Origin: Cyanobacteriota bacterium
GTDB taxonomy: Bacteria > Acidobacteriota > Vicinamibacteria > Vicinamibacterales > UBA2999
Assembly (NCBI GenBank): GCA_019752015.1
Contig: JAIEMQ010000037.1
Location: 1-64,000 of the forward strand
Length of the DNA: 64,000 nt
Direction: 5' to 3'
Below the pieces are notes generated by a model that made no database searches, was not told where the DNA came from, and saw nothing but the letters and a program-made list of their open reading frames with translations. Position numbers and translations under genes: made by a program. This document shows positions 1-64,000 of this stretch, one piece after another; the first letter of the stretch is position 1, and every line of letters starts with the position of its first letter.

Positions 1-113
1 TCTCTGCGCCGCCGCGGACATACCGTCGCTTTCCTGGGCGATGGGATCAACGACACCCCTGCGATCCATGTAGCCGATGTCGGCATTTCGGTGGACAGCG
101 GCACCGGCGTTGC
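1..113 (+). pseudogene. Fragment of a P-type cation ATPase (MgtA-like hinge region)
   Basis: Reading frame 1 gives …[18 protein letters not shown] followed by …[10 protein letters not shown]. This is the hinge motif (GDGxND) of the P domain of P-type ATPases, closest to the magnesium-importing MgtA group. Similarity ends near position 113. The frame stays open to 405, but the downstream residues are arginine-rich and antisense to other genes. No C-terminal membrane helices follow, so what is in the window is the broken end of a gene that lies mostly or wholly to the left. Confidence 0.6.
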
Positions 114-288
114 GCGGCGCGGGCGGCGCCGGCGCGGTGCAGAGCCGCTTGGTCAGGGCGCCGTATACGGAGCCCGCGGCCGCCATCGCCGCAGCCACGT
201 GGCCATCAACCGTATCGGGATAACTCTGAGCGCCGGCGATCCCGATCGCCACGATCACCGCGATGAACATGCCGGTCAGGTGTCTCAT
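1..288 (-). pseudogene. N-terminus of a secreted metallo-beta-lactamase-fold hydrolase, broken at a junction near 105-120
   Basis: On the minus strand an ATG at 288 overlaps the stop of the upstream gene (ATGA) and opens a frame that runs off the window. The first 20 or so residues form a hydrophobic signal peptide. The following 35 residues (…[16 protein letters not shown], then an Ala/Pro-rich stretch) resemble the start of secreted MBL-fold hydrolases seen in acidobacteria; that identification is from memory of the family. After about residue 58 the frame stops making sense, because the DNA there encodes a P-type ATPase fragment on the other strand. The gene is therefore interrupted, either by a real rearrangement or by an assembly chimera. 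Confidence 0.5.
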
Positions 289-824
289 TTCGTCAGCCCC
301 CCGAGTTTGAGCACGGTGTTCCAGTTGCGCGCGGTGCCGCGCGTGCCGAGCGCGCTTTCGATCACCTTGATCGTCAGCTTGGATCGCCCGACGCCGTCGG
401 GATAAAAAAAGTACGCCTGCTTGCCCTTCGCCTTGACGGTCTCCCGGCCCTTGATCGCCGCCTGCAACGCCTTGACCTGCGCCGGTGTTGGCGCGTCGCG
501 CAGGCACATCATGAGCAGGTGGCCCGGATCGTCCTGCGCTTCTTTCGGAAAGGGATTGGCGTCGATGATCGCGTCCCACTCCTTCGCCGATCGCACGAAA
601 TAATCCGTCGTCACGCCAAGATGTTTCGTCGACGCCGCTTCAAGCGCCTGCTCGATCTTGTCGCTCGAGGCAATGCCACTCTGAAACACCACGTTGCCGC
701 TGGCCAGCAGCGTCTTCGCTCCCTCGAGTCCGATCGTCCCGCACATGGTGCGGAGATCGCCCATCGCGACGCGGTTGAGCGGTCCGAGATTGATGGCGCG
801 AAGCAGGCCTATGTAGGTCGGCAC
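285..824 (-). CDS. DUF1697 domain protein
   Basis: The protein is about 179 residues and begins (V/M)[13 protein letters not shown], the typical opening of DUF1697 proteins, with the characteristic [12 protein letters not shown] motif near the C-terminus. Family members are cytosolic and of unknown function. An upstream in-frame TTG at 842 would add six residues; the GTG at 824 matches the family start better. No strong Shine-Dalgarno site is visible for either. The stop overlaps the start of the next gene (ATGA), so translation is probably coupled. A second, frameshifted paralogue lies at 13612-14201. Confidence 0.8.
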
Positions 825-843
825 GCGCGAAGTAAACCACAAC

Positions 844-1344
844 TTAACGCTTCACGGCCTTCAGAAAGCGGACGATGTCCGCAAGGACGGCCGCCCCCTC
901 AGGCGTCGACAAGATGTTCTGTCCATGGGCCGCGCCCTCGACGAGGATGAACTCTTTCGGCTGCCGCGCGCGCGCGTACTGCGCGCGGATGCCAAGCAGC
1001 CGCAGGCCGGCGGAATTGGCGTCGTCGCGCGCGGTGATAAAGAGCAACCGGGCGGGAATCTTTTCCGGCGCCGCGATCTCCGCGGGCGCGAGCAGCACGA
1101 TACCGTCGATCGCGTCCGCTCCGGTTTCGATGGCGGCCAGCGTGACCGCCGCACCGCCGAGGCTGCCGCCGATCAACGAGATCCGTTTTGCCCCGCTCGT
1201 TCGCAGGTGACGGATCGCCGCCACGACATCGCGATGCTCGCCGCCGCCGTAAAGGTCGCCATACAGTAGCCGGCCGTCCGCGGCTCGGAACGACACCGGT
1301 TGTGCGGCGATGGCGGCCAACGCGAGAGCGGAAAGTATCTTCAT
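844..1344 (-). CDS. Exported alpha/beta-hydrolase with an internal deletion
   Basis: The start is the ATG at 1344, which overlaps the stop of the methyltransferase upstream and is followed by a signal-peptide-like MKILSALALAAIAA. The fold is a dienelactone-hydrolase-like alpha/beta-hydrolase: the nucleophile elbow GGSLGG near residue 85, an acid (ITARDDANS) and a histidine (GAAHGQ) are present. Between LLYGDLYGGGEH and RDVVAAIRHL the usual 40-50 residues that carry the oxyanion-hole strand and the FDFRGxG segment are absent, although the frame is kept. The product would probably not fold normally. It may be a decaying gene or a collapsed assembly. Confidence 0.65.
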   Translation of the reverse strand: MKILSALALAAIAAQPVSFRAADGRLLYGDLYGGGEHRDVVAAIRHLRTSGAKRISLIGGSLGGAAVTLAAIETGADAIDGIVLLAPAEIAAPEKIPARLLFITARDDANSAGLRLLGIRAQYARARQPKEFILVEGAAHGQNILSTPEGAAVLADIVRFLKAVKR

Positions 1345-2059
1345 GGTTTTCGCGCGATGAAGACATCGCGGCCCCACTCATCGAGCTCGCTCGATGCCCG
1401 CAAGCCGGCGTTGGCGAATGCCTCGAGCCAGGTGTCGCGAGTAAACAGACCTTCGACATGGCGATCGTGGACCACTCGCACGCTGCCATCGGCTTCACGC
1501 ATCAGGAATGCGTAATCGACGATGTAACTCGTGTCGTCGGGATCGGGATCCCACTTCCATTCGAGGTACCTGAAGCACGGCCGTCCGGCGAATCTTCACC
1601 GCCTTCGTCGGTGCCTGACGTGAACGTTTCCTTCACGAAGTCGGGCAGGAAGATTACCGTGCCGCCGCGCCGGCAATGAAGAGCGGCGGTCTCGATCGCC
1701 GCCTGGAGATCAGCGAGCTCCGTCATGTAACAGACGGCGTCGTGCACGAGCACGTAGTCGAATTCGCGATCGAGCCGCAGCGTGCGCATGTCGCCGATGA
1801 TGTGCTCGGCCTCTGGATTGACGGCCCGGCTCTGCGCGAGCATGCCTTCGTTGAGATCGGTCAGCGTCAGCGTGAACTGCTTGTTCAAGTGGGATGCGAA
1901 ACTGCCGCCGCCCGAGCCGAGCTCGAGGAGCGTCTTCGTGCCTAGCGCAGGCAGCGGTGCGAGACGCCGCAGGAAGTCTTCGACTTCCTCGATGTAGTGC
2001 ACCGGCGGCGAGAACAGCGGCCACCAGTCGGCCAGATCGCGGTAGAAATTCACGCTCAT
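1341..2059 (-). pseudogene. Class I SAM-dependent methyltransferase with a single-base frameshift
   Basis: Starting at ATG 2059 the protein shows a Rossmann methyltransferase: LLELGSGGGSFASHL (motif I) near residue 45, LTDLNEGML (motif II) and GGTVIFLPDFV. After …EGGEDSPDGRA (about residue 160, near position 1580) the frame moves into 11 residues of nonsense and continues to a stop at 1502. One base further on, a different frame restores the family C-terminus (FRYLEWKWDPDPDDTSYIVD and …LFTRDTWLEAFANAGL) to a TGA at 1341. One missing base near 1575-1585 explains this. It overlaps the next gene by ATGA. Substrate unknown. Confidence 0.75.
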
Positions 2060-2061
2060 CG

Positions 2062-2676
2062 TCACTCTCGTTGTTTGCGCTTCAGCTTCTCTTCGAGCCA
2101 CGGACGCGCGATGTCCCAATGTAGCTGGCCGAAATAACCTTCGACCACCGCCGGCGAGTTGCCCTCGTAGCTGTGGACGTCGCGGCTGTCGTGCACCGGA
2201 TGCTTCGGCAGCAGCTGGTGCAGGAATTCGTGGATCGCCACGCGCCCGATGCCGCGGCCGAGCGCCTCGATGACGGTCGCGCGGCTCGCGTACTCGGGTG
2301 TAAACACCATCGCGCCGTTGGCCACGTACTCGAAGTTGACCGCGCCGCTGCCGCCGAACCCGGCCACCGCCCGCGCCTCACCGGCCTGCGTGCCCGTTCC
2401 CCTCAGGCGCCGCCAGTCTTTCAGCGCCGGCGCCACTTCGATCTTGTAGTACGCGTTGCGATTGGCGGTGACCGTCACGTCGAAGTCCTCGAAGGCGGCC
2501 GCGATCTCCTGGCGCGCGATTCGATCGATCACCGCACATTCTTCGGCGGTGATCGGTTCCCCGATGCGTGGTGATTGAAAGGAGACCGGCTGCATCCAGA
2601 AACCCAGCTCCACCGGCCGCGGGGCGCAGGCCGAGAGCGCAATGCTCAGGCTAGCCGCGGCCAAACTGATTCGCAC
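2062..2676 (-). CDS. Putative lipoprotein with an HEXXH-type metalloprotease motif
   Basis: The most credible start is GTG at 2676, which gives a lipoprotein signal peptide ending in the lipobox LSAC at about residues 14-17; the open frame extends further upstream but has no signal there. Later comes AIHEFLHQLLPKHPVHDS, where HEFLH fits the zinc-binding HEXXH pattern with a further His downstream, so a membrane-anchored zinc peptidase is possible. The remainder matches no family I can name. The gene overlaps the end of the upstream membrane protein by about 26 bp and is followed closely by the methyltransferase. Confidence 0.6.
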   Translation of the reverse strand: MRISLAAASLSIALSACAPRPVELGFWMQPVSFQSPRIGEPITAEECAVIDRIARQEIAAAFEDFDVTVTANRNAYYKIEVAPALKDWRRLRGTGTQAGEARAVAGFGGSGAVNFEYVANGAMVFTPEYASRATVIEALGRGIGRVAIHEFLHQLLPKHPVHDSRDVHSYEGNSPAVVEGYFGQLHWDIARPWLEEKLKRKQRE

Positions 2677-3154
2677 GATCCGATTGCTCGAGCACGCGGC
2701 GCAGCAGCGCCGCGGCATCCGAAATCTTTTCATCGCCATCGGGGCGGTAACCAACGGTGATCGGCAGGAGCGATCCGTCGGCGAGATGCAGGCAGACGCG
2801 GCGGCTGGGCACGCCGGTATCGCCAATCGGCCGCTCGGCGCTGACGTGCTTGATGTCGGCGAACGGCGTCACGCCGGCGCGCTGCCGGAATCCCCAGCGT
2901 TGCTCCCATTCAATCAACCGTGACCTGGGATCGACACGGAACGTGCTCTGCTCGAGCATCACCAGCGCGCTGATCGCGCACGTCGCCGCGCCGGCAAGCA
3001 GCCCGATCATCCGATCCTCGCCCTGCCGCCCGAAGAAATAGTCGTAGGCCGCCGTGCCGAGCAGCACGAGCGTCGCCCCAATCAGCCACTTGGTCCACAG
3101 GCTGCTGTCGCAGGTCAGGATCAGCGTGCCATCGGCCTCTTCGCGCGCGTCCAT
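2651..3154 (-). CDS. Two-helix membrane protein, function unknown
   Basis: Starting at ATG 3154 this 167-residue protein has two hydrophobic helices (about residues 20-42 and 48-68) and then a soluble, beta-rich segment (FRVDPRSRLIEWEQRWGFR…). The layout resembles small bacterial PH-like or photosystem-assembly-like membrane proteins, but I cannot assign it. A TATCAT hexamer lies nine bases upstream of the ATG and no Shine-Dalgarno is evident, consistent with a leaderless transcript. It begins a minus-strand run with the lipoprotein, methyltransferase and hydrolase genes. Confidence 0.65.
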   Translation of the reverse strand: MDAREEADGTLILTCDSSLWTKWLIGATLVLLGTAAYDYFFGRQGEDRMIGLLAGAATCAISALVMLEQSTFRVDPRSRLIEWEQRWGFRQRAGVTPFADIKHVSAERPIGDTGVPSRRVCLHLADGSLLPITVGYRPDGDEKISDAAALLRRVLEQSDRANQFGRG

Positions 3155-3189
3155 TGCCAGCCGATGATAAGGGGTCGGGCTCTTTTCTG

Positions 3190-3654
3190 TCAGCGCCGCT
3201 GCTGGCGCAGCACCTCGTAGACGGCAATCCCAACGCTCGTCGAGAGGTTGAGCGAGCGGACCAGCGGCGACAGGATCGGCATGCCGACGAAGCGGTCGCG
3301 ATAGCGATCGTGGAGGTCCTGCGGCAACCCGCCGGTCTCGCGGCCGAAGATCAGGACCACATCCCGAGGTTCGCCGAGCGGCGCATCCCAGAGCCGTGTC
3401 ACCGCCCTGGTCGAGAAGAAGTACGGCTCGCCGAGCGACGGCAACGCCTGCTCGAACGCGCCCCAATCCTTCCACACGCGCAGGTCGACGTGCTCCCAGT
3501 AATCGAGGCCGGCGCGCTTCACCTGTTTCTCTTCGAGCGAGAACCCAAGCGGCTCGACGAGATGCAGCGTGGCTCCCGCCGCCAGGCACGTGCGGCCGGC
3601 GTTACCGGTGTTCCAGTGAATCTCGGGATGCACGAGGACGACGTGGATCGCCAC
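3190..3654 (-). CDS. trmL: tRNA (cytidine/uridine-2'-O-)-methyltransferase TrmL
   Basis: This 154-residue SPOUT-class methyltransferase matches TrmL in length and motifs: HWNTGNAGRTCLA near the N-terminus, LIFGRETGGLP around residues 96-107, and PLVRSLNLSTSVGIAVYE in the C-terminal SAM-binding knot. TrmL acts as a homodimer that 2'-O-methylates the wobble position 34 of leucine tRNAs in the cytosol. It is followed by the 167-residue membrane protein and preceded, one base away, by a small membrane protein on the same strand. Confidence 0.93.
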   Translation of the reverse strand: MAIHVVLVHPEIHWNTGNAGRTCLAAGATLHLVEPLGFSLEEKQVKRAGLDYWEHVDLRVWKDWGAFEQALPSLGEPYFFSTRAVTRLWDAPLGEPRDVVLIFGRETGGLPQDLHDRYRDRFVGMPILSPLVRSLNLSTSVGIAVYEVLRQQRR

Positions 3655-3655
3655 G

Positions 3656-3868
3656 TTAACGGCGCTCGTTGCGCTGCCGGCGCCGCGACCAGAAGAAGCT
3701 CAACCCGACCAGGTAGATGCCGTAGACCATGCCGAGCAGCCGAAACAGCGCCTGCGCGCGAAGGTCGTGGTCCGCCGGACCTTCCGTCCCGAACAACGCC
3801 AGCGCGATCAGGATGATGGCGGCGAGCGGTCCGAGCAGCAGCAGCGCCACCGCAGGGCGGCGTGTCAT
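3656..3868 (-). CDS. Small two-helix membrane protein
   Basis: A 70-residue protein with two hydrophobic segments (LLLLGPLAAIILIALALF and LLGMVYGIYLVGLSFFW) and a basic C-terminus ending RRRQRNERR, which predicts a cytoplasmic tail. It matches no family I recognise. Its ATG overlaps the stop of the upstream gene (ATGA), and its end is one base from trmL, so the three genes are probably cotranscribed. The tight coupling is the main reason for calling it a real gene. Confidence 0.6.
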   Translation of the reverse strand: MTRRPAVALLLLGPLAAIILIALALFGTEGPADHDLRAQALFRLLGMVYGIYLVGLSFFWSRRRQRNERR

Positions 3869-4071
3869 CGCTTTTTTGCCTTCTTCGCTTTCTTCGCTTT
3901 CTTGGCTTTCCCGGGCTTCTTCCTGGCCTTCTTCTTCGTCTTATCGACGCGCTCGGGCAGCTCCGTGCGGCCGGTCTCGCGATTCCACTCTTCGTACGTT
4001 TCCGGAGAGATTTCTCCTTCAACGAGCAGCTGGGCGAACTTGCGCCGCTGCGCCTTGCTCTTGAACGGCAT
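3865..4071 (-). CDS. Small basic protein with a lysine/alanine tail
   Basis: The 68-residue protein opens MPFKSKAQRRKFAQLLVEG and continues EISPETYEEWNRETG, a conserved module found in short bacterial proteins of unknown function. It ends in a low-complexity tail of KKAKKA-type repeats from about residue 44, reminiscent of histone H1-like nucleic-acid-binding tails. DNA or RNA binding is an inference from charge alone. The stop overlaps the start of the downstream membrane protein. Confidence 0.75.
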   Translation of the reverse strand: MPFKSKAQRRKFAQLLVEGEISPETYEEWNRETGRTELPERVDKTKKKARKKPGKAKKAKKAKKAKKR

Positions 4072-4092
4072 GAGCGGAATCTTACGGCAGAA

Positions 4093-4560
4093 TCAGCGGA
4101 GGCGGCTCATCAGGTCGGCAACGAGGCCATTCAAAAGCGCGACCTCGCTATCGGAAGGCGGCGACTTGATTGCGCTCGTCTGATCACCGTCATCTTCGCC
4201 GGGCTCGCCCTCGATGCGGCTGTTCCACCGCGTCCCGTAGAAGCTGCCGTCATCGTCATAGCGGCCGCCAATGCTTTCGTGATCGGCGATCGTGATCATG
4301 CCGTCGGCCGAGGTCTCGCGCACGCGCATCACGTGATCGCCCGCGCTCAACAGCTTGCCGTGCTCATCGATCGTGACGAGGACATGACGCGAGCCGAGCT
4401 TCGGATCGCTGAGATGAATGCTGATGCTCTGCCAGCCGGCGATCGGGCCGGCGGTCCCGCGAGCGAGCTGCTCGGCGGATGCGACCGGCTTGCGCTCCGG
4501 TTTCGCATCGCGAGGGATCGCCACGAGCAGCGCGAGCCAGTCGGGACCGTTGGACGTCAC
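4093..4560 (-). CDS. Hypothetical protein
   Basis: A 155-residue soluble protein beginning MTSNGPDWLALLVAIPRDAK. It has a beta-rich middle (VLVTIDEHGKLLSAGDHVM) and an acidic, disordered-looking stretch (EGEPGEDDGDQTS) before a short amphipathic C-terminal helix. There is no signal peptide or membrane segment. Its codon usage matches its neighbours and the frame is open over its whole length, which supports a real gene. I do not recognise a family. Confidence 0.5.
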   Translation of the reverse strand: MTSNGPDWLALLVAIPRDAKPERKPVASAEQLARGTAGPIAGWQSISIHLSDPKLGSRHVLVTIDEHGKLLSAGDHVMRVRETSADGMITIADHESIGGRYDDDGSFYGTRWNSRIEGEPGEDDGDQTSAIKSPPSDSEVALLNGLVADLMSRLR

Positions 4561-4619
4561 GCGGTCATTATCGTCAATCGATCATTGATTCAGAGGTTGC
4601 ACAGGAATGTTGCACGCAG

Positions 4620-4928
4620 TTATGACCGGCGCTCGTACCAATCCTCGTGCAGCGACCACGCACTGCAACGAAGACACGACGTCCACTTCCACTGATGCGA
4701 ACAACCCGTGCACCGGCCGCGGGTCGCGAAGGTATTCCAGATCGTGCCGCACGACCGAAACGGCGGCTCCGGCGAGTCATCGTCGCGAAAGCAGCACCAC
4801 AAATCCCCCGATGACGGACGCCACGCGCACAGCGGGCAGCGAATGCCTTCGAACCGATCGTCTTCGTCGAGGCTGGTGATCTGTTTGACGATGTCGCCGG
4901 TCTTGCGGGTTTCCTTGAAGAACAACAT
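4620..4928 (-). CDS. Cysteine-rich zinc-ribbon-like protein
   Basis: This 102-residue protein contains three Cys pairs or near-pairs (RCPLCAWRP, GRCTGCSHQW and SCLRCSAWS) plus a closing HEDWYE. The arrangement implies one or two structural zinc ribbons. It has no other recognisable domain. Its ATG overlaps the stop of the DinB-like gene upstream, so the two are translationally coupled. The pattern is familiar from uncharacterised proteins in soil bacteria; the function is unknown. Confidence 0.65.
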   Translation of the reverse strand: MLFFKETRKTGDIVKQITSLDEDDRFEGIRCPLCAWRPSSGDLWCCFRDDDSPEPPFRSCGTIWNTFATRGRCTGCSHQWKWTSCLRCSAWSLHEDWYERRS

Positions 4929-5455
4929 CAGCGTCGGCGTCCCGGCCCGGGCGGATGCGGCGGTTCTTCCGCGCGCCAGTCTTCGTCGGGCGCCTTCGGC
5001 AACGCCTGTTGCACGCTGACGTTGCGTGCAGAGACGTCGGCGAAGATGAAATTCTCCGGCGGCACCGGGGTGCCGTGCAAGCGGCGCAACATTGCGAGCT
5101 GACCGGCATGGGTCATCGCGTCGGCGAGCGGTCCCTGCAGGAACTGCCCGTCGCTGATGCGCGCCTTCAACGACGGATCACCGAAATCCACGCTCAACGC
5201 CGACAGCGTGTCGTGAAAGCGGACGATTTCGTCGGCGAACGTCGCGAGCCGCGGCGGCTCGAAGTCGCCGCCGTGACGAAAGGTGCGCGCGTAGCCGATC
5301 ACGCCGGTCATGTGCCACACCAGCTCGAACGGCGTGCGCGCCGTGGGCGCGATGCGGAAGTCTGCGAAGGAGTCAGGCGCTCCACGCAATGCTTTCTGCG
5401 TGCGATACGCAAGCGCGCCGAGGAAATGTTGCAGCAGTCGCCGTGAGTCAGTCAT
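4928..5455 (-). CDS. DinB-like four-helix-bundle protein
   Basis: The 175-residue protein has the helical pattern of the DinB/YfiT superfamily, with candidate metal-binding histidines in FELVWHMTGVIGYA (about residue 48) and DAMTHAGQLAMLRRL (about residue 115). Members are often metal-binding, thiol-dependent transferases or are uncharacterised; no substrate can be inferred here. The C-terminus is proline/arginine-rich and probably disordered. It lies five bases downstream of purH and overlaps the zinc-ribbon gene. Confidence 0.65.
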   Translation of the reverse strand: MTDSRRLLQHFLGALAYRTQKALRGAPDSFADFRIAPTARTPFELVWHMTGVIGYARTFRHGGDFEPPRLATFADEIVRFHDTLSALSVDFGDPSLKARISDGQFLQGPLADAMTHAGQLAMLRRLHGTPVPPENFIFADVSARNVSVQQALPKAPDEDWRAEEPPHPPGPGRRR

Positions 5456-5460
5456 CGCGG

Positions 5461-7071
5461 TCAGTGACGGAAATGGCGGCGGCCGGTGAACACCATCGCG
5501 AGACCGTGTTCATCCGCCGCCGCGATCACTTCGGCATCCTTCAGTGATCCGCCCGGCTGCACGACGGCGGTTGCACCGGCGGCGGCAACCGCGTCGAGCC
5601 CATCGCGAAACGGGAAGAAAGCATCCGAGGCCGCAACCGATCCTTTGAGCAATGGCGCGGTGCCGTTTTTCCAGCCGCCGGCCTTGTTCACCGCCACCTG
5701 TACCGCATCGACACGGCTCATCTGCCCCGCGCCGATCGCGAGCGTGCGAACGGCGTCGGTGAAGATCACCGTGTTCGACTTGACGTGCGCCATCACGCGC
5801 CAGGCAAAGCGCATCGCCTGCCATTCATCCGGCGTCGGCTGACGCTTCGTCACGACTTTGACGGCGTCCGACGGCCACGGCAGCTGCGCTTCGCTGACGC
5901 GATCGCGCTCCTGCACCAGCATGGCGCCGAGGATCGATCGATACTCACGGCGATCGGCGAGCTTGCGGAAGTCGGCAACGACAACGCGCAGGTTGGCTTT
6001 TGAAGCGAGGATCGTCCGCGCAGTGTCTTCCACATCGGGCGCGACGACGCATTCGATGAAGGTGGAGACGATTGCTCGAGCGGTCTCTTCATCAAGCTTG
6101 CGATTCAGGCCGATGATGCCGCCGAACGCCGCGAGCGAATCCGCTTCGCGCGCGCGCACATACGCCTCCGCGATCGATGCCCCGGTCGCCACACCGCATG
6201 GATTGGTGTGCTTGATCACCGCCGCGGCCGGCTCGTCGAACTCGAGGACAATGCGAGCGGCGGCGTCGAGGTCGAGGAGATTGGTGAACGAGAGCTCCTT
6301 GCCTTGCAGCACCGCGGGCTTACCGAGACCCGCGGGCGGATCGAGCGCGTACCACGCCGCGGGCTGGTGGGGGTTTTCTCCGTACCGGAGGTCTCTCAGT
6401 TTCGCAGCGCGGATCGCCAAGGTGCCCGGGTGCCCGGGTGCCTCGGTGCCTGGGTGTTTGGGTGCCGAGCGGATGAACTCGTCGCCTTCCACGTTGATCT
6501 CACCCAGCGTAGATGCGATCGCCGTGTCATATGCGCCGGTGTGTTCGAAGGCGCGGCGCGCCAATTCGAAACGAAACGCAGCCGTCGGACCGTCGTCGAG
6601 ATCAAGTTCTGCGATCACGGCGTCGTAATCCTTGGGAGAAACGACGATCAGGACGTCGCGAAAATTTTTCGATGCGGCACGGACAAGGCTCGGGCCACCG
6701 ATATCAATTTGTTCGATCAGATCGTCAAATTTGATCCCCGGCTTCGCAGCCGTTTCAACAAATGGATACAAATTGACGACCACGAGATCGACGAGGCCGA
6801 TACCGTGCTGTCGGGCAAGCTCCAAATCGTCGGGATGTGAGCGCCGCGCGAGGATGCCGCCGTGAATTTTGGGATGAAGGGTCTTGACCCGGCCATCCAT
6901 CATCTCGGGAAAGCCGGTCACATCGCTGACGTTGACGATCGGGAGGCCGGCGTCGGACAGCGCCTTCGCGGTGCCGCCCGTGGAGACGAGCTCGAAACCA
7001 CGCGCTGTCAGCGCTTTACCGAAATCAACCAGGCCGGTTTTGTCAGAAACACTCAGAATCGCACGCCGCAT
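5461..7071 (-). CDS. purH: Bifunctional AICAR formyltransferase / IMP cyclohydrolase PurH
   Basis: The 536-residue PurH carries out the last two steps of de novo purine synthesis: formylation of AICAR, then closure to IMP. The N-terminal cyclohydrolase domain (MRRAILSVSDKTGLVDF, ELVSTGGTAKAL) and the C-terminal transformylase domain (LRYGENPHQPAAWY, the KHTNPCGVA motif, RDGLDAVAAAGATAVVQPGG) are intact. Just before the RYGENPHQ motif there is an insertion of about 16 residues, KHPGTEAPGHPGT, encoded by a tandem 8-bp repeat at 6421-6468; the family normally has a short linker there. The frame is preserved because six units make 48 bp. Confidence 0.95.
   Translation of the reverse strand: MRRAILSVSDKTGLVDFGKALTARGFELVSTGGTAKALSDAGLPIVNVSDVTGFPEMMDGRVKTLHPKIHGGILARRSHPDDLELARQHGIGLVDLVVVNLYPFVETAAKPGIKFDDLIEQIDIGGPSLVRAASKNFRDVLIVVSPKDYDAVIAELDLDDGPTAAFRFELARRAFEHTGAYDTAIASTLGEINVEGDEFIRSAPKHPGTEAPGHPGTLAIRAAKLRDLRYGENPHQPAAWYALDPPAGLGKPAVLQGKELSFTNLLDLDAAARIVLEFDEPAAAVIKHTNPCGVATGASIAEAYVRAREADSLAAFGGIIGLNRKLDEETARAIVSTFIECVVAPDVEDTARTILASKANLRVVVADFRKLADRREYRSILGAMLVQERDRVSEAQLPWPSDAVKVVTKRQPTPDEWQAMRFAWRVMAHVKSNTVIFTDAVRTLAIGAGQMSRVDAVQVAVNKAGGWKNGTAPLLKGSVAASDAFFPFRDGLDAVAAAGATAVVQPGGSLKDAEVIAAADEHGLAMVFTGRRHFRH
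6421..6468. repeat. Six 8-bp tandem repeats inside purH
   Basis: Consecutive octamers GGTGCCCG, GGTGCCCG, GGTGCCTC, GGTGCCTG, GGTGTTTG and GGTGCCGA lie within purH and encode its extra HPGT-rich linker on the minus strand. The unit closely matches the intergenic octamer array at 57061. Confidence 0.9.
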
Positions 7072-7137
7072 CGACCGGCAACCTCATGAAATCGAAAGAA
7101 ACGCGAAAACCCAACGTTATGGATCGGATTTTCTGAA

Positions 7138-7167
7138 TTGACACCAAATGTAACGGCCCAGTATCAT
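7138..7167 (+). promoter_or_regulatory. Predicted sigma-70-type promoter upstream of cspA
   Basis: TTGACA at 7138-7143 and TATCAT at 7162-7167 are separated by 18 bases. The predicted transcription start is near 7174, which would give cspA a 5' leader of about 140 nt. Confidence 0.65.
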
Positions 7168-7193
7168 CCCCGCAGTCCAGTTCTGCGGACCAG

Positions 7194-7219
7194 AAGGCCG
7201 CACGTTGCGGCCTTTTTTT
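7194..7219 (+). terminator. Terminator-like hairpin within the cspA leader
   Basis: A perfect 9-bp stem (AAGGCCGCA / TGCGGCCTT) with a CGT loop is followed by seven T residues. It lies only about 20 bases after the predicted start of transcription and about 95 bases before the cspA ATG. A second small stem, CCGCAG/CTGCGG, precedes it at about 7170-7187. Confidence 0.75.
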
Positions 7220-7312
7220 GTTGCCCCAGCTCATCCACCTCATTGAGAGGCGCTGGGCGCGGGGTAGTTCAGTACGGTGGCGACGAGCCACCAGTAAGAC
7301 AGGAAGAGAACG

Positions 7313-7519
7313 ATGCGTATTACAGGCAAGGTCAAGTGGTTCAACAACGCCAAGGGCTACGGTTTCATCGAGCGCGAAGGCGGCAGCGATGTGTTCGTTC
7401 ACTATTCGGCGATTCAGGGCGCCGGTTTCCGTTCCCTCGAAGAGGGACAGCCGGTTGAGTTTGAAATCGTCGATGGTCCCAAGGGTCCGCAGGCCGGCAA
7501 TGTGACCCGCGCCGCCTAG
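7313..7519 (+). CDS. cspA: Cold-shock domain protein
   Basis: A 68-residue CspA-family OB-fold protein. The RNP1 motif [15 protein letters not shown] and RNP2 motif DVFVHYSAI, which bind single-stranded RNA and DNA, are complete. Such proteins act as RNA chaperones in the cytosol, in the cold or constitutively. AGGAAGAG upstream of the ATG is a clear Shine-Dalgarno sequence, unlike many genes in this window. The long leader with an early terminator-like hairpin suggests regulation after transcription initiation. A stable hairpin follows the stop. Confidence 0.93.
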
Positions 7520-7536
7520 TCCACCTCTTGATCCAG

Positions 7537-7564
7537 CCGGTGCCGGGCTCCCTCCCGGCACCGG
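7537..7564 (+). terminator. Hairpin after cspA
   Basis: Perfect 11-bp stem CCGGTGCCGGG / CCCGGCACCGG with a 6-nt loop, 18 bases after the cspA stop. Only a weak T-rich tail follows, so termination efficiency is uncertain. Confidence 0.6.
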
Positions 7565-7573
7565 ATTCGTTCT

Positions 7574-7636
7574 CAATCCGCAATCTGCAATCCGAAAACT
7601 TCAATCTGCAATCTGCAATCTTCAATCTGCAATTTA
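7574..7636. repeat. Heptamer array, unit CAATCTG
   Basis: Nine consecutive 7-bp units, most of them CAATCTG or one base different (one unit, AAAACTT, is diverged). The last unit, CAATTTA, contains the stop codon (TAA on the minus strand) of the gene ending at 7634. Confidence 0.85.
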
Positions 7637-8320
7637 TTCATCCTTCACCGGCGTCACGGTCAGCTGTACTTTGCCGTCTTTCATCGCGACCTTGAACGTC
7701 ACGTCCTGGCCCTCTTTCTTGAACTTGTCGACCTGCGCCTTCACGAGCGTGGCGAGCCGATCGATCGGCACCGCCGCCTCGCCGGCTTTCTGCTTGGCGG
7801 CGCTCAGCTGCTCGTGCAGTTGCCTGACGTGATCGGAGTCCTTGGTCGCGACCTGGTCTTTCTTGAACCGAATCAGCGACGGATCGATGCCCTCGACCTT
7901 TTCCCGCGGCGGCGGCACCAGCGGCGGTGCCGATTTCGCCGGTGACGCGCCCGCGGCAGCCGCGGCGGGCTGATCGGTCTGTTCCGGCTCCTTCTTTGGT
8001 TCCGGGACCGGCTCCGGCTTGCGCGCGCCCATCACCGGACGACCGAGCTCGCGGTTCGTCATCTGCCGCTCCCACAGCTCGATGAATTTCTGGAAGCGGT
8101 TCTGCAGCGAGTCGAACCGGAAGCGATCCGCGGTGTTGCGAATGTAGGAGTTGTCGATTTTCTTGACGAGCGCCGTGACGCGGGCGCGCGTTTCCCATGG
8201 CGGACGCGGCAGGCGCCCGGCGAAGAACATGTTGAACTCGGCTTCGAGGCGGCGGATCTCCGCCTCGAGGATCAGCATCTCTTTTTCGAAGTCCGATTTT
8301 GGCTTGACGAAATCCGGCAC
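7634..8320 (-). CDS. MXAN_5187 C-terminal-domain-like protein
   Basis: The 228-residue protein has an N-terminal helical domain, about residues 10-95 (EIRRLEAEFNMFFAGRLPRP … RFRFDSLQNRFQKFIELWER), that resembles the MXAN_5187 C-terminal domain known from myxobacteria and acidobacteria. A proline/alanine-rich linker (about 100-150) follows, then a second small helical and beta domain. There is no signal peptide. Function is unknown. The stop codon lies inside a heptamer repeat, and the gene upstream on the same strand ends three bases before it. Confidence 0.65.
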   Translation of the reverse strand: MPDFVKPKSDFEKEMLILEAEIRRLEAEFNMFFAGRLPRPPWETRARVTALVKKIDNSYIRNTADRFRFDSLQNRFQKFIELWERQMTNRELGRPVMGARKPEPVPEPKKEPEQTDQPAAAAAGASPAKSAPPLVPPPREKVEGIDPSLIRFKKDQVATKDSDHVRQLHEQLSAAKQKAGEAAVPIDRLATLVKAQVDKFKKEGQDVTFKVAMKDGKVQLTVTPVKDE

Positions 8321-8323
8321 GGC

Positions 8324-8734
8324 TCAGCCCAGCAGGTGGAACCAGAGCAGCGGCAGCCACAGCTCCTTCGAATACGGCACCGGGCGATCGTCGATCAGCA
8401 CTTCGCTGCCGTGGACGGGACCGACCAGCTCGAACAGATCGCGCAGCGACGCGACGTCGCTCGAGAAAAACCGCGCGCGATAGCGGCGCTCGGCGCCCTC
8501 GCCGGCCTCGCGGAATTCGCGTGACGCCCTCGCCTTCTGCAGCGCGCGCTCGAAGTTCTCGCCTTCGAACGGCGGGAAGACCAGCGTGATCGAAAACGGC
8601 AGATCGCGCTTGCCGAACAGCGTCGCGTGCAGATCCGGATCGAGCGCGGCCAGCTCCTCGGCGGTCGGCTCCTCCGGCTTCTCCGTATAGGGCCAGTAGC
8701 GTTCCACCGGCCGGTATTTCCGTTCGCTGGTCAC
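8324..8734 (-). CDS. Hypothetical protein upstream of the MXAN_5187-like gene
   Basis: A roughly 136-residue soluble protein with an acidic helical segment (EEPTAEELAALDPDLHATLFG) and a compact domain (ITLVFPPFEGENFERALQKA … WLPLLWFHLLG). The start could be GTG 8734 or TTG 8755; neither has a clear ribosome site. It ends three bases before the next gene's start, so the two are probably an operon. I do not recognise the family. Confidence 0.5.
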   Translation of the reverse strand: MTSERKYRPVERYWPYTEKPEEPTAEELAALDPDLHATLFGKRDLPFSITLVFPPFEGENFERALQKARASREFREAGEGAERRYRARFFSSDVASLRDLFELVGPVHGSEVLIDDRPVPYSKELWLPLLWFHLLG

Positions 8735-8805
8735 GGGAGTTCGATCGTAAACCAACCCGACAGGCGTTCCAAGGGCAAGAATCCGCTAGAATCACACAAC
8801 ACTTC

Positions 8806-8997
8806 ACAGGAGGAATCCACCGCTTCTATCTCGGTTACACGGGCATTGGCGTGGCGCAGCTGGTCTTGACGCTGGCCGGCCTGGTCACGTGCGGCCTGAC
8901 GTCGCTGGCAGCCTGGGTCTGGGGCATTGTCGACGGCATCATGATCCTGACCGGATCGATCAACAAGGACGCCCAGGGCAACCTGCTGAAGGACTGA
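8806..8997 (+). pseudogene. TM2-domain protein lacking its N-terminus
   Basis: The reading frame …GGIHRFYLGYTGIGVAQL to the stop at 8997 is a clear TM2 domain: the HRFYLG turn, two hydrophobic segments, the DGIMILTG motif and a QGNLLKD tail. The first helix and any start codon are missing. A sequence like a Shine-Dalgarno site (AGGAGG, 8808-8813) runs straight into the middle of the domain, as if the 5' end of the coding region had been deleted. The stop overlaps the start of the DUF2752 gene (TGATG), a pairing common for TM2 proteins. Confidence 0.65.
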
Positions 8998-9320
8998 TGG
9001 AACGGAGGATCGCGGCGATCGGCGGCTGGGTCAGCATCGCGGCGCTCGCGGTGTTGTCGGCGACGAACCCGGAAAGCGTCGCCGCGTGGACCGTGATCTG
9101 TCCGTTCAAGCGGTTCCTCGACGTCGAATGCTGGGGATGCGGCCTGACGCGCGCCACGAGCGACGCGCTGCACGGCCGCTTCTCCGACGCGATCGCCCTC
9201 AATCAACTGGTCGTGGCCGCGCTGCCGATCATGATCGCCCTCGCATTGTGGGTGCTGGTTCGGACCGCTCGCCGTATTACAGTCTTGGCGTGGCCGACTT
9301 CCGCCAAATCCCCGGCATAG
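8997..9320 (+). CDS. DUF2752 membrane protein
   Basis: From the ATG at 8997 this 107-residue protein has an N-terminal hydrophobic helix, the DUF2752 signature (CPFKRFLDVECWGCGLTRA, with three Cys and TRA) and a second helix (LNQLVVAALPIMIALALWVL). DUF2752 proteins are small membrane proteins of unknown role, often beside TM2 genes, as here. The C-terminal ten or so residues overlap the start of selA. Confidence 0.8.
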   Translation: MERRIAAIGGWVSIAALAVLSATNPESVAAWTVICPFKRFLDVECWGCGLTRATSDALHGRFSDAIALNQLVVAALPIMIALALWVLVRTARRITVLAWPTSAKSPA

Positions 9321-10645
9321 ATACGTTGCGGCAGCGCGGCGGTGTGCGCGGCCTCGAGGGCCGCCACGGCGTCGAGGCGACGACCAATGCGCTGCGCGCC
9401 GCGGCGGCGCGCGTGCGCTCGAGCCTGGCGGCCGGAGAGCCGGTGACAAACGCGGCGGACGCAATCGAGACGCTCGCCTCCGATGCGCTCGCCTCGCAGT
9501 CGCGCGGCTCGCTGCGCCCCGTCATCAACGCGACCGGCGTCGTCATCCACACGAACCTTGGCCGCGCGCCGCTGGCGGATGCGGCGATCGAACGGATCGC
9601 GGCGATCGCGCGCGGCTACAGCAATCTCGAATACGACCTCGACACCGGTGCGCGCGGATCGCGGCACGTCCATGCCGAATCGCTGATCACCGCGATCACC
9701 GGCGCCGAAGCGGCGGTCGTCGTCAACAACAACGCGGCCGCGATCATGCTGATCCTGTCGGCGCTCGCGTCCGGCCGCGAGGTCGTGATCTCGCGCGGCG
9801 AGCTGGTCGAGATCGGCGGCGGCTTCCGCGTTCCCGACGTCATGCGGCAGTCGGGCGCGGTATTGCGCGAAGTCGGCACCACCAATCGCACCCGCATCAC
9901 CGACTACACGGCGTCGGTATCGCCGGCGACCGCCATGGTCCTGCGCGTGCACCCGTCGAACTTCCGCATCGAAGGCTTCACCGAGCGGCCGTCGCTCGCG
10001 GATCTGACCGGCGCCGCGCGGGCGATGAACGTGCCGATCGTCGAGGATCTCGGCAGCGGCTGCCTCACCGCCGATCTGGCGGAGGAGCCGTCCGTCCAGG
10101 CGTCGATCGATGCCGGCGTCGATCTGGTCTGCTTCAGCGGCGACAAGCTGCTCGGCGGGCCGCAGTGCGGCATCATCGCCGGCCGCACCGCGCTCGTCGA
10201 TCGCCTGCGCACGCACCCGTTGATGCGCGCCCTCCGTACCGACAAGATCACGTTCGCCGTGCTCGAAGCGACACTGCTCGAATACGCGGCCGGGCGGGCA
10301 GCGACCACCATTCCGATCCAGCGCATGCTGCACGCGACCGCCGACGAGATCGAAGCGCGCGTGCAATCGCTCGCGGAATCACTGGCCGCGAGTGGATGGC
10401 GCGTGGCGATGATGAGCGGATCGTCGGCGGTCGGCGGCGGCAGCGCCCCCGGGCTGGCACTCCCGACCGTCCTGCTCGCGCTCTCGCGCGACGGCGAATC
10501 GGCGGACGCCACCGAGCAACGGCTGCGGTCGCTCGATCCGCCCGTGATCGCGCGCATCGAACACGATCGCGTCGTCCTCGATTTGCGAACGGTGCTTCCC
10601 GAACAGGATGCGAGGCTCGCGCGTCTGCTCGGTGCCGGCCAATGA
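9290..10645 (+). CDS. selA: L-seryl-tRNA(Sec) selenium transferase SelA
   Basis: SelA is a PLP enzyme that converts seryl-tRNA(Sec) to selenocysteinyl-tRNA(Sec) using selenophosphate. The start chosen is GTG 9290, giving MADFRQIPGIDTL and 451 residues. Seen are RPVINATGVVIHTNLGRAPL, SNLEYDLDTGARG, AAVVVNNNAAA and the PLP-lysine motif FSGDKLLGGPQCG near residue 285. The gene overlaps the DUF2752 gene, and its stop overlaps the GGDEF gene start (ATGA). selB and the tRNA(Sec) gene are not in the window; SelA implies selenoproteins elsewhere in the genome. Confidence 0.92.
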   Translation: MADFRQIPGIDTLRQRGGVRGLEGRHGVEATTNALRAAAARVRSSLAAGEPVTNAADAIETLASDALASQSRGSLRPVINATGVVIHTNLGRAPLADAAIERIAAIARGYSNLEYDLDTGARGSRHVHAESLITAITGAEAAVVVNNNAAAIMLILSALASGREVVISRGELVEIGGGFRVPDVMRQSGAVLREVGTTNRTRITDYTASVSPATAMVLRVHPSNFRIEGFTERPSLADLTGAARAMNVPIVEDLGSGCLTADLAEEPSVQASIDAGVDLVCFSGDKLLGGPQCGIIAGRTALVDRLRTHPLMRALRTDKITFAVLEATLLEYAAGRAATTIPIQRMLHATADEIEARVQSLAESLAASGWRVAMMSGSSAVGGGSAPGLALPTVLLALSRDGESADATEQRLRSLDPPVIARIEHDRVVLDLRTVLPEQDARLARLLGAGQ

Positions 10646-11745
10646 GCGATCCGCGAACGCCCGAGCGCCTGTCGCCCGAGCTCGAGGCCGAATTCATCCA
10701 TCATCGCAAGACCAGCCTGGCGGTGGTGAACCCGAACACCTTCTGGTCGGTGGCGATCATCCTGCTGTCGTTCGGCGCGTGGGACTACTACGTGGACGCG
10801 GAGAACTGGCGGACGGCGTTCACCATCCGCGGCAGCGCGGCCCTCATCATCATTGCCACCGGATTTTTCCAGAAGCTGCCCGGCAAGTTGATCTGGATGC
10901 CGATGCTCGCCAAGGTCAGGCTGGTGATTGCGGTCGTCGCGTCCGCGCTGGCCGGTGCGATGCTCGATCGCGGCTACGGATATGCCGGGGCCGGCCTCGT
11001 CGCGATCATGCTGACCGGCCCCTATATCGCGCTCGAGACGCGCGATCTGCTGCGCACGAACCTGGCAGCCCTGCTCTGCCTGGTGCCCGTGCTGCTGCTC
11101 GTGCCCCTCAGCACGTTCGACAAGATCGGGACGACGGTGTTCGTGCTGCTGGCCGCGGCGGTCAGCACGCTGCTTGGCCGCGTGCTTGAATCATCGTACC
11201 GCCGCGCGTTCGCGCTCGAGCGCGATCTGCATCGCGACGCGCGCACCGACGCGCTCACCGGCCTCGACAACCGGCGCGCCATGCAGGAGCGCGGCCGGGT
11301 CGAGCTGAAGCGCGCGCAGCGAACCGGCTCGCCGGTGTCGGTGATCCTGTGCGACCTCGATCACTTCAAGAACATCAACGACCAGTATGGCCACGAGGCC
11401 GGCGACGCGGCGTTGAGCCGCGCCGCGCTGGTGCTGCGGCGCGCGCTGCGCGAGAGCGACATGGTCGGCCGCTGGGGCGGCGAAGAGTTCATGGCGATCC
11501 TGCCGGGCACCGACGCGAGCGGCGCGGCGGAGGTCGCCGAGCGCATGCGGCTGGCGATCGCCGTGACGACCTTCGATGGCGTCGCGGAAGTCCAGACCAT
11601 CAGCCTCGGCGTCGCCTCATCGGAGCAGCTCGAGGATCCCGGCATGGAATGGGATCTGCTGATCAAGGAAGCCGATCGCCGCCTGTATCGCGCCAAGCAC
11701 GAAGGCCGCAACCGCGTCGTCTCGAGCCGGTACAATACGGCATGA
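10642..11745 (+). CDS. Membrane diguanylate cyclase (GGDEF) with an I-site
   Basis: The protein is 367 residues. Several hydrophobic helices (about residues 35-185) form a membrane sensor, followed by a short coiled coil and a GGDEF domain from about residue 205. The active-site motif is GGEEF near residue 278, preceded five residues earlier by RESD, the RxxD inhibitory I-site. It should therefore synthesise c-di-GMP and be subject to product inhibition. The start overlaps selA and the stop overlaps the next gene, both as ATGA. A YajQ-type protein, a family reported to bind c-di-GMP, is encoded at 45978. Confidence 0.9.
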   Translation: MSDPRTPERLSPELEAEFIHHRKTSLAVVNPNTFWSVAIILLSFGAWDYYVDAENWRTAFTIRGSAALIIIATGFFQKLPGKLIWMPMLAKVRLVIAVVASALAGAMLDRGYGYAGAGLVAIMLTGPYIALETRDLLRTNLAALLCLVPVLLLVPLSTFDKIGTTVFVLLAAAVSTLLGRVLESSYRRAFALERDLHRDARTDALTGLDNRRAMQERGRVELKRAQRTGSPVSVILCDLDHFKNINDQYGHEAGDAALSRAALVLRRALRESDMVGRWGGEEFMAILPGTDASGAAEVAERMRLAIAVTTFDGVAEVQTISLGVASSEQLEDPGMEWDLLIKEADRRLYRAKHEGRNRVVSSRYNTA

Positions 11746-12296
11746 ACACGGCGTGGTGGCGTAAATGGCATCGATGGATCGGATTCCCGGCGGCCCTGTT
11801 TCTCTTGTTCGCCTCCACCACCGGCTTCATCGTCGCAGCGACGGAATTCTTCGGTGAAGCGGAGGCGTTGCGCGAAGCGACGCGCGATCTCACCAGCCCG
11901 GTGACGACGGCGGCGAAAGATCCGGAATGGTCGGAGCCGATCGCCCGCGCGATGTTCCTGGCCGAGCAGCGCGCACCTGGCGCGCCGATCGATCGGATCA
12001 CCGTTCAGTTCAAGGGCGACACGCCGACCGTGACGATCTTCCTCGGGAAACCAGGCGGCGGCGAAGATCGGTTGATGGTGATGAATGCCAGGACCGGATC
12101 GCTGATCAAGGAAGACGCCTACGCCGACAAGCCACTGTTCAATCGCATCCACAGCGGCGAGTGGTTCGGCGAGGGCGGGCTCGTGTTCGCGATGTTGTGG
12201 GCGCTCGCGCTGGCGGTGCTGACGACCAGCGGGCTCGTGATCTACTGGACGATGCGGCGAAGGAACGCCGTTGGGTTACAGAAGGTCTTCTGGTAG
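11742..12296 (+). CDS. PepSY-associated membrane protein
   Basis: The 184-residue protein starts WWRKWHRWIGFPAALFLLFASTTGF, typical of PepSY-TM proteins in which the first helix follows a His-containing amphipathic segment. A periplasmic domain with PepSY-like character (DRITVQFKGDTPTVTIFLG … NRIHSGEWFG) follows, then a second helix near residue 150 and a basic cytoplasmic tail. Related proteins are linked to iron or heme reduction, but nothing here proves that. The start overlaps the GGDEF stop, and TACAAT sits five bases before the ATG, so it may also have its own leaderless promoter. Confidence 0.7.
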   Translation: MNTAWWRKWHRWIGFPAALFLLFASTTGFIVAATEFFGEAEALREATRDLTSPVTTAAKDPEWSEPIARAMFLAEQRAPGAPIDRITVQFKGDTPTVTIFLGKPGGGEDRLMVMNARTGSLIKEDAYADKPLFNRIHSGEWFGEGGLVFAMLWALALAVLTTSGLVIYWTMRRRNAVGLQKVFW

Positions 12297-13130
12297 CTAC
12301 GGGTTCTCGACGGGCCAAAACATCGTCAGCCCTCGATAGAGATCAGGCGCGCTCGTGAATCCCGAGTGATGGTGTCCGCCGCCGGTCTCGACAAATCGCT
12401 TCGGACCGCGGAACCGATCGAACAGCACGCGGGCATCCGCGCGCGGCATGTAGGTATCCGGCCATCCTGAAAAATACAGCACCGGCGCAATGATCGTCTC
12501 CGCTTTTGCCGCGCTGTTGAAGTGATTCTGGGCCAACAGGCGCGCCGGCGCCCACGGGTAGATTCTTTCCGCCACTGCCGGAACGGAATCGATCGGTGAA
12601 AACAGCAGCAGGCCAGCGGAAGATTTCTTCGTTGCCAGGTCGATCGCGACAGCGCCGCCGAGCGAGCGCCCCGAAAGAATGATTCGCGACGCGGGGACTC
12701 GTTCGACATCAATCAGGTATGAGTACGCGGCCGCCGCATCCGCATACAGCCCTTGCTCCGACGGGGTCCCGCCGTTCGAGCCGAAGCCGCGGTAGTCGAA
12801 CGCAAACACGTCATAGCCGAGCGCGAACAGATCTTTCAGGTGCTCCTGGATCATTCGGACCTGGGTCGATCCGCCGGCGGGCTGACAGAAAAGGATCGTG
12901 TAACGCCGGGTCGACGAATCGTGCTTCAACAGCACTGACTGAAGCGTGAGGCCGTCGTGGTTCTTGAATAGGCGCGGCTGGAATACCGCGGGATCGAGCG
13001 GCGCGGTATACGCGCGGCTGTTGCCGGTCATGAAGACGAGATACGGTTCGGCAGCCCAGAGCAGACCAACACCGCCGGCCCACAGGACCGTGAGGAATGA
13101 AACGCCGGCGGCAAGGACGCGCCCCACCAT
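12297..13130 (-). CDS. Membrane-anchored alpha/beta-hydrolase
   Basis: The 277-residue protein has an N-terminal membrane anchor (VLAAGVSFLTVLWAGGVGLLW) and an alpha/beta-hydrolase domain like the BEM46/ABHD13 group. A complete triad is visible: the nucleophile in LSGRSLGGAVA (about residue 155), Asp in FSGWPDTYMPR and His in TGGGHHHSGF. The FDYRGFGSNGG segment supplies the oxyanion region. The substrate is unknown. It converges with the PepSY gene without an intergenic gap. Confidence 0.8.
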   Translation of the reverse strand: MVGRVLAAGVSFLTVLWAGGVGLLWAAEPYLVFMTGNSRAYTAPLDPAVFQPRLFKNHDGLTLQSVLLKHDSSTRRYTILFCQPAGGSTQVRMIQEHLKDLFALGYDVFAFDYRGFGSNGGTPSEQGLYADAAAAYSYLIDVERVPASRIILSGRSLGGAVAIDLATKKSSAGLLLFSPIDSVPAVAERIYPWAPARLLAQNHFNSAAKAETIIAPVLYFSGWPDTYMPRADARVLFDRFRGPKRFVETGGGHHHSGFTSAPDLYRGLTMFWPVENP

Positions 13131-13139
13131 CGTGCCCGG

Positions 13140-13619
13140 TCAGGCTGTCGGCGCGGGGATCGCGCGCTGGTAAACGACCAGCCATTGCCCCGCGGTTTTC
13201 CGCCACATGGTCACGAGCAGCACGCGCGAATCCGCCATCGGTTGCCCGGCGGCATTGGTGCCGCCAACGTTCACTGACGCCACTTCGATCAGGGCGACGT
13301 CCGGCGTGACGAACTCGATCTTGATCGAGTCGGTGGGGTGCGTGTGATGCCGGCCCGAGCGCGTCGAGGCCGTGGCGAGCAGCGCGCGGTAATCGGCTTC
13401 GATGGCCTCGCGGCCGCGCACGACCTTGCCGCTCAGCGAGACCGTCTGCGCGTCGCTCGCATAGATGTCGACCAACCCGCGAAGATCACCCTTCTCTGAC
13501 GCGCGTTGATGATCGGCGATCAGCTGGCGCAGCGTCGCTTCGTCCGATGAAGGCTGCGCGTGAGTGGCAACGGCGGCGAGCAGCGTAAGTAGCAAGGTCC
13601 GGATCGTTCGGCTAGGCAT
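13140..13619 (-). CDS. Secreted SnoaL/DUF4440-like protein
   Basis: The 159-residue protein begins with a signal peptide (MPSRTIRTLLLTLLAAVATHAQ) and continues as an NTF2-like fold: LRQLIADHQRASEKGDLRGL, then VDIYASDAQTVSLSGKVVRG and the closing TAGQWLVVYQRAIP. Such proteins (SgcJ/EcaC or ketosteroid-isomerase-like) bind small ligands or act as isomerases; no catalytic residues can be assigned with confidence. Its start overlaps the end of the frameshifted DUF1697 gene by eight bases. Confidence 0.75.
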   Translation of the reverse strand: MPSRTIRTLLLTLLAAVATHAQPSSDEATLRQLIADHQRASEKGDLRGLVDIYASDAQTVSLSGKVVRGREAIEADYRALLATASTRSGRHHTHPTDSIKIEFVTPDVALIEVASVNVGGTNAAGQPMADSRVLLVTMWRKTAGQWLVVYQRAIPAPTA

Positions 13620-14201
13620 CGAGTACTCCCGTGAAGGCCGTTCCGCCCGATAGAAATGTGAAGACTCTAGCGTAGCGCGTCGCCAGGACTTTGGCTATGA
13701 GGTTCATCGTGTTCCAGTTGCGCGTCGTGACGCGGCCGCGGAAGGACTTGTCGAGCGTGCCGAGGTAGCCGATGGTCTTCATGTGGCGGCGGTATTCGCC
13801 GAGGATGAACTGCTGCTGGCGGCCGATGACGCGAACCAGCCACCGCCCGCTGACGGGAAGGCGGATGGGGATGGGTTTCGATGGCACTCCGCGCGTCGAG
13901 CCCGTTACAACGCCCACGAATCGGACGATGCCGGGCGCAGGTGGTCGTGGGCCGAAGGGCTGACCGGCAATCAGGTTGGCAATGTCGCGACCGTCGCAGA
14001 TCGCAACCACGGTCTCGAACGGCAGCCGCTTCGCCAATTCGGCGCCGAGACGCGTGTGCGTCACCGGTTTGGTGATGCGAACGTGCCGGCAGCGCCGATG
14101 TTGATGGCGCCGAGGTGCTCCAGCTGTTTGGCGAGCGCGGCGGGCCGGAACGTCCGGTGCCCGCCGACATTGACGCCGCGCAGGAAGACCACCAGGGCCA
14201 T
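13612..14201 (-). pseudogene. Second DUF1697 gene, frameshifted
   Basis: From ATG 14201 the frame reads MALVVFLRGVNVGGHRTF and then …QLEHLGAINIGAAGTF, typical of DUF1697. Within a few codons (near 14076-14082) it runs into a stop, while a neighbouring frame picks up ITKPVTHTRLGAELAKRLPF, CDGRDIANL and the family motif TTRNWNTMNLIAKVL through to a TAG at 13612. One missing base accounts for it. This could be a pseudogene or a sequencing indel. It is paralogous to the gene at 285-824. Confidence 0.75.
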
Positions 14202-14204
14202 GCG

Positions 14205-14564
14205 CTAGAACTCTTCGAGCGGCCGCACTTCGCACTCACATTCGAAGTTCGGGACGTGCCGGCGATGCAGCTCCATGAACTGCTCCGCGAGCGCGTCGGC
14301 TTCCTCTTTCGTCTTCGTCTCGACGATGGCGTAGCCGCCGACGACTTCCTTGGACTCGGCAAACGGTCCGTCGGTCCGGGTCAGCTTGCCGCCCTTCGAC
14401 TTGATGCGGTAGCCGTGCTCGGTGCGCTTCAACCCCGCGGTGTCCTTGAGGATGCCGCTCTTGACGCTCTCCTCCACGAACTTGCCCATCGCCTCGTAGA
14501 GGCCTTGTGGATGCTCCAGGCCAGGAGCGGCTTCGGCGTGCTTGATCATCATCAGGAACTTCAT
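14205..14564 (-). CDS. YCII-related protein
   Basis: The protein of about 119 residues starts MKFLMMIKHAEAAPG and shows the YciI/DGPF family core: TDGPFAESKEVVGGYAIVE, then KEEADALAEQFMELHRRHVP. GGAG lies 12 bases upstream of the ATG at 14564, so I prefer this start to the ATG six codons earlier. Family members are often located beside ECF sigma-factor genes, but none is visible here. Biochemical function is unproven. The frameshifted DUF1697 gene starts three bases after its stop. Confidence 0.85.
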   Translation of the reverse strand: MKFLMMIKHAEAAPGLEHPQGLYEAMGKFVEESVKSGILKDTAGLKRTEHGYRIKSKGGKLTRTDGPFAESKEVVGGYAIVETKTKEEADALAEQFMELHRRHVPNFECECEVRPLEEF

Positions 14565-14697
14565 GGTTTCGTGTGTCTCCATCCGCCTTCGCCCGAGGGC
14601 TCCGGCGCGACAAGGCTTTTTGGGCGCGCTGTTGCGCCTTTGTAGATACGTCGAACGGCCTGGACCCGGATCGACATCTACTTTCTGGTGACGGCCG

Positions 14698-14904
14698 TCA
14701 GGTCCATAATTCGAGCATCACCTTGAAGGATTCGAGAATTCGTTTCGCCTGCGAATAGGCGTCGGGACCGGCCAGCTGACCCGTTGCCGGATTGAAGGCC
14801 GCAGTACCACCGATGGTGATGAACTCGCCGACCTTGGATATGTGGCTATAAGGTCCGATTGGTGTTGGCGTGTTCGGTGGGATTGACGTCCAGACTCGCG
14901 TCAT
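14698..14904 (-). pseudogene. RidA family protein, C-terminally truncated
   Basis: From ATG 14904 the sequence reads as a RidA/YjgF enamine deaminase: IGPYSHISKVGEFITIGGTA, FNPATGQLAGPD and QAKRILESFKVMLE. It stops after 68 residues, whereas the family needs about 125. The missing half holds the catalytic arginine region, so the product should be inactive. The following 100 bases, up to the YciI-like gene, carry no clear continuation in any frame. Confidence 0.65.
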
Positions 14905-14922
14905 TGTTGCTCCGGTGGCGCC

Positions 14923-16509
14923 TTATTTGTGCAGTGATCCATCGCGTCGAAGGACCATCAGCGTGATGTCGTCGAACTGCGGCGCCGATCCCACGAAGGC
15001 GTCCACTGCTGCGAAGACGTGAGCAACGATGTGCTCGGCGCTCTCGTGATGAACCGCCGCAATGGCCTCGGCGAGGCGGGCGTCGCCGAACTCTTCCTCG
15101 GCGTGGTTTTGCGCATCGGTCACGCCGTCCGAACAGAGGATCAGGCAGTCTCCCGGTGCGATCGACACAGCGGTGTCGGCGTAGGGCAGGCCCGGAGGAA
15201 GCAGGCCGAGCGGCGGTCCGGTGGATCCAAGCGCGTGCATGACGCCATCCCGATCGACCAACCAGCTGTTGATGTGGCCGGCACTGACGTAGCGGCCGAG
15301 CCCAGAGGTGGGCGCGAGGTCCAGCATCGCTGCAGTCACATACTTATTGCCCGCAGTTGAGCCATACAGCAGCGCACTCGCGTCCTCAACCAGCGCCGTC
15401 AGCGACCGTGACCGTCCAAGCAACGCCCGTAATGTCGCCTGCATGTGGCTCATCAGGAGCGAAGCCGGCAGGCCCTTGCCCGACACGTCGGCTACGCACA
15501 GCAGAATCGATGCGGCATCGCCGGTGGCGAGGCTTGGGATCGCGTCGTAATAATCTCCGCCGCACCGGCGGGCCGGACGGTTGCGGGCGGCCAAATCGTA
15601 GCCCGGAAGGTGCGGCAACTGCGCGGGAAACAGGTCGGCTTGAATAGTCGCCGCGAGTTCGAGCTCACGTTCGTAGCCGGCTCGGGCCACCTCCGCCTGC
15701 TTGTTGAGCGCCAGCAACCGCTCGCGCTCGTGTCCGGCCTGCACCGTGCGCTCGAACAACCGCGCGTTTTCGATCGCCGTAGCGGTGTGGAGAGCCAGGG
15801 TGTTCAGCAGCTTGAGCTCGCGCGCCTCGTACGCCATCGGCAATGTGCTGGCCAGCACGATCACCCCGATGACCTTCTCGCCCACCTTGAGCGGGGCGCA
15901 CACCAGCGAGCGCACCTCGATCACCGAGTTGATCCGCCGCGGATCACTCAGCACGTCGTTGACAATCTCGCCAACACCGGTGGCGGCCACCGTGCCGACG
16001 ATGCCCTTGCCGCGCATGAACCCGGACAGTCCTGGCAGTTCATCGCCGAAGGCAGCGGCGGAATTGAGGGCGCCGGTGGCTTCGTCCAGCAGCAGGATGG
16101 CGCCATCGGTGGCGACGATCAGATGGCGCGCCTCCTGCAGGGTGAGCCGGGCAACGCGATCGAGGTCGAGCAAGGCGGCGAGCTTCTCGGAGAAGCTGTA
16201 GATCAGATTGACTTCACGATACAGGTGGAGCACTTCCGAGCCGAGCGCCTTGCGCTCCACTTCCTTCTCGGCCAGAAATCGCAGCAGGGCCGCCACCGCA
16301 TCGGCGCCGCGCGCTCCCGACACCCAGCCAAGGTCCTTGCCCTCGTGCGCCACCGGGAACCGCTGTTGGCCATCGGCCCTACCCAGCAGCGGCGCGCCCG
16401 CCGAGTCTTCGACCGCGACGGTACTGCCGAACGCCGATTCGAGCGCCGCGACGATCGGCCGGAGTCCGTTCTGCGCGCTGACAATCTGCTTGAGGGAAAT
16501 ACGCGCCAT
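14923..16509 (-). CDS. GAF-PP2C (RsbU/SpoIIE-type) phosphatase
   Basis: The 528-residue protein has an N-terminal domain of about 100 residues, a helical linker (residues 80-105), a GAF domain (about 110-265), a coiled coil (about 265-300) and a PP2C-type SpoIIE domain to the end. Metal-binding residues are visible in RRCGGDYYDA, CVADVSGKGLPASLL, LCSDGVTDAQN and QFDDITLMVLRR. Such phosphatases typically dephosphorylate anti-sigma-factor antagonists in partner-switching systems; no antagonist is encoded in the window. It is the last gene of a three-gene signalling operon. Confidence 0.88.
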   Translation of the reverse strand: MARISLKQIVSAQNGLRPIVAALESAFGSTVAVEDSAGAPLLGRADGQQRFPVAHEGKDLGWVSGARGADAVAALLRFLAEKEVERKALGSEVLHLYREVNLIYSFSEKLAALLDLDRVARLTLQEARHLIVATDGAILLLDEATGALNSAAAFGDELPGLSGFMRGKGIVGTVAATGVGEIVNDVLSDPRRINSVIEVRSLVCAPLKVGEKVIGVIVLASTLPMAYEARELKLLNTLALHTATAIENARLFERTVQAGHERERLLALNKQAEVARAGYERELELAATIQADLFPAQLPHLPGYDLAARNRPARRCGGDYYDAIPSLATGDAASILLCVADVSGKGLPASLLMSHMQATLRALLGRSRSLTALVEDASALLYGSTAGNKYVTAAMLDLAPTSGLGRYVSAGHINSWLVDRDGVMHALGSTGPPLGLLPPGLPYADTAVSIAPGDCLILCSDGVTDAQNHAEEEFGDARLAEAIAAVHHESAEHIVAHVFAAVDAFVGSAPQFDDITLMVLRRDGSLHK

Positions 16510-16517
16510 CGATCCGA

Positions 16518-16895
16518 TCAGATGCCGAGGACGTCGCGAGCTTTCATCAACAGCGAATCTGGATCGAACGGCTTGGTCATGTAGAGGTCGGCGCCCACTT
16601 CGATGCCGCGCTGGCGATCGAACTCCTGTCCTTTCGCGGTGAGCAACACGATGTAGACGTTGGTAAGACCGAGCACGTTCTTGGCGCGATCGCAGACATC
16701 GAAGCCGCTCAGCTTCGGCATCATCACGTCGAGGAACACCAGGTTGGGCTGCATCGCCTCGATCGCCGCAAGCGCCTCTTCCCCGTTAGTGGCGGTGTGC
16801 AATTCCACCCCCTCATCTTCCAGTTCTTCGAGCGTCTGATGCAGCAGCGTGCGCAAGTGCACCTCGTCGTCAACAATCAGGATCTTCAGACTCAC
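16518..16895 (-). CDS. Single-domain response regulator (CheY-like)
   Basis: A stand-alone receiver of about 125 residues. The acidic pair is in ILIVDDE, the phospho-acceptor Asp in LVFLDVMMPKLSGFD, the switch Thr in IVLLTAKG, and the conserved Lys in LYMTKPFDP. It has no output domain, so it probably passes phosphate or a signal from the adjacent hybrid kinase to the PP2C phosphatase. Two GTG starts are possible, 16901 and 16895. AGGAG lies five bases before 16895, which I therefore prefer. Confidence 0.9.
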   Translation of the reverse strand: MSLKILIVDDEVHLRTLLHQTLEELEDEGVELHTATNGEEALAAIEAMQPNLVFLDVMMPKLSGFDVCDRAKNVLGLTNVYIVLLTAKGQEFDRQRGIEVGADLYMTKPFDPDSLLMKARDVLGI

Positions 16896-16903
16896 AGACA
16901 CTC

Positions 16904-19900
16904 CTACCGGTAGACGAAGAACAGGACATTCTCGAGACCTTTTTCAAACCGCAGGGTCTGCACGATCTCCGGCTTGGGGTCGCTCGAGCTGAGCATGATG
17001 ATGTCGGGCTGCAGCATTTTGGCCTTTTCGAACAGGTCGTGGCCGCGCGCCTCGGTGACGCTGTAGCCGCGCGCCTTCAGCACCTCAGTGAGGGTCTTCA
17101 CCGCTGACGCATCGTCATCAACGACCAGTACTCGCTTGTGGGTCTTGCGCTGCTCGAGCAGCGCGCCGACCTCCCGAAACAGGATGTCGGTATTGATTGG
17201 CTTGGTCAGGTAGCGGTCGACGCCGAGGCGGAAGCCGCGCTCGCGGTCCTGCACGATTGACAGGATGATGATCGGGATGTCGAGTGTCTGGGGATCATTG
17301 CGCAACACCGCGGCGACGTCGAAGCCGCTCATTTCCGGCATCATCACGTCGAGCACGATCAGGTCGGGGCGCTGGCGGCGCACCTCGGCGACGGCCTCGC
17401 GGCCGTTTGCGGCGGTCACCACCGCGTAGCCGGCCTCGGTGAATTCCTGGATCAGCAACTCGCGGATGTTGGCCTCGTCGTCCACCACCAGGATGCGCGG
17501 CTGGCGCTCCGCGGTGCGCGGCGTCGTGACCACCACCTGGTCGCGCAGCTGGCGCACCACTGCGGCGAGGTCGAGCGGCAGCGAGGGCTGCGCGCCGTCG
17601 GCGATCGGCAGCGAAAAGGAGAAGGTGCTGCCCTTGCCCAGCTCGCTTTCGACCCATACCTGTCCGCCGTGATGTTCGACGATCTCACGACAGATCGGCA
17701 GCCCGAGGCCAGTGCCCTTGGGCTTGTCGGTAAGTGTGTCACCCACCTGTTTGAAACGCTCGAAGACCTTGGGTTGATCGGCGGCCGCAATGCCCAGACC
17801 GGTGTCGATCACGCTGACGACCAGCATGTCGGCCCGACGTACGGCGCGGCAGGTGATGGTGCCGGCGTCAGTGAACTTGACGGCGTTCGAGACGAGGTTG
17901 ATGACCACCTGGACGAGGCGATCGCGATCGCCGGCGATCACTGGCAGCGTCGGATCGATCTGCTTGGCGAGGCGGAGGCCCTTGGGCTCGAGTAGCGACG
18001 CGGTGGCGGCCGTCGCGTGATCGATGATTTCCTGGACCGTGACGGGCCCCATGTTCCATTCGAGCTTGCCGGCCTCGATCTTCGCGAGATCCAGCACATC
18101 GTCAATCAGCTTGGTGAGGCGCTCGCCTTCGCCGACCACGACCTGCAGGTTCTCCTGAATCTGCTGCACAGTCTGCAGCACTTTCTTGTCGTCGCTCTTG
18201 AGGATCGGGAAGATCCGATCGTCGAGACGCTTCTTGATAATCTTGGCGAAGCCCAGCACCGAGGTGAGCGGTGTGCGCAGTTCGTGGCTGACGGTCGAGA
18301 GAAAGGCGCTCTTGGCCGCATCGGCGTCCTCGGCCGCAGCGCGGGCGCGTTGCGCCTCCTCGAACAGCCGGCGATTCTCGTGTTCCTGCTCGTTGATCTG
18401 CCGGTAGGCCGCAGCGTTGTCGAGCGCAATCGCCGTGAAGGCCGCCAGGTTCTGCATCATGTTGAGGTGATGCTCGGAATAGGCACCTTTCTCCAGGCTC
18501 TGAATCGTGACGATGCCGAGCACCTTGTCCTTCGAAATCAGCGGCAGGTAGATGATCGACTGCGCCGCTTTCGACATGGTGCCGTCTTCGAGCGCGCGGG
18601 CGGCCTCGGCGTAGTGCGGGATGTAGTTTACGGACTCCCGCTCAACATCGTTGATGAACACCGGCGCGCGATGCTCGATGCACCACACCGGCAACTGGCT
18701 GCGGTCGGTGGTGCTGCGCGAGTACGGGGCATAGCGTTTGCCCTTCTCGATCGCCAGCCGGTACTCGATCTCATTCCGCTCGGCGTGATACAGACCGACA
18801 CCGAACACGTCGGCATCCGCCAGTTCGTTGACGCGACCGTAGAGCTTGTCGAAGATCGTATCGAAGTCAAGCGACGCCGTAATGTCGCGGCCGATCTCGC
18901 TGAGCAGCTCGATGTTCCGGTTCCGATCGGCTTCCGACTTGGCGAGCGCTTCCGCGGATTCAGCCCTGAGACGCGCCTCCGCAAACTCAGCGCGCTGCCG
19001 CTCTTTGCCGATCACGCGGCGCCGCTGCACGCGATCGACGCCGAACCCGGCCAGCGCGAGCAGCACGAGGTAGGCGCCGTAGGCCCACCAGGTGCGGTAC
19101 CACGGCGGCAGGATAGCGAAGGCGTAGATCGCTTCTTCGCCCATCGCACCTGTCACACTGCGGGCGCGCACGTGGAACCGGTAGTCGCCGAATGACAAGT
19201 TGGTGAAGTCGCGGCGGGCTTCAGTGGTCCAACTGCTCCAGTCCGCGTCGAGTCCATCAAGCTTGGTTTGATACTGCGTCGCGGTCTCGTCGATGAACGT
19301 GGGCGCCGCGAACTCGAGGCGGAGCGCGTCGGTCGACGGTGGCAAACGGGAAGCGGGCCCGGTGGCGGCACCGCCGTAGAGAACACGGTCGCCGGCCGTG
19401 ACACGTCGCACCAGCACTTTGAAAGGCGCCGCCGCCGCCGCCGCCCGCTTCATGTCGAAGCGAACGAACTGCTCCCTGTAGCCGAACCACGCGATGTCGC
19501 CCGGCTCGATGAACACGTAGCCTGTCGGGATCGGTCCGAACCGGCTGAACAGCGCCTCGTCGACTGTCCAACTGCCGGCGCCATCTGGCGTCAGCACCCG
19601 CGTGCCCTTGCCGGCGTTCGCCAGCAAAGTACCATTCGGCCCTTCGGCAATGCCGAAGCTGCCGCGCAGCTTGTCACTGGGCAGACCGCTGATGGTTTCG
19701 TCCTTGACGAACTTCTGCGCCGTCGCGTCCCATGTCGACACGATGTTGTCCGCGGAGGCTCCCCACGGGAGGAAATACGTCCTGCCGTGGATGCGGGCGA
19801 CGCCGACGCCGCGCTGCGGCAGGCCGTCTTTCTCGCCGAAGCGAGTAATGGTCGGCGTCGGCCGCGGCGCCCCGGGCGCTGGCGGCGTGGCAAAGGTCAG

Positions 19901-21421
19901 GCGCACCAGGCCGAGCGCAGCCGTTCCGGCCCAGAGCGTACCGTCATCGTCCTCGGCCAGTGAGCGCAGCTGCTCGGTGACACCGGGCACCCGGCCTTCG
20001 TCGATCCACCGTCCCTCGACCCAGCGATACGAGGCCAGGCCGTCAAACAGCCCGATCCACAACCGGCTCGGGTCCCGCCGGGATCGTTCGAGCGATGCCG
20101 AGCGAAAGGTGCCGTCTCTCGGGGCGTGAATCGGCGCCGCGGTGATGCCGCGAAGCTCATAGAGGCCGTCGGTCGAGGCGACCGCGAGCACAGCGGGATG
20201 CGCACCGGTGGAGTCGGTCATCTCCGCGAACGCCCAACTCTGCTGGCCGATACCGGGCACGCGAACAAAACGCGCCGGCCGTCCCGCGCTGGGCGGATCG
20301 AGATAACTGATCCCACTCTGCCAGGCGAGGAAGAGCCGTCCCTGATAGCGGGTAATCGTCCAACTCCCGTTGAAGCCGTCCGTTTCAGAGAACGTCGTCG
20401 CCGGTGAGGGGAACTCCACCCGGCCGATGCCGCGCTCGCCCGCCGTCCAGATGGCGCCTTCACGATCGGTCATGACGTGATAAATCGCGTTGGACGGGAG
20501 ATCTTGCGAGCGGTCAAGGATCATGACCCGTCGCCCCTGGCGATCCATCAGCACGAGTCCGGCATTGGTCGTGGCGAGCACAAAGGTGCCATCGGGTAAG
20601 ACAATGCCTTTGTACAGTGATGCCGACTTGAAGAACTCGTCGAGCTCGGTGGCAAATCTGGTGAGTGCCGTACCGTCGTAGAGGTAGAAGCCGTTGAAGC
20701 GCGTGCCGATCAGCAGCCGCTTGTCGTCATAGCGATAGATCACCGGGTAGACTTCGCTGCCGAGCGAAGCGGTTCCTGGCAGCGGCCTGAAGCGGTCCCC
20801 CTCGAGCACGTTGAGGCCAGTCTCCGGAAGCGTCACATAGAGCTGACCGTCGACCAGCGAAGAGCGATTGAGGCGCGATGGCGGACGGATGACCGTCATC
20901 GTGTTATCAGCCCACCGGAAAATGCCTTGCTCGGTCTGGAACAGAACGCCCGACTTGGTGGCCCACGTGCGCCAGACATCAGTGAATCCGCGGGCATCCT
21001 GCGGCAGTTGGTCGACCAGTGACTTGTAGGTCATCGTGCCGCTGTCGTCCGGCGTGAGGTAGCCGAAGTCCAGCTGAGCCCCTGCGTAGATCACGCCCGC
21101 ATCGTCGATTGCAAGCGATCGCACGGTCGAGAGCGATCGCGTTTCGATGAGACGCCAATTGACGCCGTCGAACTCGATCACACCGCTCAGACTGCCCACA
21201 TACATCACGCCGCGTGCGTCTTGCACGATCGACCAGTTCTGGCCGGCGGCGTTGACATCGAGTGGCGCGTAGGTGCGGATGAAGGGCCGCCCTTCTTCCG
21301 GATGGCGGCCACCCGGCGCGGCAGCGGGCGCGACGGCGGGGGGAGGAGACGACGGCAGTTGCGCCTGCGCGGTTGCCGTCAGACAGCAAACTGCCGCCAT
21401 GGCGGCGAATCGGAATCGCAT
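16904..21421 (-). CDS. Hybrid sensor histidine kinase with periplasmic propeller, GAF and two REC domains
   Basis: This 1505-residue hybrid kinase has a signal peptide, a long periplasmic two-component-regulator propeller (about 50-690), a Y_Y_Y domain (about 710-780), one membrane helix ([18 protein letters not shown], about 790), a GAF domain (about 840-1000), HisKA (SHELRTPL, His near 1045), HATPase (about 1145-1280), a first REC ([12 protein letters not shown], acceptor in [13 protein letters not shown]) and a C-terminal REC-like segment. That last segment reads [10 protein letters not shown] where the acceptor Asp should be and ends after about 77 residues, so it looks degenerate. GAGGGG precedes the ATG. 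Periplasmic propellers of this type in Bacteroides sense oligosaccharides; the ligand here is unknown. Confidence 0.9.
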
Positions 21422-21895
21422 CGATTGGAGCCCCTCGTGGGCAGCCCGATTCTACAGGGGAACACCGAACCTTTGACCAGAGATTCGCCGGAAGCGCTTT
21501 CGGTCTTTCAAGTCGCGGAAGCGGCGCTTTAGCTCGCGAACCTGTGCTGGAATGAGCGGGGGCGCGTCGTCAGCGGGCGGTGTTCCCGTGGGCGTGCCCA
21601 AGCCTGAAGGCGCCGGTCGGCTTCGCATCGCGACGACGAAGCCGTCGTCAGCCCGCTGACGTCAAATCAAAATCGGCCTAACGCATTGGCGCTCAGCTGG
21701 CCCAGGCGGCGCGAAGTTTCGTCGACGTGCAATTCCGCCCAAGCCTCAACAAGGCGTTGCTGACTTCTACCGTCCACGGGTTCTCTCGGCCGACCATGGA
21801 CATAGCGTCCACCCATTCATCACGCATGAACGCAAACCACACGACGCCAAAGCGAAATTGTCAACGGTCGCCCAAGAGGTGCCCAGCTTAAACGA
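21422..21895. other. Gene-free stretch with a long hairpin
   Basis: There is no convincing coding region here. The first 40 bases are the 5' flank of the hybrid kinase gene. At 21568-21578 and 21651-21661 an 11-bp perfect inverted repeat (CGTCAGCGGGC) encloses a smaller stem GACGAC/GTCGTC and one GCCTGAAGGC palindrome, so the DNA or an RNA could fold into a roughly 94-nt structure. The remainder (21663-21895) shows nothing I can name; a short minus-strand reading possibility near 21700-21790 is too small to support. Confidence 0.5.
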
Positions 21896-22391
21896 CCCTC
21901 GCCTGAAGGCAGGGATTCTCGGCTCGAGTGGCGAGAGCCGGTGACGATCAGTTTCGAGTCAGTCAGTAGGTGGACCTTCGGCACTTGCGGCGGCCCCCTT
22001 CAGTCGACTCACGAAATACCCCCGCGCCCATAGATGCCGCCCCCAGAATTCCGCCCGCAGTTTCCGACGATCTTGAAGCAGGTGATGCGACGTCTTCCCT
22101 TGATGCGCTGCATCACCCGACTCGGCGCCAAGTGCGGCGGGACGCTCAACAGCCAGTGCACATGGTCCGGCCGGATATGCCCCTGCAGAATCTCCACGTC
22201 CACGGTCCGGCAAATCTCCCGGATCATGTCCCGGACGTCCGTCCCAATCTCGCCGCGCAGCACCGGCTTGCGATACTTCGTGATGAACACGAAATGGTAG
22301 TGCAACGCATAGACCGTATGGGCGGCTCGACGATAGTCCCGCATGGCCGCCCAGCGTATCGCAAGCCTCCTGAAGGCGTCGCCTGAAGGCG
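21896..22391 (-). mobile_element. Degenerate IS200-like insertion sequence
   Basis: The Y1 transposase gene (21959-22344) is bracketed by subterminal hairpins with the same core. At 21896-21914 there is an imperfect stem (CCCTCGCCT GA AGGCAGGG), and at 22380-22391 a stem CGCCT GA AGGCG. IS200/IS605 elements have such imperfect palindromes at both ends instead of terminal inverted repeats and make no target duplication. There is no tnpB. Exact ends cannot be fixed without another copy. Confidence 0.6.
21959..22344 (-). pseudogene. tnpA: IS200-type Y1 transposase TnpA, frameshifted
   Basis: The N-terminal two-thirds reads as a Y1 HUH transposase: YALHYHFVFITKYRKPVL, the HUH motif RPDHVHWLLSVPP, then SRVMQRIKG. 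Near 22096-22100 one base is missing from a G run. The other frame then supplies the true C-terminus (KTSHHLLQD, FWGRHLWARGYFVS) to 21959. Y1 enzymes cut single-stranded DNA through a tyrosine in a C-terminal helix; I cannot place that residue here with confidence. As it stands, the gene is inactive unless the indel is a sequencing error. Confidence 0.75.
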
Positions 22392-22441
22392 AGGGGGTTC
22401 ACCCATCCCGACAGGGACCCTAAGGCTGACCAGCACCCGCG

Positions 22442-22464
22442 CCTCGCCAGCAGCAATGGCGAGG
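22442..22464. terminator. Hairpin downstream of the nuo operon
   Basis: Perfect 8-bp stem CCTCGCCA/TGGCGAGG with a 7-nt loop, about 37 bases beyond the nuoN stop. No T run follows on the minus strand, so it may act as an mRNA-end stabiliser rather than a terminator. Confidence 0.4.
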
Positions 22465-22500
22465 AAGTGCTCATCGGAGGCAGTAAGGGCTGGGACGTTG

Positions 22501-23979
22501 CTAGAAAATCGTGGAGATCGAAGCTTGCGCGAAGTCGATCAGTCTCGTCGGCAGCACGCCCAGGTAGAGCACGCCGATCAGCGAGATGATCAACCCGGCC
22601 ATCGCAATCGCCGGCACCGGCGGCGGCACCGGGCGCGCGTCGCGGTCGGTCATGTACATCATCACCACGATGCGCAGATAGAAGAACACCGACACGACGC
22701 TCGAGAGCAGGCCGATGATCGCGAGCGTATAGCCGCCGGTCGCGGCCGCGGTGTCGATCGAGCCGGTTTCGGTCGCCCCGATCACCGCCGAGAACACGTA
22801 CCACTTGGCGACGAAGCCAGCGGTCGGCGGGAAACCGCCGAGCGACAGCAGGAAGAACGTCATCAGCGTCGCGAGACCGGGATGCGAGTGCCACAGGCCT
22901 GCGTAGTCACGTAGATCATCGTTGGCGCGCTCGCGCGTGCCGAGCAGCGCGATCACGCCGAACGCGCCCATGTTGGTGAGCGCATACGCGGCGAGGTAGA
23001 AGAGGATCGCCGCCTTGCCCGCTTCGTTGCCCGCGATCAACCCGGCGAGGATGTAGCCGCCGTGCGCGATGCTCGAATACGCCAGCATGCGCTTGACGCT
23101 CGTCTGCGCCACGCCCACAACCGTGCCGACGATCATCGTCGCCGCGGCAATCCACCACAGCACCGGCGCCCAGTCGAGGATCAGCGGATCGAGCCCCTTC
23201 AGGAAGACGCGCACGAACGCCGCCACCGCCGCGGCCTTGACGCCCGTCGACATGAAGCCGGTGACCACCGTCGGCGCGCCTTCATAGGCATCGGGCGACC
23301 ACATGTGGAACGGCACCGCGGCGATCTTGAACGCGAAGCCGACGATCAGCAGGCCCACGCCGAGCAGGATCATCGGGTTGGCGCTCATCGCCTGCGCGGC
23401 AATCTTCGTCGACATCGCATCGATGTTCGTCGTCCCGGTGACGCCGTAGAGGAACGCGATGCCGTAGAGGAAAAATGAGCTCGCGAAGGCGCCGAGCAGG
23501 AAATACTTGAACGCCGCCTCGGTGCTCTGCTGCTGATCGCGCCGCATGCCGGTCAGGATGTAGACCGCGATCGACATCGTCTCCAGCGCGAGGAAGATCA
23601 CGAGCAGGTCCGTCGCCTGGCCCATCAGCATCATGCCGACGATGGCGAAGAGCATGACGGCGTAGTACTCGCCGGCCGGCAGCTTGTCGCGCTCGATGGT
23701 CTGCGACGAGAAGATCACCGTCAGCAGGCCGACCACGACCAGTATGAGGTTGACGAACAACCCGAACTTGTCGGCGCTGACCACGCCGAAGCTGTCTTCG
23801 GCGCCGCTGTCCCACAACAGCATCGTCGCCGCGCCGGCGCCGAGCAGGCCGATGATCGCGAGGCCGCCAATCGGCATGCGCTCGTCACGGCCGCGGAACG
23901 CTTCGGCGAGCAGCACCACGAGACCCGCGAGGGTCACGCAGAGCATCGGGATGACGGCGTCGAGTTGGCCGCTGATCAT
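22501..23979 (-). CDS. nuoN: NADH-quinone oxidoreductase subunit N
   Basis: The 492-residue protein has about 14 hydrophobic helices and the antiporter-like core of complex I. Diagnostic segments include LETMSIAVYILTG with the helix-5 Glu, FKIAAVPFHMWSPDAYEGAP with the conserved Lys and loop, and KRMLAYSSIAHGGYILAG. It pumps protons in the membrane arm. The start is ATG 23979, which overlaps the nuoM stop (ATGA). It is the last gene of the operon. Confidence 0.95.
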   Translation of the reverse strand: MISGQLDAVIPMLCVTLAGLVVLLAEAFRGRDERMPIGGLAIIGLLGAGAATMLLWDSGAEDSFGVVSADKFGLFVNLILVVVGLLTVIFSSQTIERDKLPAGEYYAVMLFAIVGMMLMGQATDLLVIFLALETMSIAVYILTGMRRDQQQSTEAAFKYFLLGAFASSFFLYGIAFLYGVTGTTNIDAMSTKIAAQAMSANPMILLGVGLLIVGFAFKIAAVPFHMWSPDAYEGAPTVVTGFMSTGVKAAAVAAFVRVFLKGLDPLILDWAPVLWWIAAATMIVGTVVGVAQTSVKRMLAYSSIAHGGYILAGLIAGNEAGKAAILFYLAAYALTNMGAFGVIALLGTRERANDDLRDYAGLWHSHPGLATLMTFFLLSLGGFPPTAGFVAKWYVFSAVIGATETGSIDTAAATGGYTLAIIGLLSSVVSVFFYLRIVVMMYMTDRDARPVPPPVPAIAMAGLIISLIGVLYLGVLPTRLIDFAQASISTIF

Positions 23980-25613
23980 CGCGCCCTGCCCTGCTCGTAC
24001 GAAATGCGCGTCGTCGCGCGCGGGTCCTGGGGCTTGGGTCTTGGGGCTTGCGGCCGCGGCTTGAGGAGGCCCTTCGGCAACACCGCCTCGGCGGTGATCG
24101 ACGGCTGCGGACGATGCGGATCGACCTTCTCGACCAGACGCGTCACCGCCGGCTCCATCGGCCTGAGAAACACATTCGGAAACACACCCATGCCAATCGC
24201 GGCGGCCGCGAGCGGACCGAGGATCGCCCATTCGCGGAACGACAGCTCGGGCAGGCCCTTGTTGCGATCGTTGGTCACCTTGCCGTAGAAGACCCGCTGG
24301 AACATCCACAGCATATAAACGGCCGAGAGAATCACGCCGAGCGCCGCGATCACGACGAAACGCGGGTCCCACTTGAACGCGCCGAGCATGATCAGGAATT
24401 CACCGATGAATCCGTTCATGCCGGGCAGGCCGATCGACGCCAGTGTGATGATCAGCATCACCGCGGTCAGCCGCGGCATCACGCTCTTGAGCCCGCCGAA
24501 CTCGCTGATCAGGCGCGTGTGACGCCGATCCGACAGCATGCCGACAATGCAGAACAGCGCGCCGGTGCTGACGCCGTGCGCCAGCATCTGATACGACGCG
24601 CCCTGCAGTCCTTCCCTGTTGAACGCCGCAATGCCGAGGACGACGAAGCCCATGTGGCTGACCGACGAGTAGGCCACGAGCTTCTTCATGTCCGGCTGGA
24701 CCATTGCCACGAGCGCGCCGTAGACGATGGCGATCACCGAGAGCGTGGCGAGCATCGGCGCCAGCTCCATCGCCGCGTCCGGGAACAGCGGGAAGGCCAG
24801 GCGGATCAAACCGTAGCCGCCCATCTTCAGCATCACGCCGGCCAGAATCACCGAGCCGGGCGTCGGCGCCTGGACGTGCGCGTCCGGCAGCCAGGTGTGG
24901 AACGGGAACAGCGGCACCTTGATGATGAACGCCAGCGTGAACGCGAGGAAGAACCAGTACTGCGTCGACGCCGGCATCTGCAGCTCGTAGAGCTTCAGCA
25001 GGTCGAAGGTGTAATCGCCGGTGTTCGACTGGTGGATCCACGACAGGCCGATGATCGCGACCAGCATCAGCACGCTGCCGGCCATGGTGTAGAGGATGAA
25101 CTTGATCGCCGCGTAAATGCGCTGGTCGTAGCCCCAGATGCCGATCATGAAATACATCGGGATCAGGACGAAGTCCCAGAACACGTAGAACAGGAAGATG
25201 TCGAGGGCGCAGAACACGCCGATCATCGACGCTTCGAGCAGCAGCATCAGGATCGAGAATTCCTTGACGTGTTTCTCGATGCTCTCCCACGACGACAGCA
25301 GCGCGATCGGCGTCAGGAAGCCGGTCAGCACCAGCAGCATCAGGCTGAGGCCGTCGATGCCCACGAAGTACTCGATGCCGAAGCGCGGGATCCAGTCGTA
25401 ACGCTCGACGAACTGAAACGGCACCTCGCCGGTGGCGGCGTTCGGATCGAATCCCGCCCACAGCAGCAGCGTGATCGCGAACACCACCAGCGACACGACC
25501 AGCGCTCCGTAGCGGACCAGCGCGTTGTTGGCGCCGTCGCGGTTCGGCACCAGCATCAGCAGGACGGCCCCGATGACGGGCACGGTGATAGCGAAGGTCA
25601 GTAAGCCAGGCAC
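23976..25613 (-). CDS. nuoM: NADH-quinone oxidoreductase subunit M
   Basis: The start is GTG 25613, eight bases after the nuoL stop with GGAG upstream, giving 545 residues. The antiporter-like core is intact: EASMIGVFCALDIFLFYVFW with the conserved Glu, IKVPLFPFHTWLPDAHVQAP, and KKLVAYSSVSHMGFVVLG. The C-terminus carries an unusual proline/arginine-rich tail (…KPRPQAPRPKPQDPRATTR), partly encoded by a heptamer repeat at 24026-24053. The tail follows the last helix and is absent from typical NuoM. The stop overlaps the nuoN start. Confidence 0.94.
   Translation of the reverse strand: MPGLLTFAITVPVIGAVLLMLVPNRDGANNALVRYGALVVSLVVFAITLLLWAGFDPNAATGEVPFQFVERYDWIPRFGIEYFVGIDGLSLMLLVLTGFLTPIALLSSWESIEKHVKEFSILMLLLEASMIGVFCALDIFLFYVFWDFVLIPMYFMIGIWGYDQRIYAAIKFILYTMAGSVLMLVAIIGLSWIHQSNTGDYTFDLLKLYELQMPASTQYWFFLAFTLAFIIKVPLFPFHTWLPDAHVQAPTPGSVILAGVMLKMGGYGLIRLAFPLFPDAAMELAPMLATLSVIAIVYGALVAMVQPDMKKLVAYSSVSHMGFVVLGIAAFNREGLQGASYQMLAHGVSTGALFCIVGMLSDRRHTRLISEFGGLKSVMPRLTAVMLIITLASIGLPGMNGFIGEFLIMLGAFKWDPRFVVIAALGVILSAVYMLWMFQRVFYGKVTNDRNKGLPELSFREWAILGPLAAAAIGMGVFPNVFLRPMEPAVTRLVEKVDPHRPQPSITAEAVLPKGLLKPRPQAPRPKPQDPRATTRISYEQGRAR
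24026..24053. repeat. Heptamer array inside the 3' end of nuoM
   Basis: Four consecutive 7-bp units CCTGGGG, CTTGGGT, CTTGGGG and CTTGCGG encode part of the PRPQAPRPKPQDP tail of NuoM on the minus strand. Confidence 0.6.
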
Positions 25614-25620
25614 GGGATCG

Positions 25621-27705
25621 CTATCTCCAGAAGTAGTAAGCCAGCACGGCGACCGCGCCGACGAACATCGATGCGGCGTAGGTCTTGACCGAGCCGTTCT
25701 GCAACAGGCGCAGCACGATGCTGACACCGCTGACCAGGTAGCCGGCGCCGTTGACGGCGCCGTCGACGACCTTGACGTCGAAACCGCGCCACAAACCTTC
25801 GGTCGACACGACCTTGATCGGCTGGACAATGGTGGCGTCGTAGAGCTCGTCGACGTAGTACTTGTTCAACAACAATCGATGCACGCCTGGATACTGCGCA
25901 GCCATCCGCGCCGGGATTTCCCTGTGCTTCAACCAGAGATACGTCGCGAGGCCAATGCCGGCGAGGGCGATCAGTGACGACACCGCCATCAACCCAAGCT
26001 CGGTAGTCTTGTGCTCTTCCGGATCCCGCTCTTCGACCGGCGTACACGGCTCCAGTGTCATTCCGGCAAGTTCACCGGTGGTGCTGACCGCTCCGCAGTT
26101 CGTGACGTTGAACACCGGCTTCAACCACTCATTCAGAGCAGCGTGGCCGCCGAGCGCGTGCGGCAAATTCACGTAGCCGGCGACGATCGATCCGACGGCG
26201 AGAACGACGAGCGCGGTCGCCATCGGCCACGGCGCATCGTGCGGGGCGCCATGCGCGGGTGCATCATGTGCGTCGCGTGCGTGGCCATGCGCGGCATGGT
26301 GCGCCTGCGCCGCGGCGGTTTCGGCACCCGCATGCGCGCCGTGGAAGCGTTCTTCGCCGTGGAAGGTCAGGTGGACGAGACGGAACATATACGTCGCGGT
26401 GAGCAGCGACGTCAGGATGCCGATCCCCCAGAGGATTCGATGTTCTTCGAGGAACGTCTCGAAGAGAATTTCATCCTTCGAGAAGAAACCGGCGAGGCCC
26501 GGCACGCCGGCAATCGCGATCGACGCAATCACAAACGTCCAGTAGGTCACCGGGATGTGCTTCTTCAGGCCGCCCATGTTGCGGATGTCCTGCTCGCCGT
26601 GCAACGCGTGGATTACCGCGCCGGATCCGAGGAACAGGCAGGCTTTGAAGAACGCGTGCGTGTAGAGATGGAAAATGCCGGCGCCGTAGGCGCCGACGCC
26701 CATCGCCAGGAACATGTAGCCGAGCTGCGACACCGTGGAGTACGCGAGCACGCGCTTGATGTCGTTCTGCACCAGGCCAATGGTGCCGGCGAAGAGAGCC
26801 GTCGCCGCGCCGATGATCGCGACGATCGTCAGCGTCATCGGCGCATGCTCGAACAGCATCGCGTTCCTGCCGATCATGTAGACGCCGGCGGTGACCATGG
26901 TCGCGGCGTGGATCAGTGCGGACACCGGCGTCGGACCTTCCATTGCGTCCGGCAGCCAGACGTAAAGCGGAATCTGCGCCGACTTGCCGGTGGCGCCAAT
27001 GAACAGCAGCAGCGTGATGATCGACAGCGTGCCGAAGGTGGCCTCGGGCGGCAGCTCCTTGACCTTGAGCGCGATCGCCACGAAGTCGAGCGAGCCGATC
27101 GCCTCGCCGCCGAGCGCCGCAACCGGCGCCACCAGCAGCATCAGCGTGCCGAGGATGAACGCGAAGTCGCCGACGCGGTTGACGACGAACGCCTTCTTCG
27201 CCGCATCCGAGGCCGACGGCTTCTCGTAGTAGTAGCCGATCAGCAAATACGAGCAGAGGCCGACGCCTTCCCAGCCGACGAACATCACCAGGACGTTCGA
27301 GCCGAGCACCAGCATCAGCATGAAGAAACAGAACAGGTTCAGGTACGAGAAGAACCGCGCGAACTCGGCGTCGGTTTCCTCGTGCATGTACGAGGTCGAG
27401 TAGAGGTGAATCAGCGAGCCGATGCCGGTGACGACGAGAATCATCACGGCGGAGAGCGCATCGAGCCGCAGCGCGAGGTCGAGCGAAAAATCGCCGGCGG
27501 CAATCCAGGTATAGAGCGTCTGGTTGATCTGCCGGCTCTCGGGCGGCATCCCCGCGAGCGTCATCACCTGCATCACCGAGATGACGAACGAGATCGCCAT
27601 CAGCAGCGTGGCCAGGCCGCCGGAGACGGACTTCGGCAGCCGCTTTCCGAGGAAGGCGTTGACCAGGAAGCCGCCGAGCGGGAGGAGCGGAATCAGCGCT
27701 AACAC
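25621..27705 (-). CDS. nuoL: NADH-quinone oxidoreductase subunit L
   Basis: The 694-residue protein is the largest antiporter-like subunit, with the long lateral helix expected at the C-terminus (about residues 560-620). Typical signatures are LVMFVGWEGVGLCSYLLIGYY with the conserved Glu, KSAQIPLYVWLPDAMEGPTP and KRVLAYSTVSQLGYMFLAMG. A histidine/alanine-rich loop (HAGAETAAAQAHHAAHGH…, about 460-490) sits between late helices. The start is GTG 27705. The gap upstream to nuoK is filled by a 7-bp tandem repeat. Confidence 0.95.
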   Translation of the reverse strand: MLALIPLLPLGGFLVNAFLGKRLPKSVSGGLATLLMAISFVISVMQVMTLAGMPPESRQINQTLYTWIAAGDFSLDLALRLDALSAVMILVVTGIGSLIHLYSTSYMHEETDAEFARFFSYLNLFCFFMLMLVLGSNVLVMFVGWEGVGLCSYLLIGYYYEKPSASDAAKKAFVVNRVGDFAFILGTLMLLVAPVAALGGEAIGSLDFVAIALKVKELPPEATFGTLSIITLLLFIGATGKSAQIPLYVWLPDAMEGPTPVSALIHAATMVTAGVYMIGRNAMLFEHAPMTLTIVAIIGAATALFAGTIGLVQNDIKRVLAYSTVSQLGYMFLAMGVGAYGAGIFHLYTHAFFKACLFLGSGAVIHALHGEQDIRNMGGLKKHIPVTYWTFVIASIAIAGVPGLAGFFSKDEILFETFLEEHRILWGIGILTSLLTATYMFRLVHLTFHGEERFHGAHAGAETAAAQAHHAAHGHARDAHDAPAHGAPHDAPWPMATALVVLAVGSIVAGYVNLPHALGGHAALNEWLKPVFNVTNCGAVSTTGELAGMTLEPCTPVEERDPEEHKTTELGLMAVSSLIALAGIGLATYLWLKHREIPARMAAQYPGVHRLLLNKYYVDELYDATIVQPIKVVSTEGLWRGFDVKVVDGAVNGAGYLVSGVSIVLRLLQNGSVKTYAASMFVGAVAVLAYYFWR

Positions 27706-27709
27706 AACG

Positions 27710-27737
27710 TTTTGCCTTCTGCCTTTTGCCTTTTGCC
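27710..27737. repeat. Heptamer array between nuoK and nuoL, unit TTTTGCC
   Basis: Four tandem 7-bp units, TTTTGCC, TTCTGCC, TTTTGCC and TTTTGCC, occupy most of the 42-base gap between nuoL and nuoK. Confidence 0.8.
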
Positions 27738-27747
27738 TTTCACAGCG

Positions 27748-28047
27748 TCACCATTTCAAGGAGGTAAAGGCTTCGGGATTGAGCGATTCACGATGGCGGA
27801 ACAAACCAATCACGAGCGCGAGGCCAACCGCCGCTTCGGCGGCCGCCACCGTCATCACGAAGAAGGTGATGATCTGGCCGTCGACGTGGCCGTGCGCTCG
27901 GCCGAAGGCGACGAACGCGAGGTTGACGGCGTTCAGCATGATCTCGACCGACAGCAGCAGCGTGATGAGATTGCGGCGCAGGAACACGCCGGCGGTGCCG
28001 ATCGCGAACAGCAGCCCGGAGAGCACCAGGTAGTGGCCGAGCGGCAT
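27748..28047 (-). CDS. nuoK: NADH-quinone oxidoreductase subunit K
   Basis: From ATG 28047 this is a 99-residue, three-helix protein: [40 protein letters not shown] with the essential membrane Glu, and [20 protein letters not shown] with the second Glu. Length and motifs match NuoK. The start lies two bases after the nuoJ stop, with AGGAG inside the end of nuoJ as the ribosome site. Confidence 0.95.
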
Positions 28048-28049
28048 CG

Positions 28050-28580
28050 CTACTCCTGCCTCTTGCGCGCGAGCACGACGGCGCCGACCATCGCCGCGAT
28101 GATCAGGATCGACGTGACTTCGAACGCGAACATGTAGCGGGTGAAGAGGACTTCGCCGAGCTCCGCCACCGACGAGATCCGCTCGTTGGGTTCGGCGTTG
28201 ACGGCGCCGCCGATGTCGGTGGCGCGCGACAGCGCCCAGCCGAGCTCGAGCGCGAGCAGCACCGCCATCGCGGCGCCAATGCGGACCGCCATCGGGCGGT
28301 AGAGCGGATGCGATCGATCCCACTCGGCCGCGTCCTCGCGCGGCACGTTGAGCAGCATCACCACGAACAGGAACAGCACCATGATCGCGCCGGCGTAGAT
28401 GATGATCTGCACCACCGCGACGAACGGCGCCTCGAGCCCCACATAGAGTCCGGCCAGTCCGAAGAATGCCCCGATCAGCGACAGCACGCTGTAAACCGGG
28501 TTCTTCTGCGACACGACCAGCAGCGCGCCGATCACGGTGACGCCGGCGAAGGCGTAGAACAGCAATGCGTCAGTAGCCAC
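28050..28580 (-). CDS. nuoJ: NADH-quinone oxidoreductase subunit J
   Basis: The 176-residue protein has five hydrophobic helices and the NuoJ pattern: [20 protein letters not shown], then [20 protein letters not shown] with the pi-bulge helix, then [19 protein letters not shown]. It forms part of the E-channel next to NuoA, H and K. Its start overlaps the end of nuoH by 11 bases. No nuoI gene separates H and J, where it usually lies. Confidence 0.94.
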
Positions 28581-29625
28581 CGAAGTACAGCACCCCCGCG
28601 GCCGTGAGAATCAAGTTGATCGTCGCCAGCGGCAACAGCACCTTCCACCCGAACGACATCAGCTGGTCGTAGCGGAATCGCGGCAGCGTCCAGCGCAGCC
28701 ACAGGTACACAAACAGCAGGAACCCGAGCTTGAGCACGAACCAGATCCAGCCGTAGCTCGCTGGAATGAACGGGCCGTGCCAGCCACCGAGATACAGGTT
28801 GGTCGCGACCGCCGAGACCGTGACCATGTTGATGTATTCCGCCATGAAGAACATGGCGAAGCGCATCGAGCTGTATTCGGTGTGATACCCGGCGACCAGC
28901 TCCTGCTCGGCTTCCGGGAAATCGAACGGCGCGCGATTGGTTTCCGCAATGCCGGCGCAGGCAAAGACGAAGAACCCGACCGCCTGCGGAATCACGTACC
29001 ACCTGGGAATGAATCCGAACCAGTAGCCCTGCTGCGCATCCACGATTTCGCGCAGCGACAGCGAGTTCGCCATCATCACCACGGTGGCCAGCGCCATGCC
29101 GTAGGCCAGCTCGTAGCTGATCATCTGCGCCGAGCTGCGCAGGCCGCCGAGCAGCGAATACTTCGAGTTGCTGGCCCAGCCGGCGAGCACGATGCCGTAG
29201 ACGCCCATCGAGGCGACCGCGAAAATCACCAGCACCGCGACGTTGACGTCAGAAACCTGCACCGGGATCTTCTCCGGCAGCATGCCGAAGAAATCGGTCG
29301 GCGCGCCGAACGGGACCGGCGCAAACGCGAGATACGCTGCGGCCACCGAAATGATTGGCGCCAGCGTGAACAGGAACGCGTCGGCCGCTTTTGGCCGCAG
29401 TTCTTCCTTGAAAAACAGCTTGAGGATGTCGGCGACCGGCTGCAGCAGGCCCTGCGGTCCCACGCGATATGGGCCGACGCGCTGCTGCATGAACGCGGCG
29501 ACTTTGCGCTCTGCGTAGACCATGACGGCGGCCATGATCTGCAGGCCGCCGAAGACGATGCCGACGATCGTGAGATAGGCGATCGTCATCGGCGAGGTCA
29601 TGAACTCAATGAAGCTGGAGACCAT
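28570..29625 (-). CDS. nuoH: NADH-quinone oxidoreductase subunit H
   Basis: The 351-residue, eight-helix subunit forms the quinone-binding site at the arm junction. Seen are AVMVYAERKVAAFMQQRVGP near residue 35, the cytoplasmic loop AGIAETNRAPFDFPEAEQEL, and SMRFAMFFMAEYINM. It starts two bases after the stop of the nuoEF fusion, so nuoG, normally between F and H, is not present at this locus. Confidence 0.95.
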   Translation of the reverse strand: MVSSFIEFMTSPMTIAYLTIVGIVFGGLQIMAAVMVYAERKVAAFMQQRVGPYRVGPQGLLQPVADILKLFFKEELRPKAADAFLFTLAPIISVAAAYLAFAPVPFGAPTDFFGMLPEKIPVQVSDVNVAVLVIFAVASMGVYGIVLAGWASNSKYSLLGGLRSSAQMISYELAYGMALATVVMMANSLSLREIVDAQQGYWFGFIPRWYVIPQAVGFFVFACAGIAETNRAPFDFPEAEQELVAGYHTEYSSMRFAMFFMAEYINMVTVSAVATNLYLGGWHGPFIPASYGWIWFVLKLGFLLFVYLWLRWTLPRFRYDQLMSFGWKVLLPLATINLILTAAGVLYFGGY

Positions 29626-29627
29626 GC

Positions 29628-31610
29628 CTAGTGAGTCCCTACTTCTTTGGCCGCCGAAGCCTCGGCGGCGTGGGGTGAGCGCGCGCGATAGTCGGCGGGC
29701 GCGGGCTGCTTGCCCTTCACATACGCCTCGAACTCAGGCTTGAACCACTTCAACGTCGTCAGCACCGGCGTGGCCGCCGCATCGCCAAACGCGCACAGCG
29801 TCTTGCCGTTGATCTGATTGGCGACGCTCTGCAGCAGCGTGATGTCCTTCTCGGTCGCCTTGCCCTGCGTCATGCGATGCAGCAGGCGATAGAGCCAGTC
29901 GGTGCCCTCGCGGCAGGGCGTGCACTTGCCGCACGATTCGTGGCGATAGAAGTGCAGCAGATTCTCGGCGAGCCACACCATGTCGGTGGTTTCGTCGAGC
30001 ACCATGATCGCGGCGGATCCCAGGAGCGATCCCGCCTTCTGCACATCGTCAAAGCTCGCCGGGATGTCGATCTGATCGGGCATCAGGATCGGCACCGACG
30101 ACCCGCCGGGGATGACCGCCTTGATGGTGTGGCCATCGAGCGGTCCGCCGGCGTAGTCGTAGATCAATTCCTTGAGCGTGACTTTCATCGGCGCTTCGAA
30201 CACGCCCGGGCGCTTGACGGCGCCGCTCACGCAGAACAACTTCGGACCGCCGTTCTTCTCCGGACCGAGCGACGCATACCATTCGGCGCCGCGCGTCATC
30301 ACCAGCGGCACGTTGCAGAGCGTCTCGACGTTGTTGACGGCGGTCGGGCACTTCCACGCGCCTTCGACGGCGGGGAATGGCGGCTTGAAGCGCGGCTGCG
30401 CGCGCTTGCCTTCGAGCGATTCGAGCAGCGCGGTTTCCTCGCCGGCTTCATACGCGCCGGCGCCGCGATGCAGATAGACCTCGCAATCAAAGCCGGAGCC
30501 CTGGATGTTCTTGCCCAGGTATCCCGCCTTGCGCGCGTCCTCGATCGCCTTCTGCATGGTCGGGAACAGGTGATAGAACTCGCCGCGAATGTAGATGTAG
30601 GCGGCCTTCGAGCCGATGGCGTAGCAGCCGATCAGGCAACCCTCGATCAACAAGTGAGGATTGCGCTCCATCAACAGGTGATCCTTGAACGTGCCCGGCT
30701 CTGATTCATCCGCATTGCAGACGATGAACTTCGGCTTTGGCGACTTCTTGTCGACGAACTGCCACTTGAGACCGGTCGGGAAGCCGGCGCCGCCGCGTCC
30801 GCGCAGCCCAGACTGCTTGACGTCTTCGATCACCGCTTCCGGCGTCATCGACAACGCCTTCCTCAACCCCTGATAGCCGTTCTGATTCTTGAGGTAGTGA
30901 TCGAGCTCCGCGCCGCCGGGCGTATACGCGTATTTCGTCAGCACCGGCTCGTAATCCGGCAGCGCCTTCGCTTTCGCGGGCGTCGTCGTGTTCTTGCCTT
31001 CCGTGACGCGCCGCTCGCAGAGGTAGCAGTCGCTCAGCGCCTTGACGCCGCTGGTCTTCATCCGATCGACGAGGCCGCTCACCTGCTCCGGGTTCAGATG
31101 CTCGTGCCAGTGATCGTTGTTGACCATCATCACCGGCGCGCGATCGCACGCGCCGAGGCACTCCATCTGCTGGATCGTGAACATGCCGGTCGGATCGGTT
31201 TCACCGACCTTGATGCCGAGCTTGTTCTGGAGCTCTTCGATGACGCGCTCGGCGCCGGCAAGGGCGCACGACAGCGTGGTGCAGACCTGCAGGACGTACT
31301 TGCCGGTCGGCGCGCGGTGGAACATCACGTAGTACGAGACGACGTCTTCGACGTCGGCGGTGGTGCAGCCAATCACCTGCGCGACGTGACGCACGGCGTT
31401 GTTGCTGATGTAACCCTGCTGGTCCTGTACTAAATAGAGAGCGTGCAGGACCGCCGACACGCGATGTTCCTTGGCGTAGTGCGACGCGAACTCTTCGAAG
31501 TTGGCGCGGTGCTCCTGCGTGTACTGGAACTCCGGCCCCTCGGGCAGCGTCGCCCGCATCGATCGGTGCCACTGGTCCGTGCCGTACGGCATGGTGGGAT
31601 GAAAGCTCAT
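29628..31610 (-). CDS. nuoEF: Fused NADH-quinone oxidoreductase subunits E and F
   Basis: A single open frame from ATG 31610 (overlapping the nuoD stop as ATGA) encodes 660 residues. Residues about 30-185 are NuoE, with the [2Fe-2S] ligands in VCTTLSCALAG and ECLGACDRAP. A linker (about 190-245) contains an extra DCYLCERRV motif. Residues about 245 to the end are NuoF: RGRGGAGFPTGLKW (NADH/FMN), CNADESEPGTFKD, and the N3 [4Fe-4S] ligands in SCGKCTPCREGT plus TLCAFG. Both halves look complete, so this is a fusion of the NADH-dehydrogenase module and not a simple missing stop. No separate nuoE or nuoF is nearby. Confidence 0.93.
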   Translation of the reverse strand: MSFHPTMPYGTDQWHRSMRATLPEGPEFQYTQEHRANFEEFASHYAKEHRVSAVLHALYLVQDQQGYISNNAVRHVAQVIGCTTADVEDVVSYYVMFHRAPTGKYVLQVCTTLSCALAGAERVIEELQNKLGIKVGETDPTGMFTIQQMECLGACDRAPVMMVNNDHWHEHLNPEQVSGLVDRMKTSGVKALSDCYLCERRVTEGKNTTTPAKAKALPDYEPVLTKYAYTPGGAELDHYLKNQNGYQGLRKALSMTPEAVIEDVKQSGLRGRGGAGFPTGLKWQFVDKKSPKPKFIVCNADESEPGTFKDHLLMERNPHLLIEGCLIGCYAIGSKAAYIYIRGEFYHLFPTMQKAIEDARKAGYLGKNIQGSGFDCEVYLHRGAGAYEAGEETALLESLEGKRAQPRFKPPFPAVEGAWKCPTAVNNVETLCNVPLVMTRGAEWYASLGPEKNGGPKLFCVSGAVKRPGVFEAPMKVTLKELIYDYAGGPLDGHTIKAVIPGGSSVPILMPDQIDIPASFDDVQKAGSLLGSAAIMVLDETTDMVWLAENLLHFYRHESCGKCTPCREGTDWLYRLLHRMTQGKATEKDITLLQSVANQINGKTLCAFGDAAATPVLTTLKWFKPEFEAYVKGKQPAPADYRARSPHAAEASAAKEVGTH

Positions 31611-32794
31611 CGATCCACGTCTCCCATCACCACGTCGAGAGAACCAATCACCGCGATGACGTCCGCGATCATGCCTCCGACAATGAACTTGTGCAGCGCC
31701 TGGCAGGCGAACAGTCCGGGCGCGCGCATGTGCACGCGCCACGGGCGGTTGGTGCCGTCGGACACGACGTAACAACCGTGCTCGCCGCGCGGGCCTTCGA
31801 CCGGCACATACGCGTCGCCCGCGGGCACCTTGAAGCCCTGCGAGTAGATCAGGAAGTGCTGAATCAGCGCTTCCATCTCGGTGTACACCTGATCCTTCGG
31901 CGGCGGCACGATGCGCTTGTCGTCGACGGCCCACGGGCCGACCGGGTCGATCCGATCGAGCGCCTGCTTGGCAATCTTGACGCTCTCGCGCATCTCGGCG
32001 ACGCGGCAGAGATAACGATCGTAAACGTCGCCATTGGACGCGCCGATCACGTCGAACTCGTAGGTGTCGTAGCCGCAGTACGGGAAGGCGCGGCGCACGT
32101 CGTAATCGCCGCCCGCGGCGCGCGCGATCGGACCGAACAGGCCCTGCTTGCAGCAGTCCTCGTAGGTGATGACGCCGACGCCGCGCGTCCGATCGATCCA
32201 GATCATGTTCTTGGTGATCAGCGTCTCGTATTCATCGAGCTTGCCGGGCAGACGGTCGAGAAACGCCTGGACCGCTTCCTTGTAGCCGCGCGGGATGTCT
32301 TCGCGGAGGCCGCCGACGCGAATGTAGCTCGGGAAGAACCGGAAGCCGCCGAGCAGCTCGTTCAGGTTCATCACGATCTCGCGCTCGCGCAGCGCGTAGA
32401 GCAGGCCGGTGATCGCGCCGACTTCCATGGCGTGCGTGCCGAACCACACCAGGTGGCTGCTGATGCGCTGCAGCTCGGCGATCAGCACGCGGATCGCGTT
32501 GACGCGCTCCGGCATCTGCGTGTCGATGCCGAGCATGCGCTCGACCGAGAGGCAGAACGCCAGGCTGTTGGACTGCGCGCCCAGGTAATCCATGCGCTCG
32601 ACGAGCGGGATCACCTGCTGCCATTTCTTCTGCTCGCACGTCTTCTCGATGCCGGTGTGAAGATAGCCAACCGTCGGCTGCACCGACACCACGGTCTCGC
32701 CATCGAGCTCCAGCACCAGGCGCAGCACGCCGTGCGTGCTGGGGTGCTGTGGCCCCATGTTGACCGTCATCGTTTCTGTGCGGACGTCAGCCAT
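31607..32794 (-). CDS. nuoD: NADH-quinone oxidoreductase subunit D
   Basis: The 395-residue 49-kDa-type subunit lines the quinone pocket with NuoB. Visible signatures are MGPQHPSTHGVLRLVLELDG, VGYLHTGIEKTCEQKKW, RVNAIRVLIAELQRISSHL and GPRGEHGCYVVSDGTNRPWR. NuoC is not fused to it, unlike in E. coli. It lies downstream of gmhA and a repeat element, and its stop overlaps nuoEF. Confidence 0.96.
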   Translation of the reverse strand: MADVRTETMTVNMGPQHPSTHGVLRLVLELDGETVVSVQPTVGYLHTGIEKTCEQKKWQQVIPLVERMDYLGAQSNSLAFCLSVERMLGIDTQMPERVNAIRVLIAELQRISSHLVWFGTHAMEVGAITGLLYALREREIVMNLNELLGGFRFFPSYIRVGGLREDIPRGYKEAVQAFLDRLPGKLDEYETLITKNMIWIDRTRGVGVITYEDCCKQGLFGPIARAAGGDYDVRRAFPYCGYDTYEFDVIGASNGDVYDRYLCRVAEMRESVKIAKQALDRIDPVGPWAVDDKRIVPPPKDQVYTEMEALIQHFLIYSQGFKVPAGDAYVPVEGPRGEHGCYVVSDGTNRPWRVHMRAPGLFACQALHKFIVGGMIADVIAVIGSLDVVMGDVDR

Positions 32795-32803
32795 TTCATC
32801 CCC

Positions 32804-32885
32804 GGTCCGGCTAAAGCCGGACCCTCACAAGAATTTCCAATCGGCCCCACAGGATTTCCCGTGAGGGTCCGCCTTCAGGCGGACC
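32804..32885. repeat. Paired REP-like hairpins between gmhA and nuoD
   Basis: Two near-identical perfect palindromes, GGTCCGGCT-AA-AGCCGGACC (32804-32823) and GGTCCGCCT-TC-AGGCGGACC (32866-32885), face each other with CCCTCAC/GTGAGGG inside. This is the head-to-head layout of a BIME. The second core, GCCTTCAGGC, is also the hairpin core at the ends of the IS200-like element at 22 kb. Confidence 0.75.
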
Positions 32886-32890
32886 ACTGC

Positions 32891-33466
32891 TTAAAGATCC
32901 TGCTCAACGAGCTCACAAATCACATGCAACACCGTTGCATGAACCTCTTGCACCCGCGCCGTGCGATCTTCCGGCACCGCCACATGGTGCGTAGCGATCG
33001 ATCCGGCCTTGCCGCCGCGGCCGGTCAGGGCCACGGTGATCAAGCCGCGATCGTTCGCCGTCTCGAGGGCGCGCAGCACGTTCGCGGAATTGCCGCTCGT
33101 GCTGATGCCGATCGCAACGTCGCCCTTCTTGCCGAGCCCTTCGACCTGGCGCGCGAACACGCGATCGAAGCCGTAATCGTTGCCGATCGCCGTCAGCGCG
33201 CTGGTGTCGGTCGTCAGCGCCACTGCCGGCCACGCCCGGCGATCCTTCTCGTAGCGCCCCATCAGCTCCGCGGCGAAGTGCTGCGCGTCCGCCGCGCTGC
33301 CGCCGTTGCCGAACACCAGCACCGAGCCGCCATTCTTCAGCGCCTTCACGATCGCCTCGGCCACCGCGACGACGCTCGTTCCTCCGCCCGCGGCCATGCG
33401 CTCGTGCGCCGCCGCGGCTTCCTTCAACACGCGTACGACATGCGCCGCACGTGATTCATCAGCCAT
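32891..33466 (-). CDS. gmhA: Phosphoheptose isomerase-like SIS protein inside the nuo operon
   Basis: The 191-residue SIS-domain protein matches GmhA, which converts sedoheptulose 7-phosphate to glycero-manno-heptose 7-phosphate for LPS core synthesis. Motifs include [34 protein letters not shown] and [15 protein letters not shown]. Candidate zinc and active-site residues lie in QHFAAE and near the C-terminal [16 protein letters not shown]. It sits between nuoC (35-base gap) and nuoD in the same direction, which is unusual: it has no role in complex I. DiaA-like replication proteins share this fold, so GmhA is the likely but not certain function. Confidence 0.85.
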
Positions 33467-33501
33467 TTACGCCAGGCAGACCCTGTCTAGACGCAGCACG
33501 C

Positions 33502-34067
33502 TCATTTCTTGCCTGCGGGCGAAGTCTGACGCTGATATCGATCGCGCTCCATGTTCGCCTTGAACTCTTCCTCGGTGACCTGCAACGGCATGTAAGTCTG
33601 CGCGTCCTTGCGGAGCTGCACCGGGTAATCCTTGCGAAGCGGATAGCCTTCCCAGTCTTCGGGCATCATCAACCGGCGCAGATCCTGGTGGCCGTCGAAC
33701 ACGATGCCGAACAGATCGTAAACCTCGCGCTCAGGCCAGTTGGCGCCGGGATAAAGCGTCGTCAGCGTGTCGATGCTGTCGTCGTTGTTGAGACGAACCT
33801 TCACGCGGACGCGCGCACGGCGATGCGGCGACACGAAGTGATAGACGAGGTCGAACCGCGGGATCCGGTTCGGGTGAAAGTCCACCGCGGTCACGTCCGA
33901 GAACGCGACGTACTCGAGACCGGGACCCTGCAGCGCGCGGCACGTCGCCACCAGCTGCTCGCGCGGCACGAGAATCGTCGGCGTGACGGCGGCATCCGCC
34001 GAGGCAAGCGCCTCGTACGTCGCACCGGGCACCGCCGGAGCGATCGCAGCAATGATCTGCTCAGCGG

Positions 34068-34071
<4 letters not shown>
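33502..34071 (-). CDS. nuoC: NADH-quinone oxidoreductase subunit C
   Basis: The start is ATG 34071, overlapping the nuoB stop (ATGA), giving 189 residues. The 30-kDa-subunit signature is seen in [20 protein letters not shown], the segment [20 protein letters not shown] and [19 protein letters not shown]. It is a separate protein, not fused to NuoD. It belongs to the peripheral arm. The C-terminus extends about 35 residues past the conserved core ([17 protein letters not shown]…). Confidence 0.95.
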
Positions 34072-34545
<474 letters not shown>

Positions 34546-34562
<17 letters not shown>

Positions 34563-34980
34563 AACGGTATCTCTTCACCACGGCGGGGCCGGGCTTCGGT
34601 GCGTGCTTGTAATCGGGATCGAACTCGGGGCCCCAGTCCAGCACGCCCTTGCGCCAGATGTAGATGTAGCCCACGACGAGGATCAGGAAGAAGACGACGA
34701 TCTGAATGAGCCCCGGCCACTTCAGCTCGCGCATGGCCATCGCCCACGGATAGAGGAAGGCGACTTCGATGTCGAACAGCAGGAAGATCATCGCGATCAG
34801 ATAGAACTTCACCGACTGCCGCTCGCGCGCGTCGCCGACCGGCGGCATGCCGCATTCGTAGGCCGCGAGTTTTTCGGGAGTGGGATTGCGAGGGCCGAGG
34901 AAGCGCGAGATCACGACGGAGACGATGCCGAATCCGACTCCGATGACACCCAACAGTAGAATTCCGCCCCAGCCGTTCAT
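34546..34980 (-). CDS. nuoA: NADH-quinone oxidoreductase subunit A
   Basis: The 144-residue subunit has three hydrophobic helices. The conserved loop [23 protein letters not shown] and the segment [15 protein letters not shown] are both present. It is the first gene of the operon. Upstream on the minus strand a CATAAT box lies near 35004-34999, but no good -35 element matches it, so the operon promoter is not settled. It is divergent from the kinase gene at 35074. Confidence 0.95.
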
Positions 34981-35058
34981 CGTCTCAGCGCCTAGAAAAT
35001 TATGTCACTGCTTGCCTGAAGTCAGGGAGCTTGTGAAGGATATCACACGCTCTCCCAC

Positions 35059-35064
35059 TACAAT
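35059..35064 (+). promoter_or_regulatory. -10-like box of a probable leaderless promoter for the kinase gene
   Basis: TACAAT ends nine bases before the ATG at 35074, so transcription would start at or just before the start codon. No Shine-Dalgarno sequence is visible. Confidence 0.45.
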
Positions 35065-35073
35065 TGGCGGCGC

Positions 35074-37917
35074 ATGCGACTGTCGACGGAGCGCGCCCTG
35101 ATCGGCGCGGTCATGACGATCTCCCTCGTCACGCTTGGACTCCAGGCGTTCGTGTTACGGCCGCATCTGTGGCCGGCCGGCGCCGGACTCACCCTGTCCG
35201 GCGAGACCGTCATGGGCACGCTGGCAGCGCCGCGGCCCGTTGCGGTCATTCGCCCTCCCGACGTGCGAGACGCGGCAGGCCAAACAATTTCCGCGATGCG
35301 TGTCTGGCCGGGTGGCGCGGCGGCTCAGGCGGGCGTGCGCGAAGGCGACGTCATTCGCGCGTTGCCCACGAATCCAGCTGAAGTGTTGCGCGTCTGGCGC
35401 GAGCAGCAACTCGCGGCGCCGGGCGATCCCGTCACCTTCGAGTTTGCGGGCGCAAGTGGATCGCATCGCGCGATCACGATCGAGCGTCCCGCCGTGTGGG
35501 CGATGGACGATCCGCCGTGGGGCGCATGGTTCCGGCAGCATCTCGGGCCGCTGTCGCAGATGACGGCGTTCATCGCCGGTGCGCTCGTGCTCGTATTGCT
35601 CGGCGCGCGCGGCACGACCGCGACGCTGATGACGCTCGCGCTCCTCGCCACGGCGACGGCAAACAGCGGCCCGCTGCTCGGTGCCGAGCAGGTCGTGCCC
35701 GTGATCGGGCCGGTGTTGTTGATCTTCAACTGGCTGATCACCGCGTTCTCGTTCCCGATCATCGGGCTGGCGGTTCTCTCCTTTCCGCGTCGCGCGGAGA
35801 TCCTCGATCGCCAGAAGTGGATCGTCCCCGCCGTGATGGCGGCGTCGCTGCCGATGTTCGTGATCGGATCGGTGACGGCGGTGTTCCTGCTCGGGTCCGA
35901 CGTCACGCTGCCGGCGCTGTCGTGGCTGGCGATGCACGGCTGGACGTTCGAGGCGTCGTTCGCGCTCGCCCTCGCCGCCAACGTGCTGATCGTCGTCGAA
36001 GGCATCTCGCGGTACCGCGTCAACCTCGATGCCGACGAACGGCGGCGCATTCAGATCGTCGTCTACACCGGCGTGCCGGCGGTGTTTGCCTATGCGCTGA
36101 AGGTCGGCATTCCGATCGTGCTCGGGCTGCTCGGCTTCCCCGTCGAATTGCCGTGGCCGATCGAAGTGGTCCTGCAGGCGATCGTCCTGCTGCCGGCGTT
36201 TGGTCTTCCCTATGCCGTCGCGGTCGATCACGTATTCAGCCCGCGGACCATCCTGCGGCGCAGCCTGCAGTACGCGTTCGCGCGGCGGACGCTGACCGTG
36301 CTCGTGGCGATACCGATCATCGCCCTGGTGGTGTCGCTCGTGCAGCAGCGGGACATGTCGCTCGCGATGATCGTCAGCGGCCGGCCGCTCTTTTACATCT
36401 TCTTTTTGACGATGCTTGGCCTGGCGTTGAAATACCGCGAGAGCGCGCAGCGTTGGCTCGATCAGCGTTTCTTCCGCACCGAGTACGACGCGCGCGAGAT
36501 CCTCGTCTCGCTGGCCGCACGCGTGCCGTATGAAGCGGAGCCGCGCGATCTCGTCACGATGGTCGTCACGCAGATCGACTCGGCGCTGCATCCCGAAGCG
36601 ATCGCGGTGCTCGCATCCGGATCGCCTCACGGATCGAATCCTTCGGCGTCGTTCGATCCGGTTGCTGTGCTGCGGGCGGATCCCAAACCGCTTGCCGCCG
36701 ACAGCGGTGTGATCACGCTGCTGACATGGTCCGACAAGCCGCTCGAGGTCTTTCTGGATGACGAGCAGTCGCCTGTTGCGCGCGTCCCCCCCGCGGATCG
36801 CAAGTGGCTGGCCGGGATGAACGCGGCGCTCCTTGTCCCGATCTTCGCCGGCGGCAGCGATCCACGTCCCTTCGTCGGATTGATCGCGCTCGGCAAGAAG
36901 CGGTCGGAGGAGCCCTACACCCCGGAAGATCGCGAGCTGCTGCGCGGCATCGCGGTGCAGATGGGCGTGGCGCTGGACTTGTCGCGATTGCGAAAGCAAG
37001 TGGGATCGACAATGGCCGGCGCCGGTTCGGCCGCCACACAAACCTTCACCCCTACGGTCGTCCACGGCGGAAGCAGCGGCAGCTCGGTCATCACCGTCGG
37101 CGCTGTCGTCGACAACAAGTATCGCGTCGACTCGATCATCGGCCAGGGCGGCATGGGCGCCGTGTTCAGGGCGTGGGACGTCCGGCTCGAGCGACCCGTG
37201 GCGATCAAGGTCGTGCGCGCGGACCTGATTTCCGATCCGGATTCACGCGCGCGCTTCAATCGTGAGTCGAAGATCGTCGCCCGGCTGCAGCACCCGTCGA
37301 TTGTGACCGTCTACGACTACGGCAACCTCGCGGACGGATCCGCATTCCTGGTCATGGAGTTCGTGCCCGGCGAGGACCTGCGGCATTTCCTGAAGCGTGA
37401 AAAGAAACTCGACCCGGGGCGGATGTCGGCGCTGATGACCGGCATTTGCGGCGGCGTGGAGATCGCGCACAAGTCGAGCATCTTCCATCGCGATCTGAAA
37501 CCGGAGAACATCCTGCTGCCTGAAAGCGGCACGGGCCCGAAGGTCGTCGACTTCGGCGTGGCCAAGCTGACGAATTCCGCGGCCGGCGACGGCGGGACGA
37601 TGTCGGTGGTGGGGACGATCGTCGGAACGCCGACTTACATGGCGCCGGAGCAGTTGCGTGGTGAGGCCGTCGACGCGCGCGCCGACGTCTACAGTCTCGG
37701 CGTGATGGCCTACGAGATGTTGACGATGAAGGTGCCCTATCCGGGCTCGTCGATCTTCGACATCGGCATGAAGCAGGTCGAAGGCAAGGTGGATACGAGC
37801 AGCCTCGATCCCTCGCTCGCCGAATTGATCACGAGCGCGATCGCGTATGAAAAAGAAAAGCGGCCTCCAAGTGCGTCGGCGTTCGCCGAAGCCCTTCAGG
37901 CCGCTTCGCGTTTTTAA
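35074..37917 (+). CDS. Membrane PDZ-GAF serine/threonine kinase with C-terminal kinase domain
   Basis: The 947-residue protein has an N-terminal helix, a periplasmic PDZ-like domain (about residues 45-140; ISAMRVWPGGAAAQAGVREG), roughly seven to eight hydrophobic helices (about 160-450), a GAF-like domain (about 475-650) and a Pkn2-type kinase domain (about 690-945). Kinase motifs are complete: IIGQGGMGAVFRAWD, VAIKVVRAD (Lys near 711), FHRDLKPENILLPE (Asp near 806), VDFGVAKL and TPTYMAPEQLRG. The usual bacterial layout has the kinase at the N-terminus followed by one helix and a sensor; here the order is reversed. Intra-gene terminator-like stems follow the kinase domain. Confidence 0.9.
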   Translation: MRLSTERALIGAVMTISLVTLGLQAFVLRPHLWPAGAGLTLSGETVMGTLAAPRPVAVIRPPDVRDAAGQTISAMRVWPGGAAAQAGVREGDVIRALPTNPAEVLRVWREQQLAAPGDPVTFEFAGASGSHRAITIERPAVWAMDDPPWGAWFRQHLGPLSQMTAFIAGALVLVLLGARGTTATLMTLALLATATANSGPLLGAEQVVPVIGPVLLIFNWLITAFSFPIIGLAVLSFPRRAEILDRQKWIVPAVMAASLPMFVIGSVTAVFLLGSDVTLPALSWLAMHGWTFEASFALALAANVLIVVEGISRYRVNLDADERRRIQIVVYTGVPAVFAYALKVGIPIVLGLLGFPVELPWPIEVVLQAIVLLPAFGLPYAVAVDHVFSPRTILRRSLQYAFARRTLTVLVAIPIIALVVSLVQQRDMSLAMIVSGRPLFYIFFLTMLGLALKYRESAQRWLDQRFFRTEYDAREILVSLAARVPYEAEPRDLVTMVVTQIDSALHPEAIAVLASGSPHGSNPSASFDPVAVLRADPKPLAADSGVITLLTWSDKPLEVFLDDEQSPVARVPPADRKWLAGMNAALLVPIFAGGSDPRPFVGLIALGKKRSEEPYTPEDRELLRGIAVQMGVALDLSRLRKQVGSTMAGAGSAATQTFTPTVVHGGSSGSSVITVGAVVDNKYRVDSIIGQGGMGAVFRAWDVRLERPVAIKVVRADLISDPDSRARFNRESKIVARLQHPSIVTVYDYGNLADGSAFLVMEFVPGEDLRHFLKREKKLDPGRMSALMTGICGGVEIAHKSSIFHRDLKPENILLPESGTGPKVVDFGVAKLTNSAAGDGGTMSVVGTIVGTPTYMAPEQLRGEAVDARADVYSLGVMAYEMLTMKVPYPGSSIFDIGMKQVEGKVDTSSLDPSLAELITSAIAYEKEKRPPSASAFAEALQAASRF
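37858..37915 (+). terminator. Terminator overlapping the end of the kinase gene
   Basis: Stem AAGCGGCCT (37858-37866) pairs with AGGCCGCTT (37898-37906), followed by CGCG and a run of five T residues. The stem lies within the last codons of the kinase gene. Confidence 0.55.
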
Positions 37918-37938
37918 CTTTTAATTTTTAATTTTTAA
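37911..37938. repeat. Heptamer array, unit TTTTTAA (first copy)
   Basis: Four tandem units TTTTTAA, CTTTTAA, TTTTTAA and TTTTTAA run from the stop region of the kinase gene to the stop codon of the convergent gene at 37939. The array and flanks (37910-37943 region) are identical to those at 50401-50434, including the variant second unit. Confidence 0.9.
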
Positions 37939-38205
37939 CTACTTCTTCTTATTCATGTCGGCCAGGCGACGTTCGATTTCCGCAATCGCCTGTCCGATTT
38001 GATTCTTGCGTGCCTCGTGCGTGGTCGATTCCGCCTGGCGCTGCAATTCGATCTTCGCCAGCCGCAACGATTCCACCTGACGCACGTGCTCGGGGTCGAC
38101 TTTGGGGCCGCGATCTTTCGCGACCTTGCGGGCTTCCTCGAGTTCGTCCATGCGCTCTTGCAAGCGCGCTTCAGCGTCGATCAGTCCTTCTCCGGCGTCA
38201 CCCAT
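37939..38205 (-). CDS. Small coiled-coil protein
   Basis: The 88-residue protein is almost entirely charged amphipathic helix (ARLQERMDELEEARKVAKD; IELQRQAESTTHEARKNQIG; IAEIERRLADMNKKK) and so predicts a coiled coil. It has no Cys, no membrane segment and no recognisable domain. It is divergent from lhr by about 26 bases and convergent with the kinase gene across a heptamer array. Confidence 0.6.
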   Translation of the reverse strand: MGDAGEGLIDAEARLQERMDELEEARKVAKDRGPKVDPEHVRQVESLRLAKIELQRQAESTTHEARKNQIGQAIAEIERRLADMNKKK

Positions 38206-38231
38206 GAATCCGTCGATTATACACTGGCGAT

Positions 38232-41200
38232 GTGAGGGCGTTTCATCCGGCTGTCACCGAATGGTTCGGCGCGGTCTTCGCTGAACCAACTGCGCCGCAA
38301 AAACGCGGCTGGCCGCCGATCGCACGCGGTGAGTCAACGCTGATCCTTGCGCCGACCGGCAGCGGCAAGACACTCACGGCGTTCCTGTGGTCGCTCAACC
38401 GGCTGATGTTCGAGCCGGCGCCGCCGGCACCTGAGCGGTGCCGCGTTCTCTATATATCTCCGCTCAAGGCGCTGGCCGTCGACGTCGAGCGCAACCTGCG
38501 CGCGCCGCTCGCGGGAATTACAAATGTGGCAGCGGGCAAGGGCATCCCCTTTCATTCACCGGTGATCGCGGTCCGCACCGGCGACACGCCCGCATCGGAG
38601 CGCGCGAAATTCTCGCGGACGCCGGCGGACATCCTGATTACGACGCCGGAGTCGCTGTTCCTGCTGCTGACCTCGAACGCGCACGAGGTGTTGAAGTCGG
38701 TGGAGACGGTGATCATCGACGAGATTCACGCGATGGTCGCGACCAAGCGCGGCGCGCACCTGGCGCTGTCGCTGGAACGACTCGCACGAATCACCAACAA
38801 GCCGTTGCAACGGATCGGATTGTCGGCGACGCAGCGGCCGCTCGATGAAGTCGCACGCTATCTGGGCGGCGCCGTCACTTCCAAATCCAAGACCTCAAGA
38901 CCTCAAGACCTCAAGACCAACGCCGAAGAGTCCGTCCATGACGAATTTGAAGACGATCACAAAGTTACCTATCGCGATGTGACGATCGTCGATGCCAGCG
39001 CGCCGAAGCGGCTCGCGATCAGCGTGCAGACGCCGGTGGAAGACATGGCGGCGATGGGCAAGCCCGTCGAGCAGCCGAGCGGGCCCGCGGCGCAGGGGCC
39101 GGTCGCCCAATCGATCTGGAGCTCGATTCATCCGCGGCTGGTCGAGCTGATTCGATCGCATCGATCGACGCTGCTGTTCGTGAACAGCCGCCGGCTGGCG
39201 GAGCGGCTCGCGGGCGCGCTGAACGAGATTGCCGGCGAGGCGCTGGTGCGCGCGCATCACGGATCGCTGGCGCGGGCGCAGCGCACCGAGATCGAGGACC
39301 TGCTGAAGGGCGGACAGCTGCGCGCGCTGGTGGCGACCTCGTCGCTCGAGCTCGGCATCGACATGGGCGCCATCGATCTCGTGATCCAGATTGAGGCGCC
39401 TCCGTCGGTCGCGAGCGGCCTGCAGCGCATCGGCCGCGCCGGCCACAGCGTCGGCGAGATCAGCGAAGGCATCATCTTTCCGAAGTTTCGCGGCGACCTG
39501 GTGGCGTGCGCGGCGGTGACCGCGGCGATGCGGCAAGGCAAGGTGGAATCGTCCCGCTATCCGCGCAACCCGCTCGATGTGCTCGCGCAACAGCTCGTCG
39601 CGATGGCGTCGATGGAACGCTGGCCGGTCGACGATCTGTATCGCACCGTTCGGTCGGCCGCGCCATTCGCGGAGCTGTCGCGGCCGATTTTCGACGGCGT
39701 GCTCGACATGTTGTCGGGCCGCTATCCGTCCGACGAATTCGCGGAGCTGCGGCCGCGCGTGACCTGGGATCGCGTCAACGGCATGGTGATGGCGCGGCAA
39801 GGCGCGAAGCGCGTGGCCATAGCCAACGCCGGCACGATTCCGGATCGCGGTCTCTACGGCGTGTTCCTGACCGGCGCCGACAAGGACAAGGCGCGCGTCG
39901 GCGAGCTCGACGAAGAGATGGTGTTCGAGGCGCGCGCGGGCGAAACATTCCTGCTGGGCGCGTCGACGTGGCGCATCGATCAGATCACGCACGATCGCGT
40001 GATGGTCTCCCCCGCTCCCGGCGAGCCGGGGAAGATGCCGTTCTGGAAAGGTGAAGGCCCGGGCCGGCCGGTCGAGCTCGGCATGGCCATCGGCAAGCTG
40101 ATTCGCGAGCTGCGCAAGCAGGAACCGGCGGCGGCGGTGGCCGCGCTGCAGAGCGATCACGGTCTCGATGCCAAGGCGGCCGCGAACCTGGTCGCGTATC
40201 TCGACGAACAGTTCGCCGCCGCCGGCGCGGTGCCCGACGATCGCACGATCGTCATCGAGCGCTCGCGCGACGATCTCGGCGACTGGCGCGTCGCGGTGCT
40301 GTCGCCGCTCGGCAGCCGCGTGCATGCCCCGTGGGCGATGGCCGCCACCGCCCGCATCCGCGATGAAGCCGGCCTCGATGTCGAAGTGATGTGGTCGGAT
40401 GATGGCTTCGTCGTCCGCTATCCGGACGGCGAGCGCCCGCCGGACACATCGCTGCTGTTGCCGGATCCGGATGAAGTCGAGCGGCTCGTCGTGCGACAGC
40501 TCGGCTCGACGGCGATGTTTTCATCGCGCTTCCGTGAAGCCGCCGGCCGGGCGCTGTTGTTGCCGAAACGCCGCCCGGGCGCGCGTGCGCCGCTGTGGCA
40601 GCTGAGAAAGCGCGCCTCCGATCTGCTCGCGGTGGCAGCGCGATTCGGATCGTTTCCGATCATCCTCGAGACGTATCGAGAATGCCTGCGGGACATTTTT
40701 GATCTGCCCGCGCTCACGGACATCATGCAGCGCGTGCGCAGTCGATCGTTGCGGGTTGTCAACGTCGAGTCGCAGAAGCCGTCGCCGTTCTCGGCATCAC
40801 TGTTGTTCGGATACGTCGCGAACTACATCTACGACGGCGACGCGCCGCTGGCGGAGCGGCGCGCGCAGGCGCTGTCGGTCGATCAGTCGCAGCTGCGCGA
40901 CCTGATCGGCGACACCGAGCTGCGCGATCTGCTGGACGAATCGGTGCTCGACACGCTCGAGCAGGAGCTGCAGCACTTGCCGGCGCGCTTTCATGCGCGA
41001 TCGACCGACGCCGTTCACGATCTGCTGCTCCGCCTCGGCGATCTGACGCGCGAGGAGATCGCGGCGCGCAGCGAATCAGGCGTGGCCGCGCCGGCGATCG
41101 ACGATCTGGTCAAGACCCGTCGCGCACTGATCGTTCGGCTGACCGGCGAAGAGCGCATCATCGCCGTGGAAGACGCGGCGCGGTATCGCGACGCGATCGG

Positions 41201-42800
41201 CGTGCCGCTGCCGCCCGGCTTGCCGATCACGCTGCTCGAACCCGTCGCCGATCCCGTCGGAGATCTCGTGAGGCGGTTCGGCAGAACGCACGGTCCATTC
41301 ACGGGCAAGGATGTCGCTGCGCGGCTGGGTCTGGGACCTGCCGTGATCGATGCGGCGCTGCAACGCCTGATGGCAACGGGTCGCGTTGTCGACGGCGAAT
41401 TCCGGCCGGGCGGACGAGGCCGCGAATGGTGTGATGCGGAAGTGCTGCGGACCGTTCGCCAGCGATCGTTGGCGAGGTTACGGCAGGAGGTCGAGCCGGT
41501 CGAATCGACGGCGCTCGGCCGCTTCCTGGTCGGCTGGCATTCGCTGGCGAGGCCGCGTTACGGGCTCGATGGCCTGCTCGATGTCGTCGAGCAGCTGCAG
41601 GGCGTGCCGATCGCGGCGTCGGTGCTCGATAGTGAAATCCTGCCCGCGCGGGTCCGCGATTACTCGCCGGCAATGCTGGATACGTTGCTTGGCGCCGGCG
41701 AAGTGTCGTGGACCGGTGTCGAGCCGCTTGGCGATCGCGACGGCCGCATCGCGCTCTATCTCACCGATCACCTGACGAAGCTGCTGTCGCCGGAGGCGCT
41801 CGGTGGACGCCGGACCGAAGGACTGAGCGGACGCGAAACGCAGATCGTCGCGCACCTGCATCGCAATGGCGCGTCGTTCTTCGGTCCGCTGCACGAGGCG
41901 GCGGGGGGCGGGTTTCCTCAGGAGACGGTCGACGCCATCTGGGATCTCGTGTGGAAGGGCCTGCTCACCAACGACACGCTGCATGCGCTGCGCGCGTACT
42001 CCGCGCCGCCGGAGCGCACCCGTCGCCCGGGCAAGGGCACGACGTTTCGATCGCGGCGGTTGATTCCACCGTCCGCGGAAGGGCGATGGACGCTGGTGCC
42101 GTCGCCATCGTCTTCCGCAACAACGTGGGCGACCGCGATGGCGAACCAGTTGCTCGTGCGCCACGGCATCGTGACGCGCGATGTCACGGCGATCGAACAG
42201 CTCCCGGGCGGCTTCTCGGCGATGTATCCGGTGCTGCGGCGGCTCGAGGAAACCGGACGCATCCGCCGCGGCTATTTCGTCGCCGGCCTCGGCGCGGCGC
42301 AGTTTGCGCAGCCTGGCGCCGTCGATCTCCTGCGCGACATGCGCGAGGGCCGGGACGACGAGGTGGTCGCCGTCACCGTTTCGGCGACTGATCCTGCGAA
42401 TCCATTTGGGGTGTTGATTCCGTGGCCGATGACGACGGGGACTGATTCGCGCGGCGCCACGCGAACCGCCGGCGCTCGCGTGATCATCGTCAATGGCCGG
42501 GCGGCGGCGTGGATCGGCCGCGGCGATCGACAACTCGTCGTGTGCGTGCCGGACGACGAGCCGGAGCGATCGCGTATCGGGCGGGCGATGGCGCGCGAGC
42601 TCAAGGCGATCGCCGAGCGTGCGCCGGAGGGGCGGCGCGGCTGGCTGATCGAGGAGATCAACGGCAAGCCGGCGATCGAGCATCCGGCCGGCCAGTTCCT
42701 GCTCGAGTCGGGCTTTACCTCGACGGCGATGGGGCTGCAGTTGCGCGTGCCGCGGCGGCCGATGCGGCTGCAGGGCGATCCGCCGGACGACGATGCCTGA
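38232..42800 (+). CDS. lhr: Large ATP-dependent helicase Lhr
   Basis: The 1522-residue SF2 helicase matches Lhr in length and order. The helicase core holds the Q-motif region, APTGSGKTLTAF (Walker A), VIIDEIHAM (DEIH box), GLSATQRPLDEVARYL and GLQRIGRAGHSVGE. Next come the winged-helix and beta-barrel Lhr-core domains, then the long C-terminal winged-helix arrays (DPVGDLVRRFGRTHGPFTG…). Lhr translocates 3' to 5' on single-stranded DNA and is linked to DNA repair. The start is GTG 38232, preceded by a TATACA-like box and no Shine-Dalgarno. Between motifs III and IV an 8-bp tandem repeat (38888-38918) encodes a non-conserved insert, KTSRPQDLKT. It overlaps nei. Confidence 0.94.
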   Translation: MRAFHPAVTEWFGAVFAEPTAPQKRGWPPIARGESTLILAPTGSGKTLTAFLWSLNRLMFEPAPPAPERCRVLYISPLKALAVDVERNLRAPLAGITNVAAGKGIPFHSPVIAVRTGDTPASERAKFSRTPADILITTPESLFLLLTSNAHEVLKSVETVIIDEIHAMVATKRGAHLALSLERLARITNKPLQRIGLSATQRPLDEVARYLGGAVTSKSKTSRPQDLKTNAEESVHDEFEDDHKVTYRDVTIVDASAPKRLAISVQTPVEDMAAMGKPVEQPSGPAAQGPVAQSIWSSIHPRLVELIRSHRSTLLFVNSRRLAERLAGALNEIAGEALVRAHHGSLARAQRTEIEDLLKGGQLRALVATSSLELGIDMGAIDLVIQIEAPPSVASGLQRIGRAGHSVGEISEGIIFPKFRGDLVACAAVTAAMRQGKVESSRYPRNPLDVLAQQLVAMASMERWPVDDLYRTVRSAAPFAELSRPIFDGVLDMLSGRYPSDEFAELRPRVTWDRVNGMVMARQGAKRVAIANAGTIPDRGLYGVFLTGADKDKARVGELDEEMVFEARAGETFLLGASTWRIDQITHDRVMVSPAPGEPGKMPFWKGEGPGRPVELGMAIGKLIRELRKQEPAAAVAALQSDHGLDAKAAANLVAYLDEQFAAAGAVPDDRTIVIERSRDDLGDWRVAVLSPLGSRVHAPWAMAATARIRDEAGLDVEVMWSDDGFVVRYPDGERPPDTSLLLPDPDEVERLVVRQLGSTAMFSSRFREAAGRALLLPKRRPGARAPLWQLRKRASDLLAVAARFGSFPIILETYRECLRDIFDLPALTDIMQRVRSRSLRVVNVESQKPSPFSASLLFGYVANYIYDGDAPLAERRAQALSVDQSQLRDLIGDTELRDLLDESVLDTLEQELQHLPARFHARSTDAVHDLLLRLGDLTREEIAARSESGVAAPAIDDLVKTRRALIVRLTGEERIIAVEDAARYRDAIGVPLPPGLPITLLEPVADPVGDLVRRFGRTHGPFTGKDVAARLGLGPAVIDAALQRLMATGRVVDGEFRPGGRGREWCDAEVLRTVRQRSLARLRQEVEPVESTALGRFLVGWHSLARPRYGLDGLLDVVEQLQGVPIAASVLDSEILPARVRDYSPAMLDTLLGAGEVSWTGVEPLGDRDGRIALYLTDHLTKLLSPEALGGRRTEGLSGRETQIVAHLHRNGASFFGPLHEAAGGGFPQETVDAIWDLVWKGLLTNDTLHALRAYSAPPERTRRPGKGTTFRSRRLIPPSAEGRWTLVPSPSSSATTWATAMANQLLVRHGIVTRDVTAIEQLPGGFSAMYPVLRRLEETGRIRRGYFVAGLGAAQFAQPGAVDLLRDMREGRDDEVVAVTVSATDPANPFGVLIPWPMTTGTDSRGATRTAGARVIIVNGRAAAWIGRGDRQLVVCVPDDEPERSRIGRAMARELKAIAERAPEGRRGWLIEEINGKPAIEHPAGQFLLESGFTSTAMGLQLRVPRRPMRLQGDPPDDDA
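38888..38918. repeat. Octamer array inside lhr, unit CAAGACCT
   Basis: Three full copies of CAAGACCT plus a 7-base partial lie in frame within lhr and encode SKTSRPQDLKT, in a loop between conserved helicase motifs. Confidence 0.85.
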
Positions 42801-43623
42801 AGGCGACCACATCTATCGCACCGCGAAGAACATGCATCGCGTGCTGGCCGGTCATGCGGTGACGAAGTTCGCGACCGCGTATGCGCATCTCGATCGCGTC
42901 AACGTCGACACACCGATCGCCGGCCGCGTGATTGAGAAGATCGTGTCGGCGGGCAAACACCACCTGATTCACTTCAGCGGCGATCTCATCCTGCGCACGC
43001 ACATGCGCATGAACGGATCGTGGCACCTGTATCGTCACGGCGAGAAATGGTGGCGTGGCGAGCACGCCATGCGCGTGCGCATCGACACCGCCGACTGGGT
43101 CGCGGTCGCCTTCAACGTGCCGGTCGCGGAGTTCGTGACGCCGACGGAGCTGAAGAAGGGCGACCCGGTCGCGCAGCTCGGGCCTGATCTGCTCGGTGAG
43201 ACCTTCGATCGCGAGGAGGCGATGCGCCGCATTGTCGCGAGCGGCCATCGCGCGATCGCGCAGACGCTGCTCGATCAGCGGATCGTCGCCGGCATCGGCA
43301 ACGTCTACAAATCGGAAGTGCTGTTCATGTCTGGTGTGCATCCGGAGGTGCCGTCGAGCGCGGTCCCGCGCGAGGCGCTCGAGCGGATGATGGACATCGC
43401 CCGCGGGGTGCTCAAAGACAACGTCGTCGACGGCTCGTTGCCGCGGATTCAGACGTATCGCAATCTCCGCCAGCTGAATCGCGCGAGCGAGCACGACGAG
43501 AGCCTGTGGGTCTACGGCCGCCGCGGCAAACCGTGCCGCAAATGCGGCACCCCGATCGAGATGAAGAAGGCCGGCCTCGAAGCCCGCTCCACCTACTGGT
43601 GCCCACGCTGCCAGCGTCTGTAA
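42793..43623 (+). CDS. nei: Fpg/Nei-family DNA glycosylase
   Basis: The 276-residue bifunctional glycosylase/AP lyase begins MPEGDHIYR, with catalytic Pro2 and Glu3. The helix-two-turn-helix region is in IAQTLLDQRIVAGIGNVYKS, and the zinc finger is CRKCGTPIEMKK … YWCPRCQ. It removes oxidised bases and cuts the strand. The TGD motif and general sequence suggest the Nei/Nei2 branch over Fpg, but this is not certain. The ATG overlaps the lhr stop by eight bases, consistent with the lhr-nei pairing seen in other bacteria. Confidence 0.9.
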   Translation: MPEGDHIYRTAKNMHRVLAGHAVTKFATAYAHLDRVNVDTPIAGRVIEKIVSAGKHHLIHFSGDLILRTHMRMNGSWHLYRHGEKWWRGEHAMRVRIDTADWVAVAFNVPVAEFVTPTELKKGDPVAQLGPDLLGETFDREEAMRRIVASGHRAIAQTLLDQRIVAGIGNVYKSEVLFMSGVHPEVPSSAVPREALERMMDIARGVLKDNVVDGSLPRIQTYRNLRQLNRASEHDESLWVYGRRGKPCRKCGTPIEMKKAGLEARSTYWCPRCQRL

Positions 43624-43627
43624 TTGG

Positions 43628-43731
43628 GTGCCTGGCACCCGGTAACGGTCCGCGTCACCGGTAACCGATGCCTGGCACCCGGTAACGATCCGCGTCACCG
43701 GTAACTGATGCCTGGCACACGGTAACGGTCG
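43628..43731. repeat. 40-bp REP-like tandem repeat left of the RAYT gene
   Basis: About 2.6 copies with a 40-bp period (TGCCTGGCACCC at 43629, 43669 and 43709). Each unit contains the palindrome core GTGCCTGGCAC and the segment GGTAACGGTCCGCGTCACCG. Confidence 0.9.
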
Positions 43732-43897
43732 CAGCGGTGTTGGCAACCCAGGCGGCGACGCAGAATTTTCGATGCCTTCGCTCGGATCGCATTGCAACAA
43801 CTGCGACGACAAGCCCCATGACAAACAGCGATCTTCCAGATTCATTCGGAAAAACGTGTGGCGAAGCCCCGGCCGCCATTTTGAATGATCCGCGCAC

Positions 43898-44803
43898 ATG
43901 GGCAGACCTGAGCGGCCGAACATCCCTGGTGCGACCTACCACGTCATGAACCGCGGAAATCGGAAAGGGTTCATTTTCGAAGACGACCACGATCGGCGAC
44001 AGCTCTTACGAACGCTGATCGAAAAACAGCGCGTGCACGACGTGCAGATCGCGGCGGGTACGCTGATGGACAATCACTTTCATCTTGTAGTCGTGACACC
44101 GCATGGAAATTTGTCAGAATTCATGGAACGACTGCAGGGTGAATATGCACGGTACTTTAACCGTCGCCACGCCCTCGTCGGCCATGTCTTTCAGGGGCGT
44201 TTCCGACACGTCCTCATCGAGTGCGACGCGCACCTATTGACGGCCATTTGTTACGTCTTCATGAATCCAGTGACGGCGAGGCTGGTCGACAATCTCGAAG
44301 ATTACAAATGGAGCAGTTACGCAGCCGCCGCCGGCTACCGTCCGGTGCCGGCGTATCTTTCACTGGAATGGCTACAAGCGCTGTACCCGACTCTCTCTTT
44401 ACGCGAAGCGCAGAACCGTCTACGCAGGCTGATGAGCGAACCGAAGCCGGTGGCGGCTTACGTCGAGGCCTTGGAACTAAACGTAAGCGCAGACACAGTC
44501 GGTCAGGTAGTAAGGTCATACACCGGCGAGCAGCTGCAACTCGCCTCGATGCCGCGCATTTACCGAACAGCTCTTCGACCGCCACTGGAGAAGCTGTTAG
44601 AGACCTGCGCGGGAGATCGCCACGCCTTCATCAGAGAGGCGCGAATTACATGCGGGTACAGCAACCGTGAAATTGGAGGAGCGCTCGGCCTTAAGCCGTC
44701 GACGATCAGCGAGATTTTCTGTAAAGAGTTGCGTCGCGTCCGACCCATTCCACCTGAGCAGCAAACCGCCAGCTCGGATCAGGCGCAGAATCAACTGGCC
44801 TGA
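43898..44803 (+). CDS. REP-associated tyrosine transposase (RAYT) with a C-terminal HTH
   Basis: The 301-residue Y1 HUH protein starts MGRPERPNIPGATYHVMNRG. The HUH motif is MDNHFHLVVVTP near residue 63. A candidate catalytic tyrosine lies in EYARYFNRRHALVGHVFQGR, followed by NPVTARLVDNLEDYKWSSY, a RAYT hallmark. Residues about 240-285 (GYSNREIGGALGLKPSTISE) form a helix-turn-helix, a C-terminal extension found in some RAYTs. Flanking REP-like repeats in opposite orientation support a domesticated REP-mobilising enzyme. It appears intact, unlike the transposase at 22 kb. Confidence 0.88.
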   Translation: MGRPERPNIPGATYHVMNRGNRKGFIFEDDHDRRQLLRTLIEKQRVHDVQIAAGTLMDNHFHLVVVTPHGNLSEFMERLQGEYARYFNRRHALVGHVFQGRFRHVLIECDAHLLTAICYVFMNPVTARLVDNLEDYKWSSYAAAAGYRPVPAYLSLEWLQALYPTLSLREAQNRLRRLMSEPKPVAAYVEALELNVSADTVGQVVRSYTGEQLQLASMPRIYRTALRPPLEKLLETCAGDRHAFIREARITCGYSNREIGGALGLKPSTISEIFCKELRRVRPIPPEQQTASSDQAQNQLA

Positions 44804-44834
44804 CGCCAGTTCATGCAGCCGGCGCCGGCGGCGA

Positions 44835-44920
44835 GTGCCTGGCACCGGTTAACGGTTGCCCACCGTCATCGGGTGCCAGGCACCCGTCAACGGTGACAAC
44901 CGGCACCGGGTGCCAGGCAC
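44835..44920. repeat. REP-like repeats right of the RAYT gene, inverted
   Basis: One GTGCCTGGCACC copy at about 44835 is followed by two copies of the opposite orientation (GGGTGCCAGGCACCCG near 44871 and GGGTGCCAGGCAC near 44908). Together with the left array they flank the transposase gene. Confidence 0.85.
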
Positions 44921-44926
44921 GAATAA

Positions 44927-45889
44927 TTACGGGTCGGCGGCGGATTCGGCACGCTTGGCGACGAGGAGCGACGCCACTATTGAGCCGCCGATCAAGGCGG
45001 CGATGATGGCCAGCGACCACGTGATCGGGAACGGGTTGAGCCACGACATCTTCAGGCCGATGAAGATCAGCACGCCGGCCAGGCCGAATCGCAGCAGCGA
45101 GAACTTCACCACCGCCGCCGCGAGGACGAAGTAGAGCGATCGCAGGCCGAGGATCGCGAACACATTCGAGGTAAAGACGATCAACGGCTCGCTGGTCAGC
45201 GCGAAGATCGCCGGCACCGAATCGATCGCGAACACGATGTCGCTCATCTCGATCGCCATCAGCGCCAGCAGCAGCGGCGTCGCGTGCCAGACGCCGTCGA
45301 TGCGGATGAAAAAGTGCTTGCCGTGGAAGGTATCCGTCACCGGCAGCAGGCGCCTGGTGAGCCGCACCAGCGGGTTGCGATCCGGGGACGACTCGCCCGA
45401 GTCATGAAACAGCATCCGGGCCCCGGTCGCGATCAGAATCACGCCGAACACAATCACGACGGCGTGATACGACAGCAACACCGAGCCGAGCGCGATGAAG
45501 ATCGCCCGGAAGATCAGGGCGCCGAGGATGCCGTAGAAGAGTACCCGATGCTGCAGGTGCGACGGCACCGAGAAGAACGAGAAGATCACGACGAACACGA
45601 ACATGTTGTCGATCGACAACGTGTATTCGACGACATAGCCGGCGAGAAATTCGAGGGCGATCTCGCCGGCGACCTCCGCCGAGAAATGGGCGGCGGCGTA
45701 TCGATACAGCAGGACGTTGAAGACCAGCGACAGCGCAATCCAGACCGCGCTCCACCGCGCCGCTTCACGCACGCTGACGTCGTGCGCCTTGCGATGGAAC
45801 ACCCCGAGATCGATCGCCAGCATCGCCAGCACGAACAGCGTGAAGCCGAGGTAGAACCACCAATACTCGGCGAACGGAAACAGCGGCAC
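44927..45889 (-). CDS. TerC/Alx-family membrane protein
   Basis: The 320-residue protein has eight or nine hydrophobic helices with the TerC hallmarks: LAMLAIDLGVFHRKAHDVS, the acidic VVEYTLSIDNMFVFVVIF, then MSDIVFAIDSVPAIFALT. The conserved Asp residues within the helices probably bind metal. Family members (TerC, Alx, MeeY/MeeF) are linked to tellurite resistance and manganese export. No yybP-ykoY riboswitch is evident in the 88 bases upstream. Confidence 0.88.
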   Translation of the reverse strand: MPLFPFAEYWWFYLGFTLFVLAMLAIDLGVFHRKAHDVSVREAARWSAVWIALSLVFNVLLYRYAAAHFSAEVAGEIALEFLAGYVVEYTLSIDNMFVFVVIFSFFSVPSHLQHRVLFYGILGALIFRAIFIALGSVLLSYHAVVIVFGVILIATGARMLFHDSGESSPDRNPLVRLTRRLLPVTDTFHGKHFFIRIDGVWHATPLLLALMAIEMSDIVFAIDSVPAIFALTSEPLIVFTSNVFAILGLRSLYFVLAAAVVKFSLLRFGLAGVLIFIGLKMSWLNPFPITWSLAIIAALIGGSIVASLLVAKRAESAADP

Positions 45890-45965
45890 CGATCCGAGGT
45901 TACGTAAGCGGGGTCATTCCCTTTCCATAGATATTTCCGCGACGACCATTCGGTTCCGCCGATGC

Positions 45966-45971
45966 TACGAT
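45966..45971 (+). promoter_or_regulatory. -10-like box directly before yajQ
   Basis: TACGAT followed by six bases and then the ATG at 45978. Transcription would begin at the start codon, giving a leaderless mRNA. Confidence 0.4.
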
Positions 45972-45977
45972 TAGCCG

Positions 45978-46478
45978 ATGGCAGCCACGTATTCCTTCGA
46001 CGTCACCTCCACCATCGAAATGCCGGAGGTCGACAACGCCGTCAACCAGGCGCGCAAGGAGATCGGACAGCGCTTCGACTTCAAGGGTTCGATCGCCGCA
46101 ATCGAGCTCGATCAGAAAGCCAACACGCTGACGCTGACTGCGGAAGACAACTTCAAGCTGGAATCCGTGTGGGACGTGCTGCAGACGCGGCTGATCAAAC
46201 GCAGCGTGCCAGTGAAGAATATGAAGCGCGGCGACATCGAGGCGGCCGCCGGCAGCACGGTGCGGCAGGTGATCACGCTACAGCAAGGCATCCCGACCGA
46301 CGCGGCCCGCGAGATCGTCAAGCACCTGAAGGACCTGAAACTGAAGAAGGTCCAGTCGCAAATTCAGGGCGATCAGCTGCGCATCACGTCGCCGTCGAAG
46401 GACGAGCTGCAAGGCGCAATGCAGGCGCTACGCGCGAAAGACTTCGGGATCGCGCTCCAGTTTGGCAACTACCGCTAG
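45978..46478 (+). CDS. yajQ: YajQ-family nucleotide-binding protein
   Basis: The 166-residue protein has the double RNP-like fold of YajQ: YSFDVTSTIEMPEVDNAVNQ, QRFDFKGSIAAIELD, IKRSVPVKNMK, then VKHLKDLKLKKVQSQIQGD and RAKDFGIALQFGNYR. YajQ proteins have been reported to bind c-di-GMP and alter transcription, and also to bind RNA and nucleotides. A GGDEF cyclase is encoded at 10642, so c-di-GMP signalling exists here, but no direct link is shown. Its last codons overlap the pseudouridine synthase start. Confidence 0.92.
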   Translation: MAATYSFDVTSTIEMPEVDNAVNQARKEIGQRFDFKGSIAAIELDQKANTLTLTAEDNFKLESVWDVLQTRLIKRSVPVKNMKRGDIEAAAGSTVRQVITLQQGIPTDAAREIVKHLKDLKLKKVQSQIQGDQLRITSPSKDELQGAMQALRAKDFGIALQFGNYR

Positions 46479-47223
46479 GGGCACCGTTTCGCTCGAGCGC
46501 GCGCTATCGAAGCTGGGACTGGCCAGTCGATCGCAGGCGCGCGCGCTGATCACGCAAGGACGCGTCCGCGTCGACGGCGCCGTCCTCACCAATCCGTCTA
46601 TTCGCATCGTCCCCGAGCGTGTCGCGATCGAGATCGATGGCACCGCTCGCGAGCGCGTCAGGGAGGCGGTGACGATCCTGCTCCACAAACCGCGTGGTTA
46701 CGTGACGACGCGATCGGACCCCGAGGGCCGCAAGACGGTTTACGACCTCCTGGCCGATCTTCCAGATCGCGTTGTTCCGGTCGGCCGGCTCGATCGTGCC
46801 ACCAGCGGACTGTTGATCCTCACGAACGAGACGCAGCTCGCCAACTGGCTCACGGACCCATCCACGGAAATACCGAGGGTCTACCTCGTGACTGCGCGCG
46901 GCGAGGTCACCGATGAGGACGCCGCACGACTCACCGCCGGCGTCATCAGCCGCGGCGAGCGAATCGCGCCGGCCGATGTCGTGGTCCGCAAGCGATCCAA
47001 GCGCGAGAGCCACGTGATCATGACGCTGACGGAAGGAAAGAATCGCGAGATCCGGCGGCTGTTCGATGCGATCGATCATCCGGTAACGCAATTGCGGCGC
47101 GTGCAATTCGGCGGGCTCCAGCTCGGTGATCTCGCGCCGGGCCAGTGGCGCCGGGTCGGCGAGGCGGAAGTGAGCGCCGCCTTCCCTGCCTACGCCAGCA
47201 GGCGCGCGCCCAGACCGAAATAA
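46462..47223 (+). CDS. S4-domain pseudouridine synthase (RluB/RsuA family)
   Basis: The protein is about 253 residues. The S4 domain comes first (LERALSKLGLASRSQARALI … GRVRVDGAVL), then the pseudouridine synthase domain with the catalytic Asp in VGRLDRATSGLLILTNE and the closing EGKNREIRRLFDAIDHPV. Such enzymes modify a uridine in rRNA; RluB (23S) fits best but RsuA is possible. The likely start is TTG at 46462, inside yajQ, since no ATG or GTG precedes the S4 domain in this frame. Its 3' end overlaps the convergent mgtE-like gene by 34 bp. Confidence 0.85.
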   Translation: MATTARGTVSLERALSKLGLASRSQARALITQGRVRVDGAVLTNPSIRIVPERVAIEIDGTARERVREAVTILLHKPRGYVTTRSDPEGRKTVYDLLADLPDRVVPVGRLDRATSGLLILTNETQLANWLTDPSTEIPRVYLVTARGEVTDEDAARLTAGVISRGERIAPADVVVRKRSKRESHVIMTLTEGKNREIRRLFDAIDHPVTQLRRVQFGGLQLGDLAPGQWRRVGEAEVSAAFPAYASRRAPRPK

Positions 47224-48176
47224 AGCAACAGCGTCACGACGTCCGCGGACGCGAGCACGACAGGACCGGCAGCAATGCGCGGATCCGCTTGCAACGCGCG
47301 CAACATCGCCGGGATCACCACGCCGAGCAGGCAGGCGATCAACATCGACACCGCGATCGCGACGAAGATCGTGCTGGCGACCGCAATCTGCCCGCGCCAG
47401 GCGAACACCACCAGGCCGACGACGAGACCACAGCCGGTGCCGAGCAACGTCGCCGTCCTGAATTCCTTCCACAACGCGCCGAACAGGCGCGTCCACACGA
47501 TCGGGCCGTCGGCCATACCCTGCAACGTCAGCGTCAACGCCTGCATGCTGACGCTCTCACCGAGCGCGAGCACAATCGGAATGAACAACGACAGCACGAT
47601 CACTTCCTGCAGCAAGTGCTCGAACCGGCTCGCAATGAACGCGGCCAGCAATCCGCCGGCGATATTGCACAGCAGCCACGGAAAGCGATCGCGGAACGCC
47701 ATCCACGTCGAGCTCTGCGCGGTGCCGTGGACGCCGATCAGCTGGAAGATGTCGTCGTAGGTCTGCTTCGCGAGGTCGATCACTTCGTCGGTGAACAGAT
47801 GGACGTCGACGACGCCGGTCAGCTGTCCGGCGCCGTTGACGACCGGGAACGCCAACAGCCGTCGCGTGGCGAAATATTCGCTCGCAATCAGCACCGTCGC
47901 CCAATCCGGGATGGCGACGACGTTGTGCTCCATGATCTCGTTGACGGTCTGCTCCGGCGGGGCGGCGACGATGCGGCGCGCCGGCACGACCCCGACCAGC
48001 TTCTCGTGTTCGTCGATCACGTAGAAGTAGTGAATCGAGCGCGCGTTCGAGGAAGCGCGGATGCGATCGAGCGCCTGCGCGATCGTGAACTCGGGATGCA
48101 GGACCACGGGCGCCGGTTTGGCCAGCGGCATGATCGGTTCATGCAGCTGGGCGGCCGACAGGGGGGCGACGGACAT
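47190..48176 (-). CDS. MgtE-type magnesium transporter without the N domain
   Basis: The 328-residue protein has two CBS domains (about residues 20-135; YFYVIDEHEKLVGVVPARRI and FPVVNGAGQLTGVVDVHLF), a plug-helix region and five membrane helices with the MgtE signature ALGESVSMQALTLTLQGM. Typical MgtE of about 450 residues also has an N-terminal superhelical domain that senses magnesium; here it is missing and the protein starts directly before the CBS domains. TATCGT lies seven bases before the ATG, suggesting a leaderless transcript. The 3' end overlaps the convergent synthase gene. Confidence 0.85.
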   Translation of the reverse strand: MSVAPLSAAQLHEPIMPLAKPAPVVLHPEFTIAQALDRIRASSNARSIHYFYVIDEHEKLVGVVPARRIVAAPPEQTVNEIMEHNVVAIPDWATVLIASEYFATRRLLAFPVVNGAGQLTGVVDVHLFTDEVIDLAKQTYDDIFQLIGVHGTAQSSTWMAFRDRFPWLLCNIAGGLLAAFIASRFEHLLQEVIVLSLFIPIVLALGESVSMQALTLTLQGMADGPIVWTRLFGALWKEFRTATLLGTGCGLVVGLVVFAWRGQIAVASTIFVAIAVSMLIACLLGVVIPAMLRALQADPRIAAGPVVLASADVVTLLLYFGLGARLLA

Positions 48177-48208
48177 GCCCTACACGATAGTTCGAAGCGC
48201 GGCGGCGA

Positions 48209-49036
48209 TTAAAGGAAGAAGTCCGGCATCAGGTCCGCATCGCGCACGTCCGGCTGGCGGTACCGCGAAAAGTCCGTGACGCCCGCGGTCCGCAGCACTT
48301 CGTCGTCCAGAAAAAAGCGGCCGGTCATCCTGCGGCTTGGCTGCGTCAGGATCCAATACGCAGCGTCGGCCATGATACGCGGGCTGCGCGTTTTCTGACG
48401 CGCCCCCTGCCCCGCGATCAGACGAATCGCTTCCGTATCGATCGCCGTCCGCGGCCACAACGCATTCACCGCGATGCCGAGCGGGCGGAACTCCTCCGCC
48501 ATTCCGAGCGCGCAGAGCGACATGCCGTACTTCGCCATCGTGTAGGCCACGTGCGGCCCGAACCAGCGCGGGCTGAGCGTGGAATGCAGCGGCGGCGAGA
48601 TGTTGAGCACGTGCGGGTTCGACGATTTCGCGAGATGCGGCACCGCCTTCTGCGTGCAGAGGAACGTTCCGCGAATGTTGACCTGATGCATCAGGTCGAA
48701 GCGCTTCATCGGCGTGTCGATCGTGCCGGTCAGGCTGATCGCCGATGCGTTGTTGATCAGGATGTCGATGCCGCCGAAGCGATCGACCGCGGCGGCGATC
48801 GCTGCATCGACCTGCGCTTCATCGCGGATGTCGGTGGCGATCGCGAGCGCCTTGCCGCCGGCCGATTCGACGTCGGCCGCCGCCGTGAAGATCGTGCCGG
48901 GCAGTTTGGGATGCGGCTCGGTCGTCTTCGCGACGATGACGATGTTGGCGCCGTCCTCGGCGGCGCGCATCGCAATCGCGTGACCGATGCCTCGGGATGC
49001 TCCGGTGATGAAGATCGTGCGCGCGCGTAAAGACAT
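48209..49036 (-). CDS. Short-chain dehydrogenase/reductase (HSDL2-like)
   Basis: The 275-residue SDR has TGASRGIGHAIAMRA (NAD(P)-binding), INNASAISLTGT, the catalytic Ser in LNISPPLHSTLSP, and YTMAKYGMS as the YxxxK motif. The P-x-R stretch after strand 6 (ALWPRTAIDTEA) and the long C-terminus are like HSDL2-type proteins. It begins two bases beyond a 16-bp inverted repeat shared with the divergent amidohydrolase gene. Substrate unknown. Confidence 0.88.
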   Translation of the reverse strand: MSLRARTIFITGASRGIGHAIAMRAAEDGANIVIVAKTTEPHPKLPGTIFTAAADVESAGGKALAIATDIRDEAQVDAAIAAAVDRFGGIDILINNASAISLTGTIDTPMKRFDLMHQVNIRGTFLCTQKAVPHLAKSSNPHVLNISPPLHSTLSPRWFGPHVAYTMAKYGMSLCALGMAEEFRPLGIAVNALWPRTAIDTEAIRLIAGQGARQKTRSPRIMADAAYWILTQPSRRMTGRFFLDDEVLRTAGVTDFSRYRQPDVRDADLMPDFFL

Positions 49037-49038
49037 GG

Positions 49039-49120
49039 GTCCACAGATTACACAATCACACCGCTTGCGGCGCGCGCAATCGTTGCCTCGCAATCTGCGA
49101 AAACTGTGTAATCTGTGGAC
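49039..49120. repeat. Perfect 16-bp inverted repeat in a divergent intergenic region
   Basis: GTCCACAGATTACACA (49039-49054) and TGTGTAATCTGTGGAC (49105-49120) are exact inverse copies, spaced by 50 bases. Each arm lies two or three bases from a start codon (49036 minus, 49124 plus). Confidence 0.85.
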
Positions 49121-49123
49121 GAC

Positions 49124-50359
49124 ATGAGTGCACAGGACGTTGTCTCGGATCTTCGCGAGCTCGCAAAACTCACATCAACGTCGGATGGCGCACAGCGCCT
49201 GGCGTGGGGACCGGTGTGGCGCGACGCTCGCCAGTGGTTTAGCGGCAAGCTCGCCGTGATGGGCATCACGCCCGAAGTCGACGCCGCCGGCAACAGCTGG
49301 GCAACGTTGAAGGGCGCGTCCGATCGAACGGTGATCATCGGCGGCCATCTCGATTCCGTACCCAACGGCGGATGGCTCGATGGCGCGCTCGGCGTGACAG
49401 CGGGACTCGAAGCGCTCCGCATGTTTTCAGGCCGGCAGCCACCAGTCACGATCAAGGTCGTCGACTGGGCGGACGAAGAAGGCGCGCGATTCGGCCGGAG
49501 CCTGCTCGGATCGTCCGCGTCTTCCGGCAGCTTGAACGTCTCCGAGGTCGATCAGCTCGCGGACAAGACCGGCGTGCGGCTTGTCGATGCGTTGCGCGAC
49601 AACGGCGTCGACCTCTTGCGGATGCACGAGTCGCAGCGATTCCTGAAAGCAATCAACGCCAAGGCGTATCTGGAGCTGCACATCGAACAGGGGCCGGTGC
49701 TCGAATCGATGAACAAGCCCACCGGCGTCGTCCTCGGCACGTTCGGCGTCGAGCGGCACCTGCTGCGCTTCGTCGGACAGGCGGCGCATTCCGGATCGAC
49801 GCCGATCCCGATGCGCCGCGATGCGTTCCTCGCCGCCGCCGAGAGCGCGCTCGGCTTCCGCGACATCGCGCGGAAGTACACGACGGCGACGGCGCGAGTG
49901 GTCTGCACCGTCGGCACCGTCAAGGTCGAGCCTGGCATCGTCACCGCCGTTCCGGGCGTCTGCGAGATCTCACTCGATCAACGCGCCCTCGACGCGACGG
50001 TCCTCGAGCAGATGCTGGCCGACGCGCGCGCCGTCTCGTCGAAAGCCGCGCGCGACAACAACGTGACCGTGGAATGGAAACGCATCTGGAGCATCGAGCC
50101 GCGGCCGTTTCATCCGAAGCTGATTCAACTGTGCACCGATGCGGTTCGCGAGGTGACCGGCGACGCGCCGCTGCTGCCGTCAGGCCCGCTGCACGACGCC
50201 GCTGAAATGGTGCCGCACATGCCGGTCGTCATGATGTTCGCGTTCTCGTCGAACGGCCTGTCGCACTGCAAGGAAGAAGACACGCCGGAGCCGTATCTAT
50301 TGAAGACGATCGAAGCGTTCCTGCTGCTCGCGCAGAAGACGGTGTATCTCGCCGATTGA
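49124..50359 (+). CDS. M20-family amidohydrolase (carbamoylase / allantoate amidohydrolase type)
   Basis: The 411-residue metallopeptidase-like enzyme has the binuclear metal signature: GGHLDSVPNGGWLDGALGV, VDWADEEGARFGRSLLGS, LELHIEQGPVLES and the C-terminal SSNGLSHCKEED. These match N-carbamoyl-L-amino-acid and allantoate hydrolases, which cleave ureido groups; I cannot choose between substrates. The ATG at 49124 directly follows the inverted repeat. A GTG nine bases earlier (49115) is possible but lies within that repeat. Confidence 0.87.
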   Translation: MSAQDVVSDLRELAKLTSTSDGAQRLAWGPVWRDARQWFSGKLAVMGITPEVDAAGNSWATLKGASDRTVIIGGHLDSVPNGGWLDGALGVTAGLEALRMFSGRQPPVTIKVVDWADEEGARFGRSLLGSSASSGSLNVSEVDQLADKTGVRLVDALRDNGVDLLRMHESQRFLKAINAKAYLELHIEQGPVLESMNKPTGVVLGTFGVERHLLRFVGQAAHSGSTPIPMRRDAFLAAAESALGFRDIARKYTTATARVVCTVGTVKVEPGIVTAVPGVCEISLDQRALDATVLEQMLADARAVSSKAARDNNVTVEWKRIWSIEPRPFHPKLIQLCTDAVREVTGDAPLLPSGPLHDAAEMVPHMPVVMMFAFSSNGLSHCKEEDTPEPYLLKTIEAFLLLAQKTVYLAD

Positions 50360-50372
50360 TGTCACAAAAAGC

Positions 50373-50407
50373 AAACGGCCCGACTCTTTCGAGCCAGGCC
50401 GTTTTTA
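50373..50407 (+). terminator. Terminator after the amidohydrolase gene
   Basis: Stem AAACGGCC / GGCCGTTT with an inner CTC/GAG pair, followed by T residues that merge into the heptamer array. Confidence 0.75.
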
Positions 50408-50429
50408 ACTTTTAATTTTTAATTTTTAA
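50402..50429. repeat. Heptamer array, unit TTTTTAA (second copy)
   Basis: Same four units as at 37911-37938, and again ending immediately at the stop codon (CTA read on plus) of a convergent minus-strand gene. Confidence 0.9.
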
Positions 50430-50747
50430 CTACTCGACGTAGCTGTAACCGCAGTTCTCACACACCCACATGCGGCCCTGCTTATACATGTTGTAGGCGC
50501 ACTGCGGGCAGACGCGGTATTCGCGACCCTCGGCGTCGACCAGCTTCTTGTCCTTGTCTTCCTTTTCCTTGCCGGTGTCGAACGGATCCTTCGGCGCTTC
50601 CTTCTTCTTCTCGTCTTCCTTCGGCTTTTCCTGCGGCTGCTGCGCGAACGCCGGCACTACGGAGACGCCAATCGCGAGGGCGAACATAGCCGACCCGCGA
50701 AGGAAGCTGCGACGATCGACGCCCGAACCCTGCAGATTTTCGAACAT
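50430..50747 (-). CDS. Tat-exported zinc-ribbon protein
   Basis: The 105-residue protein has a Tat signal peptide (VDRRSFLRGSAMFALAIGVS), a lysine/glutamate-rich linker (about residues 36-65) and a C-terminal rubredoxin-like zinc ribbon with two pairs: YRVCPQCAYNM and MWVCENCGYSYVE. Export through Tat implies folding or metal loading before transport. The function is unknown; an extracytoplasmic redox or metal role is plausible but only inferred. Confidence 0.75.
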   Translation of the reverse strand: MFENLQGSGVDRRSFLRGSAMFALAIGVSVVPAFAQQPQEKPKEDEKKKEAPKDPFDTGKEKEDKDKKLVDAEGREYRVCPQCAYNMYKQGRMWVCENCGYSYVE

Positions 50748-50910
50748 TTAGACGATCTCCCTGTATTAATCCGATACCGCAGACCCGCGGCAGGTTTCTC
50801 AATTATAACAAGCCGTACAAAAAACCCGGATGGGGACATAGCGGCTCACTGACGACGCCCCACCCGGTGCTTCCCCTCTGTCGTTGTGGGCAAAGAATAC
50901 GATAAGGCCC

Positions 50911-50928
50911 AATTACAACGTTGTAATT
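50911..50928. promoter_or_regulatory. 18-bp perfect palindrome, candidate operator
   Basis: AATTACAACGTTGTAATT in an AT-rich stretch between two minus-strand genes. The TACA…TGTA half-sites resemble BlaI/MecI/CopY-type operators, though the spacing is four bases. No such repressor gene is in the window. Confidence 0.5.
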
Positions 50929-50999
50929 CTTTGTCTTTAATTCTCTGAAACTGCAAACAACAGTAGCGGTTGGTGCAAAGCACCAACGACGCCCCCCGG

Positions 51000-51503
51000 T
51001 TACTCCAGCATCACCGGGGCTGTCCGCTCTTCATCGATCACGGCGAGCTCCGGGTAACGCTCGAACAGGCGCACGCACGCGTTCCAGCGCAGCAGCGCGT
51101 CCTCGTTGTCGGCGGGCTTCACGGCTTCGGCGCGCTCGAACGCGCGCATCGCCTCGCGCAGCAGATCGCCGGCTGGCAAGGCGCGGCCCGGGCCGCCGCG
51201 CAGCAGCAACGCGCGCGCGCGGCGCTCGGCGACGAGGCCGGCGAAATAGGCGCGCTCGTACTCGGACGGCAATCGCGCGACGAGCTCCTGCGCGCGGCTG
51301 ACGTTGTTCGGATCGTGATTCGGGAACGAGTCGGTGAGCGAGAGGATCAGCATGCGCACCGCTTCGAAGTTCGCCGGGTCGGCGCGCAACACGTCTTCGC
51401 AGATGCTCTGCGCTTCCTCCGGCTCGTTGAGGAGCCGGTAGCGCTCGGCCTTCGCCAACGCGCCGGGAATCGCGGCTGTAGATAACCGTTTCAGCTCTAG
51501 CAT
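51000..51503 (-). CDS. TPR-like helical protein
   Basis: The 167-residue protein consists of helical pairs with TPR character: [60 protein letters not shown]. It lacks a signal peptide and a catalytic domain. It probably mediates protein contacts. It is divergent from the ADOP permease pseudogene by 24 bases. A stable hairpin (GTTGGTGC-AAA-GCACCAAC, 50969-50987) lies just after its stop. Confidence 0.6.
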
Positions 51504-51527
51504 CGTCCAAGTCCAAGGAGCGCGATT

Positions 51528-53503
51528 ATGTCATGGCTGCAGGACGCGCGGTATGCGGCGCGATCGCTACGGAAGAGCCCGGGGTTCACGTTTGTGGCGG
51601 CTTTCACGCTGGCCCTCGGCGTCGGCGCCAACGCCGCCATCTTCAGCGTTGTCAACACGGTGATGCTGCGCCCGCTGCCCTTCGTGCAGCCTGATGGGCT
51701 GGTGCGACTCTGGGAAAGCGACCCCGAGCACGGGCGGCCGACGTTTGCGGTATCGCATCCGAATTTTCTCGACTGGCGCAGCGAGGCGAAGAGCTTTCAA
51801 TCGCTTGCCGCCACGACCAACGCCGGCTTCACGTGGACCTCGACCGCTGATGCCGAAGCGATCCCCGGCTCAACGTCACGGCCACCTTCCTCGAGACGCT
51901 GAAGATCACGCCGGTGCTCGGCCGGAATTTCCTGGCGGACGAAGATCGTCCGGGCGGCAACACGCGCGTCGTGATCGTCAGCGCCGGCTTCTGGCGCCGC
52001 GCGCCCGGGTCCGATCGAAATGCGGTCGGCCGCTCGTTGACGCTGAACGGCGTGCCGTACACGGTGATCGGCGTGCTCCCGCCGTCATTCCAGTGGGGTG
52101 ACGCCACCGAATGCTCGCGCCGCTGGCGCCGAATCCGCAGCGCAACCGCGGCGATCATCGACTGGCCGTCATCGGCAGGCTCGCGGATGGCGTATCACTG
52201 CAGCAGGCGACGAGTGAGCTCGAGGCCATTGCGTCGCGGATCGCCCAACAGTTCCCCGAGTCCAACAAAGGCTGGACCGTCCGCACGCTGAGCTTCTACG
52301 ACTGGTTGATTCCGCAGTCGACGCGGCAGCGCGAGCTGTCGATCCGCGCGGCGATGGGCGCGTCGCGCGCCAGGGTTGCGAGACCGATGATTTTCGAATC
52401 CGCGCTGATCGCCCTGATCGCCGCCGCGATCGGCGTCGCCATCGCCTACGCCGCGATGCAGCTGGTGATCGCACTGGGCCCGGCATCGGTGCCGCGCCTC
52501 GACGAGCTGAGGATCGATCTGCGCGTCGTGGGATTTGCGATCGCGAGCGCGATGACGACGATGGTGGTGTTTGGATTGTTGCCGGCCATTCATGCGGCCC
52601 GCCACGATCCGCAGGAGGCGCTGCGCGCCGATTCGCGCGGCTCGACCTCCGGCGCGGGCCGGCGGCGCATCCGCGCGGCGCTCACGATTGCCGAGGTCGC
52701 GCTGTCGGTGGCGCTGCTGATCGGCGCGGGCCTCCTCATCCGCAGCTTCGTCCAGTTGCAGCAGGTCGCGCCGGGCTTCAATCGTGCCGGCGTCATGACC
52801 GCGCGCATCGGCTTGCCGCCGACGGTCTATCCGGACGGCAAATCACGCGGCGCCTTCCACGAACGCCTGCTGAACGACCTGCGCGGCCGCCCCGGCATCG
52901 AGGCGGCGGCAATGGCGAGCGGCCCGCCGCTGAGCGGCGACTTCACGGGCGGCGATGTGAAGCTGCCATCGCAGACCAACGAGGAAGCGCTGTCATCGAA
53001 CTGGCGGATCGCCGGACCCGGATACTTCGCCGCACTCGGCATTCCGCTTCGCGGGCGCGAGTTCCTGCAGCAGGAAATGGATTCGCTGATCGAGAACTCC
53101 CTCGGCCCGCGGCGATTCAATCTCTACCTGTTGACCGCGTTCGCGGGCGTCGCACTGGCGCTGGCGGCAATCGGACTATTCGGCGTGATGGCGTATCTCG
53201 TCTCGCAACGCACACGCGAGATCGGCGTGCGCCTGGCATTGGGCGCCACGCGAGCCGGCGTGTTCCGGCAGATTCTCGCCAACGGCATTGACGCTCGCGG
53301 GCACCGGCGCCGTCATCGGCGTCGGCGCAGCCATGTGGCTGACGAGCGTGATGGAATCGCTGCTGTTCTCGGTGTCGAAGAGAGATCCGGCGACGTTTGT
53401 CGCAGTGCCGGTGGCGTTGATCGCGGTGGCAGCGCTCGCGTGTTATCTGCCGGCGCGGCGAGCCATGCAAGTTGATCCGGTTATCGCCTTACGGGCGGAA
53501 TGA
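51528..53503 (+). pseudogene. Decayed ADOP-type (FtsX/MacB-like) permease gene
   Basis: The start is intact: [20 protein letters not shown], then [20 protein letters not shown]. Frames then change near 51861-51880, 52108-52112 and 53286, where each next frame carries the expected continuation ([59 protein letters not shown]). In-frame segments are also missing: the membrane helix before RELSIRAAMGASRARVARP, and about 200 residues after IPLRGREF. The protein would normally be about 800 residues, as in the intact copy at 59823. Confidence 0.85.
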
Positions 53504-53512
53504 ACAAACATA

Positions 53513-53617
53513 CACAGAATCACGGAACCACAGAAGCACGGAAGCCGTTCTGGAAAGATCTCGCTTAGCGAGATCCCAGAAGGCATTCCATGTTTCTATG
53601 GTTCTGTGGTTCCGTGA
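53513..53617. repeat. Nested cruciform made of inverted octamer arrays
   Basis: Four 8-bp units (CACAGAAT, CACGGAAC, CACAGAAG, CACGGAAG; 53513-53544) face three units of the opposite orientation (TTCTATGG, TTCTGTGG, TTCCGTGA; 53594-53617), with a 16-bp exact inverted repeat between the arms (53520-53535/53602-53617). Inside is a second hairpin, GATCTCGCT-T-AGCGAGATC (53557-53575), extended by TTCTGG/CCAGAA. It lies between two convergent genes. Confidence 0.85.
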
Positions 53618-53643
53618 ACGTTTTGCGCAACCAAGGCAGCCGA

Positions 53644-54387
53644 TTAGCCGCCAATCATGCGCAGTAACCGCGTCACGGGATCGTAGAAGCGATCGACGAC
53701 GCGCTCCTTCAACGGGATGATCGCGTTATCGGTAATGTGAATGTGCTCCGGGCAGACCTTGGTGCAGCACTTGGTAATGTTGCAGTAGCCGATGTTGTCC
53801 TTCTGCTTCAGGTCGGGCACGCGATCGTCGGTGTCGAGCGGGTGCATCTCCAGCGCCGCTGAATAGACAAAGAACCGGGGGCCGATGAATTCCTCGTGCT
53901 TGCCGTGATCGCGCAGCACGTGGCACACGTCCTGGCAGAGGAAGCACTCGATGCACTTCCGGAATTCCTGGACGCGATCGATGTCGCGCTGCTGCATGCG
54001 CCAGGTGCCGTCGGCGGCGTCGGCGGCGCGCGGCTTGAACTTCTTCAGGCCCTTCTTGACGCGGAAGTTCCACGATACGTCGGTGACCAGGTCCTTGATC
54101 AGCGGGAACGTGCGCATCGGCTCGACCTTCACCGGCTGCGTGAGGTCGATCGAGTTGAGGCGGCTCATGCACATCAGCCGCGGCTTGCCGTTGATTTCCG
54201 CCGAGCACGATCCGCACTTGCCCGCCTTGCAGTTCCACCGGCACGCCAGGTCCGGCGCCTGCTCCGCCTGGATCTTGTGGACGGCATCGAGCACCACCAT
54301 GCCGTCGGAGATCTCGATGGTGTAGTCCTTGAACGCGCCCGCGCCGCCAGGCTCGCTTCTCCACACGCTGAACGTCGCCTGGCTCAC
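53644..54387 (-). CDS. sdhB: Succinate dehydrogenase iron-sulfur subunit
   Basis: The start is GTG 54387, overlapping the sdhA stop (GTGA), giving 247 residues. Cluster ligands are visible: [2Fe-2S] in CRWNCKAGKCGSCSAEING, and the [4Fe-4S]/[3Fe-4S] ligands in RKCIECFLCQDVCHV and YCNITKCCTKVCPEHI. It links the flavoprotein to the membrane anchor of complex II. It is the last gene of sdhCAB. Confidence 0.95.
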   Translation of the reverse strand: MSQATFSVWRSEPGGAGAFKDYTIEISDGMVVLDAVHKIQAEQAPDLACRWNCKAGKCGSCSAEINGKPRLMCMSRLNSIDLTQPVKVEPMRTFPLIKDLVTDVSWNFRVKKGLKKFKPRAADAADGTWRMQQRDIDRVQEFRKCIECFLCQDVCHVLRDHGKHEEFIGPRFFVYSAALEMHPLDTDDRVPDLKQKDNIGYCNITKCCTKVCPEHIHITDNAIIPLKERVVDRFYDPVTRLLRMIGG

Positions 54388-56201
54388 TGTTTCTGCTCCT
54401 CGATGACCTGCTTCAGTTCCGGTGGAATCGGCGCCAGCGGGATGCGATAGACCGTCATCGATCCGTCCGCCTGCCGCTTCGTGCCGAAGTTGAACGTTGC
54501 GAACTCGTCCTTCTTGTCCGGGAAGTCTTCGCGGAAATGGCCGCCGCGGCTTTCCTTCCGCTCGATCGCCGATCGCGCGATCGCCTCGGCGACGTCGATC
54601 AGATTCCGCAAATCGACGCAGGTGTGCCAGCCGGCGTTGAACTCGCGATGCCCGTCGACGCCGACGCGCGAGGCGCGCTCGCGGAAGCCGGCAATCCTCT
54701 TGATCGCCTCCTGCATTTCGCTCTCGGTGCGAACGATGCCGACGAGCGCCTGCATGGTGTCCTGCAGATCGTGCTGCACCTTGTAGGGATTCTCGCCGCG
54801 GCCGCCGCGATCGAACGGCGCGAGCGACGCCTTGATGGCGCGATCGACGGCGCCGTCGTCGACCTTCGGCACCACGCCCTTCTTCGCATGCTGCGCCGCG
54901 TATTCGCCGGCGCGCTTGCCGAACACGATCAGGTCCGACAACGAATTGCCGCCCAGACGGTTGGCGCCGTTGATGCCGGCCGCGCACTCGCCGGCCGCGA
55001 ACAGCCCGGGGATCGTCGACTCCTGCGTGTCGGCGTTCACCCTGATGCCGCCCATGATGTAGTGCGTGGTCGGACCGACTTCCATCGGCTCCCTGGTGAT
55101 ATCGAGGTCGGCGAGCTCCTTGAACTGGTGATACATGCTCGGGAGCTTGCGCTTGATGTGGCCCTCGGCGTCGCTGATCTTTTCCTTGATCCACGCGATG
55201 TCGAGGAACACGCCGCCGTGCGGTGAACCGCGGCCCGCCTTCACTTCGCGATTGATGCAGCGCGCCACGTGATCGCGCGTCAGCAGCTCAGGCGGACGCC
55301 GCGCCGTCTTGTCGCCCTGCGTGTATCGCCAGCCTTCCTCGGGATCCGACGCGGTCTGCGGCTTGTAGTTGTCGGGGATGTCGTCGAACATGAAGCGCTT
55401 GCCTTCGCTGTTGCGAAGCACGCCGCCTTCACCGCGCACACCCTCGGTCACGAGAATGCCCTTGACGCTCGGCGGCCAGACCATCCCGGTCGGATGGAAC
55501 TGGATGAACTCCATGTCGATCAGCTCCGCGCCCGCGCGATACGCGAGCGCGTGGCCGTCGCCGGTGCCTTCCCAGCTGTTGCTCGTGATCTGGTAGGCGC
55601 GGCCGACGCCGCCGGTGGCGAGCACGATCGCCTTCGCCGAGAACAGGTGGAAGCGTCCGCGCTCGCGATCGTAGGCGAGCACGCCCGCGGCGCGGCCGCC
55701 GTCGAGGATCAACTCGATGACGGTGTGCTCCATGTGCACGGTCACACCGAGATACGTCGTGTGATCCTGCAGCGTGCGGATCAGTTCGAGGCCGGTGCGA
55801 TCGCCGACGTGCGCCAGGCGGGGATAACGGTGGCCGCCGAAGTTGCGCTGGTTGATGCGGCCATCGGGGGTGCGATCGAACACCGCGCCCCACGCCTCGA
55901 GCTCGCGCACACGATCGGGCGCTTCCCTGGCGTGAATTTCCGCCAGCCGCCAGTTGTTCACGTACTGGCCGCCGCGCATCGTGTCCGCGAAGTGCACCTT
56001 CCAGCTGTCGCGGTCGTCGTTGTGCGCCATGGCCGCGGCCATGCCGCCCTCGGCCATCACGGTGTGCGCCTTGCCGAGCAGCGACTTGCAGATCAATCCG
56101 ACGGAGACGCCGGCGTTGGCCGCTTCGATCGCGGCGCGCAGTCCGGCGCCGCCCGCCCCGATGATCAGGACGTCGTATGAATACGTTGCGTGGGCGGCCA
56201 T
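54384..56201 (-). CDS. sdhA: Succinate dehydrogenase flavoprotein subunit
   Basis: The 605-residue subunit has the FAD-binding Rossmann motif VLIIGAGGAGLRAAIEAANA, the likely flavin-linking His46 in GKAHTVMAEGGMA, and the substrate region FIQFHPTGMVWPPSVKG and RGEGGVLRNSEG. It oxidises succinate to fumarate in the TCA cycle (or the reverse). The closest relatives in memory are Sdh1-type enzymes of actinobacteria and acidobacteria. Confidence 0.95.
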   Translation of the reverse strand: MAAHATYSYDVLIIGAGGAGLRAAIEAANAGVSVGLICKSLLGKAHTVMAEGGMAAAMAHNDDRDSWKVHFADTMRGGQYVNNWRLAEIHAREAPDRVRELEAWGAVFDRTPDGRINQRNFGGHRYPRLAHVGDRTGLELIRTLQDHTTYLGVTVHMEHTVIELILDGGRAAGVLAYDRERGRFHLFSAKAIVLATGGVGRAYQITSNSWEGTGDGHALAYRAGAELIDMEFIQFHPTGMVWPPSVKGILVTEGVRGEGGVLRNSEGKRFMFDDIPDNYKPQTASDPEEGWRYTQGDKTARRPPELLTRDHVARCINREVKAGRGSPHGGVFLDIAWIKEKISDAEGHIKRKLPSMYHQFKELADLDITREPMEVGPTTHYIMGGIRVNADTQESTIPGLFAAGECAAGINGANRLGGNSLSDLIVFGKRAGEYAAQHAKKGVVPKVDDGAVDRAIKASLAPFDRGGRGENPYKVQHDLQDTMQALVGIVRTESEMQEAIKRIAGFRERASRVGVDGHREFNAGWHTCVDLRNLIDVAEAIARSAIERKESRGGHFREDFPDKKDEFATFNFGTKRQADGSMTVYRIPLAPIPPELKQVIEEQKQ

Positions 56202-57005
56202 CTACAGCAGCCTCAGATCTGTCCAGTAACCCATCGAGCAGAGGCGGACGTAAACGTCGGCAAACATCACCGAGAAGAGCGAACACCACGCGAACAGCTG
56301 GTGCTTGTAATTGAGCGCGCTCGAGCATGAATAGCAGGCGTCGCTGATCGGCGACTTCGACACTTCGTCCGTGCGGCCGCCGACGAGGTGACGCATCGAG
56401 TGGCAGCCGAGCGTGTAGCTGGTGAGCAGAATCACGTTCACGAGCAGCACGAGCGTGCCGACGCCAATGCCGAATTCCTTCTGGCCGGTGGCGGCATTGT
56501 CGAACCACATCGCCACCCACACGTCATAGGACAGCATGAAGAGAAACGCGACGGCGGCGTAGAGAAAGTAGCGGTGGATATTCTGGATGATCAGCGGAAG
56601 CGAGTTTTCGCCAAGATAACTTTTGCGCGGCTCGCCCACCGCGCATGACGGCGGATCGGCCCAGAAGGCTTTGTAGTAAGCGCCGCGATAGTAGTAACAG
56701 GTGAAGCGGAAACCGCCGGGGAACGGCAGGATCAAGAGCGCCGGCGAGAACGGCAGCAACGCCGGCCACCAGCCGGGTTTCGGTCCAAACCACGCGTGAG
56801 GCGAATCACCCCACAACTCGGGGGAATAGAACGGCGACAGATAAGGGCCGAAGTGATAGTGCGCGTTCTGAAATGCCGCCCACGTCGCGTAGCCGAGAAA
56901 AGCTGAAAGTCCGAGAAATACACCAAGCGGCGCCACCCACCAGCTGTCGCGACGGGACGTCGTCCCGAAGCCGCGGTGGACGGCTGTTACCGGTATCACC
57001 TGCAT
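56202..57005 (-). CDS. sdhC: Succinate dehydrogenase membrane-anchor subunit (Sdh1-type)
   Basis: The 267-residue membrane protein has about five hydrophobic helices and the Sdh1-type anchor features: GFRFTCYYYRGAYYKAFW, LPLIIQNIHRYFLYAAVAFL, LLTSYTLGCHSMRHLVGG. His residues in the helices (IHRY, GCHSMRH) are candidate heme ligands. There is no sdhD, as in other complexes with a single large anchor. It adjoins sdhA without a gap. Confidence 0.88.
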   Translation of the reverse strand: MQVIPVTAVHRGFGTTSRRDSWWVAPLGVFLGLSAFLGYATWAAFQNAHYHFGPYLSPFYSPELWGDSPHAWFGPKPGWWPALLPFSPALLILPFPGGFRFTCYYYRGAYYKAFWADPPSCAVGEPRKSYLGENSLPLIIQNIHRYFLYAAVAFLFMLSYDVWVAMWFDNAATGQKEFGIGVGTLVLLVNVILLTSYTLGCHSMRHLVGGRTDEVSKSPISDACYSCSSALNYKHQLFAWCSLFSVMFADVYVRLCSMGYWTDLRLL

Positions 57006-57060
57006 GAAGGCCGCCTCCGAAGAATAAAACGTATAAAGACGGGCGGATCTTACTACAAGG

Positions 57061-57124
57061 GTGCCTGGGTGCCTGAGTGCCTGGGTGCCTGAGTGCCTGG
57101 GTGCCTGAGTGCCTGGGTGCCTGA
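57061..57124. repeat. Octamer array upstream of sdhC, unit GTGCCTGR
   Basis: Eight exact 8-bp units alternating GTGCCTGG and GTGCCTGA, followed by degenerate copies to about 57140. The array lies between the sdhC start and the PBP gene's stop. The unit is nearly the same as in the purH array. Confidence 0.95.
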
Positions 57125-57143
57125 GTGCGAGGTGCCTGAGGCG

Positions 57144-59225
57144 CTATTGCGGCGGACGCGTGAACGAGATCGTCATCGTCGGCGCCACTGCGGGAGCGGG
57201 CGTCGCCGTGAGGCTCGTGGAGCTGTGGAGCGGGCACGTGTCCGGGCCGCGGCCGATCGCGACGTAATCGTCATCGACCTCGCCGGTCAGCTCGCAGTAC
57301 TCGTTGGCGAGTCCACCTGATGCGCGGCAGCGGCGGATGTGCGACACGCCGGAGGGCGCGTCGATCCATTCAGGCTTGTTGCCAACCGTGGCGGCTTTCA
57401 TGAATCCCGTCCAGGCGGGCACGGCGACGACGGCCGCGAAGCCGCGGCGCATGATCATCTTCGGTTGATCGAAGCCGACCCACACGCCGGCGGCGAGTCG
57501 AGGCGTGAAGCCAATGAACCACGCGTCGGCATGATCGTCGGTCGAGCCGGTCTTGCCGCCCGCAGGCAGCCGGAAGCCGGCCTGTCGCGCGCCATAGCCG
57601 GTGCCGTGGTTGACGACGTCGGCGAGCATCGAGGCCATCAGATACGCGGTCGATTCGCTGAGTACGCGTCGGCCGACCGACTCACCGCGATAGATCACGC
57701 GGCCGTCGGGATCCTCGACGCGCAGAATCGTGACAGGCGGCTGCAACACACCGGCGTTCGCAAACGCGGTGTACGCCGAGGTCAGATTCAGCAGGCTCAC
57801 TTCGCCGGTGCCGAGCGCGAGCGACGGAACCGACGGCAGCTCTTCGAGACCAACGCGGTTGGCGAGGTCGATGGTCGCCGGCAGTCCGACGCGCTGGAGC
57901 AGATGCACCGCAGCGCGATTGCTCGAGTGGACGAGCGCCGATCGCAGCGTGGTGGAATCCGTTTCGTGCTCGCCGCCCGGGAGATACGCCCCCTGCGCCG
58001 AGGGCACGTAGCCGTCGAGGCCGTCGATGGTGGTGCCCGGTGAGAAGCCGGCTTCGAGCGCGGCGGCAAACACAAACGGCTTGAACGCCGAACCGGGTTG
58101 ACGCTTGGCGTCGGTCGCGCGATTGAACGGGCTCTCGGCGAAGTTGCGGCCGCCGACCAGGGCGCGCACGTAACCCGTCGAAGGTTCGATGGCGACCAGC
58201 GCTGCCTGCAGCGGGGCGCCCTGCCGTTGCTTCTTGTCCAACTCGGCCAGCCGCTTGGCGACCGAGTCTTCCGCGAACTTCTGGACGTCGGCGTCCAGCG
58301 TGGTATAGACGCGGAGGCCGCCCGACAATGCGCGATCGACGCCGAATTGTTCGAAGAGAGCTTCGTGCACCAGGCTCGAGAAGTACGGGCCGGTCATGGC
58401 GAGGAGCGGATCTTTTTCCGCGCGCTGCTGTTCGGTGGCGAGTGTCGAGGCGACCGGCGTGGCGATCGCGGTGCCGAACGTCGCGGCGCCGAGGAAGCCG
58501 TCCTGATACATTTCGCGCAGCACCCAATCGCGGCGGTCGCGAATACGCGCCGGCGTCTTGCGAATGGTCCAGCCGGACGGGCGATTGATCAGCGCCGCGA
58601 GGGTCGCGCCTTCGACGGCGGTGATCTCGGAGGCCGGCTTGCCGAAGTAGCCGAGCGAGGCGGCCTGCACGCCGTAATAGCCTTCGCCGAAATAGACGTG
58701 GTTCAGATATGCCTGCAGGATCGCTTTCTTGCCGAATTTTTCTTCGAGGCGATGCGACAGCCACGCTTCACGGAACTTGCGGCCATAGGTGCGCGAGCGA
58801 TCGAGCACGTTGGCGCGAACGAACTGTTGGGTGATCGTGCTGGCGCCCTGGACAATGCGGCCGCGGCGGACGTTGGCGAGCATCGCGGCGCTGATGCGCT
58901 GCAGGTCGACGCCGTTGTGCCCGTAGAAGCGGCGGTCCTCGGCGGCGAGCACCGCCTGCTGCAGCGGCTCGGACATGTTCTCGAGCATCACCGGCATCCG
59001 GTGTTCCTTGAACAGCGATGAGATGACGCGGCCCTTCGAGTCATAGACGAGCGTCGTCTGCGGGCCGAACTCGAGGTTCAGTCGATTGCCGGCTTCATCG
59101 ACTTCAAGTTTGATCTGGTGGATCCGGAACAGCACGAAGCCCATTGCGATCGAGACGACGACCAGCAATGTGCGAATCAGGATGTTGCGAACGTGGATGA
59201 AATTGATGGCGCGCATGACGTTCAA
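57144..59225 (-). CDS. Class A penicillin-binding protein (PBP1A type)
   Basis: The 693-residue protein has one N-terminal membrane helix (about 15-34), a GT51 glycosyltransferase domain (AAEDRRFYGHNGVDLQRI and GASTITQQFVRANVL) and a transpeptidase domain with QPGSAFKPFVFA (Ser-x-x-Lys), VHSSNRAAVHLL (SxN) and GGKTGSTDDHADAWF (KTG). It polymerises and cross-links peptidoglycan at the cytoplasmic membrane. ATG codons at 59225 and 59216 are both possible starts. The C-terminal 50 residues, including a Cys pair (RRCRASGG…YCELTG), are beyond the domain and probably extracytoplasmic. Confidence 0.93.
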   Translation of the reverse strand: MNVMRAINFIHVRNILIRTLLVVVSIAMGFVLFRIHQIKLEVDEAGNRLNLEFGPQTTLVYDSKGRVISSLFKEHRMPVMLENMSEPLQQAVLAAEDRRFYGHNGVDLQRISAAMLANVRRGRIVQGASTITQQFVRANVLDRSRTYGRKFREAWLSHRLEEKFGKKAILQAYLNHVYFGEGYYGVQAASLGYFGKPASEITAVEGATLAALINRPSGWTIRKTPARIRDRRDWVLREMYQDGFLGAATFGTAIATPVASTLATEQQRAEKDPLLAMTGPYFSSLVHEALFEQFGVDRALSGGLRVYTTLDADVQKFAEDSVAKRLAELDKKQRQGAPLQAALVAIEPSTGYVRALVGGRNFAESPFNRATDAKRQPGSAFKPFVFAAALEAGFSPGTTIDGLDGYVPSAQGAYLPGGEHETDSTTLRSALVHSSNRAAVHLLQRVGLPATIDLANRVGLEELPSVPSLALGTGEVSLLNLTSAYTAFANAGVLQPPVTILRVEDPDGRVIYRGESVGRRVLSESTAYLMASMLADVVNHGTGYGARQAGFRLPAGGKTGSTDDHADAWFIGFTPRLAAGVWVGFDQPKMIMRRGFAAVVAVPAWTGFMKAATVGNKPEWIDAPSGVSHIRRCRASGGLANEYCELTGEVDDDYVAIGRGPDTCPLHSSTSLTATPAPAVAPTMTISFTRPPQ

Positions 59226-59371
59226 CTACCTGTGGAGATAGCAAACGTAATGCCGGGTTTTTACGGGAACTCCCTACTAGATCAGAGCACCCGCATATCG
59301 CGATCGGTACAGGGGAAACTACATTCGATTGCGCGACGTCACCAAGTCATCCGACAGGAAGAATTCGAGTC

Positions 59372-59776
59372 TCAGCCGGGCTTTACGTCGGGGCCGGCAG
59401 TAGTCTTGATCGTGATCGTGCCGCTGAGCGTCTTGTGGACCGGGCATTTGTCGGCGATCTCGATCAGGCGCTGACGCTGATCGGCATCCAGCTCGCCGAA
59501 GATCCGGATTTGGCGGTTGATCACGTAGCCGCCGTCGACGGGGGCGCCGTCGAGGGTGACGTTGACGTCGCGCAGCGGCCAGCCCTTTCGTTCGGCGTAG
59601 ACTTTCAACGTCATCGCGGTGCAGGAGCCGAGCGCCGCAAGCAGCAGCTCGTGCGGCGTCGGGCCGGTGCCCTCGCCGCCCATCTCCACTTCCTCATCGG
59701 AGCGGAGGGTATGACCCGCGATCTCGATGTCCTGCGCAAACTTTCCGCCGGCCCAACGCACCGCCACATTTCGCAT
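59372..59776 (-). CDS. OsmC/Ohr-family peroxidase
   Basis: The 134-residue protein has the OsmC fold with two redox cysteines: Cys52 in LAALGSCTAMTLKVYAERK and a second Cys near residue 112 in IADKCPVHKTLSG. This is the usual peroxiredoxin-like pair that reduces organic hydroperoxides. The PTPHELLL stretch before the first Cys is typical. It is divergent from the intact ADOP permease. Confidence 0.88.
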   Translation of the reverse strand: MRNVAVRWAGGKFAQDIEIAGHTLRSDEEVEMGGEGTGPTPHELLLAALGSCTAMTLKVYAERKGWPLRDVNVTLDGAPVDGGYVINRQIRIFGELDADQRQRLIEIADKCPVHKTLSGTITIKTTAGPDVKPG

Positions 59777-59822
59777 GCCCTATCCTAGAACGAACGGCAC
59801 GGCTTCTTCGTCCTTTCACTAG

Positions 59823-62219
59823 ATGTCTGATTTGCGCCAGTCGCTTCGCCAGCTGTTTCGGAAGCCGGTTTTCACCGCCACCGCGGTCCTGACGCTGGCG
59901 ATCGGCATGGGCGTAAATGCCGTCGCCTTCGGCGTGGTCAACGGGATGCTGTTCAAGGGCTTCATGCTGAGCGGCATTCCCGGCGTCGGGCGCATCCTGA
60001 CGACGCCGGGTGGTGATGAGAGCGGCAACGCCTCGATCCCCGAATACGAGCGGTTCCGGGACGCCACGGACGACGTGCTCGACATCGCCGCCGAAGGGCG
60101 ATCGTCGCTGGCGTGGAAGCATGACGGCTCAACAGAAACGGCCTGGGTTCTGTACGTTTCGCGGCAGTATTTCTCGCTGATCTCTCCGCCGGTGATCGCC
60201 GGCCGGCTCGAGGCGCAGCGCGACGGCGGCACGACGAGCGTGGTGATCGGCGAGCGTTTCTGGCGGGAGAAGCTCGCGTCGAAATCGCTGGCGGGGCTGA
60301 CGCTGCGGCTCAACGATACTGACGTGACCGTCGGCGGCGTGATCAGCGAATCGTTCACCGGTCCGGCCGGCATCTACTCTCCAGACGTGTGGCTGCCGCT
60401 GGACGATCTCGCGCTCTTCGGCTTATCGCGCCTGGAACAGGAGCGCGATACGCGCTGGCTGTTCGTGATGGGACGGCTCAAGGACGGCGCCACGGCCGTG
60501 CAGGTGCGTGACCTCGTCCAATCGGCGGCGGCGCAGATGACACGCGACTGGCCCGACACCCACACCGAGCGCGGGGCCACGTTCAAGATGCTTGACGGCG
60601 ACAACAGCGAGAGACGCGTCATCGCGTACGGCGCTGCGATCGGCATGGGCATCATCGGCCTCGTGCTGCTGCTCGCGTGCTTCAATGTCGCGAACCTGTT
60701 GCTGGCGCGCGCGGTCGAGCGGGAACGCGACATGGGCATTCGCGCGGCGCTCGGCGCAAGACCAGCACGCTTGATGCGGCTGGTGGTGACGGAGGGTTTC
60801 CTGATTGCGGTGATGTCCGGAACACTCGCGCTCATCCTCGCGTGGTGGACGCAGTCGCTGGTGACATCGTTTGCGATGCCGATCGAGGAACCGCAGCACA
60901 TCGACATGACGCCCGATGGCCGCGTCGTGCTGTTCATCGGCGCGCTGATTCTGATCGCCGGAGTGTTGCCGGGATTGTGGCCGGCGATCACCGCCGCGCG
61001 GATCGACGTGCTTCGCGTGCTTGGCTCACAGGGCGCGAACGCCGCCGGCGGCCGTCCATCGCGCATGCGCCGCGGACTGGTTGGCGCGCAAATCGCCGGC
61101 TCGACGATGTTCCTCGCCGTGGCCGGGTTGTTCATGCAGTCGTACTCGGTGCTGACGACATTCGACGTCGGATTCGCGCGCGATCGCCTGGTCCTCGCAG
61201 ACTTCGCGCCGGCCTCGAGCGGCTACGATGCGGCGCGCTCGCAGCAATATGTCGAGCGTTTCGTTGAGCGCGTGCGCGCGCTGCCAGGGATTGACGGTGT
61301 CGCCGTGATCGATCGGGCGCCGTTCTTCGTTGGCTACGAAGAGCGGACCGTCGTCTGGCCGCCGGATGCGACGTGTGACGACACGAATCGATGTCGTGAC
61401 TATCCGGCCTACGGCGTCAGCGCCGGCTATTTCACGACGATGGGCATCGGCATCACCGAAGGCCGTGAATTCGCTCCCGGCGCCGCGGGCGAAGTCGTGA
61501 TCAACGAGTCGATGGCCCGCGCGCTATGGCCGCAAGGCGGCAGCATTGGTCAGTCGATTCGTCTCGGCAAGGACGGCGCGCGCGTGACGGTGATCGGCAT
61601 CACCGGTCCCACGCGCACTCGCGGCCTCGATCGCGAAACGCCGGTGCTGTTCGTTCCGCTCGCGGCCTCCGACTACGAACAGCCGATCACGCTCGTCGCC
61701 CGCACCGCCGGCCCGCCGTCAGCGCTGGTGCGAAGCATTAAGGAGGCGGCGTATGCCGTCGATCCCAACGTCGCGATGGTCGCCGTCAAGACAATGGATC
61801 AGCGGATGGGCGTGCAGTTGTGGCCATTCCGGACGCTGACCTGGATGTTTTCGATCTGCGGCAGCCTGGCGTTGATCCTCGCGACCGTCGGCCTTGCCGG
61901 CGTCGTGATTCACGCGGTCAACCGGCGGATCCGCGAGTTCGGCGTGCGGCTGTCGGTCGGCGCGATGCCTCGCGATTTGGTGCGGGAGGTACTGATCAGC
62001 AGTATGCGGATGCTGGTTCCCGGCGTGACGATCGGCCTGATCCTGGCCGCCGGCGCCGCTCAACTCGTCCGCTTCATGTTCATCGGCGTCAACGTCTTGA
62101 ACCCGGCCACGTATCTCATCGTCGCCGCGCTGCAGGTGTTGATCGTGGTGATTGCGTGTGTCGGCCCGGCGATCCGCGCCTCGCGAGTCGATCCGCTCAT
62201 CGCCCTGCACTCGGAGTAG
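59823..62219 (+). CDS. ADOP-type ABC transporter permease (FtsX/MacB-like)
   Basis: The 798-residue protein has two FtsX-like units, each with a MacB-type periplasmic domain. The first opens SDLRQSLRQLFRKPVFTATA with a helix near residues 20-40; helix groups lie near residues 280-420 and 680-790. Conserved FtsX segments are LLLACFNVANLLLARAVERE, RDMGIRAALGARPARLMRL and RIREFGVRLSVGAMPRDLVR. No ATPase gene is adjacent, which is usual for this family. The decayed paralogue lies at 51528. A single REP-like palindrome follows the stop. Confidence 0.9.
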   Translation: MSDLRQSLRQLFRKPVFTATAVLTLAIGMGVNAVAFGVVNGMLFKGFMLSGIPGVGRILTTPGGDESGNASIPEYERFRDATDDVLDIAAEGRSSLAWKHDGSTETAWVLYVSRQYFSLISPPVIAGRLEAQRDGGTTSVVIGERFWREKLASKSLAGLTLRLNDTDVTVGGVISESFTGPAGIYSPDVWLPLDDLALFGLSRLEQERDTRWLFVMGRLKDGATAVQVRDLVQSAAAQMTRDWPDTHTERGATFKMLDGDNSERRVIAYGAAIGMGIIGLVLLLACFNVANLLLARAVERERDMGIRAALGARPARLMRLVVTEGFLIAVMSGTLALILAWWTQSLVTSFAMPIEEPQHIDMTPDGRVVLFIGALILIAGVLPGLWPAITAARIDVLRVLGSQGANAAGGRPSRMRRGLVGAQIAGSTMFLAVAGLFMQSYSVLTTFDVGFARDRLVLADFAPASSGYDAARSQQYVERFVERVRALPGIDGVAVIDRAPFFVGYEERTVVWPPDATCDDTNRCRDYPAYGVSAGYFTTMGIGITEGREFAPGAAGEVVINESMARALWPQGGSIGQSIRLGKDGARVTVIGITGPTRTRGLDRETPVLFVPLAASDYEQPITLVARTAGPPSALVRSIKEAAYAVDPNVAMVAVKTMDQRMGVQLWPFRTLTWMFSICGSLALILATVGLAGVVIHAVNRRIREFGVRLSVGAMPRDLVREVLISSMRMLVPGVTIGLILAAGAAQLVRFMFIGVNVLNPATYLIVAALQVLIVVIACVGPAIRASRVDPLIALHSE

Positions 62220-62223
62220 CAGT

Positions 62224-62238
62224 TGGTGCCAGGCACCA
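62224..62238. repeat. Single REP-like palindrome
   Basis: TGGTGCCAGGCACCA, between the permease stop and the convergent haemoglobin gene, has the same core as the repeats flanking the RAYT gene. Confidence 0.7.
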
Positions 62239-62242
62239 CCCG

Positions 62243-62650
62243 CTACCGGCCGACGATTGGAATGGAGCCGGGGGTGGGGGCGTTCATGAGGAACGTCGCC
62301 ATGTGGTGGAAGAAGCCGCGCAGCACGTCTTCGGACTCCTTCGGCAGCTTCGCGTCATCGAGCGCGCGGTCCATCAGCTGCACCCAGCGATCGCGGGCGC
62401 GCTGATCGAGCTTGAACGGCAGGTGCCGCATCCGCAGGCGCGGGTGGCCGCGCTGCTCCATGTAGCGCTGCGGGCCGCCGAAGCGGCCGACCAGGAAATC
62501 GCGCAGCCGCTCCTCGGCGCCAGGTAAGTCGTGGCCCGGATACATCGGGCCGAGAATGTCGTCGCCCGGCACCTGCTTGTAGAACGCCGCCACGAGGCGC
62601 GTGAAACCGTCTTCGCCGATCTGCTGGTAAACGTCGCCGTCTGAAAACAT
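62243..62650 (-). CDS. Truncated haemoglobin (group II-like)
   Basis: The 135-residue globin has VYQQIGEDGFTRLVAAFYKQ, PMYPGHDLPGAEERLRDFLV, GGPQRYMEQRGHPRLRMRHL and FHHMATFLMNAPTP. Of the histidines in HPRLRMRH, the second is the usual proximal one, as in group II trHbs. It probably binds oxygen or nitric oxide. It is divergent from the coiled-coil gene by 25 bases. Confidence 0.85.
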   Translation of the reverse strand: MFSDGDVYQQIGEDGFTRLVAAFYKQVPGDDILGPMYPGHDLPGAEERLRDFLVGRFGGPQRYMEQRGHPRLRMRHLPFKLDQRARDRWVQLMDRALDDAKLPKESEDVLRGFFHHMATFLMNAPTPGSIPIVGR

Positions 62651-62675
62651 CTGCTTCCCATCATATGATCAGCCC

Positions 62676-62972
62676 ATGAGTGACGGCGCCCCGAAGAGCG
62701 CTCTCGAGCTGGCGATGGCGCGGCTGAAGAAGCAGGATGCCGACCAGGGCGTCAGCGAGCGGTCCCTGACCGAGGATCAAAAGACCGAGATCGCCGACGT
62801 CCGCAAGACCTACGGCGCGAAGCTGGCGCAGGAAGAAATCCTCTACAAGTCGAAGGCGCAGGGCTTCCTCGATCCGGACTCACGCCGCCAGCTCGAAGAG
62901 AACTACCGGCGCGACGTCGAGCGCATCACCCACGAGCGGGATCGGAAGATCGAGAAGATCCGAGCGTCCTGA
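62676..62972 (+). CDS. Small coiled-coil protein
   Basis: The 98-residue protein is helical and charged: SALELAMARLKKQDADQGVS, DQKTEIADVRKTYGAKLAQE and ENYRRDVERITHERDRKIEK. TATGAT is six bases before the ATG and there is no Shine-Dalgarno, so the mRNA is probably leaderless. The 3' end overlaps the convergent membrane-protein gene by 47 bp. Function unknown; it resembles uncharacterised acidobacterial proteins. Confidence 0.6.
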   Translation: MSDGAPKSALELAMARLKKQDADQGVSERSLTEDQKTEIADVRKTYGAKLAQEEILYKSKAQGFLDPDSRRQLEENYRRDVERITHERDRKIEKIRAS

Positions 62973-64000
62973 CCAGCGACGCGATCGCGCAGATCGTCAG
63001 CGCGCAGCCGGCGCCGACGAGGTGAACGGAAAACCGTCCCGCATACGCCACGCCACGCGCCGCCAGCGCGCCCGAGCACGCCACCAGGAAGAACGCGACC
63101 AGCGCGAGCGGGATGTCGCGAAACACCTTGATGTCGAGCATTGCCGCCACCGCGACGGCCGCACCAATCAATAACGGCAGCGCGTAGATCGCGAAGCGCG
63201 GCGGATCGTTGAACGTCAGCACCATCATCAGGCTGCTGATCATGCCGCTGACGTTGTCGGCAATCGGCTGTCCGGCGCGCCACAACACGTGATTGCCCCA
63301 CGTGGTGCCGTGCAGCATCGAGAACACGCCCGTGTAGTGATAGGTGCGGATCGTGAACAGCAGCATCGCGAACAGGATCACCGCCGCGACGCCGAATAAC
63401 GAATTCCAGGATACCGACGGCCACCAGTTCTGCCTGCGCCACCACTGGCGTGACGGCACCGCCAGTGACAAGCCGAACGCGGACGACGCAAAGGCCATCG
63501 GCAGATTGTTGAGGCGCGTGTAGAAACCGATTGCCGCGAGCACGCCCGCGCCGATCGCCGTGCCGATCGAAATGTTGCCGCGCTGACGCGCCGACAGAAT
63601 GACGAGCGCCGCGAGATAGATGAATCCCGCCGAGGCGATGTCGGACAAACCGATGCCGATGAAGATCCATGCCGGTCCCTGCATGACGATCGTCAGGCAT
63701 AACACGGCGGCAGCAAGACCCCAGCGGAATCCGTAGACGGCGGCAACGGACTGGTGCGCGAACAGCGCCGGCACCATCACGCAGATTGCGTCCCACCAGA
63801 ATTCGCCCATGCTCGAATCGCCGAAGAGCATGTGCAGTGCTCCGGCTATCCAGCGATAGAAGGGCTGGAACCAGAACGTCAGCTCACCGCCCTGCAGCCA
63901 GTAGCCTTGCAGGTAAATGCGATAGGCAAAGCGCTGGAACATCCACATGTCGTCGCCGCCCGCATAGAGCGAGAAGCGGCCGATGTGCGATGCATGGACG
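62926..64000 (-). CDS. Polytopic membrane protein, 5' end outside the window
   Basis: The frame stays open from the stop at 62926 to the window edge at 64000, giving at least 357 residues. Eight or more hydrophobic helices are separated by short loops. The stretch GGDDMWMFQRFAYRIYLQGY near the visible N-terminus, plus charged loops, recalls GT-C-type glycosyltransferases (GT39/ArnT-like), but the catalytic N-terminal loop is outside the window. The family is therefore uncertain. Confidence 0.6.
   Translation of the reverse strand, partial: VHASHIGRFSLYAGGDDMWMFQRFAYRIYLQGYWLQGGELTFWFQPFYRWIAGALHMLFGDSSMGEFWWDAICVMVPALFAHQSVAAVYGFRWGLAAAVLCLTIVMQGPAWIFIGIGLSDIASAGFIYLAALVILSARQRGNISIGTAIGAGVLAAIGFYTRLNNLPMAFASSAFGLSLAVPSRQWWRRQNWWPSVSWNSLFGVAAVILFAMLLFTIRTYHYTGVFSMLHGTTWGNHVLWRAGQPIADNVSGMISSLMMVLTFNDPPRFAIYALPLLIGAAVAVAAMLDIKVFRDIPLALVAFFLVACSGALAARGVAYAGRFSVHLVGAGCALTICAIASLVRTLGSSRSSDPARG

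Follow-up and report, generated by a model that had tools for sequence, protein, structure and literature searches.

In the window, that is, the whole stretch of 64,000 nucleotides that was analysed, a cold-shock gene that we call cspA lies at positions 7313–7519 on the plus strand. It encodes 68 amino acids with a single cold-shock domain (68 codons, 7313–7516, followed by the stop codon). The product matched the NCBIfam CspE, CspC and CspA models with E values between 1e-26 and 1e-30 but in each case fell short of the curated cut-off, and was therefore assigned to the cold-shock family but not to a named orthologue. A terminator-like hairpin 3' of the gene, called by our scan at 7535–7566 on the plus strand with a score of 27.7, is probably the end of the cspA mRNA. 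Directly 3' of cspA, at 7574–7633, the 7-base unit CAATCTG is repeated in tandem in 8.6 copies, and the six near-matches to CAATCTGCAATCT in the window all fall within this stretch (0.06 expected). On the other side, purH occupies 5461–7071 on the minus strand (PurH models, E 1e-189 and 1e-207). Its frame contains a repeat of GGTGCCTGGGTGCCCG at 6421–6466, in 2.9 copies, which seems to encode a HPGTEAPGHPGT stretch of PurH and looks inserted in this housekeeping enzyme.

The leader of cspA begins with a sigma-70-type promoter, as had been claimed in the original prediction. This promoter, TTGACA-18-TATCAT at 7138–7167 on the plus strand, has 11 of 12 consensus matches, with the -35 box TTGACA at 7138–7143, a spacer of 18 bp and the -10 box TATCAT at 7162–7167. 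It is the sole sigma-70-type match in 6500–8000, where shuffled sequences gave a mean of 0.3. From the position of the -10 box, transcription of cspA is predicted to start at about 7172–7174, so that the whole leader would measure about 140 nt.

An intrinsic-terminator-like hairpin, P2, follows on the same strand at 7192–7219, as seen by scan, by folding and by terminator score. The prediction had described a terminator-like hairpin with a 9-bp stem and seven T residues; we found the T residues at 7213–7219, and the AAGGCCGCA/TGCGGCCTT core of the stem sits inside a hairpin of 11 pairs at 7192–7216. The 48 bases at 7172–7219 fold at -21.9 kcal/mol (z -3.7), and 0 of 200 shuffles were equally stable. 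With the d'Aubenton Carafa formula, P2 ranked first among the window's 11 candidates with a score of 56.5, versus 27.7 for the hairpin 3' of cspA. P2 is likely to give substantial termination. An RNA that begins at the predicted start and stops where the U-tract ends would have about 46–48 nt, in line with the roughly 45 nt suggested earlier. P2 could not be the end of an upstream gene on the plus strand, because its neighbour purH is divergent; among 82 related loci, 71 showed a purH start, divergent in every case, and the other 11 were short stretches of 520–542 bases.

Further elements were added to the original picture. A small first hairpin, P1, lies right where the transcript is predicted to begin (7171–7190, plus strand), as indicated by folds and by covariation across the order. 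In the window genome it has two alternative pairings, 7171–7175 with 7183–7187 or 7175–7178 with 7187–7190, and it is likewise weak, with two alternative pairings, in the window's own genus. Downstream of P2, the read-through part of the leader covers 93 bases (7220–7312, plus strand; fold z -2.9), where about 90 had been estimated, and ends at the ATG at 7313. Folding of these 93 bases predicts the hairpins P3 (7222–7266) and P4 (7273–7296), and a Shine-Dalgarno-like AGGAAG was recognised by eye at 7301–7306, all on the plus strand.

The combination of promoter and terminator is rare. When both strands were scanned, the one at cspA was the sole such pair in the window. The pattern TTGACA-N16-19-TANNNT-N20-50-T6 had one match in the 5.92-Mb genome, namely the cspA leader, and none in the control.

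Conservation of the leader

In order to follow the leader among relatives, we scanned the upstream regions of 49 cspA loci. These comprised 38 loci from the family, where a close cspA orthologue was present in 38 of 43 genomes (one being a fragment), and 11 others, 5 of which repeat family loci. A promoter followed by a terminator-like hairpin was found before cspA in 46 of the 49 loci; of 44 distinct ones, scanned over 230 bases, 41 had it, and none of 40 x 44 dinucleotide shuffles did. The three exceptions lacked a terminator call. One of them (L029) keeps the hairpin, by eye, with altered stem letters and has lost the U-tract; the other two are L067 and L068. Two further families of the order, f3 and f4 (L218–L221), have CspA proteins that are 92–94% identical and promoters with 10–11 of 12 matches, and no terminator was called in their leaders. 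By eye, the f4 leaders keep P1 and have a shorter hairpin with a broken U-tract, and loss or weakening of the terminator is possible in L218–L221. Since no call was made in L218–L221, L029, L067 and L068, the terminator appears to be dispensable in some lineages. A set of 30 csp upstream regions, from 15 of 16 genomes searched, includes several paralogues, and most belong to proteins clearly further removed from this CspA; the promoter–terminator order occurred in 3 of them (L223, L229 and L232). Even inside the order the terminator is thus not universal.

We then used a covariance model of P1 and P2 (R1), built from 13 leaders of relatives. At E<=0.1, R1 matched in 99 of 162 genomes of the order Vicinamibacterales, and 63 of 162 had no match at this threshold; in at least 5 of the 99 (G003, G006, G008, G017 and G061) a match lay away from cspA. 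The 52 match places examined, 51 outside the family and 1 inside, represent the better-scoring end (E up to 0.0073). A csp gene lay directly downstream at 45 of these 52 places, and 44 of the 45 showed the full promoter–terminator order, with L206 failing the scan. At the remaining 7, no csp gene was present in the stretch, and to the eye they resemble ordinary terminators or coding sequence; a contig end cuts one of these stretches. Neither of the two other csp-like genes of the window genome had a convincing R1 match: L002 gave a single minus-strand R1 match of 11.6 bits (E 0.46) and L003 gave none.

In a sample of the phylum, R1 matched at E<=0.01 in 20 of 297 genomes, 12 inside the order and 8 outside. 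At the 8 outside places no csp gene was near the match in the stretch examined, and on inspection by eye the matches resemble ordinary terminators or coding sequence. This absence outside the order is weak evidence, as filtering was stricter in the phylum search, which failed to recover even the window's own leader. Among 69 usable csp upstream regions from other phyla and classes (L069–L138, with L122 left out because its contig start leaves no upstream sequence), a promoter and a terminator were found in 4, namely L071 and L073 from Methylomirabilota, L074 and L098, with 0 in 20 shuffles of each; L074 has a weak promoter match, and the hairpin called there is close to the start codon. A terminator-like hairpin with no called promoter was present in L090 and L118 (Terriglobia), in L130 and L132 (Gemmatimonadetes, Gemmatimonadaceae) and in L075, L127 and L129. 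In eight of these loci (L071, L073, L074, L090, L118, L129, L130 and L132) the hairpin stands about 50–110 bases before the csp start codon.

Among the 78 distinct related leaders, the promoter spacer is 17 bp in 43 and 18 bp in 35, T-runs of 6–9 occur in 75, the terminator score exceeds 0 in 76, and the U-tract ends 45–123 nt (median 56) after the predicted start. Exactly two hairpins were found in 38 of 41 leaders folded singly, and three in the remaining 3, whose first segments are longer. In L043, L055, L056, L162 and L177 the segment from promoter to P2 has 65–100 bases, compared with the usual 22–38; here promoter and P2 are kept, and extra, partly strongly folded sequence is apparently located inside P1 or between P1 and P2.

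Covariation was assessed in an alignment (A5) fitted to the covariance model, with column shuffles that ignore relatedness. In 75 rows, including two that are not leaders (L040:1689-1739 and L038:242-313), 90% of cells were paired against 77.5% after shuffling, and 18 of 20 pairs had changed on both sides. Without these two rows (73 leader rows, 72 distinct), the hairpins were counted separately. In P1, 84% of cells were paired versus 64% in column shuffles, and 10 of 11 pairs had double changes; shuffles averaged 7.5 such pairs, and 2 of 300 attained the observed count (kinship ignored). In P2, 96% of cells were paired versus 92.5%, and 6 of 9 pairs had double changes, where shuffles averaged 1.3 and 0 of 300 attained this count (kinship likewise ignored). 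The excess over shuffles was seen only in the order-wide set, and none was found in 13 close relatives. Independently of any alignment, the P1 segments fold better than shuffles (n=74, mean z -1.71, 76% below -1), and related downstream leaders of at least 60 bases also tend to be structured (mean z -1.23, n=54). Taken together, the comparison makes it nearly certain that the P1–P2 leader is a real, conserved element, and the promoter–terminator leader evolved and did not arise by chance.

Probable read-through and its possible control

Whether cspA could be transcribed from a promoter beyond P2 was addressed by a scan for sigma-70-like promoters with at least 8 of 12 matches between P2 and the ATG. 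None was found in the 78 distinct leaders, and the window has no sigma-70-type promoter after P2 within 6500–8000, so that a downstream cspA promoter of this type was rejected. Moreover, the gap between the U-tract and the ATG can be as short as 22 bases. In four leaders of one family (L168, L169, L170 and L172) it is 22–23 bases, which places the ribosome site immediately after the terminator. From the missing second sigma-70-like promoter and these short gaps it follows that transcription of cspA probably passes only through P2, and a start downstream of 7219 is unlikely. The order expected of an attenuator, in which a promoter is followed by a terminator and then by the gene with no other sigma-70 promoter, is thus what the sequence contains. 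Early termination versus read-through, the frame in which the locus was originally described, gains support from the conserved succession of promoter, hairpin and U-tract. The short RNA and regulated read-through, perhaps by temperature, had been put forward as alternatives, and here our reading differs, as the comparative data fit both arising from one promoter.

We further searched 75 leaders for antiterminator pairing between the arms of P2 and either P1 or the downstream leader. No conserved pairing was detected (mean z -0.26 to +0.37), and the best duplexes were no better than those of shuffles. In the window genome, TGCGGACC could pair with the 5' arm of P2 at -9.8 kcal/mol, but with a z of only -0.9, and this candidate was also discarded. 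An antiterminator exclusive with the terminator, as in a riboswitch-type leader, was accordingly not seen in these leaders. ATG was missing from 67 of 78 terminated RNAs, and ATG, GTG and TTG were all missing from 18 of 78; in the window's terminated RNA, TTG is the only possible start codon. The 67 RNAs lacking ATG make a conserved leader peptide unlikely by this count of start codons. Because no antiterminator pairing was found, control, if any, is probably exerted by a protein, perhaps CspA. With a leader peptide also unlikely, what is left is either a terminator with a fixed damping effect or control by a protein that binds the hairpins as they emerge. The chances that read-through at P2 is regulated seem about even to us.

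Comparison with known systems

Neither the window nor six relatives gave a match at gathering score to any Rfam family, the cspA family included, and the cspA thermoregulator family, which we take to be RF01766, had no match up to E 5 in 7100–7340. Sub-threshold matches to the leader belonged to unrelated plasmid and sRNA families, with E values of 0.3 or worse. The claim that this leader differs from that of E. coli cspA was right.

Attenuators of the PyrR and TRAP type have an intrinsic terminator in the leader that is controlled by a protein, with read-through into the gene. The present leader resembles them in its terminator and read-through, and differs in that a conserved antiterminator pairing was not found here.

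The E. coli cspA leader, of 159 nt (PMC6239172), is likewise a structured csp 5' leader of similar length to the roughly 140 nt predicted here. Unlike it, the present leader has an intrinsic terminator about 46 nt from the start and no Rfam match, and the first decision in this leader would therefore be a transcriptional one. For B. subtilis, point mutations in the cspC 5' UTR are reported to change expression, and the relevant parts of that paper describe cold shock boxes, and not a terminator, in the cspB and cspC 5' UTRs (PMC8307031). We found no promoter–terminator order in the scanned Bacillota csp loci. In Agrobacterium, the cspA 5' UTR (C1_109596F) was first called a small RNA, according to the sections of PMC3738593 concerned with it; there, unlike here, the leader has 227 nt, occurs only within an mRNA of about 500 nt and is a homologue of the Rfam cspA family. 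A csp leader of the present kind was not described in the literature searched, which mostly left subscription journals outside.

Cold-shock proteins themselves are known to act on intrinsic termination in trans. Intrinsic termination is weakened by CspD in E. coli according to PMC9765468, which cites CspA, CspC and CspE for the same effect at metY-rpsO. For B. subtilis, PMC8307031 reports that in the absence of CspB and CspD read-through rose at man and lia but fell at pyr, the two proteins mostly favouring termination. These modulators are of the same protein family as CspA, and their RNA targets are of the same kind as P2. Where the two papers deal with termination, none of the targets they name (SgrS, metY-rpsO, man, lia and pyr) is a csp leader that carries a promoter-proximal terminator of its own.

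Discussion

Starting from the sequence elements and their conservation, we infer how termination in the cell, the setting of the CspA level and its possible adjustment may be connected. RNA polymerase would start at about 7172–7174 from the near-consensus sigma-70 promoter and make the small 5' hairpin P1, before reaching P2 and its U7 tract about 46 nt into the RNA. Some polymerases would stop there and release an RNA of 46–48 nt, while the remaining ones would read through the 93 leader bases and produce the cspA mRNA, so that the fraction reading through would set the CspA level. That the arrangement is kept across much of the order suggests that the leader probably sets the amount of cold-shock protein. 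We consider it fairly probable that P2 is a working promoter-proximal terminator which limits transcription of cspA, i.e. an attenuator; this estimate overlaps with two of the rival explanations below, the constant-factor terminator and the selected small RNA, both of which also assume a working terminator.

If the level is adjusted, an RNA-binding protein on the nascent hairpins would be the most likely agent, with CspA as the first candidate, since proteins of its family alter intrinsic termination in both E. coli and B. subtilis. Free CspA bound to nascent P1 or P2 might then change what fraction of polymerases gets past the terminator, about 46 nt from the start, and thus keep its own level steady. 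We offer this as a tentative model that is more doubtful than the attenuator itself, and the sign of any CspA effect here is not predictable.

It is somewhat less likely still that the terminator lowers cspA transcription by a constant factor with no regulation at all. Such a role would suit the failure to find a competing antiterminator pairing as well as the lineages in which the terminator is lost or weakened. Yet a weaker promoter would suffice for this purpose, whereas strong sigma-70-like promoters and tracts of U6–U9 are kept together and P1 is kept by paired changes. The short terminated RNA (about 46–70 nt, two hairpins) could instead be the main selected product, a trans-acting RNA or a decoy for cold-shock protein, with cspA expressed by leak. 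We hold this to be unlikely. A near-consensus promoter and a strong terminator would indeed make much short RNA, and features that termination does not need are kept in P1 and, as judged by eye, in the linker ahead of P2. But the element stands before csp in 45 of the 52 examined places, which fits a role in cis, the 7 other places and the 8 matches beyond the order look by eye like terminators or coding sequence, and the read-through leader is itself structured.

Least probable among the readings considered is that P2 is not a working terminator but a 5' stability element of the mRNA, a pause element or a feature at the DNA level. Hairpins at the 5' terminus can stabilise an mRNA, and L029 keeps the hairpin with its U-tract gone. 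Stability has no need of the T-runs of 6–9 found in nearly all leaders, though, and the scores are those of strong intrinsic terminators. We thus favour the attenuator.

A probable cspA attenuator was recognised in a mostly uncultured bacterial group. Regulatory RNAs have, to our knowledge, been little studied in Acidobacteriota, and P1–P2, as described by R1, is a candidate RNA family from this phylum that lies outside Rfam. A csp gene with a strong terminator in its own leader offers a direct test of autogenous control by termination. If free CspA did act on its own leader in this way, the cell would meter free cold-shock protein by termination, and this RNA family would be the transcriptional parallel to E. 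coli cspA, whose thermosensor works on translation.
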